A stretch of 64,000 nucleotides of DNA from Macrophomina tecta (taxonomy: Eukaryota > Ascomycota > Dothideomycetes > Botryosphaeriales > Botryosphaeriaceae), in the NCBI GenBank assembly GCA_024180945.1, contig JAKSGN010000002.1, positions 3,286,001 through 3,350,000 of the forward strand. Reading direction: 5' to 3'. A model generated the notes under the pieces. It saw only the letters and a list, made by a program, of their open reading frames with translations, was not told where the DNA came from and made no database searches. The number at the start of each line of letters is the position of its first letter. Within the stretch, counting starts at the first letter, position 1. Shown here one piece after another: positions 1-64,000 of the stretch. The position numbers were made by a program, and so were the translations under genes.

Positions 1-536
1 GGTGAGCGCCTGAGGCAGGGTCTGTGAGCAGCATTGGGCATGTATGGCGTTATGAATATTGGCATATCCGTGAGCTGCAGCATGAGCGCAGTTGCGGCGC
101 TTAGGTAGAGAAGGGCATTCGGGACGTATGCAGAAGCGTATTGCGAGACCGTTACTCACCCTGCCCTCCTTGAGCCTCTCCCGAATCCAGTGGGAGCAAG
201 AAAGCGACCGTATAGGTCAGAGCCGCAGTCCGCAGAGCGCGGGCTTAGTCGAAGCCACGGACACTTGCTCGGAATGATACCTTTTGCGCTAGTTAGATAC
301 GGAAAATTATGGAGAGCATATCATCACTTTGGACACCGTTATCCCGTCATATGAGAGATCGAGTCCCGTGCGGTGATTGACAAGTGTTACCGCAGGCGCG
401 GCTTCAGCCCTACAGGCTGCCCCGCGATCTCCCGGCTCTTGGCGCGCCTCTTTGGCGATGACGCACTCTGAAAACACCTGCTGCCCACCTCCACTGAGCT
501 CCCAGACGGTTCTAAGAGCACTCCTTACCGCCCATC
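1..536. other. left-edge intergenic stretch
   Basis: I can support no gene here. Short open frames exist on the plus strand but lack recognisable domains. The last 100-150 bases must hold the promoter and 5' leader of the RQC2 gene that starts at 537. Confidence 0.5.
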
Positions 537-3500
537 ATGAAGCAGAGGTACTCGTCACTCGATGTCAAGGTACACCTCCGGTATACTTTCCTCTCGCTGA
601 CGCCGCAGCTAACAGTTCAAGGTCATCGCGCATGAGCTCTCGAACAGCCTCTGCTCCTTGCGCGTAGCCAACATCTACGATTTATCAACTGTGAGCCCAG
701 CGCCTAAATCTATCAATTGAAGTCTTCCGCTGAACCCGCGATACAGCGCATCTTTCTCTTCAAGTTTCAGAAGCCGAACCATCGCGAACAACTCCTCATT
801 GACTCTGGCTTCCGGTGCCATCTTACAAGCTTCGCTCGCTCCACGCCAGCCACTCCTTCGCCATTCGTGGTTCGGCTACGCAAGTTCCTCAAAACTAGAC
901 GTGTCACCTCCATCACTCAGATAGGAACCGACCGCATCATCGAGTTCCAATTCTCCGATGGCTTGTATCGCCTCTACCTTGAATTCTACGCCGGCGGTAA
1001 CATCATCTTGACCGACAATGAACTCAACATTCTCTCTTTGCTACGCTCTGTCGATGAGGGACCTGAGTACGAGAGGGTCAAAGTTGGAATCAAATATAAC
1101 CTCACCGAGAGGCAGAACTATGGCGGCGTGCCCGAGCTGACCAAGGAGCGGGTGCGTGAGGGACTGCAGAAGGCCTTGGACAGGCAGCAGGAGGCTACGG
1201 ATAAGAAGGCTAAGAAGAGGGGGAAGGATGCGCTCCGTAAGGCCTTGGCGGTGTCAATCACAGAGCTGCCGCCAATGCTGGTGGACCACGCCTTCGCCTC
1301 GACCGGATTCGATTCTTCTCTAAGACCGGAGCAAGTCCTAGAAGATGAGTCTTTGTTGGATAATCTCATGAAAGCGCTGGCAGAGGCAAAGAATGTCGAT
1401 GCAGAGATTACCAGCGCAGAGATCGCTAAGGGCTATATCGTCGCCAAGAAAACAGGACAACCTGCTCCCACAGAAGTCTCGGAAGAGGGCTCGGAAGAGA
1501 AAGCGCCTGCTGAGAAACTCCTTTACGAGGACTTCCACCCCTTCAAGCCAAAGCAGTTCGAGGCAGATCCGACATTGACCTTCCTGGAATTCGAGGGATT
1601 CAACAAGACCGTGGACGAATTTTTCTCCTCGATCGAAGGTCAGAAGCTCGAGTCTCGTTTGCAAGAGCGTGAGGAGAACGCGAAGCGTAAGCTTGAGCAA
1701 GCTAAACAGGAACACTTGAAGCGCCTCGGCGGGTTGCAACGAGCTCAAGAGCTAAATATCCGCAAGGCAGAAGCCATCCAGGCAAACGTTGATCGGGTAC
1801 AAGAGGCAGTTATGGCTGTCAATGGTCTCATCGACAAGGGCATGGACTGGATTGAAATTGACCGTCTTATCGAGAGAGAGCAAACTCATGGTAATCCAGT
1901 TGCGCAGATGATCAAGGTGCCGCTCAAACTCCGCGAGAATACCGTGACCCTACTCCTGGATGAGCCAGGTGTGGAGGAAGACGAGGAGGATTTTGAGGGT
2001 AGTGAGACCGAGAGCGAACCTTCGGATGATGAGGAAGAACAGCAACAACGCAAGAAGCCAGCAGTTAAGCCTCAGGACAATCGACTCACTATAGATATTG
2101 ATCTTGGTCTTTCGCCTTGGGCTAATGCAAAGACATATTTCGACCAGAAAAAGACTGCTGCAGCAAAAGAGGAGAGGACACTCGAAGCATCCCAAAAGGC
2201 CCTCAAGAGCACGCAAAAGAAGATCGAAGCAGACTTGAAGAAGGGGTTGAAGCAGGAGAAGGAATTGTTGAGACCTGTGCGAAAGCAGTTCTGGTTTGAA
2301 AAGTTTATTTATTTCATCTCATCAGATGGGTATCTGGTCATCGGGTAAGTATCCCTAGCGGCACTGCATCAGAGACGAATAGCTAACCCATCTCGCAAAA
2401 GTGGCAAAGATGCCCAGCAAAACGAAATTTTGTACAGGCGTCACCTCAAAAAAGGCGATATCTACGTCCACGCCGACCTCAGCGCAGCTGCCGTTGTGAT
2501 CATTAAAAACAGGCCATCCGCTCCTGACGACCCGATCCCTCCTTCCACACTATCACAAGCTGGCAATCTCTCTGTTTCAACGTCTACCGCATGGGATTCC
2601 AAGGCAGTCATGTCGGCTTGGTGGGTCAATGCCGACCAAGTGTCGAAGACGACTTCAAGCGGGGAATACCTGGCAGCCGGCGGATTCGTCATCAACGGAA
2701 AGAAGAACTTCCTTCCCCCTGCGCAGTTGCTTCTGGGCTTTGCGGTCATGTTTCAGATCACTGAGGAAAGCAAGAAGAACCACAACAAGCATAGACTTGC
2801 AGAAGCGAACATGGCTTCTAAGCCTGCCGCACCGCAGCCCACTCATGAAGAAGCATCAAAGGAAGAAACGGTCGGACAAGATGATGCGAGTGATAGCGAC
2901 GAGGATTTCCCGGACGCGAAGCTCGAGTCAGCGTCCGATGAGAGCGACAATGAGCAGCATCAACGCAGCAACCCTCTGCAGTCGAATGGTGTTGCCGATG
3001 CTGCTGATGAAGGTTCAGGGTCTGGTTCTGAATTAGAGGAGGCCGCGGAAGAACAGCCTCAAACGTCTGAAGGTGTAGAGGGTGTCAAAGAAGAACCACT
3101 GCCACTGGCGCCTGTCGAGGATGCTGGTGAGCAAATCCATCAAGAGCCCAAGAAGGTGAAGCAGGAGAAAGCCGGTGGTAAACGTCACCTCTCCGCACGA
3201 GAGCGGCGGCTACTGCGAAAGGGTGTTAATCCCTCTGAGCTCACAACAGCTGGCGGGTCTGCGAATGAGAGCGACGACGAAGATGATGCTGTTTCCGTAG
3301 CACCGACTGAAGCTACCACCCAAGTTTCCAGCCAGAAATCGAAGCAAACGCCGCTGCCCAGAGGCAAGCGTGGCAAGGCGAAGAAGATGGCTCTGAAATA
3401 CGCCGAACAGGACGAGGAAGAGCGCGAACTCGCCCTGCGCCTCCTTGGCGCGAAGACGACCGGAAAGGAGTCGGCAGAGCCGGAGAAGCCTAAGCCCAGC

Positions 3501-4082
3501 GTTCAGGAGGAGCTGCAAGCCCAGAAGCAGCGCCGCCGCGAGCAGCACCAGCGAGCCCAGGAGAAGGGCAAGGCCGAGGAAGAGCGCCGCCGCGCCGCGC
3601 TCGAGGGTGCCCTCGGCGAGGACAATGACCCGGCTGTCGACGAGGAGATCCAGCGCCTAGAAAGCGTCGGCCTCGACGCCTTCACGGGTCGGCCACTGGC
3701 CGGCGACGAGCTCGTTGCTGCCATTCCAGTTTGCGCGCCTTGGTCCGCGCTCGCGACATACAAGTACAAGGTCAAGCTGCAGCCCGGCGCACAGAAGAAG
3801 GGCAAGGCCGTCAAGGAGATCTTGGCTCGTTGGGATGCGGCATTCAAGGAGCCGCGCGCGTTCGATAAGGAAAGTAGGGATGTAGAGAGGATTTGGCCGA
3901 AGGAGGCGGAGCTGATCAAGGCGTGGAAGGAGACGGAGGTGTATGGCGTCGTGCCGGTGAGCAAAGTGCGGGTTATGTTGAGCGGTGGTGTGCATGGAGG
4001 AGGAAATGGTGGTGGTGGTGGGGGAGATAAGAACAGGGGGAAAAAGAGTGCGAGGGGTGGGAAGGGGTCGAAGAGGAAATGA
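537..4082 (+). CDS. rqc2: Rqc2/NEMF ribosome quality control protein (4 exons)
   Basis: Exons 537-569, 622-690, 747-2344 and 2402-4082 give 1,126 residues. Rqc2/NEMF binds stalled 60S subunits carrying peptidyl-tRNA, recruits the Listerin/Ltn1 ubiquitin ligase and directs CAT-tailing. The short first two exons are needed: they supply MKQRYSSLD and the stretch VIAHELSNSL..IYDLS, which match the family N-terminus. The family's conserved Asp9 and the Asp-Arg pair (here D96-R97, in GTDRII) are present. Order: NFACT-N (about 1-190), helical and coiled-coil region (190-550), NFACT-R (about 565-690, with YRRHLKKGDIYVHADL), acidic/lysine-rich linker, NFACT-C (about 1005-1095), Gly/Lys-rich tail. Intron 3 (2345-2401) restores IGGKDAQQN. 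Length fits the eukaryotic family. It is convergent with the transporter at 4383. The family assignment is secure; the activity is inferred. Confidence 0.95.
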
Positions 4083-4382
4083 GGGAATCGCAGAAGTTGT
4101 GAGTCGATGATATTGGGAAACAAAAGGCCTGGCCTGCATAGATTGGGAACCAGGCTGTCTGGATTGTCCTGCCAGTCATACGGCCAGTCCGTCCTCATTG
4201 TTTAGATAGCGGCTGTGGTTTCTCAGACTGCACCAGCTATGGTGGCTGTTATGTGCATAGGCATAGTGCCATAATAACTGAGCATGAATGGTCTGGGCTG
4301 AATGGTTTAGAATGAGTATAGCATTATAGATATAGATGAGGTATATTACTGACGAGTAGACCGGTTTGAGTGATAATAACTG

Positions 4383-5276
4383 TTAGGTGGGTCTGTGCAA
4401 GCTGGGTGTGTCTGGGCCGTCGACTTCGCCTTCTGGAGGTGACGCATGCTCTTCCACTGAAGAACTGTTCTTGTCGGTGTGAAGCCTAGCAGCCCTTTCT
4501 CTTAATCTGAGCCACAACATGGCGCCCATGCATGCCACAGAAACAAACGTCGTCAGAGCAGCCAAAATAGCCTTGCCGGCGTGTACGTTGGTCGATTCGT
4601 CGATACGTTTGATGGACCACGGATAGCACGTCGACTTGACGACAATAAACACGCCGAGGCCAAGGTACAGAAATGGTATTACTGAGCGCGCGTACCTCTG
4701 GGCCACGCGTAATACGTGCCTTTCCCGTAGGATCATGAATGCAATGAGGCACCACACGCCTAGCAGGATGTAGTATACGACGACGTACACTGCAATCTCT
4801 GCCCGCTCCGCCTGCGAGAATAGCGGAACGTACGTCCCGATATTGTCGCCACCATTCATCATCGTGATCAGTGAGACTTTGAGCACGCTTTTCAAGCCAG
4901 CGCCGGTGTGGCGGATTTGCGGTGATTCTGCTGCTGATTCTCCTGCATCTCCCCTCCCTCCTCCTCCTGGTCCTTCTTTTCCTTCTTCCTTAGGCATGAT
5001 GGAAAGACCAATCAGCTTCCAGATTCCCAACAAGATGGGGAGTAGACCAAGGAATCCTATGGGCTCTGAGGGAAGAGCCAGCGAGGCGGCAAACCCGATC
5101 ATGCTGACGAGAATGATCACGGTGAATCCGATGTATTGGCCAAGAATGATCATGAGAGGAGTCGTTGTTCCGCTTTTGGATGCCTCGGCGAAGAAGGTGA
5201 CCAGGACGAAGATATCGTCGATGTTGGTGATTGCGAACGAACTGCACGCAGTCGCCACCACTCGTCCAAATTGCAT
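4383..5276 (-). CDS. CadD-like cadmium resistance/cation transporter
   Basis: This 297-residue membrane protein belongs to the cadmium resistance transporter family (Pfam Cad), which exports or buffers divalent cations, probably at the plasma or vacuolar membrane. The N-terminus FGRVVATACSSFAITNIDD is the family hallmark, with Asp residues in the first membrane helix. About six hydrophobic segments follow: roughly residues 8-28, 38-58, 65-90, then three after a Gly/Glu/Ser-rich cytoplasmic loop (about 95-130). I chose the ATG at 5276 because the ten upstream in-frame codons have no ATG and the family starts here. No intron is needed. It converges on RQC2 with 300 bases between the stop codons. 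Substrate specificity cannot be read from sequence. Confidence 0.85.
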   Translation of the reverse strand: MQFGRVVATACSSFAITNIDDIFVLVTFFAEASKSGTTTPLMIILGQYIGFTVIILVSMIGFAASLALPSEPIGFLGLLPILLGIWKLIGLSIMPKEEGKEGPGGGGRGDAGESAAESPQIRHTGAGLKSVLKVSLITMMNGGDNIGTYVPLFSQAERAEIAVYVVVYYILLGVWCLIAFMILRERHVLRVAQRYARSVIPFLYLGLGVFIVVKSTCYPWSIKRIDESTNVHAGKAILAALTTFVSVACMGAMLWLRLRERAARLHTDKNSSSVEEHASPPEGEVDGPDTPSLHRPT

Positions 5277-6089
5277 GGCTTGTGACCCAGGAGAGCGCAG
5301 TATCAATGGGATCTTGGATGGAGCGAGCCGTGGAGCGAGTGGCTTGAGTTTAAGGAATTCACAACTTAGCGTAGGTGGAGAACTAAGTGATGTGTTTTTA
5401 ATTGCTTGGTCCGCTTTGCACGGAACGGCCTGTACGGATTGAATTCAGCCTTTCCCTCTTCAGTGGGCCTTTCTCCGGTCTAACCAAGCTGTAATGAGAC
5501 GTGTCTATGTCATATGCCTTGATCACCATGCTACGGTGAGACGAACGTGCCGACATCCGACAGAATCCTCAAAGGACGGGAGAAACGTGCCGAACTTCGA
5601 AACTCAACCCCATGCGAATATTGAAACTGATCCGAACTTCCCTATTGGCGTGGTATCTTCGAATCTATTAGTGTCGGAAGTTTCGGCACCACCAAGAGGT
5701 GCCGTGAGTAGTCGAAGTACGTGATCAATGAAAAAGGTCTGACTCCGGCGCTATAGTGCGCCCAAGCGAGATTTCGACAGCGTCATCCAGGCTTCGTCTC
5801 CTCTCGCCTTCTTGATATAGGATTAGATTTATCTAAGTCAGAGCTTTAACAGTGGGTATCGGCATATACTTTAGACTGGTTGACCTCACTCATTCTGCGG
5901 TAAAATAGCCCGTTTACTTTGAATTACCATGATAATCTTACACTACCGTATCCTCACGGTAAGGATCGCGCAGCTACATATCATGGATCATTCAAAGGTT
6001 GTAGTCGTCTACCCTCCAAAGCTTCGTCCGATCGACGACAGCGAAGCCAAAGACACGGAGCAGCTTCTCGAGGATCAGAATCTTGAACA
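5277..6089. other. intergenic stretch upstream of the CadD-like gene
   Basis: No gene or RNA is supported. It should contain the promoter of the transporter on the minus strand and, toward 6090, the decayed 3' flank of the P450 remnant. Confidence 0.4.
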
Positions 6090-7505
6090 CTCAAACTTGG
6101 ACGGAACAAGAACTTCCCTCAACAAACACCTTGTTCATTTCAGTCAAGGCAATCCCTTGCCTAAACATGCCCGCCTTCCACGCCCGAAGCATAGCCCCAC
6201 CGTCTCGTCCATCCACCGCAACTTCCTCTCATCCTTCTTCTCCGTCCACCTCTTGGACCTGAACGGATCCGCATCCTTCACAAACATTTTCTCGAAATTC
6301 TCCGCCAGCCAAATATTATGCCTGATCTTCGTACTCCGGGCACATACTTCTCCTTAATGACCTCACACTGCGGCGGCACGTCCTTGGCCAACAATCCCAT
6401 AAACGGCGGATGCAGCCTCAACCCGTCCCTGATCACCAGCTGCAAAAATGACATCCCATTCACCTCCGCACTCTTAACCGGACTTTGCACCCTCCCTGCC
6501 TTCACGCCCTCATTAATCTCCCTCCTCAACCTCGCCCGCGTCACCGGCGTCGTCAAGGGATGCAGCAGCGTCGCCAGCACCGCCATCGCCGTGGGATCGC
6601 CCCCAGAAATTATCTGGCGCAAGACCTCAGACTCAGCCTACCGCCGCAATAGCCCGTGCTGCACGAACGAGCCGAGCATGTCGCGCCTCTCCAGCCCGCC
6701 GTCGCCGAAGCGCTCGCTAACGACCTTCTACGCAACGCCTATCAGCTTGCTGGTCCCTTTCTTGTCCCCGGGTTTCAGACCGGTCAGACGGCGCACCAAG
6801 GGCTAGCAGAGGAAGCGCTGCAGGAACCGGGTGGCTCGTGCCGAGGACGAAGGCCTCGATCGTTGCGATGTACTCGTGCACGTCGGCGTCCTGCGCAAGG
6901 TAACCGAGCTGGTGCGTGGTGAAGTTTTGCGCTAGGCTTTCATTGCTGTTCGGTGGTCCTTATTGACAAATGACTTCTGGCATGCTTATGGCAAGCTGTA
7001 GCTGAGGGGTTTGATGACGTCGAGTGTGAAGCACAGAATGGCGGCGTCGAAGTCAAAGTGGAATAAGTTGGCGGTCTCGTCGAAGATGTACTCTGTTTGA
7101 TGCAGGAGACCAGATTGTCGCTCTGGGCGTCGATGTCGGCTTTGATGTCTGGGTTCTCTTTACCCGCCTACTGTATATTTGGAGACGGTCAGTCATGGTT
7201 CGGTGACTTCGGAGGGTGAGTTTTCGTGCGGAGTTTTCGTCTTTTCCGCTTTCGTACACAGGCATATCATGTACGTCTTGAATCAGCTTGGGCCTCAATC
7301 GATCGTGCTCGCCCGGACGTTTGGTGGAGATCACGTTGCTGCAGTACACATCGAAAGACATGACATCGTACCAGTCCGAGCGGTGCCAATCCGAGCGCGC
7401 GGACGATATATGCCGAATGACTTCCGGGCCACTGCAAAGCAAGTCATTGGGTCCAACATGGGCGAGGTCGCCTTGTTAAATGTCAGTGATGAGATCTCAA
7501 GGAAA
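6090..7505 (-). pseudogene. cytochrome P450 pseudogene
   Basis: On the minus strand, in order and in changing frames, are recognisable P450 blocks. Near 7,480-7,370 lies LAHVGPNDLLCSGPEVIRHI followed by RSDWYDVMSFD. Near 6,900 is GYLAQDADVHEYIATIEAF. Near 6,690-6,640 is DMLGSFVQHGLL followed by a TAG stop. The I-helix region is IISGGDPTAM, and the ExxR helix reads IRDGLRLHPPF, so the Glu is Asp. Near 6,190-6,160 is the heme loop FGRGRRACLG with its cysteine. Several frameshifts and at least one in-frame stop break it, so no functional enzyme can be made. The block pattern resembles pisatin-demethylase-like fungal P450s, but I would not name a CYP family. The preserved heme loop suggests fairly recent decay. 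Confidence 0.85.
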
Positions 7506-8765
7506 TATGAGAGTGAAAAATCGTCTTAATGGTATGAAACAAACAAGGAGGCGGAGGGGGGAAAATGGTCTAACGTATTTCTACTTATCTCCGTGTACGC
7601 TTCGTACATATTGCTAGATGTGGCTATCTTGTTCATCAAAAGAGAGGAAAGGGAAGCAAGCCATAGCCCTTTGAAGTGTCATAGACGCCACCAGACCTTC
7701 CCGCGAGAGAACACGCGCAGGAGCAGGAGGTTAAAGGAACCAGATATATCGTATTGCCCGTGGCAACGCCGGATGCGGTTGCAGCTACTTCAGAACACTG
7801 GGCTCCCATGATGGCCAGTTGTGATATTAGCTAGATTAGTATGCTCCAGGCTCTTTAATCAAACCTCTTGGAAGTCTCAGCGACATTACCCAAGTTATTC
7901 CTGAGATGTTTAAGCAGTGTGCATCTAGCGGTTTAAATTAATGGTGGCATCTGTGATACTTATACGGATACGCAGATCGTGCCATCCCACACACGCACTC
8001 ACACACATACAGGACGCTAGCCTGGGCAGCCACTGGCTATCACGTTGACCCACACCGAGTTGGACACCTGTTCGCCGATACATATTGATTTATCGGCATT
8101 GATAATGTTCGGAAGCCGAAACAACAAGATGCCTGCTATGAAGGCGCATTGTACACGGAGAGAATGTCGGGTAGGAGCAGCAGGTGAACTCAATACGTGA
8201 AAGTGTGAAAATAAGAACCCATGCCAGCCATTCCGCTATATGGTGCAGTACAACGAGGCATGGCTCTGCGCTCGATTGATGTAGCTTGAGGTGGCGGCAA
8301 CGGTCATCCCAACATTAGTAGGGCGCAGGAAACATATATCGCGCTTGGTAATACGGATGAGTGCCTTGTTTCTATTGTTGACTATTGGAATACTCTAGTG
8401 CTGATGTGCTGGGCGGCCGAGGTCGTTACGCGGTGTGGAGAAAAAACGTGATGCGCTGCCAGTCAGTAGGTTAGAGACGGCAGTATTCGGAGTTTTAAAG
8501 ACATTGCGTGGGGCTAGCATGCCTTCCTAAAAATTACCAAGGTGATCTTTAGGTTGAATGTACTGCTACTGTACCCACTGTTGAAAACTCTTTGGCGAGA
8601 TACAACATGTCCACTCCCGGAAGCTGCAGTGTATCGTGCCCCGTATCTTGGAAGATTAACACCAAGCGTGCTCAACTCACTGATTATCCAATTTGACACT
8701 GAAGTCATGGTGCGTCATATGTCGACCTGGCAGCAATGGTTCAACGCCGCCGAGGCTGTCTTCGT
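7506..8765. other. intergenic stretch without supported gene
   Basis: I see only short random frames. A CA-rich microsatellite-like patch lies near 7,988-8,010. Nothing here could be matched to a gene or RNA. Confidence 0.4.
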
Positions 8766-9628
8766 TCAAACATAATTGGATATCCTGGGTTTCATAAATA
8801 ATCAGCATTCACGTATGATCCTTTGCGCTTTGACCTCTGCGGGATAGCAATGCCAAACACTTACTCGACCAGGTTGCCATCTGGATCCCTACAATAAACA
8901 CTGCGCAGTTTACCAACTGCGCCCGTCCTATCCACTATGCCGCCACCTTCGAGGACCTACGTGTGAAGTAAATTAGTTAGTGATTACCTTCAGAGACGCA
9001 GACCCCTATAATTCCCTACCGGCTCCTGGCAAGGTAGACTCACATCAATACCCTCACTCTTCAACTCTCGAAGTACGTCCTCAATTTTCGTGTCTGTCAA
9101 GAAGCACAGGTCCCCACTACCCGATTGGACGGTTTGCGCCTTGGGCTCAAATTCCCGACCGCTTTGATGGAGGTTGATCTTCTGGTTGCCAAAGAGGAGG
9201 GCATGACTGTGTAGCCATGAGTAAGCCGCCTCGCTGTGAACATCTCTGGAGAATGACAGCGGATAATCTGACGCGTGCGAACAGTCTCATTGAACAGAGA
9301 ACAAGGCGACGAACTTCGCCATTAAGTCAAAGTTGACATCAAAATGCACAAGGGAAACAAGGAAAATAAGAAAAAACGTGGCTCTTCGGTTGGGTGCAGT
9401 CAATGCCCAGTGAGCAGTGGATGATAGCATCAAGGCCGAAATGGAAATCAATGGCGGGGTAAGCGTGAGAATACAGCCTACTTACCGCTCTACACCAGGA
9501 TCCTTGGCCGAGGTAAAGACCTCATGCTTCATTCCCAGCCTTTGCGTGTAGAAGTTGACAGTCGCCGGGATTGAGCGCACGGTAAGAACAACATGGTCGA
9601 GGGACTTGACTGCGAAACGCGAAGCCAT
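8766..9628 (-). CDS. GLOD5-type VOC (glyoxalase-fold) protein, 4 exons
   Basis: Exons on the minus strand are 9628-9486, 9206-9044, 8956-8865 and 8784-8766, giving 138 residues. No single open frame shows this gene; it appears only after splicing. The protein is one vicinal-oxygen-chelate domain like glyoxalase domain-containing protein 5. It has SLDHVVLTVRSIPATVNFY at the start, FGNQKINLHQ in the middle, then GSGDLCFLTD, YCRDPDGNLVE and the last exon ISNYV. Candidate metal ligands are the His of LDHVV, the His of NLHQ and the Glu of NLVE. All four junctions keep frame and use GTAAGT/GTGAGT donors and CAG/TAG acceptors. The first intron is long (279 nt). The C-terminal exon is only 19 nt. Family is clear; the substrate is unknown. 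Confidence 0.9.
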
Positions 9629-10230
9629 GGCGGACGCTACGCAGCAGTGCGACGCTGATCAGGGTGAGGATAGGATGATGGTGATTGAGAGTTATGAGCT
9701 ACGGGAGTAGACTGAGTCGATATTTCTCCGCTTTTGCGCGTCGCTAATCGGATTGCCCCAAGAGGGATAGAGCAGGGCATAGATGACGAACATCTCTTTC
9801 AAGGGCTTGAGTAGAGTGAAACATCGATGTCCATAGCAGCTTACGGATTCTCATCGAACGGCGTGTCGTAACGTCCTGGGATATGGGCTTTACGGAGGCA
9901 GCTGTTTGTGAGTGCGATTTGTTGTATCAACCCTAACCAGCAAAGAAATGGTATTATGACCTCCCCAAAGTTCGTTTTGTGAAACCCATTGATTTTTGTT
10001 CTTCTCCGAATCCACAGCCACCCCAGGAGACCCCTCACGATATCCTTCAGGCATGTAGCAGGACCATCCGAGAGCCCGAAGACGTAAAGCTCCATTTTCA
10101 ATGACCCGGACGTACATGAAGAAACCGTGACCTCTGATGCCTGTAAATAATCTGGAGAAAGGGACTCCCGTTTTGCCCTTTTTCAAAAACCCACGCCAGA
10201 CGTCACCTGCACCCTCCTGGTAGCCATCGC
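9629..10230. other. intergenic stretch between VOC gene and RPL19
   Basis: It holds the promoter of the VOC gene and the 3' end of RPL19, both on the minus strand. An open frame at 9890-10186 on the minus strand lies just past the RPL19 stop and has no recognisable domain, so I treat it as non-coding. Confidence 0.4.
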
Positions 10231-11161
10231 TTACGCCTTCTCCTCGTCCTCGCCCGCAAGAGCCTGCCTCTTGGCCGAGACGCGCTCCTGCCTCCTCTCG
10301 CGAGCAGCCTTGGTCTTGGCGCGCTTGGCGTCCATCTCCTCCTTGAGGATCCTCTCACGCTGCTTCTCGGCCTTGGCCTTGTGGATCTGCAAAAATTGTG
10401 AGTGGTGAGGCAAGTTATGATGTCATCAGGAAAACGTACGTGCTCGACGAGGGCGCGCTTGTGCTTGAAGGTGTTACCCTTGCTCAGGTGGTAGAGCTCG
10501 TGGTAGAGGTGCTTGTCGATCTTGCCGCTGGCACGGTACTTGACGAGAAGGCGGCGAAGGACACGGAGGCGGCGCATCCAAAGGACCTGGCTGTAATCCG
10601 ACCACATCAGCGATCTATTCGTGCAAACTCCTCCAATTCTTTCCAGCATTTGCCATCCAAGCGAATAGTCTCCTTATCGGCCGCCGGTCCAGGGGTGGAT
10701 GTGCCTACCTCGGCATACGAGCGTCCTTGGTACCCTTCCTCTTACCGTAGCCACGGTGGCGACCGATGCGGCGGGCGGCGTTGAGCTCCCTGGCGCGGGC
10801 ACGCGAGTGCATGGTGACGGGCTTCTTGATGATGAGGCCATCGGAAACCAGCTTGCGGATGGTCTGGCGGGAGTTGGCGTTGGAGATCTCGTTGACCTCG
10901 TTGGGGTCAAGCCAGATCTTGCGCTTGCCGCAGCCGACGACGGAGGCTGCGAGCCTCTTCTGGGTACGGAGGTTGACCCTGTTTGCGAGACAAAAAGTCA
11001 GCGACGCTGTTCCTGCGGGTGTAGCTGGTGCTGCGGGCGCAGTGGCGAAGCGACGACGATGCGGAGCGCTGCAGCGCGAGGACGAGGGCGACGCAGCATC
11101 CTGGCTGCTGCAATCCGTGTGGACGGGCTCGTAGAATCGGGTTGACGGGCTTCTCTTACAT
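10231..11161 (-). CDS. rpl19: 60S ribosomal protein L19 (eL19), 4 exons
   Basis: Exons on the minus strand are 11161-11160, 10978-10709, 10590-10440 and 10386-10231, for 192 residues. eL19 is a core 60S protein whose long C-terminal helix reaches the 40S body. The sequence is near-canonical: [20 protein letters not shown], then [39 protein letters not shown] and the basic helix [20 protein letters not shown]. The first coding exon is only the two bases AT; the G of the start codon comes from the second exon after a 181-nt intron. Unspliced RNA would read ATG TAA at that point. Splicing is therefore essential for any product. Expression is expected to be high and growth-controlled, as for all ribosomal protein genes. 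Confidence 0.95.
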
Positions 11162-13232
11162 TTTCGATGATTTGCGTCGGCGGCTGGGTCGTTGTCCTGC
11201 TGTTAGTACACGGTCGCAGTGTCGGAAGTCGAGAGTAGATTTCTTTGTGGCCAGGCCGGCTCGCTTCTGACGGCAAATCTACGGCCCGCCACCCGTCGCC
11301 CCCATCATATCGAAGCCGTCCGGCCGCAGAACCACACCAGCATCAGGCGGCCAGAACTTCTCCCGCGCTTCTGGACACCGTCACTCATCGTGATTCATCC
11401 TTAGCCATCAAAGATGTCGCAACATGCATGGGCTGATCAAGGCCGACGCATTCGTGCAGACGCGAACGCCACCGGTTGTTCAGACACTGCCGTGCAGTCG
11501 AACACTAAGTTTGCGTGCACGCATCTCGTCATGCTGCCAGTTCTCCGAATCAAGGCAACAGATTCCCGGGCTTGCGCGGCGTAAACATACTCGTGCCATG
11601 CAAATGTGCAGAAAGTGTCTGCATTACATCAGAACTCCTAAGCTACAGTAGAATTATCTTCGTAAAAATCAAGTAGATTATTGGCATTCCGGCACATTCT
11701 ACCGCGGTCCTCTGTTCCCTGTTTGCTACTGAATCCTAAAGTCAGCCTCAAATCCACTTCATTTCTTCACCTCATGGCCAATTATCTTCCTACATCTCAT
11801 TGTCCGCTCATTCTTAACTATCCCAGCCCCGTCCCGCCACGCCCCACCGCTTCACCCGGCTCGAGCTGCTGCTGCTGCTGCCGGCTCACCTCAACTCCTC
11901 CATGGTGCTTATCCTCTACTCAGCTTGAAGGCTCTTTCAAACCGGGCCTTGCCACTATTGAGCTCAACATCCTCGGGCTTGAGCAGAAGCTTCCCAAGCT
12001 GCAAAAATTCAAACAAGTCGAGCAGATGTTTTGCATGGTCACGGCGAGGTACGCTGAAGACCTCCCAGTCGACGATTTTGCCACGTTGACAGAGATGGTC
12101 GCGAGTTCGAGGAAATAATTAGCACTAAGGCGAACAAGCACGAGCCCGGGAAATAACTCCATGACTTTGAGATACGAATTCAAGAGCTTCCGACGGTTTT
12201 TAGGCATAGCTTAACGGTTTCCAGACCCAAGGTAGCTTCTCTGCTTCATCATTCAAGACGTATGCTGATCAATGACTATTTTATATGGATGTGAATGTTC
12301 AATTGAAGGTGATGCGAAGTGGAAGCAATCGTTCGCACGAGCATTGGCAGGCAGAGATGATGTAGTCCCGAGCGTGGAAGCATTCATCTGGATGAGAATG
12401 ATGGCAGAATGCTGGCAGGCAGAAAAAAGCAAATATCGAATTCTGAAGCAGCCATCCAGACCTAAAGGCTGTCAGGTGAGCAGAAGTGGCTTCTATAGGC
12501 CATAAAACGAACACTTTGGACGAAGATGGAACGTGAGTAACGCTACACAGAGCATCACTGTCGTACCCAATTTCTTGTAAGATTGCAACTCGACGGAGCC
12601 GAACTGATCGAGACTGATGAGAAGGCCGTTGATACTGCCACCACCGAGAGAACGCTCTCAGCTAGACTAGGGACGCGGAAATTTTAAAGCAGGATTCACC
12701 AGGAACCTTCGCGAACGAGGCGGTAGAGCAGAGATTGGGCATTGTTCTGAGCTGCTCCATCATTATACAAATGATTTATCTCAATCCCTAGTTACACGTT
12801 TGAAGCAGCGATAAGCTGCCGGAATATCCAGCACTACGTCAACCTTGCCTTTCGCCTTCTCCGTTGCCGAAAATGCTCTAGGCCAACGACTGGGGGCGTT
12901 TGGACATGGCTTATGGGGAGTTGAAGCAGTCATCTGGATACGATTGTTCCCAAAGATTGGCAACATTCGTATCTGGACGGCTGCTTTGGCTCCCCACGAG
13001 AGATGTGCCACGTGCAGAGGTTCAAAATGGACTGTCTGTTCGCGGCTGGGGAGCGGATCGCATTGAGTCTGAACAATCGTGTGCCTCAGGAAGGATTAAG
13101 TATTCGTATACGACGTATCTAGTTCAGGATCAACATCAAGGCGCCCGTATCAACACGCTCAAGACTCAGCTCCGGGATGCGCCAAACTTCGTTGCAATGA
13201 AGCGAAAACTCCCAATCTTTAACCACCACGTA
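11162..13232. other. intergenic stretch upstream of RPL19
   Basis: The first few hundred bases must hold the RPL19 promoter. A plus-strand frame near 11,910-12,118 has a helical, Leu/Lys-rich stretch (residues such as LGLEQKLPKLQKFKQVEQ) and could be an exon of a small unknown gene, but I find no start or splice sites I trust. Nothing else is supported. Confidence 0.4.
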
Positions 13233-14291
13233 CTATCTCTTCAATGCCGCAAACCTTTTCGCAAGCTCGTCCACATCGGGTATCTTCCCTCCCGGCCCAT
13301 CCTCCTTCTTCTTCGCCTTCCCCTCATCCTCCACCCTTTTCGCCTTCCCGCCTGGCTTCAACTCTGGTGGCCCCGGCAACTTGACTTTCGGCGCCACATT
13401 CTCCGAGCTCGGACTGGGCGGCGCGATCCTCAGCGGGCTCGCGGGCCCCAACTTCTTCGGTGGCGTCGCCTTAGTCAGATCCTCCGCCTCCAGCGGGCCC
13501 TCCAGCGCCTTGACCTTCTCTCCATCACCGGGCTCGTCATCGTCGTAATTATCCACCCCATCTGCGTCTTCCTCCGCCCCCTCCTCCGGATCGCCAGGCA
13601 CATGCACGCCATATGCGCGAGCAATCTCGCGCAGATACGCATCCACGAGTGGCGCAGCGGGTGTCTCGACCTTCAGCTTGTTGAGCACGCGCTCGGCGAC
13701 GCCCTCGCCCTCCATGGCCGACAGCGCGAAGTCCTTGCCGAACTTCTCGACCAACAGCGCGCGGGCGGCGTGCAGCTCCTTGACCTCGGTGCGCGGGGCG
13801 GCGTATATCAGGCTGCGCACGGCTTCCTCGAGCCCCGGATCGCATTGGTTCTGAGAGGGCGAGGTGGGGCGCAGGGCGGGGATGGACGAGGACGAGGGCG
13901 GTTCGAGCAGCTGCGAGCGCGCGATCAGGAGCTCGCAGTAGAGCTCGAGGATCTCGTGCAGCTCGGTCGTGATGTCCTGGCGGATGATATTCTCGACGCG
14001 GATCTTGGCCGATTCGAGCTTGCCTTGCTGTGCGTGCTTGCGTTAGCGGGGTGACGATGCTCGGGGATTCTAGAGCTGTGGCATGGGCTTTCGTGCAAGA
14101 AACGGACTTCGAGGAGCTGAGCCATCTGGCGTCGTGATTGTTTGGCGAGCGCGGTGTCCTTTTGTTGCGTCATGCGCAGGCGCGAGATGGATAACTTGAG
14201 CTGCACCTTTAGGCGCGACTGAGATTGCTGGTTAGCTCCATTCGGATCGCTGGAGCTCTAGGAAACTTACGACTAGGGTGGGAGGGGGCAT
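13233..14291 (-). CDS. ist1: IST1-like ESCRT-III regulator, 3 exons
   Basis: Exons on the minus strand are 14291-14271, 14218-14108 and 14027-13233, giving 308 residues. Ist1 is an ESCRT-III-like protein that binds Did2/CHMP1 and the Vps4 ATPase and tunes multivesicular-body sorting. The Ist1 domain (about 1-190) shows RLKVQLKLSISRLRM, then LAKQSRRQMAQLLE, IRVENIIRQDI, a helix ending in LYCELLIARSQLLE, and IYAAPRTEVKELHAARALL. A Pro/Lys/Glu-rich linker follows. The last residues, DVDELAKRFAALKR, are a clear MIT-interacting motif of the MIM1 type that docks on Vps4. The first exon codes for only seven residues. The gene is head to head with the CIR-N gene, 353 bases between the starts. Confidence 0.92.
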
Positions 14292-14644
14292 GGCGACGTG
14301 TGCTGTCTTGAAAAGCGTAGGAGGCTGTTTGAGAAATAAGGTAGGGATGTAGGAGGCGGTGGTGAATAGTGGTGCCTTGGTTTGGCACCAGAGCAGCCAA
14401 CGCTGCCCCACGGGCCCTCGGCGGGGCCTGCGACGAAGACCCCTGCATGCCCGTCGATCATCCAGCCCGGTCCTCCTCTGAGCTCACAGACGCGCCCGCC
14501 GCTTCCACCCACGCAACAACAATATTTCTCTCGACAGTCCTATCGCTTACGCGCACATCTCCAATTCTGCATTCCTCTCCGCGCCTCACACAGCGTGCTT
14601 CCCACGCGACATAAGGCCAACGTGCGTCTCTGGCCGTCCCAGCC
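14292..14644. promoter_or_regulatory. shared bidirectional promoter region, IST1 / CIR-N gene
   Basis: These 353 bases separate two divergent housekeeping start codons, so both promoters and 5' leaders must lie here. It is CG-rich and pyrimidine-patterned, and I see no TATA box. Confidence 0.55.
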
Positions 14645-15742
14645 ATGCCACTTCATCTACTCGGCAAGAAGTCATGGAACGTCTACAATCCCGCCAACAT
14701 CGAACGCGTACGCCGCGATGAAGCCGTCGCCCAAGCGCGCGAAGAAGAGGCTGAGCGCCTCATGGACGAGTATGACGCCGCCCGCCGATTAGCCATACTG
14801 CGCGGCGAAAAGCCTCCCTCGCCTCCGCCTGACCTTCTCGAAAACGGACAAAAGCCGAGCAGGAATAGCACACAGCGAGGCCCGAAGCGGAGGAAGTTGG
14901 CCGGAGAAGATGATACCGATCGAGACATCCGAGTAGCAAGAGAGACCGCTGAGCAGGGCCGAGAGGTGCAGCAGCAACTGGTCAAGGCCTCGGAGGAGAA
15001 GAAGGAAAGGAGTAACGCGCCTCTCATGGACCATCGTGGACACATCGACCTTTTCCCGGTGGACCACAAAGCCATGCGCATAGCGGAGAAGAATGCTGAG
15101 CGGGAAGCTGAAGACGCAAAGAAGAAGCAGGAGTTGGAAGACCAGTATACCATGCGCTTTGTGAATGCTGCGGGCAGGGACGGCACGGACAAACCTTGGT
15201 ACGCTAACGCCACGAAGGGGCCCCGCCATAACTCCAGTGTAGATGCCATTGAGCAGCTGGAAGAGCCAGGCAAGGACGTTTGGGGTCGCGAGGACCCGGG
15301 AAGGAAAGCCCGGGAGAGGATGCGCATGAATGCCAGTGATCCACTTGCATTCATGAAGAAGGCCCAGGTACAACTTAAAGATGCTGAGCGAGATCGCAAA
15401 CGCTGGAAAGCCGAAAGAGAGCGTGAGATGCTCGCCATGGAAATTGCAGCCGAAGGCTCACGACACAAGAGTAAGCATCCATCCCGTCACAGGGACTCAA
15501 ACGACATGGGTGAGCTTGAAGGTTTCAGTCTGGATGCAACTGCAAATGACACAAAGACAAGAGATGAAACGTCACATGGTCGTGGATCTAAACATCGCAG
15601 GCATCACAAGAGAAGCCGAAGTAGAAGTCGGGACAGAGATCGTCATAGGCGGCACAGGAGTAGAGGCAGGAGTAGGAGCCCCGACACGGATAAGCACCGC
15701 TCAAGCAGGCACAAGGGTGAGCGCAAGAGTCTGCACAGATGA
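14645..15742 (+). CDS. CIR-N domain protein with C-terminal RS-like tail (pre-mRNA splicing type)
   Basis: A 365-residue intron-free frame. Residues 1-50 form the N-terminal domain shared by CBF1-interacting corepressor CIR and splicing-associated proteins (Cir_N): PLHLLGKKSWNVYNPANIER followed by a charged helix AREEEAERLMDEYDAARR. The middle is charged and helical with a second conserved block DGTDKPWYANATKGP (about residues 180-200). The end (about 310-365) is an Arg/Ser/His-rich tail with SRSRSRDRDRHRRH, typical of nuclear speckle proteins. I infer a nuclear role in splicing or transcription; the exact partner is unknown. It shares its promoter region with IST1. The next gene downstream is convergent, 750 bases away. 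Confidence 0.85.
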   Translation: MPLHLLGKKSWNVYNPANIERVRRDEAVAQAREEEAERLMDEYDAARRLAILRGEKPPSPPPDLLENGQKPSRNSTQRGPKRRKLAGEDDTDRDIRVARETAEQGREVQQQLVKASEEKKERSNAPLMDHRGHIDLFPVDHKAMRIAEKNAEREAEDAKKKQELEDQYTMRFVNAAGRDGTDKPWYANATKGPRHNSSVDAIEQLEEPGKDVWGREDPGRKARERMRMNASDPLAFMKKAQVQLKDAERDRKRWKAEREREMLAMEIAAEGSRHKSKHPSRHRDSNDMGELEGFSLDATANDTKTRDETSHGRGSKHRRHHKRSRSRSRDRDRHRRHRSRGRSRSPDTDKHRSSRHKGERKSLHR

Positions 15743-16496
15743 GAGTGACGACTGTCACAGCAGAAATAAGTGGGACATTTGGAGGAAGTTGAAGGCATCG
15801 TCCGGACGTGAGTGTCCAGTGAAATTGATAACGTTCGTGTCTGGCGGCTGCCTCGACTGCCCACAAGCCGCGCAGTACATGATGGCCAATTTGAATTCTA
15901 TTAGACGTGAATTTCAGAGAGCTGAAGATGATATATTTTGCCATCCAATGAAGTGTGTAGAACCTCAAGCTATCACTATACGTAGATCGATCAGCAGACA
16001 GCGTATATAAATTGCGCACCCCTTAAAATTTACCTGCGCGGAACGGTGCTCAGGATCACACGCGCAATGATATATGTGCTTCAGAGGGTTGCCTTTGCAA
16101 TTGATTAGCTGCTCTGCTGTAGAGATAAAGAATTTGTTCGGTGTTGATACATCGAGGAAAGAGGCGGTTGAAGAAAAGTGCCCCTGAAAATAAACAGATC
16201 ATGTGCCGCTTTGCCCACCGTCAAAACGCTTCTCTCTGGTCGTACAGCCTATGGTTCAGTGCGCCAAAAAGCCACTGTACTCCACATGAACGTGATAAGG
16301 CGGAGCGCGCAATGTTCCGTTCGAGTCTAAGAATCCAAAAGTGGATAGAACGATAACATTGCCTTTGACAGGCGAGAGCTGGACAGACCCCCTGAACACC
16401 GAAAGCAGGAAACAAACACCTGCATAATGCCGCTCCTTGCCGCCTGGCAACGCAAAAAAGGTGAGTTAGCTGCAATTACTGCAGCACGAAATAAAT
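15743..16496. other. convergent 3' intergenic stretch
   Basis: It lies between the stops of the CIR-N gene (plus) and the FlbE-like gene (minus), so it should contain both 3' UTRs. I see no further gene. Confidence 0.45.
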
Positions 16497-17387
16497 CTAG
16501 ACCGCTGTACCCGGGAGAGGTGGCGGCATGGCCATTTCTTTTGCCTTTTCTTTTTCGAGTTTGCGGAGGTCTTTGAGACTTCATGGTATGTCAGCATCTT
16601 TTTCTTATCCTCATATGGTGGCGTATCCTAGTTAATCGTCTTACCTTCTTGCCTTCTTGAGCTGGCCTAATCCGCTGAACCACTTCTTCATGCCCTTGCT
16701 CGTGCCTGGACGCTGTTCGATGCTTTCTTTCGCCACGCTAGCCGTGCTGACGCTCTTCGCGCTCTTGCTGATGCTGGGGCTGTTCTGGCTTTGTGTTTTC
16801 GCCACGGCATGTCCGTTCGACTCCACATAGTCCTGCGCATGCTGCTCTCTCGGGTGGCCGTTGCCGTTTGCTAGTGTCATTTCCCGCACATCCGCCTCGA
16901 CTTCTCCTTCCAATGATTCATCCTCGTACGCTTCCTCATACTCCTCGTCTTCATCCTCAACGATTGATGGGGCCTCTCGCTCGGTATCCTGGCAGACGAC
17001 GATGAACCATCCGACTTTCTCGCCAGGCGCAACTTGGTCCCGCAGCGAAGTGATTGAAGCCCACTGCTCATTTGGCACGCCGCGGCCCATTATCTCGCCG
17101 ACCTCAACCCCAAGCCTGATTTCCTCGACGACATCAGCCACGTAGGCATAGGGCTGCACATTTTCACCTTTCTCAGCCAGCTCGACGTCGAATTGCTCGA
17201 TAAATTGCAGGTTGGGTAAGCCCTTCATCGGCTCGGCGAATTTCCTCTGGAAGTTTTCCTTCATACACTCTGCCGTGGCCGGGGCCATGAGCCACTCAGC
17301 GGCGGCATCGTCGAGGTTCTCAAGAATGATGTGTATCCTAATCAGGTTGCGGGGCCAGCGGAAGCCGTGTAAGAGATACGTAGGCAT
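16497..17387 (-). CDS. conserved fungal protein, FlbE-like developmental regulator (2 exons)
   Basis: Exons 17387-16645 and 16578-16497 on the minus strand give 274 residues. The N-terminal 135 residues form a conserved fungal domain: PTYLLHGFRWPRNLIRIHII, LDDAAAEWLMAP, a block YAYVADVVEEIRLGVEVGEI and PGEKVGWFIVVCQD. From memory this matches proteins annotated as developmental regulator FlbE (conidiation upstream of BrlA in Aspergillus), but I hold that name loosely. A very acidic stretch and a Ser-rich linker follow. The small second exon adds the helix LKDLRKLEKEKAKEMAM and the ending PPPLPGTAV. The 66-nt intron has GTAAGA, a branch-like GCTGACA and an AAG acceptor. Without it the frame stops right after KKARR. 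FlbE localises to hyphal tips in Aspergillus; here that is inference. Confidence 0.75.
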
Positions 17388-19795
17388 CGTAGTAGTTTGC
17401 GAGTGTCAGCAATGCCGCAGGGGGAGGCGTTGGGTGTGAGCGGCGGTTTGGGGGAGGCAGATGGAGGGCTGCGTTTGCGGACGCGGGTGGGGTGAGTTGC
17501 GCAAGGGCGAGCGTCGATTATCAGAAGGCGGATATAGACGTAGAAACGGAAAGGCAAGGGTCGTTATTGGCGGGCGATCAAGGCCGGAACGGCTCGTTGG
17601 GATGGGGATACGTGAGCTGGAGGATTCTGGGGCTTGGAAGTGACGCGAATTGGCGGGCTGTACGCCGCAGACTCTCAAGTGCTCTGCCTCCTGTCCCGTC
17701 TTTCCTCTCGCGTCGACCGGGAGCGGCGATAGGTGGGCAGTGCAGGCCGCGCGCAAGAGGCGTGTTGCACAGATTGAGAGTATGGCTGCTCCTTCAGCGC
17801 GTGGATGTGCCGGGGCGCTGCATTTCGGGTTGTACTTATGACACTGGCGCTTCCCAAGGTGGAAGAGCTGTCACTAGGGAGGGGGCAGCCAATAATGGCT
17901 GTGGGGACAGAGATGCTCGCAAGTGGTGCGCGCAGAGCGGAGAACCCGAATTGGCGCGGTGGTGGAAGGAACGAAGAGAGGCAGCGGACCGGCCGTTGTG
18001 GTGACGGAGTCGAGGCACGATTATTGAGGGAAGCTGTGCAGGCCGTAGCTCCGATCGGTAAACTCGGGCCCGGGAGCACGCGCGGTCGGTGCCCCTTCGC
18101 TCTCTGCGCTGTCATTGGCTGCGCGGAGACAGATGCGACTGGTGGCACCGTGCACGCTGATCTCTCGCGCTCGAGACGGCAACCCCGTTGTTCCTTTACT
18201 CTCAGCGCCCATCCCTCCCTCCCTCCCTCCGCGCATTCGTTTTGCCTGCCTGCGATCCGCTCTGCATCCTCTTGCTCGCGCCTCGCCCGCTAAGCGATTC
18301 TCGACGCGTCCCTCAGCCTGCTGTCGCTCTTCTTCCTTTGCGGTCGCGCATGACATACGCCAAGCGGCAGTCAATAGCGTCCGGGCGCATAGTCTTGGAC
18401 GACTACCGGGGTTAGCCTTATCTCCAGCATTGGCCATGGCTGCCGTCGGCTCTCGTTTGGATTTGGCGTCTCCTGCTGGCTTCGTGCATCTCCCGTTGCC
18501 TTTCCTCTTCGAACTCTAGCTGCTCTTCTGGGAGAAGCCTTTGGAGGATCCTCGATGCTTGGCTCAGCCGCCCCCCATTCGAGCCCCGACGTGACTATTA
18601 GCCATCAATCTCGAAGACCGCAGGCCTCCAGCTAGCCGTGAGGCTTACATGACCAGCAGCTCTGCATTGGTACGCGACGTTCAGTTTCACCTGAGGGCTA
18701 GATTGCCATGATCTTGTCAGCGATCTTCCGTCAAACAGGAGCTCGGGGCACGCTCTGCCTCGTCTCAAATGCAGTTTGCCGCAGAATAGACGGCATGAAT
18801 GTCCCTCACCTGACAGGCACTTCCCGTGTCCAGGGACCCCGGACTGTATACGCCAGCCCTCCGACGTCTTCTCTCAAATGATCCCATCGATCATGGTGAG
18901 GCACAGTTTCCTGTTTCGCCTATGAGACAAGCACTTCTCACCGCTAGCACCGAACCACTACGAAATCGCAAACGTATCTACCATCATGAAGACTCGCGCA
19001 AGCTTCTGTCTAAGCGCCATCAGCATGGGAAAGGTGCTCGGGCTGCACCACTATGGCAAAAGTTTGCAGAATCGCCAATTTACCACGTCGCTGTGATTGT
19101 CCACATCTTTGAAGGGACTTCTGTTCGAGGTTCAAAGCCCCTTGGCAGAATCACAGCATTGCCTGCATCACTCCAAACCTTGCGTCGGAATTCCGGCAGG
19201 CAAGAGCGACGGCTAGTATCAACCGTACCCTAAATCTTCATCAACCGACTCCCTGCGCTATCTATCGCATCGGCATGCGTTTAGGCTTTGCACAAAAATA
19301 ATACGCCCTCGTGTTCGGAGGTGGATCCACGGTGCTATGTCGTGGGAAACAATATTTCAACATTGAATCCCGCTCATCCGATGAACTTTGGTCATCCTCG
19401 TTGCGTCTTTCTCGCAGTCAGAAGTCATACACATGGTATGTACCATGTAGCCCGTCTCTTGCCGCGGGGAACTTTTCAAAAAAAGGCCAAGAAGACGCCC
19501 GCCGGCAACAAACGTACATTCAATTTGCTGCAACCCGCATCCTGCGAAAACAAGATTGCACTTCACTTTGACTCCAGATCCTCGCTTGAACAGAGCCGCA
19601 AGGTAATTTCGGAGATCATATCAAGGCCGACGAAAAAGGTCTAGGTCCGCCTCGGGACGACTCCTTGCAAAAAAATTTCCCGCCCTCTGTGGTCCGGCGC
19701 AACATCGGACAACCATCCCTCTCCACCATCACATTCCAGACCAAAACGTAGCCATCCTAGCATCGTCACGACACTTACACAGGATGTAAAAATGA
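17388..19795. other. gene-poor 2.4 kb stretch
   Basis: The first bases are the promoter of the FlbE-like gene. Between 17,460 and 18,520 both strands are open in several frames because the DNA is GC-rich, with no codon pattern or domain I can trust. A (CCCT)n tract lies at about 18,211-18,232, which on the minus strand is a G-rich (AGGG)n run. The remainder up to the tRNA remnant holds nothing I can name. Confidence 0.4.
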
Positions 19796-19868
19796 TGCGT
19801 CGGCCGGGAATCGAACCCGGGGCTCATCGAAGCTGATGTTGATATCTTTGAAGAGCTCCATTACAGAA
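19796..19868 (-). pseudogene. tRNA-Gly-like remnant
   Basis: Read on the minus strand, bases 19820-19804 form an intact T arm (CCGGG, loop TTCGATT-like, CCCGG). It is followed by the 3' acceptor strand CCGACGC and a discriminator A at 19796, typical of a glycine tRNA. The anticodon arm appears shortened and no matching 5' acceptor strand GCGTCGG is found upstream. A GTAATGG near 19,860 resembles an A box. I call it a degenerate tRNA-Gly rather than a working gene. Confidence 0.6.
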
Positions 19869-21241
19869 CATATCTCTAGGAAGGATCAACTCTGTTTGGC
19901 AACGATGAATTTTACCACTAATTAGAGTTCTACGCTAGCAACGGATTTAGCTAGCTTCCGAGATCTGGAAATATGCCTGGAGTTAATTGGTAGTTAATTA
20001 GCGGTCAATTGGCGGTAGATTTGCGGAAGGCCAGCCTGGGGTGTTTCCGAAAAGAGGCGACAGGTTTCCGCCAACCGTGTTACGCCCAGTGCTGGTTTCG
20101 GGTAACCCGCTAGCTTACTTATGCGCTGGGAATATGAAAAACGAAAGGCAGAATGCCGGCGACGCCGCTGTCACGCGGAACTGCACCATTTCCCTCCAAT
20201 AGGAACTCGTCCCGTCTCTTGAAGCCACGTCAGATTTTTCACACCCATGTCGGCCAATGCAATCAGGCAGCTTTCATAATTAGCCGCCGAGAAGCATATC
20301 TTATCAAGGTACTAATTATAGTTGATCTCTCAAGTTATGCAGGCAGAAACGCGATAGCAAGGAATTTACGCGCCAGCCACGACGAGCAGCCCGCCGTTGT
20401 TTTGCGTCGGTACGAACGCTGCCATGCAGATTGTCAGGGCGCATACTTCGACATACGCTTGCCAGATATCTGCCAGCCAGCTTTACTGCATAGAACTCGA
20501 GCAAGAAGTCGGCAAGCATTAAGGCACATTCCTGTCTTTAGACGCAAAGAAAGGCTGTCTGATTGCTGGCAACACGCATCACTCCTACAAGATGAGTGAA
20601 TATGCGACGGAGCAAAATTGCAATTACACAGTAGTGTGCCAGAACGTGGCAAGTTGACATGTTGCGAATAAACGCAAGATGCCTCGCAATGCCGAGTGCG
20701 CTCGTTAAACACCACGGCACGTGAACCGCACTGCGGCATCGGCTTCACCGCCTCAGTGAAACCCAGGTCGGTTCACATCACTGCAGTGGATGGCATCCAT
20801 TCACATGATACGGTCTATTTTCCGCTGCCCATGGAAGCCAAAGAATGGGTGCAGTTGCTTGAATTCGGCGGGTATAGGGCAAGGGTATTTCCGATCGGCC
20901 TGGTGCAAGCGAAGTCGCTGCCAGACGGGATCCTCGCTAAACCTCAACACTACTTGTTCCGACGCTTGGCCTTTGCTGGGGATGGCTAAGTGCTGGCTGG
21001 TAGGCACTAGCACGAAACAGCATCAGGAAGACGTCAATGAAACATGCGTGTCCGCAGGAGCGAATGGCCAAGGCAATCATTTTGATAGAGTGCAGCAAAC
21101 ATGCACGTGATGTTACTACACTTACTGGCCAACTTATTAAGGTAATCGTTGGCAGTTCTCTTGTTTCAAGACGAATGCGTATAGTTCATATTTTCACGGA
21201 ACGGGCCACTGACGATGAGTCAAATATTCTCTATGACATTT
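19869..21241. other. intergenic stretch without supported gene
   Basis: Apart from the 11-bp tandem repeat at 19,981-20,024 I can name nothing here. Open frames on both strands between 20,150 and 21,110 have no domain or splice structure. Confidence 0.4.
19981..20024 (+). repeat. four imperfect 11-bp tandem repeats
   Basis: Units agttaattggt, agttaattagc, ggtcaattggc and ggtagatttgc follow each other without a gap. It is a short, decayed minisatellite with no known role. Confidence 0.7.
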
Positions 21242-22059
21242 TCAAACGATCTTAATGTCAATACACGTGGTATAGATCTCCGGTATCGTCCGCCCATCGC
21301 TAAAGTGCATAGAGAAATCCCAGACCCAGTATAGCGTGTAGTCTGTACCGGAAGCCAAGTCAGGCAACGAGACTTCCATCCCACACCAGAGATCCGCACC
21401 TTCCGTTGTCGTGTGGGGCCGCTGCGGTAGCAGCCGACGTCTCTTCGACTCTTCGCTTACGTTTATCTGATAGCACTTCCCGTCGTCGAACGATCCGTCT
21501 GCCAGGAGAACACCCCTGTGATCGCCACCGGTCTTATCCTCGCTCCACCTACCATACACACCCATGAGCGTATCGTCAGGAAAAGGATCGGCAGTGCCAT
21601 AGATCCAAATGTGACCAGATGATGTCCTGCCGGAGTTCTCAAGGAGCGTGACGTGACCATTCTCTTGATACCGCATAAGGATCTTACTCCCGGATTTCGC
21701 CTGCAATGTAGGGTAGCCTTCGGTTTGATTAGTAGTACGTTGAGTTGGTTTACAGATCCGGTCTGTTAGGTATATTGTGCGGTCCTCACGATCGTCCGGA
21801 GGAATTATGTACTCCATGGTAAAATCGTTGAATTCGCCGTTCGGCACAAAGCCAGAGGCAACTGGAATGACTCGTGGGACTGTAATTGTGAGTATTTAAT
21901 AAGTTACCTCCTGCGGGGGACTTTACCGTAGCCTCGAGCATATCCTAGCTCTCCAATAAGGCTTCCGTTGTCGCTTAGGCTCGAGAGGTCTTCAACCCAG
22001 GAGTGGGCAGAGGAAGCGCATGCGAAGCACAGAATGGGAGCGCAAAATGGGAGCCGCAT
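21242..22059 (-). CDS. secreted DUF7492-family protein (2 exons)
   Basis: Exons 22059-21927 and 21879-21242 on the minus strand give 256 residues. Residues 1-18 are a signal peptide (MRLPFCAPILCFACASSA) with a likely cut before His-Ser-Trp. The mature protein shows family blocks: SWVEDLSSLSDNGS, GYARGYVPR, MRYQENGHVTLLENSG, WIYGT, GDHRGVLLADGSFDDGKCYQ, then TLYWVWDF near the end. These match the fungal extracellular DUF7492 group as I remember it. The intron (21926-21880) keeps the frame at Gly-Tyr-Val. A TATA box sits about 50 bases before the ATG. A histidine at the mature N-terminus recalls copper-dependent oxygenases, but the other ligands are not evident, so function is open. Confidence 0.85.
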
Positions 22060-22105
22060 TGTTCCTTGAGTCGAGAGGACTTACTCCATGAAGGATCATG
22101 TGCTA

Positions 22106-22113
22106 TTTATATA
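22106..22113 (-). promoter_or_regulatory. TATA box of the DUF7492 gene
   Basis: TATATAAA on the minus strand, 47-54 bases before the ATG at 22059. Confidence 0.6.
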
Positions 22114-22523
22114 TGCGGGTGCGTCACAGTATTGACGGCAGTACCGGCTTCATTTAGCAAGCTTCCGGCTCTGCAAATATGTGGTGCAAGTCATTTATGT
22201 CCTGTCCACAGGTTGCGACTGCCAACAGAACGGCATGGCAGAGGCTGTACTCATGAAAGTTGGCAGCCAGGCCGAAAACCACATGCCAGAAAGCTGCTTA
22301 CCGAAACCTAGCCACGGTGGGCGGCAATCTTGACGCGCGCGCTAACAACACCTGCGCGGTTCCAGAGCTACAGCAATGGCTGGAATCCATTTAAATCGAC
22401 CTTAATCTCAGCTATAGACACAACTCGTCCTCAAAACAACACCTACCCGCAACTTCAGCATCTGACCCGATCGATACCCCTCCATTTCATTGACTATTCA
22501 TCAGCCTCGAGTTGCATCGAATT

Positions 22524-23006
22524 ATGGAGTACGTCGAGAAACCCGAGTTCCAACCGCATGGCCAAGGCCACAAAGACGTACCCGACCGCACTTCTTCAGA
22601 AACCAGCTTCGGCCCATTTGTCGTGCCTGAGGCTCAGCAAGCGTCCGAGAATGGGAGCTCTGAAACGTCCTTTTCTCTCGGATACAGCATACCCTTACTC
22701 CCACCAGGCGATAGCCAAACCGCCCTAAATATGTTGAATCTTGAGATCCAGGCTCATGCGCACACAGAGGAGAGCCTGCGACAGATTACCATGAAGGCGT
22801 CAAGCTTGGAGCGACATTACGTACATCAGTCTATCGTACTCGCAGCATGGCACGCTTCATATGAAGAATCCTGCGCCAAGGTCCACCTTCAGGCTCAGGA
22901 GATCGAACAACTTAAGGAGGAAATTGAAAGTCTGAAGGCCAAAAACCAACGACTGCGGGACGAGATGGGGTCATGGCGCGCAACTTCTCGGCGTGCTTCG
23001 GCGTGA
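22524..23006 (+). CDS. hypothetical coiled-coil protein
   Basis: A 160-residue frame starting at the ATG at 22524; the open frame extends four codons upstream but only with a non-ATG codon. The first 65 residues are Ser/Glu/Gln-rich and likely disordered. From about 75 on, heptad-like spacing of Leu/Ile (ALNMLNLEIQAHAHTEESL, then EIEQLKEEIESLKAKNQRL) predicts a coiled coil. No family is recognised. A TATA-like ATTTAAAT is about 130 bases upstream. It is tail to tail with the DUF7924 gene, with only 110 bases between stops. It could be a lineage-specific structural or regulatory protein. Confidence 0.6.
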   Translation: MEYVEKPEFQPHGQGHKDVPDRTSSETSFGPFVVPEAQQASENGSSETSFSLGYSIPLLPPGDSQTALNMLNLEIQAHAHTEESLRQITMKASSLERHYVHQSIVLAAWHASYEESCAKVHLQAQEIEQLKEEIESLKAKNQRLRDEMGSWRATSRRASA

Positions 23007-23116
23007 TAGGCCAATGGGAGCGTTTGCAAGGATCTGGGAGATGATTAACACTCAGAGTACCGACTACACCCACTATATCGTGTCTTTCTGATGACAGTCA
23101 ACCTATATATTAGATA

Positions 23117-24835
23117 TTATTGCTCTACAACTGAAATGCTGCTTTTATGCTTCCGCTTTTGCCGTGGCTTACTACCTTCCTGAGAAACGGAGGTGCTCGG
23201 AGTCACGACCCTGGGCTCCGCTATGCTAGACTGCCCGGTTTCACTTTCCGTGGATTCCACCGATGCCACCATCTCATAGCTTGCAGCCTCCTGGGCCAGT
23301 GCGGTTTGCTCCGACAGCCGCAAGTCAGACGGCTGCGACGCGGCGAAGTTAATACCGAGAGGTATCTGATCGATAGCGGAGCAAATCCGACGGAAGTGCT
23401 CTGGCATCCATCTTTCGTAAATATTTTTAACGAATTTGTATGTCTTCCATCTCCTTTTCCCATTCAGCGCCGTGAAATCAAATGTGTCAATCTGCTGACG
23501 GTGATAGGTTATTCTCTCCTTGGTAGATGCGTAGTAGCCATAGATGCGTACCGTCCTATGGTCGTGGGAGATGGAGAAGCCGAGGATGGTTCGGTGGAGC
23601 TCCTGTTCACGGTTAACAAGCCTAAAGAGCTCAACCACGCCACGCACACCAACCGCCATGCTGTGCGCATTCTGACGATCAGCAACATCGAGTGCCGCAG
23701 CCCCGCATTTGACTTCACTCGTCAAGAACGGAAAATACATAAGGTAGGTGGCCCTAAAGAACGATTCTTCCTTCCGGTCCCCGACAAAAGGTTGGAGCCT
23801 CTGGAGTTGCTCGCTGGTGAACGCTTCTCGTCTGAAGCCGACTGAATGGTCAGGCTTCGGCTTCGGCCCCTCAATCTTAATTGACGCGCTCCAAGGCTCA
23901 TTCGTGCTCTCGATCAAGCAGGTGAGATCCACACCACTACCCGTCGCCAAATATTCCGCCGCCAGATCCTCCGGTGAAGGAACGATCAGAAGCGAGATAT
24001 CTCGGACCACTCTAGCCTCGTTCTTGTCTTGAATGTTCCGGAGAGTGTATTTAAACAGCTTATCGGAGAAGCGGGAATTTTCCGGCACTGTCTGCTCCAT
24101 CCTAAACAAGGAACTGAACAACTCTTCGCTACCCTCCACAACATCATAGTCATCCATGTAGACACCCTTTTCTGCGAGACTTTGCTTGTATAGCGGGTCC
24201 TGGTACTGGATAGGATCCGACTGGGCTGTAGTGGTCGACTCTGTGCCTGGAGCGCGGCGACGGAGAGAGGACGATGACTTCTTCCTGGCGAGAGTATGAT
24301 TCATTTTGGGATCGAGATAGAAAAGCTCCTTGGGCCAGCAATAACCATGCTTTCGCCAATATTCGATCGGGTCGCTGCAATTCGCCGTCTCCCTCGGGGC
24401 AACGTCGTCGGGAGTAGACCGCTGTCGCTTTCGTGCTGGCTCGAGTACTTTATGCGAAGGAGGCTGGGTTTCGCGCAGCTTTCGCTTCCGGTTTGTAACT
24501 TGCGCAGGACCGACTTCTGGCTGCGCGACTGTCAGTTTCATCGTTGATCAGCCGAGGAATGCAACGTACATGCTCTTGCACCCGCTCGATTTTCTTGGAT
24601 GAAAAAGCGTCCTGCTGTTTCCCTACTGCGAGCCGCTGACTTCGCCGTTGCAGGCGCTCGCTCGTGCGGGCGGACGTCGAAGCGACTTTGCGAATTCCCC
24701 TTGGCCGGTCTCCTCCCTCACGACGTTAGCAACAGGTAGAGTGCGCCAGGATGAAAGGGTCCTACCAGGACGGCCCACCGTTGAGTGGTATAGAACGCAG
24801 TTGGTGTTGATCCGGTGTGCACTGCTGCGAGCCAT
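23117..24835 (-). CDS. DUF7924-family protein, PD-(D/E)XK nuclease-like (3 exons)
   Basis: Exons 24835-24766, 24712-24570 and 24520-23117 on the minus strand give 538 residues. The first two exons supply a basic N-terminus (TSERLQRRSQRLAVG), as in other members. The middle contains DPIEYWRKHGYCWPKELF. The C-terminal globular part has FFRATYLMYFPFLTSEVKCG, then ALDVADRQNAHSM, GFSISHDHRTVRIYGYY and MPEHFRRICSAIDQIP, which I recognise as the DUF7924 pattern widespread in fungi. An acidic residue before the E-x-K of SEVKCG resembles the PD-(D/E)XK nuclease core, but activity is unproven. The tail ends in a basic PRQKRKHKS segment. Many paralogues usually occur per genome, and a role in genome conflict or effector biology is a guess. 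Confidence 0.8.
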
Positions 24836-25613
24836 GCTGGGCGGGTGGCGAACGCAAGTTGTATATGCTTTGCCGGAGATACAGGACGATGTTGGGGACA
24901 TGATGGCGCTTAGACTATTGGCGTCACATGTCGTTTCACCGGCCAAACTAGAGAGCCGGTCACAGCGTCTTCTGGTCCGAGCGTCACGACCCGCCCTCGA
25001 TCGTCCTTCGGGGTCCACGGCGTCCCAACGTACGCAACGTCCTTGCTTCATCTCGAGGGCCAAAGCACACTAATAACAGAATAAATTTTCGATTCGGTGA
25101 GCCCTTGATGCGGGGCAAACTTCTGGGGCCTCCGCGGTGCGACCGGGCCGCGCACTGCCAGGAGCAAAGGGCAGCCCCTCAACCATCCCTCTTCCGCTGC
25201 TGTCATGCGCGGTCTTGCTGCAACACTATCTCTGGCACTGCCCATAACCATCACCTGATTGTGATCCGTGTGCGATAGAGGTGGGCCTAGTTCTTCGCTC
25301 CTAAGGTGCAAGACTGCCAAACCAAGAGGAGTTCGCAACAGAGGGAAGAGTCATGTAAAACAAGAAGACCGAGGTTAATGGAATCCATTGTATTAAGATT
25401 TCTTCTTTTCTATTTCGATGGAGGGGAGAACTTGATAAGACGGGGTTGTAGGCGTACGGCACGCTGACATTTCTATGTCAGACAACACTACCTTACGGTA
25501 TAGAGCCATTATTAATTGCATCTTGTCGGCTCCCCTATCGTCTATCACACATTCTCTTGACTATCTAATGCGATGCGCGGATTGTGGGGGTTGGCAGGGA
25601 AGAAGATAACATC
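24836..25613. other. intergenic stretch upstream of the DUF7924 gene
   Basis: It holds the DUF7924 promoter and the 3' flank of the small minus-strand gene ending at 25614. No gene is supported. Confidence 0.45.
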
Positions 25614-26130
25614 TTATTTACCAGCGGCGTCCGTCACTGGATCAAAATATCCTGAAGATCGAGGCTGACTGCGCTTCGGCGTCCTTGCACGTGGATGAGA
25701 GGTCCTTTCTTTATATATGCGGCGCCATAATTAGCAAACGCTGATGTAGTCAGTAGGTGTGCACATACTCCTCTCGTCGCTTATCCATTGTTGCAGCTTC
25801 CACTTCACGAGCTTTGGGCTGAACTCTTTCGTGCGCTCCAGATCATCCTTCGGAAGTTCAGCCCTGAGGTTCTTTATAATATTCATCAAGACGCTGTTAG
25901 ACAGCTTCGATAAATCGAACGGATCTGGTCTCTGTTCTTCCTTCCAATACTCGTCTTCGTAGAGAAGTTTTCTCCCTTCCTTGAAGACAGCAGCCTGGTG
26001 CTCGGTAAGAACCTACTAGTACATGTCTATAATTAGGTAAACCTACACGAAATCTTTCTTGTTGGTGAGCGTTCCATCCGTAGATCTCCATAACCTCCTC
26101 GTTTCTCATCTTGGCGTGGACTTCTCCCAT
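25614..26130 (-). CDS. hypothetical small acidic/basic protein (3 exons)
   Basis: Proposed exons 26130-26047, 26012-25769 and 25708-25614 give 140 residues. The middle exon is convincing: VLTEHQAAVFKEGRKLLYED, then DPFDLSKLSNSVLMNIIKNL and a charged helix to ISDER. The second intron (60 nt, GTATGT donor, phase 1) leads to the basic ending RTPKRSQPRSSGYFDPVTDA. The first intron would be only 34 nt, short for a fungus, so the 5' end may be different. A 5' exon before an acceptor near 26,180, with a poly-T tract, is possible. No family is recognised. Confidence 0.5.
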
Positions 26131-28213
26131 AGCTGGGGCTCTCGGAGGTTCGAGCGGCGGAATGGACAAAGAGGCCTGCAAAAGAGCGAGATGATGAGGC
26201 TACCACTAGGAAAAAAAAAAAAAAAAACACATAACAGTGTGTGGCCACGTGATCCAGACGGTTCCAGTAAGGGCTTCAGCGGCACACCTTCGCGTAATCC
26301 TCGCTACATATATGTGACTGTCGATCTGCGCCATGGCCAATCAGCAGTCCATACGAGTTTGTCTACATGAGATGAGCCGCCCCACAGTGTTGGCCCGCCA
26401 GAGATGGGTCGGGGGTGTGTGGACCACAGTTTGTGCAGCCTGCACGACGTACATAGTAATTCTGGCCTGGTAAGTACTCGGATGAGATGGATCCCACCAA
26501 GCGCTCGTTACACACGCTGATGAGTTGTCTCCAGCGGTCGTGGCTGCGGGCAGCCATGCAGCTTTCAGTGCCGGTATCTTTTCCTATTGGACCGTCGATC
26601 ATTATTGGTGTGACTTAATCGCGCATAATACGAGATAACAGCAAAGAAATGCGGGAAATGCGAGGAACGGGGGAAATGGGAGAAAGGCCGGAAGCGATGG
26701 TCGTCCGAGCGGACCCACTCAAGCTACGGACCAGGCGCTAGAAGACGTGACATCTCCGGCCCCTGTCTACGGAACGTCCCGGTGCATACCGCAGAATCAA
26801 TCCCTACTGGATGGTAAAGCCCTAGTGGGGCGCTTGAATCGCCTGCGGGAACGGCGGGATATGGAAGAATTGCCCAAGGGGACGTCATCCAAGCCGAGCC
26901 ATCCCGGCCATGAACCTCTTGCAACCAATCGCCAGAGCGAAGGAAAGGCCCCTGATCCTGTCATGCAGAGGAAGGCGCCTAGATCCTTGGATAGACTGCG
27001 GGCGATCGCGTCTCTAACCCAACGTGCGTTGTACCGGTGGGTTTCACTGCCGACCCGCCCATTGTATGGTCCCTGTTCATCCGAGCTTTCCTGTTAACGC
27101 GTGACCGATTTCGCGGATGACAGGACATATCGGCGAGGAATGCAAAAATGGGGTTGCTATTATACCGCGCAAAACCCCTGTTCTCCCCTGCGCTGCCATC
27201 AATGAGCTCCCAAATACGAGTGTGCTCGCGTTAGGAGATATCACTTTCGTGCATCGCTTCATAGACATTATCGCAGAACGCCTCTTGGTCTGCCATACTG
27301 CTCGTGTCCGCAAATGCTTGGGACAGACGTAGGACTTCTGATGTGATCTGCATGGCTGTATTCGCGGGGAGTATCGGCGAGTACTTAATTTTGCCCGTAG
27401 TCTTCGCCGAGGTGACAGGATCCTCACGAAGTTGAATAGCTCCCTGCTCACAGATAGGCCCCGGCCATGCGTTAGTGGTGTTCGATCCACCCAATCCCGC
27501 GTAAGTGTTTAGCAGAGGAAAGGTGGGGCGTAAAGGTCGATGTGTAGTTATGCGGTGAAGGAACGGCAGTAATCTAGTAGCAGCATTACCTTCTGACTCG
27601 ACAATGACACAACAGCAGGTCTTCCAAAAGGATGGGAGTGCCTCTTGAATGCCACATGCGGTCAATTCCGAAGCCGGGATGACCATCCTCCGAGTGCACG
27701 CGAGCGAACATCCGCAGCAGTCCTCATGTGGCACTGTCACAGTTATCCAAAGTGTGGAGACGAAGGATAATGACCTGGGGCTGGTAAAAACGAGGACAGG
27801 TGTCATGGACTGAAGCAGCAACCAGGGCCTTCTGATGATGACTGGGCCTTAATCCACCAGCACTGAATGTACATTCCCTTTGAGAACAGAAAAATCTCAC
27901 CGCGAGCGACTTTGCTATTCCCCAACCTCCTTCGATTCCCCTTCTCGGTTTGGGGAGTGTTTTGCACTTCTCATTCACTGAATGACACCTTCCAAGAGCC
28001 TGCGGTGATTCGGCGTCCCTGTCGTTCACCAACCATGCTGGCACGACCCCTGTCATGAAGTCTTCTACGGTCGTCACGCCCCGATCCTAGAGCATTGGCT
28101 ACTTGCAGAAGACTTCACGTGCTGACAAAGGCTGTGCCGCACATCACATTAATATATAAGGCTCAAGATTCCATAGCTACACGAAGTGACATAATCGCTG
28201 CGAAAATCTCAGC
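26131..28213. other. stretch with no firm gene
   Basis: A poly-A run (about 16 A) lies near 26,211-26,227. On the minus strand 28,070-27,231 has two long frames that could be exons of one unknown gene; the second (ending 27,231) has a plausible helical end (NTAMQITSEVLRLSQAFADT), and the same frame continues after the TAA as EHTRIWELIDGS. I cannot find a consistent start or intron set, so I leave it uncalled. Confidence 0.35.
28153..28160 (+). promoter_or_regulatory. TATA box
   Basis: TATATAAG, 54-61 bases before the ATG at 28214. Confidence 0.6.
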
Positions 28214-29051
28214 ATGGCAACTCTCGAGCCCGTCAATCGTAAGGAAACTCCATTCCCCTTTTTAGGAGAAAGAACGGCCACGCCACAAAGCGACCTGGCT
28301 TTTGTTTTGGGAGATGATCGATGGCCTGCTTGTATTTCACGATCGCAACCCACTCTTAAACAGCCACAGCCTGTGTCCGGGCAAAGCCCAAGCTTCATGT
28401 ATGCTACTGGCGGTACGTTGCGTTGCTTTCTCCCAAATATCGATCTGAAATGTCTAATAGACCTTAGGTTCTAACCATGGCTGGTCCGATGTCCCCTTGG
28501 AGACCACCGACTGGTCCGACGTCTCCTCGGAAACCACGGAATCGTCCGATGTCTGCTGGGAGTTTACCGACTCGTCTGGTGTCCGCTGGGAGATTACTGG
28601 CTCTCGCCCGAGTAAGTACTCCCATGGACTGACATTGGACTTTGCTTACAGGGTAGATTCCGGTCAATCCGCTGGCACAGTTGTCCTCACGACGAGCAAA
28701 GTGAACTATTCCGGCACACAACCGGTGTCCCCACCGCTTCCGGTACACGACATTGTCGTCGGTATACGCTGCCGCAAACATAACGGCGTCATGCAGTACC
28801 AGACGACGAGGGCACACGTGGAGAGCAGATTTTATTCCCCGATATTTTGGTCTTTACTGGAAGAAGATGGAATGCACAGCTACACGGTGTGCAGCACTTG
28901 GCAGGACAACTGGCTTGATTTCGGTGCAGCGGAGTTCCCTGACGCCATCAAGGCGTACTTGCGATCAAAAGGATTTGGAGGGCTTTTTTCTTCAATTACC
29001 AAGGGAGAGGATCTCCCGTTCCCAGTTGGAGATGGTATCTGGAATATTTAA
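28214..29051 (+). CDS. hypothetical accessory protein (2 exons)
   Basis: Exons 28214-28412 and 28468-29051 give 260 residues. The 55-nt intron has a GTACGT donor and TAG acceptor and is phase 1 inside a Gly codon. Residues about 70-105 carry three short W-S/E-D repeats (TTDWSDVSSETTESSDVCWE). The C-terminal half looks globular, with LPVHDIVVGIRCRKHNGVMQ, SYTVCSTWQDNWLDFG and FPDAIKAYLRSKGFGGLF. No family is recognised. The TATA box and clean intron argue that it is expressed. A second possible intron at 28,612 was not used because it would be 40 nt and would create a stop. Confidence 0.6.
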
Positions 29052-31276
29052 AACAGCAGTTCTATAAAACTAAAGAGCCGGAAGCGTGGCTTTCGTTCAT
29101 CTCTCCGCTCTATCTCCTATTCATTTTGCTAGCACACATCAACTATACTACTGCAACCTTCAATGTCTCACATTAGCGCGAGTTTAACGTAGACTAGAGT
29201 GTCCCCGTCTACCGTTAACATCTATTTGTTGTTGTCACATCTGCACGACCACTGCTCCCCTTGCCATCGTAGAGCCTCTCGACGATGCGGCAGAAACTCC
29301 TCGCTGTGCACACGATATTTGGACCCACTGGCGCCCAGCGGCTCGGGCTCTGTAAGTAGGGTGGGAAAAAGGCAAGACTAAGATGATTGAAGCAGCAGCG
29401 GGGGATGTTGCTGCACGTTCAAGTGAAGTAGTCGAGGTGAGCCTGGCCAGAGTTGGCAGCACAGCGGCCATTCTTGCCGCGTCAAGATCAGCCGAGCCAG
29501 ATGAATGCACACCTTCTTCGGGATTAGTCCCGGGAGGGGAAAGACCGGAATCACAGCTAGACGCGGCTGGCACCGTGTTGATCCTTCATCGTCAGGCGGG
29601 AGGGCCATGGAGTCGAGTGGGGTCAACAACCACGGGCAAAGATGTCCAACGGCACCAAGACCCACACCTCACCTCCTTCAACTCCCTGGTTCCCGTATCG
29701 AGTACCTGCCACAGTTTCATGCAATCAATCCCAGCCCCCAATCGCGTAAGCGTGCTAAAGTGGGCGACAACTCATCCTTGCAAGTCAGTTCATGCCTGCA
29801 AAGCCGGATGGGCTGTTATCCTCTGTGCGCTGGCGTCCTCTTCATGCACGCCACGGCAGGCCTAGTGACATGGAGCTCTGGCAAGCGCCGAAGCAGCTCG
29901 CGTGACTGTATAAGGATGAGTGGCATTCCGATACGCGGCGCGTAGCACGCCGCGGGGCATCGGAAGGAGCGGACTAGTATTATACGCACAACATTCTCCA
30001 CTACCAAATATCGGCTAGAAACCTCTGGTGTACATATTCCCGTGTTCATTCTGGTTTGTCGGCACTTTCACCATCTCTAAGGGAAACCCGCCGGTGGTGC
30101 TCTTAACACCTCCGGGGCAGTCGGACACGTGCGGCATAGTTACTCTCACTTCGTCGATCATTTCGTATAGTTATGGACATCAGCGTTTCTTCATATGTCT
30201 ACAGCATAAGGTCCTTAGGTTCCTGGCTCATTAAAATTTTCCTCTCTCCCTCTAACCAGTTCCATCATCATCGAGGAGGCCGGAAATGTACATGACTCTC
30301 TACTCAACAAAGGGCATAACTGCGGTCATCCAGCGATCAAGCGTCAGTCTCCACCCGAGATCTTCAATTTCAATCGCAGTTATTTGCCTTTGATAACCTT
30401 GCATTGGGGTTGTCTATGATCTCTTGGCGGCTTGGGCGTGCCCGTGGTATCATATCCGCCACGGCCTTGGTCGGGCTCCGGCGAATTAAGCTGGTGGCTA
30501 GTCAGTGAGTAATTGAACATCGTCCGGAGAGTACTGACGGGTTTTGTCATGCTTTCGCGTAGATTGGTCCAGCTGTAACCCGATTTTTGAGGCCCTGAGG
30601 TGCTTGTCAAACCGCGATATCAGATATGAAAGGTACATATTTATACTTAAGGCACATCTACTCAAAGGAGTCACAGCAAGCTGAGTTCTCTTGTGATTGG
30701 ATAAGCGTGCCAGAGCGGACGCCGCGTCTAGCTAGCGCCAGGCGGCTTTGCTGCAACACCCTCTTCATCACCTATGCTGGGAGCTAAGCCATGATCTCCA
30801 ATCGACAGGGCCAGGCGTGGCCTATGGAACGCTATGGCACGCGGAGGTGTGAGAAGGAGCCCACGCCGCAAATGTGGTCCGAGGACAGGGGGAGCTAAAC
30901 TGGCTGCATGAGAAGCAACACGAAATCCTTACCCTGCTCTACGAGGGGCACGTCAATTAATGTTGGCCCATGCTGGCGCTTCCCGCGGGATCGAGGCTGG
31001 CGTCCCGCCCCACTCTCCCTGTCAATCAACAGCCAGCCAGAGTCATTTTGGGGAACGCGTATTGTATCATCCTCGCACTGCAAGCAGCTTCCGCTCTTCG
31101 TGCTCGCGAAATTGGCTCTGCAGTTTCCTTCACGCGAGCAGAAATCACGCGGCTGCGATGCTCGGAACAGGGCGCGCTCCCACGTCGAGGCGACATATAA
31201 GCGCCCAGTTCCTGTACATACTTCACATCAAGCTTCCGCGCCCAACAACCCAGCAAACACCGAGCTGCAAGCAGAC
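29052..31276. other. 2.2 kb stretch without supported gene
   Basis: Several overlapping open frames at 29,200-29,950 and 30,900-31,260 run on both strands with no domain, and none has an intron pattern. The last 90 bases are the promoter of the next gene. I see no RNA gene or repeat. Confidence 0.4.
31194..31201 (+). promoter_or_regulatory. TATA-like box
   Basis: CATATAAG, 76-83 bases before the ATG at 31277. Confidence 0.5.
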
Positions 31277-32106
31277 ATGATGAACCCTGCGGCCCCCAAG
31301 GCCGATGGATATCAAATCAGGGGCAGTAATGCGCATGGTAAGTCTCCATGCTGGCCCTCTGCTTCTTTATGACTTAAGGTGTCCGGTAGAAAGTTTCGAT
31401 CGCCATCTGCAGCGGGAATTCTCCTGGTTCAATCTCCAAGCAAAGGACGAAAATGATGGGACTACCCTAGAGGAGGCCTCGGAAAACGGCGAGTCAGACC
31501 ACGACGCGGAGGTCCAATATGGGGCCAGGGCCCACCATGATTCCGATCGTCTGCCAGAGAAATGGTGCGTTGAAGCCGAGAGGGAGACCCCTGAGCCGGA
31601 GGGGTATCAGCACGGTACGTCCATCGGGGTTCAAGCGTGGATTATCTACTTATGTGGATATAGGCTTTCCGAACGCCGCGGCCAAAGCACGTAGATTTAT
31701 ACAGGAAATTCGAGGCCAAGCTCCCTTAGCGGATTATACAAATGCGCAAGAGGGCTCGTATGATAAGCCTAATGAAAAGTTAGATATTGTCTGCAGCCTC
31801 GACATGCGCTTAGACCCATGGGAGAGATCGCCGATGTATCGGAAGAAAGTACTCGAGGTCAAGTCTGTCCCTCCTCGAAACCTCCGCGGCGAGTTGGAAA
31901 ACGAGTGCGTCCATGCGGTCTTTTACGGTGATGAGGAAGTAAGTGGGGGAGGTCTCCAGTTGTATCCTTTTACTGAGACTTCGAAGGATTTCATGGTAAT
32001 AATAAGCGGCAAGTGGTCTGACTGGATGCCCATGAAGGGCGCGGGCTATGGACTCGACAAGGCCTCATACGTCTATCAGACGAAATTGACTTTGCTGGTG
32101 GAATAA
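31277..32106 (+). CDS. hypothetical accessory protein (3 exons)
   Basis: Exons 31277-31337, 31390-31614 and 31664-32106 give 242 residues. Both introns are about 50 nt, phase 1, with GTAAGT and GTACGT donors. The N-terminal half is acidic and low in complexity (DENDGTTLEEASENGESDHD). The C-terminal half looks folded: GFPNAAAKARRFIQEIRGQA, CSLDMRLDPWERSPMYRKKV, HAVFYGDEEVSGGGLQLYPF and a final DKASYVYQTKLTLLVE. Two Met codons are adjacent at the start. I recognise no family. It has the same gene style (TATA box, tiny first exon, phase-1 introns) as its neighbours at 28214 and 32966. Confidence 0.6.
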
Positions 32107-32965
32107 GGGCCGCGGAATGTGTAGTACAATTTTATAGGATGTGTTTCTGTCATCATTTTTTGCGCCATATGCATTGAACTAGTATTGTTGCGAGGTGAAG
32201 CCAAGCTGAGAGGTGGCCCCGTATGGCAGGCGCCTGGGAAACAGCGGCTGAACCGAGCTGACGCTCAGCCTTTGACCTTGCAATCCTGAACAGGTAAGGC
32301 AACTGACAGCGCCTTGTCGACAGCTGGCTTCGGCCACCAACGTGCTCCAGATGGAAACCACTTGCCTCCGGACTCTGATGCGCCAGCATACCGCTTCGGT
32401 ACGTGAACCCCAGGCTGGAACACCCGCAGCGCGCATACCGTAAGCCTGGTGCATCTGTGGGGCACTTCGGCGCTGAAGGAGCGGCTTCCGCCTCGCGTCC
32501 TCGAACGGGGGCCTCCTGCATGGCACAGGGGGCTTCGGGCGCGAGGTGCCACCCCGCGAGACGGGGGCCAAAGAGCCATACGGACACGACGGAGGGTAAA
32601 CGTAGGGTGGCAAGTGGGTACTCATGCGAGAAGGCCTTGTGTGGGTGCGCTTGAATGGGCCGGGAAGCATCCAGCCTCGGCGCTGGTCCGGCCACGCCGC
32701 ATCAGTGCTGCCGCGTCTTCCCTGCCCGGTCTCGTCTTCACACCGCATCATGTTGTGAGGCATGGGGCGGAGTTTCGGCGAGAATACAGCTCCGGCACAT
32801 CAATGGAATGATTACGCGGATGCGATGCTCTGACGGTTGTACGTGACGTGTCAGTTTGGGCATATAAAGGGCCCATTGGAAGCACCCGTCAGACCAGTTC
32901 CCAACATCCTTCGATCACACTCCAACTTCCAACCTCGTCTCCTCAAGATCATTCAAGCCTTCGCA
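32107..32965. other. GC-rich intergenic stretch
   Basis: Between 32,150 and 32,760 the minus strand is open in two frames and the plus strand in two more, with Arg/Pro/Ala-rich products typical of chance frames in GC-rich DNA. No domain is seen. The end holds the promoter of the gene at 32966. Confidence 0.4.
32861..32868 (+). promoter_or_regulatory. TATA-like box
   Basis: CATATAAA, about 100 bases before the ATG at 32966. Confidence 0.5.
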
Positions 32966-34356
32966 ATGGATTCTCGTCCCAATTGTGCAACTGCTCCTTG
33001 TCTTCCCGACTATAGCACTATGCATGCTACTCCCAGTCCCGAGAACTCTCCAGTGGGTTCGCCCGCGGTTCCCGAGGGTTCGTCTGAGGAGGGAGATCCA
33101 CTCACAAGTGCGTCGTTTACCATTTACTTCTCTCGTTTTGAAGAAGAGCTTACGCGTTGTGTCCTACCCAGGTACAACAGAGGCTGAAGAGCATCTACCT
33201 GAGACCATGAGGACTTGTCCAGTGGAAGTTGACTTTCAGGAAGCTGCGTACACGCTACGTTATCATGGAATGGACTGCTTTCGAAGTATTCTGTACAAAG
33301 GACAGGAGGTCCCGCATCTCCCAATAATCAAAGATTTGTTCACTCTCGTGGATTACTTAATCGAAGGGGGCCCGGAAGATAGTACGAAGAGCCTTTCCGA
33401 CCTGAAGTGGACCCCACATCCGGAAAGGTGGAGAGAAGTGTATCCAAGCTTGGATCCCGAGGAGCTTCAAGACGAGAGAGGGCGTGGATGTCTATCTGGA
33501 ATAGGTATGTTCAGGCACGCGGTCAACGAGTCCAGTACTAATTTTTGTTCTTTGGGCGATCAGGCCAGCCTAGGGCTAGAGAAGCGATACCGTTTGCAGC
33601 TGAGGCACGTGAGAGAGAGCATGGACTAGACAGTACGTATCCAGAGATCGAGCATTGCTCAGGACCCACGCTTATGAAGAAACAACTTCAGGGGTGCCCT
33701 CCAACGCATTGAGACCTCACCGCCGTCGATCAGTCACGACTGAGCTCGATCCAGAAATTTATCGACTTACAGAGGTCACTGTGCCTCTCCATGAGTTCGG
33801 TAGTTTCTGGAACAAGTACCATGGTGATATACTTGTGATCAAAGATGGGTGTGCTGAGTACCGTGGTAACACGCTCTCTCAAGTGGCGGGCTATTTCGAG
33901 TCACTTGGAGTACTGCTCTACTGGCGCCGTACGTGTTCCGCGTGTTCTCGAATCGCGCTCCCGGCCGAATTACCATCAGACCTTCAAATCATTACACTGG
34001 CCGTACGTGAAGGAACCGGAGGGGAAGAGGAGAAGGAGGCGGGTTCCGAAGAGATTCGTGCTGATGCAAGCAATTCCTTGGGGCCTCCGGACCAAGACCT
34101 GCATGAGGAAGTCTCGGAACATCCTGACCTTGAAGAACACACCAACCCCGCTCGTTCTATCCGGAATCGAGGGACGCAACGCCCCGGCCGTGAAGAGAAC
34201 GACGGTGAGAAAGAAAATCTGGATGGTCCGGTAAAATCAAGGAAGCGAAATTGGGATGGACCGGGCTCTGAACACCACGTGAAGAGAATTCGAAGAAGTC
34301 CAAGGTTGAAAGGCTCATCTGCAGACTCTCCGCTTGACCTTACTGGTGATTTTTGA
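32966..34356 (+). CDS. hypothetical nuclear-type accessory protein (4 exons)
   Basis: Exons 32966-33107, 33172-33504, 33564-33632 and 33692-34356 give 402 residues. All three introns are phase 1 and 59-64 nt long. The second exon looks globular (CPVEVDFQEAAYTLRYHGMD, LPIIKDLFTLVDYLIEGGPE). The fourth contains LTEVTVPLHEFGSFWNKYHG and GNTLSQVAGYFESLGVLLYW. It ends in a Glu-rich stretch followed by basic clusters KSRKRNW and KRIRRSPRLKG that look like nuclear localisation signals. A further 51-nt in-frame intron at 33,932 is possible. No family is recognised. I infer a nuclear protein of a fast-evolving, lineage-limited kind. Confidence 0.6.
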
Positions 34357-34666
34357 TTTTGGCCGGATGGGAAGGATGTGGTCGGAAGATATGAGGTAGT
34401 CTCAAATTGATGCAAGATTTCTACTGTCTACCATTCGTCCTATCCAAGGCAGTATCTTCGCAAGCATGTTACCAATACCTGAGATGATCGTGTGGTGGGC
34501 CCTGGCTTGATCGATGACTCCGGGCCTCAAGGGGCCCCCGGTCGTAGCATAGCCCCACGAGCAAGCGCCCGGTGGGTCCAGGCAACCGAGAGAGACGTAG
34601 TCGCTCGCCGCACTGTCAGATTCCTGGATTTGAGAGCGCACAATTCCAGCGTACGGCCTGAACTGG

Positions 34667-34676
34667 TATATTTAAA
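34667..34676 (+). promoter_or_regulatory. TATA-like box
   Basis: TATATTTAAA, 43-52 bases before the ATG at 34719. Confidence 0.5.
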
Positions 34677-34718
34677 CCCCGTCTCGATGAGATACAGCGC
34701 GTCCAACCGATACACAGA

Positions 34719-35054
34719 ATGCCACGAAATTCCCACCAGAACCCAGCTCTTCGAGCAAAACTCGAGTGCATGAGAACTCCACTCGTGCCGTTCTACCGTC
34801 TCCCATCGGGACCACCGCACCCGCGCTTTCCCAAGTCCGTCCTACACTTTTGGCTTCTCAACGAGTCCGACTTGGACAGCATCGCCCACTACTACTCGCA
34901 AGCCGAGATGGACGAATACACATCATCTTACCCGGTGTGCATGAACTGGGACAATCAGGCATTCGCCCGCATGAACAAGCCAGAGAGACTGTACACAAAA
35001 CACAGAGCTCGGGAAATTCATCGGGCTTTGGAGGGAGTAGTGAAAGGCTTGTGA
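34719..35054 (+). CDS. hypothetical small protein
   Basis: A single 111-residue frame opened by an ATG. It looks folded rather than random: a central FPKSVLHFWLLNESDLDSIA, then AHYYSQAEMDEYTSSYPVCM, a short NWDNQAFARMNKPE and the basic helix RLYTKHRAREIHRALEGVVK. I recognise no named family, though the pattern of a WLL..LD..AHYY block followed by a basic helix is reminiscent of other fungal orphans. It has its own TATA-like box and follows the 402-residue gene on the same strand by 360 bases. Confidence 0.5.
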   Translation: MPRNSHQNPALRAKLECMRTPLVPFYRLPSGPPHPRFPKSVLHFWLLNESDLDSIAHYYSQAEMDEYTSSYPVCMNWDNQAFARMNKPERLYTKHRAREIHRALEGVVKGL

Positions 35055-35111
35055 ATAGATTGAATTAATGGAATAATGCACTGTTTTCTACTATAAATCT
35101 CGTCCAAATCA

Positions 35112-35805
35112 TCACTTCAGAAGTCTATCAAGCCGAGCGCTGGCCATCAGATCCCTCCATCCGATTTGAGCTGTCATATTAGCATGAGATGAGGCGGCGC
35201 AACAGCACGAGATTAATAGACATACCTTGGCCCTTGCTGTTGATGTCGCGAATGATGCGCATGAGAAGTTGGACTGCCACACGGCTCGCGATGGATTTGA
35301 TGCAGGAAAGCTTTTGGCCGAGGAGTATTTTGTTTGCGAGCTGGTCCAGCGTCTGAACAGGTTCCGTCTGTTCTATCTGAGTGACCTGTTGGCTGTGGTG
35401 GCTTTCATCGCTCTCCTGCACGGCAATCCTCGGTCGCTTGTTTGCGATGCGGCCCTCCAGGACGTGCTCCCTGAGTAACGCCAGCTGGGTTGCCATCGCC
35501 TCGTGGCGGTTGGCCTCGGCAGTGATAAGATCATCGATTCGAGTGAGAAAGGAGTACTCGCGACGGCCGAGTGTCTCACCGCAGGATGTACTTGGTCAGT
35601 CAACATCTCCTAAATATGGGCAAAAGAACTCGACTTTAATGACCTTTAGGCATAACGCGTCCCGCATTATTATCCTGTGCAATTGCCCTAGTCTTTGAGG
35701 TGCTGTTAGCATCTCGTCCCGTGAGATTCCGCCTGCTTCTGGAAATTTCGCCCGATATGTGGCGCGCTCTTCAGGATCCCATTCAGGTCCTGACGCCACC
35801 GACAT
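35112..35805 (-). CDS. hypothetical coiled-coil protein (at least 3 exons, first intron unresolved)
   Basis: The 3' structure is clear: an exon ending at 35226, a 55-nt intron (GTATGT donor, branch-like GCTAATA, CAG), and a last exon 35170-35112 ending MASARLDRLLK. The middle exon reads ETLGRREYSFLTRIDDLITA, EANRHEAMATQLALLREHVL and ends with SCIKSIASRVAVQLLMRIIR, a helical, partly coiled-coil protein. The likely first exon starts at the ATG at 35805 (VASGPEWDPEERATYRAKFP). A TGA between it and the middle exon (near 35,600) must be removed by an intron whose ends I could not fix. No family is recognised. Confidence 0.5.
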
Positions 35806-35862
35806 CGGTGGTCAGCCAACGGAAAGGTGTTGATATCATCTACTTGTATGTTCATCTCAAGC

Positions 35863-37593
35863 TCAACGGTAATCCGCGGTCCCATCCGATTTCCAGAGGC
35901 ACCACAGTTTTTCTCCGCCGTTGGGCCAGCCCTTCTCGTTATGCACCCAAACATCGCGGGGTTCATCGCCCTGCGAGCGAACCTTCTTGCGGCCCTGGAA
36001 GCAGTGGAATTCGCCATCTGCGAATTTCCAGGATTCTGTGGTAGCGCTTCGCGAGGCGCTTGCACTAGTGCTGGCACGCTTTCGAGAGCGAGACTGACGC
36101 GGCTTGGGACGCTTGCGTGATTGATTGTAGTCGAAAGCGAGCTCGTCGAGCGAGGTATCAGTGTCATCCTGCACCATCTCGTTGGTGTCGTCCTGCGAGG
36201 TAATGGTCTCCTGGCTTTGAGACTCATAGGCTGCACCCGCCGAAGTTTCGGACGCCTCTCCGTAATCCGCATTTGCCGCCACACTGGCTTGTGCGACTGT
36301 CGTCGCATTTGCTTGCGCGATTGCTGAGTCTCTCCACTCTTTCGCTAGATCTCTTGAGTTCCTGTACCACGTGGCCCCTTGGCGGAAGGTTTCAGCGTTG
36401 CCAGTCATCTGGAATCCATTGAGCTGAGTCGTGTGATACTGGGGTTGCCCGCTCGGATCCGCTGGCTGCGTGGGGTGCATCGCGTACAGCTGCAGCGTGC
36501 CGGTGCCGCTGTGGTACGTCGACCCGAGCGTGTACGCGTTGCCGTCGTACGTGTAGCCGTCCTGCCCGTACGACTGGATTGCGAGCATGCCGCGCGCGCC
36601 GATTCCGAGATCCTGCGTGATCTGCCGCTTCATCTCGGAAGCTTTCCCGTCTGGGCCTTTCAGTTCCGTAAAGTGATTCGCGAGCAGCGGTCTTGACGTA
36701 TCAGTACACGGGATGATGTACGGCGCGAGGTTCTTCCGCACACGCGGGTCGAGTTCTGTGGGGCGGGAGCCGTAGTAGTAGTCCGGCTTTGCGTTCGAAA
36801 TACCACTAGCCAGCGGCTGGATGTGGTTGAAGACTTCGTCCTGTCCTGACGGTATAGTGGTGTTGCCTTCGATAATCGGGAAGACCTTGCTTCTCACGAC
36901 AGCTTCAGTTTTGGCCTCACGGTTCATCCGCTTGAAATCCAGAAACTTCTCACGCGAAAAGACCGAGGGTGACAAAGATGGCCGAGGTTGGCCTAATCTC
37001 TCCGTCATCGACTCTTCAATATTCCCCGGCTCAGTCTCATCATATCCTTCTGGGCAATAACTCGCATCAATGAGCGCCTGCTCAAAGGCAGGATCTCTTG
37101 ATGATAATGTTGTCTTCCGCGTACTCTGGCTCGGCGCACTGGAAGGGTCGGTTCCAGTTCCAATTCGGGAACGGCTTGAACGGGATTGGCTTGAACTCAT
37201 CGTGTGGACGGCTTCTGTTTTCGGTGCTGGGTACTGAGACGAATTAGCGTGATTCTCCATAGCATAGACACAACCCACTCCTCTGATGTCGCGAAGGTTT
37301 GGACCACCGTGGCGAGCAAAGCGCTTGAGCTGTTTGACCTGATCTTCCTTCAGGACGGACCGCGCTGGCGGCTCCGGTGCAACAGGCCGAATTGTCCTCC
37401 TGTTGAACTCTCGGAGTGCGCGACGACAGAGCGGTACTCGAGAGAGATTGTCCCAGAACTCGGGAGGTGTCCTGCTGCGTTGCGAACGTTTTTGGCGTTT
37501 GACAGGCGGTTGAAGAGTATCAGTCCACGGCGCGATCTCAAGTATCCGCCTTCGTTTTCGACTTTGAGGTTCCGATTCCTCTCCAGGAGGCAT
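35863..37593 (-). CDS. hypothetical PD-(D/E)XK nuclease-like fungal protein
   Basis: A 576-residue intron-free frame. The N-terminus is basic and disordered, with VKRQKRSQRSRTPPEFWDNL and an Arg-rich helix RRALREFNRRT, as in many fungal proteins of this type. Residues 180-420 look globular: FSREKFLDFKRMNREAKTEA, ISNAKPDYYYGSRP, LLANHFTELKGPDGKASEMK, GARGMLAIQSYGQDGYTYDG and TGTLQLYAMHP. The order D (KPDYY), then E-L-K (about residue 309), fits a PD-(D/E)XK-like core, but this is pattern reading, not proof. The C-terminus has an acidic patch, an Arg/Ser-rich basic patch (SRKRPKPRQSRSRKR) and a final Trp-rich motif CLWKSDGTADYR. It is divergent from the CK1-like gene, 446 bases apart. Confidence 0.65.
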   Translation of the reverse strand: MPPGEESEPQSRKRRRILEIAPWTDTLQPPVKRQKRSQRSRTPPEFWDNLSRVPLCRRALREFNRRTIRPVAPEPPARSVLKEDQVKQLKRFARHGGPNLRDIRGVGCVYAMENHANSSQYPAPKTEAVHTMSSSQSRSSRSRIGTGTDPSSAPSQSTRKTTLSSRDPAFEQALIDASYCPEGYDETEPGNIEESMTERLGQPRPSLSPSVFSREKFLDFKRMNREAKTEAVVRSKVFPIIEGNTTIPSGQDEVFNHIQPLASGISNAKPDYYYGSRPTELDPRVRKNLAPYIIPCTDTSRPLLANHFTELKGPDGKASEMKRQITQDLGIGARGMLAIQSYGQDGYTYDGNAYTLGSTYHSGTGTLQLYAMHPTQPADPSGQPQYHTTQLNGFQMTGNAETFRQGATWYRNSRDLAKEWRDSAIAQANATTVAQASVAANADYGEASETSAGAAYESQSQETITSQDDTNEMVQDDTDTSLDELAFDYNQSRKRPKPRQSRSRKRASTSASASRSATTESWKFADGEFHCFQGRKKVRSQGDEPRDVWVHNEKGWPNGGEKLWCLWKSDGTADYR

Positions 37594-38039
37594 AACTGTT
37601 CACGACGAACTCGAGGTAGAGGCGCATATATGTGTGCTTCGTGAGTGGTAAGCGCCCGCTCGAAAGTTGGAGGGCGGGGAATAGAAAAATCGGGACTAGG
37701 GGCGCTTGGCAGCTCTGAGTCATTAATCCCTGCACAACCATATGATGCGGTTGCCGCCCGCGCATCCTGCAACCTCCGCAGAGCCTATTCACCTTGGCCA
37801 TCTCCCTCCGCGCCGAGGCCTCTGAAGCTGTCAGATCTCGGTGCTTGGCAGCAATAAGTCATCAGTCCCTGCACCGCTGAACGATTCGCTACCCTCGCTC
37901 GCTTTGCTGCCTGACAACTTTTCCCAGCCTCAAGTGTCGCACACCCGACGTGCTAATTGCACCAAGGCGCTTCTGATCTCCTTCCCGCATACTTTCTTCG
38001 CCTCTTGTGGAAGCTCCGATAGAAATCTGGCAGGAAGCG
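37594..38039. promoter_or_regulatory. shared upstream region of the E-x-K gene and the CK1-like gene
   Basis: The two start codons face away from each other across these bases, so both promoters lie here. I see no TATA box. Confidence 0.45.
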
Positions 38040-39150
38040 ATGCAATGGGTAACTTGGTATCATCCCCGTACTCACCATAGTCCTCTTCTCTATCGCGACA
38101 CATCTAACGATACCCTATAGGTTCTTCGCATCAACGACAAGTATCAGTTAGACCGCCGGCTAGGCGGCGGATCATTCGGTGAGGTGTATCAAGGTGGGTA
38201 AAGTTCTCGAAACGTCTTGACGAGAGACTAACCGGTTCTGAGGACACGATCTCAAGACTGGACAAGAAGTCGCCCTGAAACTCGAGTATGTACAGATCGA
38301 TCCTTCCCTCCTCGAGAATGAAATCGAAATCTACGAAGAACTTTCCGGAGGGCCTGGCATCCCTCGAGTATACTGGCATGGAGAGGAATGCGAATTCAGG
38401 GTGATGGCATTCGAGCTGCTCGGCCCAAATCTGGAAAACCTGTTCAACTACTGCGGCCGGAAGTTTTCGCTCAAGACGGTGCTGTTACTCGCGGATCAGC
38501 TCATCCCCCGCTTTCAGTACATCCATTCCAAAGGATACATCCACAGAGACATCAAGCCGGACAACTTATTGATGGGCGACGGCAAACAAGGAAACAAGGT
38601 GTATATCACCGACATTGGGTTGGCTAAGGAAATTGAGGACCGGGACTGGCACAGCTATCCTGTAGTCGGCACGGTACGTTACGCCAGTATCAACGCACAC
38701 TTAGGGAAAGGTGAGTGCAGAACATCAGCAGCGGAAACGTCTCGCTGACACAGCGACTCAGAGCAGTCTCCTCGTGATGACATGGAGTCGCTCGGATACG
38801 TCCTCTTATACTTTCTTCGAGGTTCCCTACCTTGGCAGAGTCTGAAGGCTGAATCTGGGGCACAGAAGGAGAAGCTTATTTTGGAGAGGAAGCAGTCGGC
38901 AGAAGCCCACGGGCTCTTCAGAGACCTTACAGAGGAGTTCAAGAAGTATTTTGAGCACGTCCGCTCCCTTCGCTCCGACGAGAAACCCCACTACGTGTAT
39001 CTACGTCGCTTGTTCCGCAACCTATTCCGCCATAAAGGCTACCAGTACGACTATGTCTTCGACTGGACAGAGTTGAAATTCTTGGACCACTTGGAGAGAC
39101 GTAGGAAACGATCTGGGGACGGCGAATGTACGCCTTACATAAACGCTTGA
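38040..39150 (+). CDS. divergent casein kinase 1-like protein kinase (4 exons)
   Basis: Exons 38040-38048, 38121-38193, 38243-38710 and 38762-39150 give 312 residues. The kinase fold is complete: glycine loop LGGGSFGEVYQG, Lys in VALKLE, the CK1-typical LLGPNLENLFNYCGRKFSLK, catalytic loop YIHRDIKPDNLLM, then GTVRYASINAHLG and EQSPRDDMESLGYVLLYFLR. Unlike true CK1, the DFG motif reads DIG (VYITDIGLAKE) and the segment after it is shortened, so substrate choice or activity may differ. The C-terminal tail is short and basic, with no palmitoylation or clathrin-binding region. All introns are 49-72 nt and in frame. It is probably an accessory paralogue rather than the housekeeping Hrr25/Yck kinase. 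Confidence 0.88.
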
Positions 39151-39710
39151 CAATCCTCAGCAACGCCTTTTGCAATTCAAACGTCGTTCCAGCACATGCG
39201 GACGATACCTGCTTCAATGGTTCCAGGGACGGCTGGAGGCGGGTTGGTGGCATATAGTTGAAACATGACGGAAACATTCCGTTCGTCTGGTGCATCGTTC
39301 CCTACGTGTACTTAAGCTATTCTGCTCGGTTTGTTACTCGGATCCGTTTAAATATCTAGGCGACACTTAGATTTGTACTCCTAGGGCCAGCGCAGCCCCA
39401 CAGTCCCCGAAGATCTTTTAGGAAATTGGCCACACATCCAATCCCATCGCTTACGATCTCTCATCCCCATAGCTTATCATCTTCTGCCTGCAACCAACAA
39501 CTATATCTGTGGAAACCGTACACTCGCCGTTATCATCAATCGTGTTTTCATTTTTGCCAGTCGAACGGTCATTATCGCGGCTGAAATTATCATTACCAAT
39601 ATCACCGTTGCTTGAAAGGTCATCATTCTGTACCATGTCGGCCCTCGTTGCTGGCAGTCTAGGCAGGGGCAGTTTCCTTTTTTTCACATTCTCCAAACGT
39701 GTGATGTCGT
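39151..39710. other. 3' intergenic stretch
   Basis: The ends of the kinase gene (plus) and the zinc-finger gene (minus) converge here. A plus-strand frame at 39,509 is the shadow of the zinc-finger gene. Nothing else is seen. Confidence 0.4.
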
Positions 39711-40028
39711 TCAAAAAGGCCCATACGAGTGGATGGAGGACTTGCGGTGCTGGCGCAGTGCATAGCTGTCGACGAAGAAGCGATCGCAGTCGCGGCAGAA
39801 GCAGTGGCCCTTGGATTTCTGGTGCTGCTCAAGATGTTCCTGCGCGCTGAACTTCCTGTCACAGTGGCCGCAAAGCCAGCTGTGGAGAGCTAGGTTGTGT
39901 TGCTTGAGGCCGTTCTCAGTGGCGAAGGAGCGATCGCAGGAATGGCAGAAGCAGTGATCTGTGGCCCTTTGGTGCTGGCGAAGCGCGTAAACATCGTGGA
40001 AGTTACGACCACAGCTACAATCTGGCAT
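39711..40028 (-). CDS. small C2H2-type zinc-finger protein
   Basis: A 105-residue protein made almost wholly of zinc fingers. Finger 1 is atypical (CSCGRNFHDVYALRQHQRAT, with a C-x-C pair). Finger 2 is CHSCDRSFATENGLKQH, finger 3 CGHCDRKFSAQEHLEQH and finger 4 CRDCDRFFVDSYALRQH, each followed by a second His. I start at the ATG at 40028; the frame is open upstream without an ATG. The fingers resemble each other strongly (C..CDR.F...Y.LRQH), so they arose by internal duplication. It is likely to bind nucleic acid, but no linker typical of DNA-binding arrays is seen, so an RNA or protein role is possible. Confidence 0.75.
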   Translation of the reverse strand: MPDCSCGRNFHDVYALRQHQRATDHCFCHSCDRSFATENGLKQHNLALHSWLCGHCDRKFSAQEHLEQHQKSKGHCFCRDCDRFFVDSYALRQHRKSSIHSYGPF

Positions 40029-40865
40029 GTCTGTAAATTTTCGTGGTGACTGGAGAGGCGCAAAAGGCAAGACGCATAAGACTGGCGCTTTTTATTCGGA
40101 TTGTATTGATGAACGCTCGTTTTGCGATGATCAAATGTGAGGAGAGGTGGGGAAGACTCAGCTCGGACAGTTGTGTTCCGCCAAGTTCTTTTAGCGGGGT
40201 GGGAAAGCCAATAACAAAACTAGCGAAATCGGCTTCCGCCCAGCGTGGGCCCAAAGCTTTTTCCGCCTTATACGGCCATGACTACAAGCCGTCTTCCGCT
40301 GGAGGCATTCACCATATCTTTTGGCTTTAACCGATGGGCAGCCAGTCCAGCCATGTTGGTTCTCCCAGAACTCTGCTCGAATCAATTTCAGTTCCGTTTC
40401 ACCAATCTTAGCACCCTGCCTCTCACACTCAATCCTGGAGGTGGAGAAACTGACAGCTTTGCTCTTTTAGGTCAATGGCCGAGCTCTAATCATCTGCTGC
40501 TCTTTCCCCGGTCGCGGAGGTCGACGACACACGGTGACGCCCTATTGCGACACAACGAGAGAAAGAGAAAATACGGAAAAGGAATAATTTAGGCGAATTA
40601 TGTGCTCGTCTGGCCGATAGGTGCTTGCTTGGTAGAGAGCCACTAGCGCCAAATAGGCTTGCAGGGGTCAGAACACCAAACACAACTAAGGCTATTCGCA
40701 GCTATACAACAATGATTATTTAGCCAATTCTTGGTGTTTCGAAGCCGTTTAAGTTGTCAAATTCGAATAAGGCTATTCATATATATATATATATCCAATA
40801 TCCCACCCAAATCTTAGTGTTTCAGGCCCAAATTGCGACCGAATTAAACTCATCTCACCCTAAAA
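40029..40865. other. intergenic stretch
   Basis: No gene is supported. An (AT)n microsatellite of about 15 bases lies near 40,779-40,793. The region leads into the LTR-like block at 40,866. Confidence 0.4.
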
Positions 40866-41091
40866 TGTTACGACCCAGGAAAGAGGAACACGGTGGGGGC
40901 GCTGAGGGCAATGCAGGATGGGCACCGCCGGATTATCTGGCGCCGTCCCGAGCCCCGTTGGCCAGGCCACGTGACCTTCAGTGCACGTCCCCGGCCAATG
41001 GCCAACCCACTGGCCAAACAACACCACGCCTCTGGCCAGCAGAAATAGCGCTCCTTGTCCCTATGGTCTGCTGAGGCCGACGGGGTGTATG

Positions 41092-41122
<31 letters not shown>

Positions 41123-41320
41123 TGGCCAGCAGATGGCCAACCAGACTGATGTATATAATCACACTCGCTACAATAGATAGGACCCCTGTGGTCAACTTGT
41201 CAATTGATTCCTACCCTAACCTTGTGCACGAACCTCCCCTGCCTACTGCAACGGCCCCCAGAAAGCCTGAGCCACCCGACGATACGCCCAACCTCCCCCA
41301 GAAAGAGTAACGGCGTAACA
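40866..41320 (+). mobile_element. solo-LTR-like block carrying the mini-element
   Basis: It begins TGTTACGACCC and ends GGCGTAACA, the TG...CA ends with 7-bp inverted repeats (TGTTACG/CGTAACA) expected of a fungal LTR. These ends match the LTRs at 47,178-47,502. A TATATAA at 41,151 could be its promoter box. No target duplication is visible at the flanks, so it may be old or a recombinant. Without the mini-element and its duplication it would be about 365 bp. Confidence 0.5.
41044..41120 (+). mobile_element. TCA-tailed mini-retroposon, copy 1
   Basis: The insert is about 77 bp and is flanked by a perfect 13-bp direct repeat, tctggccagcaga, at 41031-41043 and 41121-41133. Its body (41,046-41,092) contains ttgtccctatggtctgctga and ccgacggggtgtatga, and it ends in about nine ATC/TCA units that abut the second repeat. 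A second copy with a different duplication lies at 61,413. Confidence 0.85.
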
Positions 41321-41956
41321 AGAATCAAGACAATCAAGTCACTCATTCATCGATTCCGACCGATCAAGCGCAGATTCCATCATGTTGGTTTGCAGCTTGC
41401 TAATAGAGTAAGAATTTTCTTTTTTTTTTTTGTTCACTCGGCCACATGGCTTCGATCGCTGCCGTATGCGGGCAATCCGGTATCGTACGATAGCGGATTA
41501 CCGGTCGTAGCATCTATGGTTCACACCTTTTAGGAACAACTTCCAAGCCCTAGAGCGCACCTTGATAAATTACTTTTTCTTTCTTCTTAGATAGCCGCCC
41601 GTTATGCTACATCTGGACTGATGAGAAGCAATTATAAGTGAACCACACTCAGAGCGGCTACGTGCTCGAATTTATCTAAATGTTCAACCCAACATTCTCC
41701 ATTGAGCGCCACCCACAGCAGCTCACAGATCCAGAAGTAGGACATACGATCATCAGATGCCCGCGAAAGCCAGTCTCATTTGAAGCGGCCCTCACTACAA
41801 CGCGGGACCTTCGCCTGCAAACGCCCAAGGCCCCACGGTACCGGCAATACAATACTCCGACGAAGTTTCTTACCCCGCCATCTGCAACCCTGCGGACTTG
41901 ACAGATTGACGCCCCTCAACACACACAGCCTTTAAGATGATGCACTGCCCCGAGCT
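41321..41956. other. intergenic stretch with a small open frame
   Basis: A 73-codon ATG-started frame at 41680-41901 on the plus strand (MFNPTFSIERHPQQLTDPEV...) ends 55 bases before the next ATG. It could be a small gene or a 5' exon or upstream frame of that gene. No family is recognised. Confidence 0.35.
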
Positions 41957-42437
41957 ATGACTGAGCCGTTCCTGCAAGAGCCGCACCACTACCAAGCTAC
42001 AGTCTCGCCTGAGGCATGCGCAGTCTTAACACGAATCGCAGACGCGCTGAAGTCTAGATGGGTTTCCATCAGCTCGGAATTAGACTCGATTCTCGAGCAA
42101 GATATACCTACGTTTCGAGCGCTGATTTTCGAGTTAAGCAAATTTGTCCAGGTAATATACTTTTTTTTTTTTTTTTTTGAATATAACCTACAAATGCTAA
42201 TCATCACGACAGGTTCCCGAGCAAAGACGATGGACCTTCATCCGTTTCAAAACCAGCCAGAGATATCGTTCTCCCGCGCCTATACTCTTCTTTCCGCTTA
42301 AGATTCGGGAAGAGACCGCTCCGACTATCTCGAACAAACCTCTCACTTTTGGAGAAGTGATCTACATATCTGATGGCGTTGTAGACATCACTCCGGAGGT
42401 AGAGGCTTTAATAGTGATCAATAAAGAAGGCGCGTAG
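41957..42437 (+). CDS. hypothetical small protein (2 exons)
   Basis: Exons 41957-42151 and 42213-42437 give 139 residues. The 61-nt intron carries a run of about 18 T just after the donor and a branch-like GCTAATC. Splicing turns a dead frame into VPEQRRWTFIRFKTSQRYRS, then LFFPLKIREETAPTISNKPL and GEVIYISDGVVDITPEVEAL, a folded-looking C-terminal half rich in Ile/Val. The first exon is helical (ALKSRWVSISSELDSILEQD). I recognise no family. Confidence 0.6.
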
Positions 42438-42640
42438 AGGAGGCAGATCAATAAGGTACTTTCGGTAATTAGTCTATGAATGTGTGCGCACACTTGAATT
42501 TCCGGAATATGGCTGGTCCTAAGCTCAAATGTTCGTATCATCGTTGTCTTCGTGGACTCTCTTTTGGCTAAGCATGGGTTGGTGCCACGGTACTCTTGCC
42601 AAAATACTCAATTTTCCCTGTCGCCTTGAAGTACAGGTTT

Positions 42641-44053
42641 CTATAAACCTTTAGCTCGGGTATTTGAAGGAAAATGTATCCTGTGCTTACCTGAGTAATA
42701 TGTTTGGCAATCTGTAAACCACTGGTACCTCATCATCAATAACTCCCAAAGCTCCTTGTCATCTGCTTTTATCTCCTGAATTATATTGAAGATGGAAGTC
42801 GGCGTCATTTGTTTGAACGACCAGAATGCGATGCTGTAGAGGACCCATACGGTAGGAGATTCCATCTCTTTCTCAACCGCTCGCATCTTCAGGCCGTATC
42901 TGATGGCTTTACTGACGACATTCGGATTCGTGAACGATCTGCTTCTGCAAAAAGCTCTCGCACTCAAATGTTGTGGCGTGCGCGATTTCTGCTCGGTAAG
43001 CGCCTGCCAAGTGACATATTTCTCCAAAGCTCCTCCACCCCATAGAACGTACTCGTCGGTTATACTGCGGTAAGCTAGGACTCTTCGGAAGTTGGCCAGA
43101 AATGTGGGATTGCTGTCACCTTCAACCGAAATGATATCGATGATCCGGATGTCTTGATCTCCCCAAACAGGTGTACCAACCGCCTCAGCGATTCGCTTGC
43201 TAAGATATTGAATAATTGAGTCCTTGTTTCGCCTTATTGTGGGTACTATCGAGGATTGCTTCCGTGGGGAGTCATCTTGACAATGCTGATTAGCACCAGT
43301 CATACCCGGATTCCGTTCAGATCCAGACGCAAGACTTAATGTCGGGCTGACATCGTTCGAATCAGATGCTGAGCTGCCGTTGTGCACAGCTGTTGTATCA
43401 TCGCTTGGTAGTGACGACGTTTGGGGGCTTGGACGTGCCTCATGATTGTTGACCATACAATCGATATTGAGGCGGGAGACAGAGCGTTCATGGCTGCTGG
43501 CAGGAAGAAAACCTGAGAGTGAGGGATCATCGCCCCATGGAACCCGATCAAGCTCAGTGAGGCAAGGAGTATTGTTCGAGAATAAAGGGCTCGATAAGAC
43601 TGGATCGTCGCCCCAAGGAATTCTACTGAGCTGCGTGAGGTAATTGTTGTTTTCGTCGATGAACAGAGAATTTGAAAGTACTGGATCGTCACCCCAAGGG
43701 ATTTGGCGGAGCTCAGTGAAATCAGTCTCATTGCTGTCGGTGGGGTGCAGTACTGGAAGAGTCTCAACCAGATCCTTTGGATGACCGATGTTGGAAGTAT
43801 GATCGTGATGTTCAGCCGCCCTGAGCCCTTCGCTCGCAAGCGTAATATTACCGTCTGATTGTTGATAGGATATAGGAGCCGGAACTGCAGGTGGCTCGAG
43901 AGAAAGAATGGCTGGTAGCGAGCTGTTATCGAAAAGTTTTTGCCAGAGACTGCGAAGAAGTTTCAGGATTTCTTGATGATGAGGCCCAAGCTCCTCCCTT
44001 CGAGCTGATGAGAGAGTGCGTAATGCCTGTTCGACCGTCGTGGGTCCGGCCAT
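42641..44053 (-). CDS. hypothetical protein with three PWGDDP repeats
   Basis: A 470-residue frame from the ATG at 44053. Residues 1-45 form a helix-rich head (VEQALRTLSSARREELGPHH). Residues about 115-185 contain three 30-34 residue repeats, each with the core R(I/V)PWGDDP(V/S)LS preceded by (T/L)(E/Q)L. A Ser/Asn-rich linker follows. The C-terminal 190 residues look globular: SIIQYLSKRIAEAVGTPVWG, IIDIISVEGDSNPTFLANFR and KADDKELWELLMMRYQWFTD. A GTAAGC donor near the end (42,690) could mean a further 3' exon, so the last residues are uncertain. I recognise no family. The repeats may be short linear binding motifs. Confidence 0.6.
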   Translation of the reverse strand: MAGPTTVEQALRTLSSARREELGPHHQEILKLLRSLWQKLFDNSSLPAILSLEPPAVPAPISYQQSDGNITLASEGLRAAEHHDHTSNIGHPKDLVETLPVLHPTDSNETDFTELRQIPWGDDPVLSNSLFIDENNNYLTQLSRIPWGDDPVLSSPLFSNNTPCLTELDRVPWGDDPSLSGFLPASSHERSVSRLNIDCMVNNHEARPSPQTSSLPSDDTTAVHNGSSASDSNDVSPTLSLASGSERNPGMTGANQHCQDDSPRKQSSIVPTIRRNKDSIIQYLSKRIAEAVGTPVWGDQDIRIIDIISVEGDSNPTFLANFRRVLAYRSITDEYVLWGGGALEKYVTWQALTEQKSRTPQHLSARAFCRSRSFTNPNVVSKAIRYGLKMRAVEKEMESPTVWVLYSIAFWSFKQMTPTSIFNIIQEIKADDKELWELLMMRYQWFTDCQTYYSGKHRIHFPSNTRAKGL

Positions 44054-44870
44054 TGAATAGAAGTAGGAGCTGTGGATTTGTTGAGCGGAGGAGAGGTCAC
44101 CCAGCCTACTCTAGCAAGACTGGCTCCCCTGAGGAACACGTGCCGAGTCATTACGGGCGTAGAGGGGCGTCGACGAATCAAATTCGAGACCGGTGTCCCG
44201 CGGGATGCTGCCCGGAGCAATGACTAGTCTATTTCCCCCCCTTGGTCGCTACTACGCCGCACTAAGCGATGTGAGCGGGACGTGCAGGATCGTGCTAAGA
44301 CTTGACGCAGAGAATTTCCAGCTGAATCACTCAGTGCATGAGTCCTACTACCAGGCATGCAGAGATTTGGCGGTGGCGGCCGGGGGAACAATGAAAAAAC
44401 CTCGCTCGAGTCTAGCGTAAGCCATATTGCCGGGAACAACCACCATCTAGTCCGTTCGCGATATGTTCGGTGACTGAGAGTAGCTGCAATCCTTCCAAAC
44501 CATCACCCCACATGTGACCCCGTGCATATTCTAGTCCATCGCTGCACTTCTAGATACGTCGTCTGCCCTCCTCAGAGGTTGGGATCCCGACAGCTTAGCT
44601 TTCAAGACTCACATACATCGCAGATCCGCTAGTCCTTGATTTGTTGTCTGCTGCGGATCTAGTATGGTACTCAATATCGCCCAATATCCTTGCGACGCAC
44701 TCGTAGCATAGCTGTGTGCGCTATCATCCGCCAATATCCAAGGTCAGTCTAGTGCTTGTTAGTAAACATTCATCCCATCGATATTGATAAAGAGCCCAGC
44801 TCAACAGTGCGACCGCTTTATTATATAGGTCACTGCGGAAGGCTGAGACCATACTCCACTCGCCTTCACC
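44054..44870. other. divergent intergenic stretch
   Basis: It lies between two outward-facing orphan genes. A TATATAG at 44,822 serves the gene at 44871. No other feature is seen. Confidence 0.4.
44822..44828 (+). promoter_or_regulatory. TATA box
   Basis: TATATAG, 43-49 bases before the ATG at 44871. Confidence 0.5.
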
Positions 44871-45677
44871 ATGACTGTCCCTGACAGCTGCAAGATCGCC
44901 TTCTCCTTTACCGCTCTTTCCCTCACGGGCTGCACGATTGGGTTCGCTGTCTTTCGCAAACATGGAAGAGCGTCCCGTGTCGGACACGGATTTGTCACTC
45001 TCATTACCGCTGGCCTCGCCGCTTTGAGCATATATAGTGCACAGTCGCACGAACCTGTCGATAGAGTCAACAACAGCTTCTTATGTGTGGCCCTTGGCGC
45101 ATCTCCCTTTGTCAAAGTATCACCCCGCTCTTTACTGCACGACACTTCCGCTGAATCTGCGCAGTTTGAGACCTTGAAGGAAGCCCTGGGGCCTTCGGGC
45201 GTCCTACAACCATACCTATCGATATGCACCAACTTTGCTCGGGCACTCATTGCCCTGAAATCTGTGGTTGTGGTCATGCTCATGACGGACAACAATATCC
45301 AGACATTCACCAGCATTCTATTGCTCTCGGTCGCGCTCGAGTATGGTCTTCTCGGCGTCATCACATTCTATCTGCAGAAGCTCGCTGTACAGCAGAATGA
45401 ATTTGCGTTCAAGCGCGTAGCACAGCAGCTCCTCTCTTGGTCCGTGGCTTTAGCATCCCTTGCATCATCAATTCTTGGTTTCAGCTCCCAAAACATGGAA
45501 TTATTGTCATGGCTGCTTTGGGTAAAGTCCTGCGCTCTACAAAGTAGCGCTGTGTTGAGATCCTGTATAGTCGCTCTTTCTCCTGATACTGCTATGTCAA
45601 TGTCTCCCCCTGGCGTACGAAGCCACGAAAACAATGAGACATCAATGCAATTACAGAGGGATATTTTCCTGCTGTGA
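44871..45677 (+). CDS. hypothetical multi-pass membrane protein
   Basis: A 268-residue intron-free frame with about six hydrophobic segments: roughly 8-28, 40-58, a weaker one near 72-80, 118-138 (LIALKSVVVVMLM), 143-165 (SILLLSVALEYGLLGVITFY) and 185-205 (LLSWSVALASLASSILGF), plus a last one around 210-230. The loop between 80 and 115 is Ser-rich and polar. The tail is short, polar and probably cytosolic. No transporter or receptor family is recognised. Promoter spacing is good (TATA 45 bases upstream). I place it in a membrane but cannot say which. Confidence 0.6.
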   Translation: MTVPDSCKIAFSFTALSLTGCTIGFAVFRKHGRASRVGHGFVTLITAGLAALSIYSAQSHEPVDRVNNSFLCVALGASPFVKVSPRSLLHDTSAESAQFETLKEALGPSGVLQPYLSICTNFARALIALKSVVVVMLMTDNNIQTFTSILLLSVALEYGLLGVITFYLQKLAVQQNEFAFKRVAQQLLSWSVALASLASSILGFSSQNMELLSWLLWVKSCALQSSAVLRSCIVALSPDTAMSMSPPGVRSHENNETSMQLQRDIFLL

Positions 45678-46179
45678 AACGACCTTTCTCAGAAACACGT
45701 TCGTTGGCGCACTTTCGGTCTGCAGCAGCGAGCAACATGGCAGCGGTGTAATCCAGGTGACTCCCAGGAACACAGTATGTGCTGGTATCTGGTTTTGATT
45801 CAACAATACAATGCAGAATCTGAGCTACTAGCAGGTCTGGTGGAATGCCCCAACAAACGGTACACAGTCACGATCAACCTTTGACGGCGGAGAAAGCGCG
45901 CAGGTGTACGGAGGAAACGCTCTCACAGGCAATACTGAACGGCGAAGCGGTCGGCAAGACACGGCTAGTAGTGTCATAGCTGGCTCCGCTGACCAGCTAG
46001 AGACTACAAATCATGGGCAGGATGCAGGCAGTGAGGCCGCTCATCACCCTCGACTAGTTCGTACCCTCCAATCACCCAATCGGCAAATACTTACATCGCA
46101 ATAGGAAATCATTGTGACAACAGAAATAGAGTCTCGCGTTGAGTATACAAGGTATGAGGGGTGTCTTACTGAGTAACAG
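45678..46179. other. intergenic stretch or unresolved 5' exons
   Basis: The 5' part of the next gene is probably hidden here. A plus-strand open frame at 45,904-46,104 could be one exon, but I found no intron pair joining it to the exon at 46,180. Confidence 0.35.
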
Positions 46180-47164
46180 AAAAGGGACCTACGCTCGATC
46201 CTCGAGGCTGGAGACGCGCTGCAGATTCAGCAATTGGTCCGAATCAGATTTCCCGGGGTTGACGCTTACGAGATACTGAAGGAGCGCATTCAGAAGAGGC
46301 ACGATGACTCTGAGATCTGGGCACACTTGGGATATGAAGAGAGGAGACCACATTGGTATCGCATTTTCAGCGCTGCAGTATCTGCAAGCCAGCTCGTTGA
46401 CGCCATTTTGAAGGCGTCTGTTGAGGCTTTCAAGGCGATTGCTATCGAGGAAATGGCAGCCTTTGCAATCGGCAAAGACACACGCGGCTTCAAGGCTTTC
46501 AATCGTTCGCACTTGGACCTGGCGAAGATAGCGGCGAAACAGTCCCGGAATTCAGCAGATCGCACAAGTTTCTGGAATACAGCTTGCACTGTGAGAGAAT
46601 TCCATCCTTCCTCCCGAGTTCCGCTTTGTTTGTTCAAGTGCTTACGAGCCGTCCGCCGTAACATAGGCTGCTGAAAAGAGTCAGACTACGGCGTTGTTGT
46701 ACCGTGTTCTCTGCGAGGAATTGAAGGCCCATGGACTTTCGAAGGAGTGGGAGATAGACGACCCCGATAGCAACCCAGTCTACCAAAAAAATCTTGCACC
46801 AGTCTGCATGATGTACGAAAAGCACCAACCAGTGGAGTTCATGGACCGTCTGCCACTGCTCTCTCGGAGACTGTCCCGCACGGGTAAACTCTCCTCCAGG
46901 TTCCCGGTGTACGACATTGTAGGAGAGATCTTCTATGGAGAAAATCCTTTAGTCGTTGAGGAGAAATGGGTACCTTGGATTGAGGAATCCCTCCGTGGTG
47001 GGGCCGATCAAGGTCGACGACTGGAGCTGTGGACCGAGATCAGCTTCGATTTCGTCGATATCTGCGCTACGTATCCTGCTATCCTGGAGAGCGTCTCATA
47101 CTTAGGAAGGATATGGTATAAAAACTTAAATCTAGTGGCTTTTGCTCATGATTTAGGTACTTAA
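46180..47164 (+). CDS. hypothetical protein, 5' end unresolved (at least 2 exons)
   Basis: Two exons are well supported: 46180-46590 and 46667-47164, joined by a 76-nt phase-0 intron (GTGAGA...CATAG), giving at least 302 residues. The frame before 46180 hits a TAA, and a CAG acceptor sits at 46177-46179, so at least one more 5' exon exists. The protein is helical: LEAGDALQIQQLVRIRFPGV, SASQLVDAILKASVEAFKAI, LLYRVLCEELKAHGLSKEWE and a final VDICATYPAILESVSYLGRI. No family is recognised. The stop codon lies 13 bases before a solo LTR, so the original C-terminus may have been lost or altered by that insertion. Confidence 0.55.
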
Positions 47165-47177
47165 GAATCGTTCAGAT

Positions 47178-47502
47178 TGTTACGAACACGCTTCTGTATA
47201 TAGAGTTGTTGGGGCTAACCAGCCACCAGGTGTTACGACGGACCCGACCGTGTTGGGTTTCAGTCGGCGCGTAAGACCATTCGGCCAACCTCCCGTCGAC
47301 TCCCAGTCGACAAAAGGTTCAGCAATGATCAGCCTGGTGGCTGATCGTGCCCCAACAACTCTATATACAGGTAGGTCCGTAACACCAGGCTGGTTATTGC
47401 TGTACCTTTTGTCGACTGACCGGCTACTCGCAGTGGACGGGAGGTTGGCCGAATGGCTTTGCAGCAACGACTGAAACCCAACACGGTCGCCGCGCTGTAA
47501 CA
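47178..47502 (-). mobile_element. solo LTR (host copy, split by a second LTR)
   Basis: On the minus strand it starts TGTTACAGCGCGG at 47502 and ends GTGTTCGTAACA at 47178. It is interrupted at 47,231-47,384 by a second copy in the opposite orientation; without that copy and one ccagg it is about 166 bp. Flanking five-mers are cagat (47173-47177) and cagac (47503-47507), a target duplication with one mismatch. Confidence 0.85.
47231..47384 (+). mobile_element. solo LTR (inner copy, inserted into the host LTR)
   Basis: A 154-bp element begins TGTTACGACGGACC and ends GTAGGTCCGTAACA. It is flanked on both sides by ccagg (47226-47230, 47385-47389), a perfect 5-bp target duplication. It shares long blocks with the host copy in reverse: ccgtgttgggtttcagtcg, cattcggccaacctcccgtc, cagtcgacaaaaggt and the TATA-containing 22-mer starting ccccaacaactctatata. 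Confidence 0.9.
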
Positions 47503-48267
47503 CAGACCACTTCTTTTCAACAGCAATCGCAGCTGCAATTAATACCCTCAACAAGCCGTGTGCTGGGCCGATGGAATTTCTGAACACTGAGGAGGTTGAA
47601 CGCATCGGGGATCCGGGAATGAGTTTGACGGAAGGCGGTGAGGCCATGGGCCCGGACTGACCTCTCCCTTCGCCAATCACACTTCAGGTAGTTACTAGGA
47701 TAGGCTTAGTGGTTCGCTTCACATACCAAGCTTGGCAGTCGGGCATATCACTCGCGCCAGCTCCCTAATCTATTTTTTATTCTTTCGCTCCTCCATCAGA
47801 GTTAGCGGTCCAAGATTTTGCTCTTTCGCCAAGAGGCGGCAAAGTTGGTAGGAGTTTGGTGCAGGGGTATCAGTCAGAATATGCAGTTCTGTAGTACGCA
47901 TATTGGACAGCATTGAAGCTCTGAATTTTCCATCCGCCTGCATCTACGATATAGGGTTCATCGTTGACACGATCGGCGGGGAGAAACAGATCCATGCCAG
48001 CGTGCAGCCGGAAGCCATGGCACATCTGCACGCTGGCAGCCCCGGCATATGCTCTTGACCCTTGCGTTGGTTCGCGGGAGTTCTTCCAGATGGGGTCAAG
48101 GACGGAGGCACATTTCGTGTCAGCGCTGCGTTGGAAAATTGTGGAGAGGCGTAAACCGGCCGCGCGGGGGTAACAGGAGAGTTGAACTGGGTAGGCTGTC
48201 GAGATATATAAACGTCGTGGGAGCATCTCCATCACTACACACGCGCGGTTGGCACGACCTGAACAGA
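47503..48267. other. intergenic stretch
   Basis: No gene is supported. The open frame running into 48,268 lacks an earlier ATG context with coding character, so I treat it as 5' leader and promoter of the next gene. Confidence 0.4.
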
Positions 48268-49712
48268 ATGGCGGTGGAACGAGCATCTGCGTCTGTCCAC
48301 ACCCCGTTGAGGACCTTCCAAAACGACGAACAGATCCAGGATCATGTAGACCATCTCATACTGAAAAAGGCCAATCTGGTCGAACGACTCAAACGACTCA
48401 CCTGGGCAACGAATCATCAACTAAGCAACTGGAATCCATCAGTCTACTCGAACCAACAAGGCTTCCCAAGTCAACCAGGCAACGAGACAGACCCCGTTAA
48501 GCTGAAAGAGCACATACAAGAAACGGAACTGACCATCAAAAGCTTCAAAGCGATCCTGAAAGTCAAAGCTTCCTGCCAAAGAGTTCCAAGACAACTCCAT
48601 ACACCCTTTTACAACGCCAGCCAACACCCTGAGATCCTTTCGAATGTGGTGCCATTTGCGCGGAGAGTGGAACTTATCATCCAGCAGAACAAGGACAGTC
48701 CAGACCGGTTCTTCATGGATGTGATCGACGCCATCAACATCATCGAGGCTCTCGATACATACAAGGACTTCACAGAACTCATAGAAAACACCGACAAGCT
48801 GCCTCGCATCGCGGGCTTCCTCCCGGATATGGTCAGAAAAAATACCGACAGATTTCCAACTACAAGTGCAACGCTGCTCAGGACGTTGGAACGGGTCCAG
48901 CTTGACGGCCGGCTCGAGAGGGCCCTTGATCAGGTGAATACCGTCAAGAGGCAACTTGACAGACTCCCATTAACCGTACGTCTCCTACTTCTTGAGGCGA
49001 GCCCGGACGATTGCGGGGGGAAATTGCGCACGGATGTGAGGCGTACCGTCCTGGACATGATGTGGGAGAGGAGTCGCACTTCTCCAAAAACCGAGCTCAC
49101 GGCTAGAGAACATCTGGTATTCACCCCTACGCAATGCTCTGTGACCAAGCCTTAACTTCAAACAGATAAGAGCATGCCTGCAGGTTGTCATCAGTTTCAA
49201 TCTCACCTACTCTACTTCTGAGACTTACTTCGAACTTCTCGGCTCTATACTGGTGAGTCCAACGTGGGAGACTTTGGATAAATCTTTTCTAACACGATCA
49301 CAGTCTCAACCTGGAATATTGGACTCCACGTTCTCGAAAGAAACGAAAACCAACATAATTCGAATGCATTTCCGGCAGTGCATATACCCTAGCCTTTTGA
49401 AAGACGATAGTTCCTTCGACGCAATAGTGGCCTACGCGGAATATAACCAAGGTGTGAACTACAAGTCCCTTTGGATGCACACCTGGAGAACGGCAATGGC
49501 TATAACGGAAGAATTGGATTTGCAGGCCGGTGTGGACTGGGGATACAGCCCTTTCCTCCACGCCAGGCAAGAGTGCTAGCCCGGATGTGGACTTCGATAC
49601 GGAAGCCCGAGTAGTCCGCTCTCGGATCAACGTAACGGACGAAAAACTTTCGGATTTACTACGTAGACTAAAAGAATTCACCACGTTTTGGCCTCCCTCG
49701 CCCACGTTTTAG
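48268..49712 (+). CDS. hypothetical helical protein (4 exons)
   Basis: Exons 48268-49116, 49166-49252, 49304-49529 and 49567-49712 give 435 residues. Introns are 37-51 nt, with clear GTGAGT or GTATTC donors and CAG/CCAG acceptors; the last (37 nt) is the shortest. The first exon is long and helical: HVDHLILKKANLVERLKRLT, KEHIQETELTIKSFKAILKV, VDVIDA-like MDVIDAINIIEALDTYKDFT and VNTVKRQLDRLPLTVRLLLL. The later exons read LTYSTSETYFELLGSIL, IYPSLLKDDSSFDAIVAYAE and end DEKLSDLLRRLKEFTTFWPP. I recognise no domain. Reading without splicing stops at 49155 in mid-helix, which supports the introns. Confidence 0.65.
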
Positions 49713-49750
49713 CGGTAACGCGGGAAGACGCCTTCCGACGCTCTGGTGGT

Positions 49751-50420
49751 TCAATCTTCCAAATGGAGCATCGAGTTTTTGGCAGGCGACGAGCTGCTTG
49801 AGCGTCTTTGGCAGGCCGCTGATATAGCGTGAAGTTTGCGTGCCCCGACCGTGATTGACACTTGGTAGTCCATTTCTGGGGCTTGGAATTCTATGCGCTT
49901 CCTGAATAACGGCAACCCTCTAGGGATCGTTTCAACGCAGCGTATTGGCCGGCCGTCTATGAGAAAATAAGATGGAGATGATATCGGGTCCTCGTAGAAG
50001 GCCTTCCTTGCTTCCTTACAAAGGTTCATCCGGCAAAATATCACCCCGCTACACTGATACGTGCCATTACGGTAAACTGGGATGTCTTCCAGCTCAAAGT
50101 AGAACATTGAAGCAAGCATAGCTTCCCGTACCGGCTTGATGATGGGCGAGGAACTGATGTACTGCTCCGCTGAATGCCTTAAGCGTTCCATGGAGGAGAT
50201 ATCGTCAATATCTGGCTCTTGGCCTTCCATATTGATATTCAGGCGATGATACCGATGTATGAGGTTCTCCGGCAGCGTATTAATAAAATCTCTCCACGCT
50301 TTTCCCCCGTCAGTATTCCGCATGAACGATTGGAACAGGCGGCGCAGTGTTCCATCCTGAACGGGCGATTGAGGCTCGAAGACTGCGCGCGCGTCGTTGA
50401 AATTGCTCTCATGTACGTAC
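49751..50420 (-). pseudogene. C-terminal fragment of a patatin-like fungal protein
   Basis: The minus-strand frame carries the downstream region that I associate with fungal patatin-like (iPLA2-type) proteins: FNDARAVFEPQSPV, WRDFINTLPENLIHRYHRLN, EPDIDDISSMERLRHSAEQY, MLASMFYFELEDIPVYRNGT and YQCSGVIFCR. The patatin lipase domain itself (GxSxG serine, DGG) should lie upstream on the minus strand, but 50,420-50,900 contains only stops and no such motif. So this is a truncated remnant or a short derivative. The ATG at 50323 would start a 190-residue product from the middle of the conserved region. The family call rests on recalled similarity of the RYHRLN and FYFELE blocks. Confidence 0.5.
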
Positions 50421-51179
50421 CTACTGTGTTTGGTCGAAAGATCTGGATCATTTGCTAGTACATTACATTTTCGTTAAACTCAGAAACGTCTCGTTCATTA
50501 GGTGTTCGATTGACTCCTTACCGAAGGCGAAGCTAGTTTTTAAAAAGGACCGTCTGGTCATTACGAGACTTGCTGGCGGAACGTCTACTTGCGCACATCC
50601 AGATACTGCCAAAGAAATCCCTATTAAGCCAAAGAATCCCCATTGACTGCGAGTGTAGGGTGTATATATAATGGAGGGCGCAAGAGGGGGCTCGAGTAAG
50701 CTTGGGGTGTGCGCCTCGTCGAAAGAAGAGTAGAGGAGGGATTAGCTGGCGACTAAGCAGCTGAAAGGGAGGTAGTGATAGTGGCACTGGTAGTAATGAT
50801 AGGCACGTTGTTGCCGTGCGCCATACATTTTCCTGATCTGCCCGGGACCTTTGTCATAATTAGGGCCTGGGGCGGTTCCGGGGGTATATTTTTCCGACTG
50901 TTTGGCGTTTGCGGAGCCCCTCTTAGCGCCATTGCGCAATGCTAAGAAGGCGCTAAGATTCAGGGGCTGGTAGCTTCAGTTGAAGGCCCTGTGGGAGACG
51001 TGAGAAAGGCCTGCTTGCGCGGCTGCGTTAGGCCGATGCAGCGTGTGTCGCTGGGTATGTGTAGTCTCCTCGATGTGCGCTTTCTTTTGGTAGTAGTTTC
51101 GTCCCCGGCGGGCCCTCTGGGTAGGTGTTTCTTATGGGTGCAAAAATCGTGGCCGATTGTGTTTTCTGTTGACTAAAAC
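50421..51179. other. intergenic stretch
   Basis: No gene is supported. Weak minus-strand coding-like pieces near 50,480-50,570 may be further remains of the patatin-like gene. Confidence 0.35.
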
Positions 51180-51429
51180 GAGTTGAATTCAAATTACGCT
51201 GACCCATCGCCCTGAGCGATATACAGGCTACAGACTATTCAGGACTAAAACAAGATTGATGATTTCCTTTTTGTTTATTCTTTCCTACACTCTCATTGAT
51301 GTTCCCTTTCGTCTACAACTCGCTTTATCCTCCTCCACAGCGTAATGTGCCAAGATTTGTTCTGTATCTGAATAGTCTGTAGCCTGCATATCGCTCAGGG
51401 CGATGGGTCAGCGTAAATGAATTCAACTC
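51180..51429. repeat. 250-bp element with 62-bp inverted arms (MITE-like)
   Basis: Left arm 51180-51242 and right arm 51368-51429 are inverted copies with about 60 of 62 bases equal. Each starts gagttgaattca at the outer end and contains cgctgacccatcgccctgag and gcaggctacagactattcag (one base differs on the left). The 125-bp centre is AT/pyrimidine-rich and not repeated. I see no clear target duplication. A related single arm lies at 57,274. Confidence 0.85.
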
Positions 51430-51503
51430 CACTCAATTTCCGAGGAGGATAATGAAAACCGTAACAGTCTGAACTTGTCTCCTGATATGCGCCTAGAAAG
51501 AAG

Positions 51504-51971
51504 CTAATATGCATTAAAGGAAGCTTGGCATCTTTTTTTTCCAACGTCCCTGTCCGCATCGTGAACTATGCCGCCTACGAGGTCCTGCGAGGCACACATC
51601 TTCTTCCGCCGCGAACGCATGTCAGGCATCCCATTCTTGCGAATGAGGATGCCATCGGCATTGCGGACAGTCTTACTTCTAGCCTTCCTAATTTCAGCGT
51701 ACGACCTCTTCACAATGGAACCGTTACCACCTGGGCCGCGGCGCACGATAGAGCTGCCTCGAGGATCCCCATTGCAATTCGAATCGATGACCGCCTGGCG
51801 ATAGTTCTTGATTGTCTTCCACGCTGGCGCCTCGAGTTTCCGAAAGTCCGCAGGCAAGCTCCGACCTCGACGGCCTTGATCGCTTCCCCCGCCGCATCTC
51901 GACTCCTTACTAGTAGATCGAGGTGCATTCGGAAATCCAGAATGCCCACCGACTACCGATCCGTATTGCAT
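51504..51971 (-). CDS. hypothetical basic protein
   Basis: A 155-residue ATG-started frame, strongly basic. Its C-terminal part reads KARSKTVRNADGILIRKNGM followed by PDMRSRRKK, a motif of the type I(R/L)xxxGxxIRKxGxPDxRS that I remember near the ends of many fungal orphan proteins. The N-terminal 60 residues are Ser/Gly/Arg-rich. The opposite strand is also open over the same stretch, but its product is less structured. No family name is available. It may be a fragment of a larger gene, since it lies between an inverted-repeat element and a LINE remnant. Confidence 0.45.
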   Translation of the reverse strand: MQYGSVVGGHSGFPNAPRSTSKESRCGGGSDQGRRGRSLPADFRKLEAPAWKTIKNYRQAVIDSNCNGDPRGSSIVRRGPGGNGSIVKRSYAEIRKARSKTVRNADGILIRKNGMPDMRSRRKKMCASQDLVGGIVHDADRDVGKKRCQASFNAY

Positions 51972-52438
51972 TGCGTCTTCAACCGATTTTGGGCGATCGT
52001 GATGATGATATCGATATTCTTGGCCGTAGCATCGGTATGCGGCTTTAGTTGTTGAGCAAAGACGCCGATTTCATGTAAACTAATATCAGCTTGTTCGTTG
52101 TTCATGCGTGTTATAACTTTTACATTTTGATTAGCTTCGCTAGGGCACTCATGGCCACAGCGTCCTGCGCCTCGGCTGGGCGTGCACTGGCGTGGTCTGC
52201 TGTGCCACATTTTCTGACCGGCCTGCCTAGTGCCGAAACGGCTTAGCGTGGACCACCCACACAACGAAAAACTCGTTCAGGTGGTCCATGCTTATGTAAG
52301 ATTCAGTGACAGCGCGCAAACGACGCCAGAATCAGGAACGCGTGACCGCCGCTCCGCTCCGGCGACTACTACTCTATCTACGAAACCAGAATTCGAAGCC
52401 TGAACAAGCCAGGCACACCGATCGTTGTGGACTCTGAA
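51972..52438. other. intergenic stretch before the LINE remnant
   Basis: No gene is supported. The last 100 bases may be LINE 5' leader. Confidence 0.4.
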
Positions 52439-53725
52439 ATGTCAGCGGACGAGGCTGATGGGGGCGGATTCGCGACCGTTGGCGCGTCGTGACGCGCTGC
52501 GCGTCTCCAAACCCAACGAACCGACTATTACGCCCTTCACACCGGCAAACCAACTAGGCAACGCAAGGCTCGCGCGACCACCGTACCCGACCTACCAAGC
52601 GACTCGACCCTGGACGACGTGATTGCCTTGCTCAACATCATTGTTGCGCAGAACGACCGTCTTACTGAGCGGAACGAAGCGCTTACGGAGCAGGTGGCTA
52701 GAAACGAATATGAGATCAAGCGGATGTGCAGTGCTCTGGAGATGGCTGAAGAAACGTAGGCCAAAATGGAAGAGCGCATGGGAAAGATGGAGAAGCAGAT
52801 GACCGCGCTCGTGGAGACGACGCGGAGGAACCTAATCTCACAGTCGCAGATCAACGCGACCTTCGCAAGCGCTCTCAAAAACGTGCCCGCCACGCCGCCA
52901 ACGTCCGCGAACACCAGCCCAGCGGCGATGCCAGCCGTGCCGGTGCGCACTACGATTGCGAACACGCCGCTGCCACTGTCACCGCCGCCAGCGATCGAGC
53001 TTGATCTATCCGAAGCCAATATTGACAGCACAAAGCCGGGAGACATACGCGCACGTTTTCGAAGAGCGCTGGAGAGCCAGGAAGCTACCAAGAACATCAA
53101 GTGCTGTGGCCTGATGAATGCGAACGACACGGCGAAGGTGCGGGTCCTCTTCCGCTCCAAGGACGACGAGGGTACGGTGAGATCGCACAGGGACTGGTTG
53201 GACACAGCCTTCCGGGGTGCGAGGATGAGAGGTCGACAGTGGTACCCGGTGGAGGTGGACAGCGTCAACAAGACGGCCGTTTTCGACGAGGAACGCACGG
53301 CTCTGCGAGCGGACGCCTGCAAGGTGATGAGCGAAGAGAACGGGGTGGAGATAGTGCATGCGCGCTAGCTGAGCAAGCTAAGCGACAGACTGTGCGGATC
53401 AGCGGCGATCTACTTGGCGAAGAAAAGCGATGCGGATGCGCTCCTGGCAGGCAGAGTGATGGATATCGGCGGAGAAGCGGCGTACACCAACGTTTTCGAA
53501 CATCGCCCTCGCCCTCGGCGCTACTTCCGATGCCAGAGCTATGGCCATCAGCAATCTCGATGCGGAGGCGAAGAGAGATGCGTCAAGTGGGCAGGCATCG
53601 GACATAAGACAATTGTTGTTCAATCGCGGAGAAGTGTGCAGCTTGCAGCGGCCCTCACAGGGCAAGACGACCGAGGATGCCCGAAGTACAACAGGCTGCT
53701 GGAGGAGATGACGGGCCGGCCGTAA
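52439..53725 (+). mobile_element. LINE (Tad-like) ORF1 gag remnant with stop codons
   Basis: One continuous frame from the ATG at 52439 codes for a LINE gag-like protein but is cut by TGA (52490), TAG (52757) and TAG (53366). The parts read VPDLPSDSTLDDVIALLNII, a coiled coil, then DLSEANIDSTKPGDIRARFR, DWLDTAFRGARMRGRQWYPV and, past the third stop, YLAKKSDADALLAGRVMDIG. A CCHC zinc-knuckle region has lost its first Cys (YFRCQSYGHQQSRC), and a second is shifted out of frame between about 53,612 and 53,668. No reverse transcriptase ORF2 follows. It is dead. The family is recognised from fungal Tad1-type elements. Confidence 0.8.
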
Positions 53726-53799
53726 CGGTAAAACGGCAGGAAAAGGAGAAAGCGAGTAACATGGAGGCAATCGGGCCCTGAAGTTCATGGTCTCTCGGG

Positions 53800-53926
53800 T
53801 CACAGTCGCCGAGGGACAGTCTTTAATTTCTACATCGGCCCCGAAAAGATTCGTGTCCTACACAAGAACCTTGTATCTCATTATTCCGACCCGCTTGGCA
53901 AGATGATGTCGAACGGAATGAAGTAA
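53800..53926 (+). pseudogene. BTB/POZ domain fragment
   Basis: A short frame ending with TAA at 53924 reads VFNFYIGPEKIRVLHKNLVS then HYSDPLGKMMSNGMK, the beginning of a BTB/POZ domain as found in fungal one-domain proteins. The rest of the domain is missing or in broken frames after 53,926. It starts about 75 bases after the LINE remnant, so a BTB gene may have been broken at its 5' side by the LINE. Confidence 0.5.
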
Positions 53927-55144
53927 ACTATAATTGTAAAGAACAGTCTCCTACAGTCACACTCTCCCTCTGCACGCAAGGATATACTGCGCACCGTCGA
54001 GGAGAAAACCCAACATCTCAACAGTTCTACGAGGCGACAGTTTTCTTGCCATCTGTAATTTATCAACAAATTTATATGCGACTGTCTAGGCCGCTTTCAA
54101 GGGTTTCGTCTAAGCTATTCGGCCTGATTTCCCTCGTTTATCGATGTGCTCATGATAAGTGTGCGTTGGAATTTTTTGGGATTTTGTCCCAAGCGAAGGC
54201 GACGAGGCAGCGGGCCCGACCGAGAGGCGATGCTGTGCGTTTTTTTAAATTCTTCACGTTGAATAGAGGTCCGACCGCGCAATATGCGGAGGTTGGAGCT
54301 GGGGTTGCTAAACGATTGACATAAGAATTAATGACCTTGTATGCAGCGACAGGAGTGTCCCGGTATGACGGCAGCGGCGGGAGGAGATGACTCGGTTGGC
54401 ACCCACGGGGAGAACTTGCAACAGCCCAGGAGAACATCAAAATTTGAACGATGATATTTTTGATTTTAAATCAGATATAATTATAGAGATCTACTAGCTC
54501 TACGTTTCTATATAATTTTCCTAGTAATCTCTATCTTGTGGTAGGTTTTCTTGTAAGAATGATTCCCCGCCGCCGAGTTTGATGTTCCCACTTCGGAATT
54601 TGGCGGGCGAGAGTGGCCAGAGCCCGCACCTGTTAGGCACTGTACAGGCACGTTCCAGCTCTAAGCAGCCCGCGTCGGCGTAGCTCGTAGCACCTTTCCA
54701 CCATCCTTCTTCATCTATGTCAAACTGCTCCGCTGCCGCCGACTGCGCCTCCTACTTATCACCACCCCCGAGACTCACGCCGTATGTCACCCCTGGGCCT
54801 ATAGGGCGCGCCCAGTCTAATCCAAACGTGCAGCTTGCGGCGCAGCACAGCCGCTGCAGCGAATAACCTCACGACGATGCCGCGACATCATGCCCAAACG
54901 GGCGACTGTGAGCCGCTCGCGAACAGGAGACATGCCTCGACCGGACAATGCCCAGCCGCACGACGTCAGGCGCCTGCCAATGGTAATGGATAATAGCGTG
55001 AACCCGGACACGAGAGATGATCGATCAACTCGCTAGTCCGGACAATGATAAGTGCGGCACAGCAACCATCAGGCCGCCCGTGTCCTATATTTCCTCTTCC
55101 TCCCTCTCGCGCTGCGCTACCGGGTACAGTTCACTGTCATCGCC
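53927..55144. other. AT-rich then GC-rich intergenic stretch
   Basis: 54,440-54,560 is strongly AT-rich, as expected after repeat-induced mutation. 54,560-55,144 is GC-rich and should contain the promoter of the Zn2Cys6 gene. No gene is supported. Confidence 0.4.
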
Positions 55145-57059
55145 ATGGCGTCGCCGTCCTCGACAGTCCCAATCCTGCGCCTCCCAGTGCTTGTACCGAT
55201 CCACTCAAACTTCTTATCATCGTCCCAACCGTCGCCGTCCTCCTATACCCCAGAGAGCGTGGAAGCCCCGAGGCCAGCAGCGTCGGAGGCGGCAGTAAGG
55301 ACCGACTCAGCGCCAGAAGGCTGCATCTCTCCAAACGCCGAGAAATTGCAGAGGACAGTGAAACTAGCAGCGGTAAGAAGAACCGGTCCAGTACCAGAAG
55401 GCTATGTGCGCATGAAGTCTGGGGTACTGAAGACGGTCGAGGCCGCGCGAGCGACCAACTGGCGAGGCGTGGTGGGTACTCCATGGCTATCATTTCTGGA
55501 CGCCCAGACTCAAGCAGCCATGGAGGCAGCGAGCGCAAAGGAGCAGGAACTGGACAAGAAGAGGCGAGACCAAGCAGCCATGGTAGCGGCGCGGGAGCAG
55601 CATTGGCAACGCGTGCTGGAAGCAGCGCCAGGAGCACCAGCCACAGCGTCGGTATTTGCACCAGTGTCAGCACCAGTACTGATGCCAGCATTTGCGTCAG
55701 CGCCAGCTGCACCAGCTCCATTCTCAGCTCGACCCCCAGCTCCAGTTCGAGCTTCAGCCCAAGCATCAGCATCAGCGCCCGTCCTAGCCCCAGCTGTTGT
55801 TCCACCTCCCGCTCTACTCCCAGCTCCGGCCGCGGCATCAGCTCCGGCTCTGACTCTCGGTCCAGCTCTCGCTCCAGTTCGAGCACCGACGACAGGGCGG
55901 ACAAGATTAGCGCCAGCGCCAGCTCCAGTTCCAGCTCCAGCTCCGGCACCAGCTGCAGCTCAAGCTCCAGGTCTGGCTCCAGCTCCACTACCTGCAATCG
56001 CACCGACAACGGCCCCGACAATAGCACAAGAGACAGCATCACCAGTGATGGCATCACCAGAAGCGCAGGTCCAGCCTGCAGTGACAGCTCAGAGCGCAGA
56101 GGAAGCGCAGGGGAGTGGCACAGAGGAGCGTCCAGCTGATGACGGATCTCAAAATAGGCACGCTGCGGAGGATGTAGCGGGCTCTGCTGATGATAGCGCC
56201 AGGAGGCGGCGCTCAATCAGCTCAACAATTAATGTTCTGCCCCAAGAGCCACCAGATACATCATCAGCGACAGCCACCTCATCAGTGCGCGACCGGTACA
56301 CGCGCTCTAACAACGACGAAGTTCTGAAGAAGAAGACGTCAATGAAAAGAGTACGTTCTCTCTACTACACGCCCTTCCCTCTACTCAACACCCCGACTTA
56401 ATTCGGCACAGAGGCGTGCGCCAAGGGCCAAAATAGCCTGCTTTCGGTGTCGGCAGGATAAGCGGAAGTACGACGAGCGCAAGCCCGAGTGCGAACGGTG
56501 CTCCCGGGGCGGCTTCGTCTGCACTTGGCCTCGGCGTTCTCCTGGCCCCAGGCAGCGCCTCTGCATGCGGTGTCGACAGCAGAAGATGCAGTGCGACGAG
56601 AGCAAGCCCGCGTGCGGTAGGTGCTGCCGCAGCCGCTCCGTCTGCGTCTGGCCCGAAGAGGTCGCTTCAGCACATGGACGGGAGCGGCACTTCGCCAGTC
56701 CTTCGCCGCAGCCGCTGGCGCCGGCCTCGATGCTCGTCGAGCATGTTCACTTAAACGCGGAAGCCATGCCTTCCCGTGCTACATTGATATTTGGCGACGC
56801 CCGCTCACCAGCGACGATGATGACGAGGTCTGACGGGAGCAGCAATCGGCACTCCATCAAGCCATGCGACGGGGAGGAGACGGATGAAGAGGAAGAGGAG
56901 GAGGAGGAGGCCGTGCCCGCGCTTGTTGACCCGAAGCGCCTCCTGCCGACGCTCCAGAGGTACGAAATATCGACGGCTTCGCGTGAGTGGATGAGATGGT
57001 TGATTTCTGTCAACCAGTATCCCCTATATATCAGGCATCCTTCGTTGTTTAATTCCTAA
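55145..57059 (+). CDS. Pro/Ala-rich regulator with two adjacent Zn2Cys6 motifs (2 exons)
   Basis: Exons 55145-56350 and 56412-57059 give 617 residues; the 61-nt intron (GTACGT...CACAG) is phase 0. Residues 1-160 include a helix with AMEAASAKEQELDKKRRDQA. Residues 180-310 are a Pro/Ala-repeat stretch (PAPAPVPAPAPAPAAAQAPG). Exon 2 opens with a Zn2Cys6-like motif (CFRCRQDKRKYDERKPECER..C......C) in which the third Cys is Tyr. 21 residues on comes a full Zn2Cys6 motif (CMRCRQQKMQCDESKPACGR..C......C). A Glu run (EEEEEEEE) and LPTLQRYEISTASREWMRWL follow, then a stop. The usual large fungal transcription factor middle domain is absent, so the protein is short at its end or loses 3' exons I cannot see. 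I infer a nuclear DNA-binding protein. Confidence 0.75.
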
Positions 57060-57273
57060 GGCACTACACTTTCTTGGATCTTCTACCGGAGACATGGAAG
57101 GCATCAATCATGCCCAACACCCTCGGTATACCACTTCCTCGGATATCTGTAATCCCTCGGTTATGTCTGCCTCAATTCATATATATAAAGACATTCGTTT
57201 ACCTGTCCTGGAGAGACAGGCGGGAATTCACCAATTATTCTTGCTGGTGCCGACCTCACAAAGTTCGACAATT

Positions 57274-57326
57274 TCATTTACCCTGATCCATAGCCCTGAG
57301 CGATATGCAGGCTACAGACTATTCAG
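57274..57326 (+). repeat. single arm related to the 51,180 inverted-repeat element
   Basis: The stretch ttcatttaccctgatccata plus gccctgagcgatatgcaggc and tacagactattcag matches the arms at 51,180 and 51,429 with about four substitutions. No partner arm is found nearby, so it is a solitary or truncated copy. Confidence 0.75.
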
Positions 57327-58053
57327 ACTTGGGTGGAGGATTGATCGTGATGAAAACATGGTCCTTGTCTCCAACTGTCGTCTCGTACAAAGTCATCTCA
57401 TGACCCAGGATGGCCGAGAATAATGTCGTATAGCGAGGTGAGCTTTGAATTCCAACATTTACTGGGCTTGAACTGATCTATATGCCCCCATTTACAATCG
57501 GATATAAATGGCTATAATTTAAAAGGCTGGAAGGTCGACTTAGACTGGATCAAAAGCAATCATTGACTCTAAGCCATCGATATACTTGTAGATTACAGGG
57601 TAATTTGGATATTCTTATGCTGCGCCGTTCATAACTTTAAGCAGAATGTTTGTATATATCTTAGACAGGGGAAACATAAGAGGGATCACTGCTTTTCGGG
57701 CGCCAAATCACCGCAAGCGACACAGAAGCATCGTAAATTTTGTACCAGTTAAGAAGGAGCACACAAATCCTGCTTAAGAGAAGAATTCCGAATTGATGAC
57801 AAGGTGAACTAGGCGACCTCTCCATCCGCCTGCTCGCCGCCAGAAACGAAAGTATCATGATCTAAGACTTGGCGCTGCGATTCTAAATCTTCGCCGTGCC
57901 ATCCTACCTCTCCTTTTCCTTGCCAATCAGTCGCATCCATCTCCGTATCTGCTTGAGTTTGGAGACAGGTCGCGGTATTGCAATTGCTTGCATTCCTCCT
58001 CTCCCGGAGCACTCTCCCCACTTCCTACACTCATCATATTTCTGAGTCTAGGT

Positions 58054-58074
58054 GCTGGGGGCCAAGCCCCCAGC
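58054..58074 (+). other. perfect 9-bp hairpin in the FunK1 leader
   Basis: GCTGGGGGC, loop CAA, GCCCCCAGC, about 200 bases before the ATG at 58270. It could fold in RNA or be chance in GC-rich DNA. Confidence 0.5.
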
Positions 58075-58269
58075 ATATCAAGCCGATGTTATCCCGAGCA
58101 GTTCCTGGTGGATCGCGACCACGCGCTCTCCCCTCCCTCTCACTTCCTCTGCAACACACGGCAACTCGCCTTTCAGACAAACGACGTCTCCTAGCTGCCC
58201 TTCAAGGGTTCCTCAACTCCGTCTAGCATCCCTCACCGTCGTTGGTTCGAGTGACCGAGGTCCGTCGCT

Positions 58270-60732
58270 ATGGCACAGCTCTCGGAGAGTCAGCTTGCTA
58301 CCATCAGAGATCATCCTACTGGAGACGCACTTAACTCATGTCAAGATGCGTTCGGACCGAATTTCCCTCGCGTAGACCTCCGAGGTGCAACAAGTCGTTT
58401 CGAGCAACTGGTTGCTGAGCCAAGTAGGTGTAACTTCGAATGCATGTGGTGTAAGCTAACACACGTAGATGGGAGAGAGCTCGCGCTCAAGCTCATTCTC
58501 ACTCTCGTAGGACTTCCCGCCGCTTCGACCCTCCTCTCCGACGACGGAACCCTCTTGGGTAGCGCTCTATATCACTTGTACGCACGACTACTTTCCAACC
58601 AAACAGACATCAAGCACACCGCTCAGCTTGTCAGAGACGTCGTAGCTGGCAAGGACGATCCCACGATATGGACAACCGTATACGACCTCATCCGCCAGAC
58701 GCAGCCCGCCCCTCCGACAACTGCTTCGATAACGTCCCTCCCAACAGCGCAACTACAGACGCCTTCCAAATCTATAACACCGGCCACTCGTTCGATCAAG
58801 CAGACCCCGAACACGCGCACCACGAGCGTTATCGTCAACTCCTCCGAATACAGAAAACTTTTCGACGATGTGCTCAAGGCTGAGCTGGATGGCTCTCTGT
58901 TCATTGGAGTGCCCAACTTCTTCGAGACGTTCTTCGGCGAAGTCGAAAGCCTCGAGCAGACGGCGGAGACGGTTTTCCAGAGGTGTAGCGAAGGAAACAA
59001 GCCGCTGTACACGGCAGACCGTGGCTGGCGTGGCTGGCCGGAGAGTTCGACGCAGAACAACGTGTTGGGGTGGTTTACAGGGCTGGTAGACCAGCTGAAA
59101 ACACTCGCAGAAGAACATTGTTCAGCTGGGAACATCCAACGAGGAACACTTGCGAGGCCTGATCTACCCTTTGAAGGATCCGTAGCGGAAAGGAAGATGG
59201 ACCTCGGTTTCGCGGATACCACGGTGCACGGACGGCCTCGCTGGTCCCAAATACTCGTCGTGGGAGAGCTGAAGAGCAAGCCGGACCTCGATAGAAGCTC
59301 GGAAACCTGGCGCGACCTCGCAAGATACGCGAGGGAGGTCTTCACTGCCCAAGACACCCGTCGCTTCGTCCTCGGCTTCACGCTGTGCGGACCCACCATG
59401 CGGCTGTGGGAATTCGACCGACTTGGAGGTATTGCGTCAGAGCAATTCGACATCAACAACGATGGTCTGCGGTTCGTCTCAGTGATCGTGGGGTATCTCC
59501 TGATGGACAAAGAGCAGCTCGGATTTGATCCGACCATCCTGGAAGCGGATGGCGAGCGGTGGATTGAAATTAAGCGCAACAACAAGACGGAGCGCCTGGT
59601 CTTGGACGAATCGATCAAGCGGGCCCCATGCGTTGTCGGCCGGGCGACGACCTGCTGGAAGGCGTATCGCAAGGGGGATAAGTCGCAGAGGCCCTACGTG
59701 ATCAAAGACTCGTGGCAGTATCCCGAGCGCGATGAGGAGGGCGAGTTGTTGGAGGAGGCAACGAAGAAAAAAGTCATTAACGTGGCGAGGCACTATCACC
59801 ACGAGACAGTCCGTGTGGCCGGCACAGAGGATGATGTCTACAACAACATCCGCAAAGGGCTGGACGTTACGGAGGCGAGCAATTATCGGCCGAGCGACTC
59901 CATGCCACCTCCGAGCACATCCGGGATCGCGCGAGACACCCGAAGCACCAGTTCAGCGGGGCAGAAGAGGTCATCTAGCCATATCGATGCATCAGAGCCG
60001 GCCAGAAAACGGATCTGCTCCGACTCACAGCTCATAATGAGAGGTGAGCTCCCGAAGAACCGTGTGCATCGTCGCGTGATTATCCGTGACTACGGGAAGC
60101 CCATCTACAAGGCGAGTTCTCGGGCCGCTCTGCTCGCTGCGATGGAGGGATGCATTGAGGGCCACCAGTCTCTGCACGAGGCTGGAATGCTCCAGCGTGA
60201 TGTCTCGGCGAACAACCTCATGATCAATGAGGAAGGTAGTAACCCTTCCTGGAAAGCCTTTTTGATTGACCTCGACCTCGCGATCAATAAAGAGAGGGAA
60301 GATGCTTCGGGGGCCCAAGGTAAGACCGGCACGCTCGCGTTCATGGCGATTGGGGTGCTGCTAGGGGAGAAACACTCTTTTATGCACGATCTCGAGTCCT
60401 TCTTCTGGGTTCTCTTCTGGATTTGCGTTCATTATGAGGGGCCAGGCAACGGTAGAGTAGTTGATCAGTTTGACAAGTGGAACTACATGAACACAGAAGA
60501 GCTTGCGAGGATGAAATTGGGAGTCGTTGCAGATGAGAGCATATTTTGGAGGACAGTAACGGACCATTTCACTGAGTACTATCAAACACTCATACCATGG
60601 ATTGACAAATTGCGGAAAGCAGTCTTCCCGAACGGTGGAAGATGGAAACAGGACGAGCCGAAACTATACTCTCACATGATGGGCATACTTCGAGAAGCAC
60701 GGGAAGACCGGAGAGTCTTGAGAGCATCCTGA
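58270..60732 (+). CDS. FunK1 fungal-specific protein kinase with E-x-K nuclease-like N-terminal half
   Basis: An 820-codon frame; an in-frame 45-nt intron at 58424-58468 (GTAGGT, GCTAACA, GTAG) probably shortens it to 805 residues. The C-terminal part is the FunK1 kinase: catalytic loop LQRDVSANNLMI (the usual HRD His is Gln), FLIDLDLAI in place of DFG, GTLAFMAIGVLL and MHDLESFFWVLFWICVHYEG. The N-terminal half carries AERKMDLGFAD followed by WSQILVVGELKSKPD, a D...E-x-K pattern like PD-(D/E)XK folds, then ETWRDLARYAREVFTAQDTR. A basic SEPARKRICS patch lies between the halves. FunK1 kinases are expanded in many mushrooms and some ascomycetes; the role is unknown. The variant HRD and DFG motifs are typical of the family and leave activity open. 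Confidence 0.88.
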   Translation: MAQLSESQLATIRDHPTGDALNSCQDAFGPNFPRVDLRGATSRFEQLVAEPSRCNFECMWCKLTHVDGRELALKLILTLVGLPAASTLLSDDGTLLGSALYHLYARLLSNQTDIKHTAQLVRDVVAGKDDPTIWTTVYDLIRQTQPAPPTTASITSLPTAQLQTPSKSITPATRSIKQTPNTRTTSVIVNSSEYRKLFDDVLKAELDGSLFIGVPNFFETFFGEVESLEQTAETVFQRCSEGNKPLYTADRGWRGWPESSTQNNVLGWFTGLVDQLKTLAEEHCSAGNIQRGTLARPDLPFEGSVAERKMDLGFADTTVHGRPRWSQILVVGELKSKPDLDRSSETWRDLARYAREVFTAQDTRRFVLGFTLCGPTMRLWEFDRLGGIASEQFDINNDGLRFVSVIVGYLLMDKEQLGFDPTILEADGERWIEIKRNNKTERLVLDESIKRAPCVVGRATTCWKAYRKGDKSQRPYVIKDSWQYPERDEEGELLEEATKKKVINVARHYHHETVRVAGTEDDVYNNIRKGLDVTEASNYRPSDSMPPPSTSGIARDTRSTSSAGQKRSSSHIDASEPARKRICSDSQLIMRGELPKNRVHRRVIIRDYGKPIYKASSRAALLAAMEGCIEGHQSLHEAGMLQRDVSANNLMINEEGSNPSWKAFLIDLDLAINKEREDASGAQGKTGTLAFMAIGVLLGEKHSFMHDLESFFWVLFWICVHYEGPGNGRVVDQFDKWNYMNTEELARMKLGVVADESIFWRTVTDHFTEYYQTLIPWIDKLRKAVFPNGGRWKQDEPKLYSHMMGILREAREDRRVLRAS

Positions 60733-61412
60733 ATTTTCCACGTCTCTGGAGTAATGGAGTTTCGGATGGATATGTCATTGTTCTACGGTTCTTTTGACTT
60801 ATTGCTTGATACCCCTTTATTTAAGACTGGTTGTTGCGGACGCTTAGGGCCGTTCTTATATAGGCTTGATAGATATCACTTTGCGACATTCTCGATGGCT
60901 AGATGAAGTTTTTACGCTGTATCTACTAAAGCTGGTTATTCTAGCGTTGCTCTTGCAGAAGCCTGTCTCTCAGGCCAGATACTGACTCTCGGCGAGAGGG
61001 CGAAGTAGAGGGCGAAGTAGAGGGTCAGAAAAAACGCTTAACGAGCAAGCTTTGACGCACGGCGTCACAATGAGTTGTACGTAGCTCGCGATCTCCCATA
61101 AGTTGCGAAATAGTCCATGTGTAGAAAGATGGTGGGAGACATCGGGGACTCTATAGAAAAGCCACCTACGTCAGCTGGAGGCCCACGATCATCGGCGGAT
61201 GTGTCACGCACTGACCACGTGGGCCACAGCGATCAGTCAGAATCCTCGTCAATATTCGCCGAGCCTTCCGCAGCCCTACCAAAATCTGCGCCTTCCCCAG
61301 CTAACGCGCTCGAGGGTACAATTTGCTCGTGCATCCTATCTCATCTCTCACGTGCTCGCGCAGATCCGCTCTCCCAAGCCGGGCACCTTCGCGCAAGTCC
61401 GGCACCCAGTAA
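60733..61412. other. intergenic stretch after FunK1
   Basis: A direct repeat of agagggcgaagt occurs at about 60,996-61,021. No gene is supported. The first copy of the target duplication of the second mini-element ends the stretch (61398-61412). Confidence 0.4.
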
Positions 61413-61475
61413 TAGTGTTCTTTGTCCCTATGGTCTGCTGAGGCCGACGGGGTGTATGAATCATCATCATCATCA
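61413..61475 (+). mobile_element. TCA-tailed mini-retroposon, copy 2
   Basis: A 63-bp insert flanked by a perfect 15-bp direct repeat, tccggcacccagtaa, at 61398-61412 and 61476-61490. From 61,424 to 61,465 it is identical to copy 1 (ttgtccctatggtctgctga, ggccgacggggtgtatgaat). It differs at a few bases near the 5' end and has a shorter TCA tail. Confidence 0.88.
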
Positions 61476-62087
61476 TCCGGCACCCAGTAAGTAGAATACA
61501 ACCACGAATAGACTCGAAGTCACATTCGTAAAGCATTTAGCTAGGTAAATTGGCTATATAGGCTTAATACGTCTTCCTCGTGCGTTGTAAGGGCGCGTTG
61601 CGCAGGACCTCGATTCTGCCTTGGCGGATAGGGCTCGCCCCACACCTTTATGCTCCTCTGGATGCGGAATACGGTGCGTTCAGTACACTTGGCGGCGGCT
61701 GCAATGGCTCCTGGCTGCCACGAGGCGAGGAGGCAGTCAAGGATTGTAGTAATCTGATGCTCGGCGAGGCCCCCCGGGGGGGGGGGGATGTTGGAGAGGC
61801 TGCACGACGAGGAGGAGGCGTAACACCAAGGAGGAGACGCTCAACACCAAGGAAAGTCGCTTTGGACGAGTATGCGCGCGTAGTTGAGCGTGATATTGCT
61901 GGGAGGACGCGTTCTCGCGTGTTTTGGGAGGCGCGTGGGGGAAAATTTCAGGGAACGGTCCACTGACAGTTAAGGTGCAAAACCCGGTAGAGTGTCGGCT
62001 ACTCGTATACGAGTAGTCCCGAGGCACGAGGGATTGCGATGAATAAGCAGGCTTATTGAGAAGCAACCATTGGCTACGATTACTATC
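61476..62087. other. intergenic stretch
   Basis: Contains a run of C followed by 12 G (61,770-61,787) and a perfect 18-bp palindrome ctactcgtatacgagtag (61,999-62,016). An Arg/Gly-rich plus-strand frame at 61,580-61,966 has no domain. The end is the 3' flank of the ankyrin gene. Confidence 0.4.
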
Positions 62088-64000
62088 CTAAATAGTTCGG
62101 ATAGCGCCCTTGTCGAGCAGCAGCTTCACCACCTGCTCGTGGCCTCCTTCTGAAGCTGCCTGAAGTGCGTTGCCGAAGCGTCCACCCTGTGCGTTGACGT
62201 TGGCGCTCTTGTCGACCAGCAGCTTCACCACCTGCTCGTGGCCTCCTTCTGAAGCTGCCTGAAGTGCGTTGCCGAAGCGTCCACCCTGTGCGTTGACGTT
62301 GGCGCTCTTGTCGACCAGCAGCTTCACCACCTGCTCGTGGCCTCCAACTGAAGCTGCCTGGAGTGCGTTGCCGTAATATCCACCCTGAGCGTTGGCGTCG
62401 GCGCCCTTGTCCAGCAGCAGCTTTACAATCTGCTCGTGGCCTCCAACCGAAGCCGCCTGGAGTGCGTTGCCGTACTCTCCACCTTGCGCGCTGACGTCGG
62501 CACCCTTGTCCAGCAGCAGCTTAACAATCTGCTCGTGGCCTCCAACTAAAGCCGCTTGGAGTGCGTTGCCGTACTCTCCACCTTGCGCGTTGACGTCAGC
62601 GCCCTCGCCCAGTAGCAGCTTTATAATTTGCTCGTGGCCTCTTTCTGAAGCCGCCTGGAGTGCGTTGCCGTAATATCCACCCTGCGCATTGACGTCGGCG
62701 CCCTTGTCCAGCAGCAGCTTTACAATCTGCTCGTGGCCTCCAACTGAAGCTGCCTGGAGTGCGTTGCCGTAATATTCACCCTGCGCGTTGATGTCGGCGC
62801 CCTTATCCAGTAGTAGCTTCACAATCTGCTCGTGGCCTCCAACAGAAGCCGCCTGGAGTGCGTTGCCGTAATATCCACCCTGAGCGTTGATGTCGGCGCC
62901 CTCGTCTAGCAGCAGCTTCACAATCTGCTCGTAGCCTCTAACTGAAGCCGCCTGGAGTGCGTTGCCGTAATATCCACCCTGAGCGTTGATGTCGGCGCCC
63001 TTGTGCAGCAGCAGCTTCACCACCTGCTCGTGGCCTCCTTCTGAAGCCGCCTGGAGTGCGTTGCCGTAATATCCACCTTGCGCGTTGACGTCGGCGCCCT
63101 TGTCCAGCAGCAGCTTAACAATCTGCTCCTGGCCTCCAACTGAGGCCACATAGAGCGCGTTGCCGTACTCTCCACCTTGCGCGCTGACGTCGGCACCCTT
63201 GTCCAGCAGCAGCTTAACAATCTGCTCGTGGCCTCCAACTAAAGCCGCCTGGAGTGCGTTGCCGTACCCTCCACCTTGCGCGTTGACGTCGGCGCCCTCG
63301 CCCAGTAGCAGCTTTATAATTTGCTCGTGGCCTCTTTCTGAAGCCGCCTGGAGTGCGTTGCCGTACTCTCCACCTTGCGCGCTGACGTCGGCGCCCTTGT
63401 CCAGCAGCAGCTTCACAATCTGCTCGTGGCCTCCAACTAAGGCCGCCTGGAGTGCGTTGCCGTACTCTCCACCTTGCGCGTTGACGTCGGCACCCTTGTC
63501 CAGCAGCAGCTTAACAATCTGCTTGTGGCCTCCAACTAAAGCTGCCTGAAGTGCGTTGCCCAAGTATCCACCCTGTGCGTTGACGTCGGCGCCCTTGTCG
63601 ACCAGCAGCTTCACCATCTGCTCGTGGCCTCCAACTGAAGCTGCCTGGAGTGCGTTGCCGTACTCTCCACCCTGAGCGTTGACGTCGGCGCCCTTGTCCA
63701 GCAGTAGCTTTACTATCCCTTTATGCCCCTTCTCTGCCGCCACGCAGAGCGATACCCAGTAGTCGTCGCTTGTGGCTTGGTCATCGGCTCTCTCTCCTAG
63801 CAACTTTTGAGCCGTTGCCTCTTGGCCATGTCGGGCAGCCCACAATAACGCCGAACCTCCAGACTGTCGTATGTTGTAACGGTAGAGATAGGTATTTAGC
63901 AGACGGTAAAGGCGGCGGTTGGCTTGTGCAAAGGCGTTGATATCTCTCTCTAATTCTAGGTTTTCCGATATGCAACAAAGTACTTCATTCGCTAGATGAA
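62088..64000 (-). CDS. F-box-like/ankyrin-repeat protein, 5' end beyond the window
   Basis: The minus-strand frame is open from the right edge to the stop at 62088 (about 637 residues visible). The visible N-terminal part, HLANEVLCCISENLELERDI then NAFAQANRRLYRLLNTYLYR, is the F-box-like head common in fungal ankyrin proteins. Next come two ordinary ankyrin units (SALLWAARHGQEATAQKLLG; VSLCVAAEKGHKGIVKLLLD). Then follow 16 near-identical 33-residue (99-bp) units of the type YGNALQAASVGGHEQIVKLL..DKGADVNAQGG. The last unit ends DKGAIRTI. F-box proteins usually link targets to an SCF ubiquitin ligase; ankyrin arrays bind proteins. The high identity between units suggests recent array turnover, so copy number may vary between strains. 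The start codon lies past base 64,000. Confidence 0.88.
   Translation of the reverse strand, partial: HLANEVLCCISENLELERDINAFAQANRRLYRLLNTYLYRYNIRQSGGSALLWAARHGQEATAQKLLGERADDQATSDDYWVSLCVAAEKGHKGIVKLLLDKGADVNAQGGEYGNALQAASVGGHEQMVKLLVDKGADVNAQGGYLGNALQAALVGGHKQIVKLLLDKGADVNAQGGEYGNALQAALVGGHEQIVKLLLDKGADVSAQGGEYGNALQAASERGHEQIIKLLLGEGADVNAQGGGYGNALQAALVGGHEQIVKLLLDKGADVSAQGGEYGNALYVASVGGQEQIVKLLLDKGADVNAQGGYYGNALQAASEGGHEQVVKLLLHKGADINAQGGYYGNALQAASVRGYEQIVKLLLDEGADINAQGGYYGNALQAASVGGHEQIVKLLLDKGADINAQGEYYGNALQAASVGGHEQIVKLLLDKGADVNAQGGYYGNALQAASERGHEQIIKLLLGEGADVNAQGGEYGNALQAALVGGHEQIVKLLLDKGADVSAQGGEYGNALQAASVGGHEQIVKLLLDKGADANAQGGYYGNALQAASVGGHEQVVKLLVDKSANVNAQGGRFGNALQAASEGGHEQVVKLLVDKSANVNAQGGRFGNALQAASEGGHEQVVKLLLDKGAIRTI

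What the first reader, a model, noticed from the sequence alone, without database searches (positions are those of the whole stretch)
41031..41133. A 60-80 bp TCA-tailed retroposon-like element, copy 1, with a 13-bp target duplication
The same short unit occurs here and at 61,398-61,490, and each copy sits inside its own, different, perfect direct repeat (13 and 15 bp). That is the mark of two independent insertions. The variable 3' (TCA)n tail next to the second repeat and the lack of terminal inverted repeats point to target-primed reverse transcription by a LINE, not to a DNA transposon. At about 50 bp of body it would be one of the smallest retroposons I know of. The body has no tRNA A/B boxes that I can see, so its source RNA is unknown.
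Basis: seen in the sequence. Interest (0 to 1): 0.88.

Follow-up and report, generated by a model that had tools for sequence, protein, structure and literature searches.

The report
Two tiny truncated LINE retrotransposon copies
The two short repeats are very short tail ends of a known kind of jumping gene (a LINE) that were copied into new places, not a new miniature element, although many relatives land at the same few spots in another repeat.

Summary
In detail: bodies of 50 and 48 bp with (TCA)9 and (TCA)5 tails sit inside 13- and 15-bp perfect repeats. Paralogous sites in the same genome lack the units and carry the repeat once: 8 fetched for copy 1, 1 for copy 2. Both are real insertions.

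The reading "smallest retroposon, source RNA unknown" fails. The 3' end recurs at 162 places. Of 120 sequence-distinct copies examined, 73 continue at least 185 nt upstream; the longest reach a LINE with endonuclease and reverse transcriptase. The window units are 5'-truncated LINE copies from two sublineages. Truncation points are spread, and seven copies are shorter still.

The last 36 nt are 89-97% identical between LINE subfamilies whose preceding 3' UTR is near random identity, suggesting a recognition end; a hairpin there has no covariation support.

The surprise lies beside the finding: 29 of 118 LINE 3' junctions fall in one LTR-like repeat, bunched at a few nucleotides. New member of a known kind.

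The parts
41031..41043 (+). Copy 1, 5' target-site duplication (13 bp)
   Evidence: perfect repeat of 41121-41133; present once in 8 fetched empty paralogues
41044..41093 (+). Copy 1, body: last 50 nt of a LINE 3' UTR
   Evidence: identical over 50 nt to the long copy L002
41094..41120 (+). Copy 1, (TCA)9 tail
   Evidence: sequence
41121..41133 (+). Copy 1, 3' target-site duplication
61398..61412 (+). Copy 2, 5' target-site duplication (15 bp)
   Evidence: perfect repeat of 61476-61490; one copy, 14 of 15 letters the same, in the empty paralogue L148
61413..61460 (+). Copy 2, body: last 48 nt of a LINE 3' UTR
   Evidence: identical over 48 nt to 20 of 119 other copies
61461..61475 (+). Copy 2, (TCA)5 tail
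   Evidence: sequence
61476..61490 (+). Copy 2, 3' target-site duplication

Best explanation
Each unit is a severely 5'-truncated copy of a LINE (non-LTR retrotransposon) that this genome holds in many copies, four of them with an open, about 100% identical ORF2. The LINE endonuclease nicks the target, the nicked 3' end pairs with the (UCA)n tail of the LINE RNA, reverse transcription starts there and stops after about 50 nt of body, and repair of the staggered break leaves the 13-15 bp duplication. Shown here: insertion, duplication, 3' end shared with an endonuclease/RT LINE, spread truncation points, microhomology at the 3' junction. Inferred: the enzyme steps, and that the conserved last 36 nt are what the LINE protein recognises.
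For: Empty paralogues with one repeat. 162 genome places with the 3' core. Long copies continue into LINE frames, with Exo_endo_phos_2 and RVT_1 in ORF2. 16 of 118 copies have a direct repeat of 11 nt or more within 250 nt (control mean 0.42, maximum 2); in 12 of the 16 its edge agrees within 6 nt with the edge of homology. Two source sublineages. 3'-junction overlap with the TCA phase averages 2.24 nt at 17 scored of 19 sites, against 0.80 for random junctions.
Against: No mobility was observed. 100 of 118 copies show no repeat of 9 nt or more in the 250 nt held; many are longer than that, but several short ones (such as L057, L048, L094) have a sharp homology break without a repeat beside it. 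One repeat (L121) disagrees with the homology edge. The 3' hairpin has no covariation support.
Confidence: 0.97

Rival explanations
1. A separate non-autonomous retroposon (mini-SINE of about 50 bp of body) that borrows the LINE's 3' end and is copied from its own small RNA.
For: Copies 1 and 2 and L058 break within about 3 nt of one another. L081 and L093 share a break point and an internal deletion.
Against: Among the retained direct-repeat copies the bodies run from 27 to 251 nt. The window copies match different LINE sublineages exactly. No Rfam family matched in the window.
Confidence: 0.02
2. The unit is a DNA transposon or MITE.
For: Short, repeated, flanked by direct repeats.
Against: No inverted repeats; duplications vary in length from 11 to 15 nt between copies; variable simple-repeat tail; one-sided (5') truncation.
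Confidence: 0.005
3. The direct repeats pre-existed and the unit reached these places by recombination between LINE copies.
For: The site of copy 1 lies in a repeat family.
Against: Eight fetched paralogues of site 1 and the one of site 2 have the repeated word once and no unit; the eight were chosen because both flanks matched side by side, and three of them are nearly identical to one another.
Confidence: 0.005

Closest known systems
5'-truncated fungal LINE copies, such as MGL of Magnaporthe grisea (PMC2104539, passages seen)
   Same: 5' truncation, 10-20 bp target duplications, microsatellite-like 3' end, LINE as source
   Different: Tail is (TCA)n; the window copies are very short; no chimera with another RNA was seen in the two window copies
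Tad-clade LINEs, such as LINE-Tad-RtPc5 of Paracoccidioides (PMC4427930, passages seen)
   Same: Two ORFs; ORF2 of about 1310-1320 aa with endonuclease, reverse transcriptase and an RNase H region
   Different: RtPc5 is described with a poly(A) tail, this family ends in (TCA)n; no phylogeny could be made here
Stringent-type LINEs with a recognised 3' tail, such as UnaL2 and ZfL2 (PMC4176376, passages seen)
   Same: A conserved 3' end next to a short tail, kept while the rest of the 3' UTR diverges
   Different: Recognition untested here; a hairpin folds but without covariation support
SINEs of fungi (PMC5063351, listing and start of abstract only)
   Same: Short units with direct repeats
   Different: No fixed 5' end; the sequence is the LINE itself

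Membership tests
5'-truncated LINE insertion | 3' end shared with a LINE that encodes endonuclease and reverse transcriptase | tested here: met
5'-truncated LINE insertion | target-site duplication made by the insertion | tested here: met
   perfect repeats and single word in empty paralogues
5'-truncated LINE insertion | variable 5' truncation, constant 3' end | tested here: met
SINE | fixed 5' end | tested here: not met
   bodies of 27 to 251 nt in the 15 retained direct-repeat copies
SINE | RNA polymerase III promoter boxes or small-RNA-derived head | tested here: inconclusive
   no Rfam match in the window; no separate promoter-box or tRNA scan was run
Tad1-clade LINE | AP-type endonuclease + RT + RNase H in ORF2 | tested here: met
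   Exo_endo_phos_2 and RVT_1 in L047; RNase_H 2.9e-14 in the relative L050, but only 4.3e-4 and below the Pfam cut-off in L047
Tad1-clade LINE | RT phylogeny within the Tad1 clade | not testable with these tools
Stringent-type LINE | conserved 3' stem-loop recognised by ORF2 | tested here: inconclusive
   sequence conserved; fold z -0.96; 0 pairs with a change on both sides among 49 distinct sequences; binding not tested

The most novel reading that the evidence does not exclude
This LINE is partly target-specific: different subfamilies insert again and again at the same few nucleotides of one LTR-like repeat family and of a diverged relative (the site of copy 1), so an AP-endonuclease LINE would be using LTRs of another retrotransposon as landing pads.
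Probability: 0.4. Interest if true: 0.55.

Novelty: new member of a known kind. Interest (0 to 1): 0.3.

Why it matters
It removes a candidate 'smallest retroposon' and shows what such units are: LINE copies cut down to little more than a conserved 3' end. The very short copies, with empty sites at hand, show how little of a LINE is needed at an insertion, and the recurrent landing points in an LTR-like repeat make the target choice of this LINE directly testable.

Tried and rejected
Mini-SINE: rejected because 5' ends are spread and long LINE copies continue upstream. MITE: no inverted repeats. Known small RNA: no Rfam match in the window. The common start of nearly all copies in the first genome search (query position 14-15) is an artefact: the query is itself truncated there.

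3' hairpin: it folds in both window copies but 27 of 200 shuffles do as well (z -0.96), and no pair changes on both sides (6 loci with short or shifted 3' modules were left out before the count). Kept as a possibility only.

Direct repeats: of 18 found at 9 nt or more, the two 9-mers (L071, whose edge disagrees with homology at 22 against 134 nt, and L067) are treated as chance or unproven. Of the 16 at 11 nt or more, 12 agree with the homology edge within 6 nt, 3 (L045, L060, L019) lie beyond the 185-nt limit of the list, and L121 disagrees (222 against 125) and was dropped.

The first impression that LTR-associated insertions lie in one orientation was corrected by mapping on the repeat: 8 sense and 18 antisense.

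Literature: seven answered searches, of which I saw the listings; none showed a paper that I recognised as describing this LINE or its target preference. The library is open-access only, and Repbase was not available, so this says little. PMC12857005 (telomeric LINEs of Fusarium) was looked at in passages and differs: no mention of a TCA tail, telomere targets.

Full report
What is there. Copy 1 is a 50-nt body (41044-41093) plus (TCA)9 (41094-41120) between two copies of TCTGGCCAGCAGA. Copy 2 is a 48-nt body (61413-61460) plus (TCA)5 (61461-61475) between two copies of TCCGGCACCCAGTAA. The 27-nt core GAGGCCGACGGGGTGTATGAATCATCA occurs twice in the window, and 100 shuffles gave none.

Genome copies. 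The window lies in an assembly of 54.1 Mb in 37 contigs. The core occurs at 162 places at up to 3 mismatches, and the reversed pattern at none (100 of the places were listed). A 22-nt core occurs at 105 places. Merging places with an identical stretch around the core left 120 sequence-distinct copies, 118 of them with enough 3' flank.

Source. Most of the copies seen do not stop where the window copies stop but run on upstream. By alignment among the 120 copies, 73 extend at least 185 nt, taking the third-best partner so as to discount duplicated loci. Long ones carry LINE reading frames. L047 has an open ORF2 of 1317 aa with Exo_endo_phos_2 and RVT_1, which matches human L1 ORF2p and R2 proteins among solved structures. 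RNase_H is weak there (4.3e-4, below Pfam's cut-off) but clear in the relative L050 (2.9e-14); a zf-RVT match is below its cut-off in both. A 297-aa upstream frame has only a sub-threshold zinc knuckle (0.78). The own-genome search with ORF2 lists 39 matches (35 of 427 first-look candidates were scored): four places (C22, C25, C36, C7) are open at about 100% identity, others carry up to 20 TAG stops, and one group is only 55-58% identical. The family is thus diverse and was recently active.

The window copies are LINE stubs. Copy 1 is identical over 50 nt to one of the 119 other copies, the long copy L002. Copy 2 is identical over 48 nt to 20 of 119, of which 17 are not in the short list. The two bodies differ at 3 of 46 positions. 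They derive from two LINE sublineages and are independent events.

Empty sites. The 5' flank of copy 1 matches 14 places and its 3' flank 36, itself included. Eight places where both flanks match side by side were fetched, and all eight read straight through with the target word once and no unit; three of the eight (L139-L141) are almost identical to one another. Four 5'-flank matches without an adjacent 3' match were not fetched. The flank of copy 2 has one other match, also empty, with one word that differs from the duplicated word at its last letter. At a further paralogue of site 1 (L147, C12:433240-435400) an insert of about 1.8 kb, ending in the 3' end of another LINE subfamily, sits at the nucleotide where copy 1 sits, inside its own 14-bp duplication.

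Duplications. Within 250 nt upstream, 16 of 118 copies have a direct repeat of 11 nt or more; shuffling flanks among copies gives 0.42 on average and at most 2 in 50 shuffles (at 9 nt or more: 18 against 1.64, maximum 5). For 12 of the 16 the repeat edge agrees within 6 nt with the edge of homology; 3 lie beyond that list's range and one (L121) disagrees and was dropped. The bodies of the 15 retained run from 27 to 251 nt. By homology seven copies have bodies of 26-37 nt. Searching all upstream sequence held, at 12 nt or more, finds 18 copies, three of them new (no shuffled control for this search).

Junction. At 17 scorable of 19 sites the duplicated target continues the TCA phase of the tail by 2.24 nt on average (16 of 17 by at least 1 nt). 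Random junctions in the 19 sites give 0.80 (5000 draws, maximum mean 2.0) and 9.1 of 19 with at least 1 nt. L060 and L017 could not be scored because their tails leave the TCA phase. This fits priming by a target end paired with the (UCA)n tail; the step itself is inferred.

Conserved 3' end. In seven subfamily pairs that I chose, the last 36 nt are 89-97% identical without gaps, while the preceding 154 nt align at 55-58% with gaps, against 48-49% for shuffled letters. A hairpin folds in both window copies, but no better than expected. In 49 distinct sequences 91.6% of cells pair, but no pair changes on both sides and shuffles reach the same level. Recognition by the LINE protein, as in stringent-type LINEs (PMC4176376, passages), is therefore an analogy supported by sequence conservation alone.

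Target choice. An LTR-like repeat (two copies 7.3 kb apart, 99.8% identical over 493 nt) has a terminal motif that occurs at 332 places (up to 2 mismatches, reversed control 1). It receives 29 of 118 LINE 3' junctions at E 1e-6 or better. Dropping one of each near-identical flank pair leaves 26: 8 in sense at repeat positions 454-473, and 18 antisense at 78-80 (5), 261-324 (11) and 341 (2). Same-strand pairs within 3 nt number 23, against 2.3 at random (maximum 11 in 10,000). Different LINE subfamilies share the spots at 78-80 and 341. Against a strong claim: positions are extrapolated from where the match starts, uniform landing and independence are assumed, and remaining copies may still be duplicates of one locus. 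Also, of the seven copies that have both a 3' junction in the repeat and a 5' flank in the set of 42, only three (L006, L019, L048) show the repeat on the 5' side in the matching orientation. The site of copy 1 lies in a diverged relative: the 3' flank of L092, the same target, matches the repeat at 77%. That the repeat is an LTR is inferred from paired spacing; no internal genes were read.

Verdict. The claim of a new minimal retroposon with unknown RNA is not borne out. The units are ordinary in kind and unusual only in shortness; the target preference deserves a study of its own.

Noticed in passing
L149:11-503 (G000:C6:4291575-4292067) and 29 LINE loci: An LTR-like repeat is a recurrent landing place for the LINE: 29 of 118 junctions, bunched at repeat positions 78-80, 296-324, 341 (antisense) and 454-473 (sense), with different LINE subfamilies at the same nucleotide.
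   Followed up: partly
L147 (G000:C12:433240-435400): An insert of about 1.8 kb ending in another LINE subfamily's 3' end occupies, in a paralogous repeat, the nucleotide that copy 1 occupies in the window, with a 14-bp duplication.
   Followed up: partly
G000:C22:1 and G000:C36:1 (L033, L047): Two contigs begin inside the (TCA) tail of an identical full-length LINE copy; probably the assembly breaks where a long repeat ends, but an end-of-chromosome position was not excluded.
   Followed up: no
L017 (G000:C10:464609-464686): The tail passes from TCA into TTC repeats and the target itself begins CTTCTTG, as if the target end had slipped during priming.
   Followed up: no
L047 ORF2, C-terminal third (L047:358-1731:-): The RNase H region reads IFTGG and YSNS where, from memory, RNase H has aspartates, and scores below Pfam's cut-off, whereas the relative L050 scores well; the youngest subfamily may have a decayed RNase H.
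   Followed up: partly
G000:C7:1108173-1112030 and others: Older ORF2 copies carry up to 20 TAG stops, and L039 shows G-to-A changes against L042, which looks like repeat-induced point mutation.
   Followed up: no
L081 and L093: Two short copies with different targets share both a break point and an internal deletion in the GATTAGCGTA tandem, so a small sub-lineage of short copies cannot be excluded.
   Followed up: no
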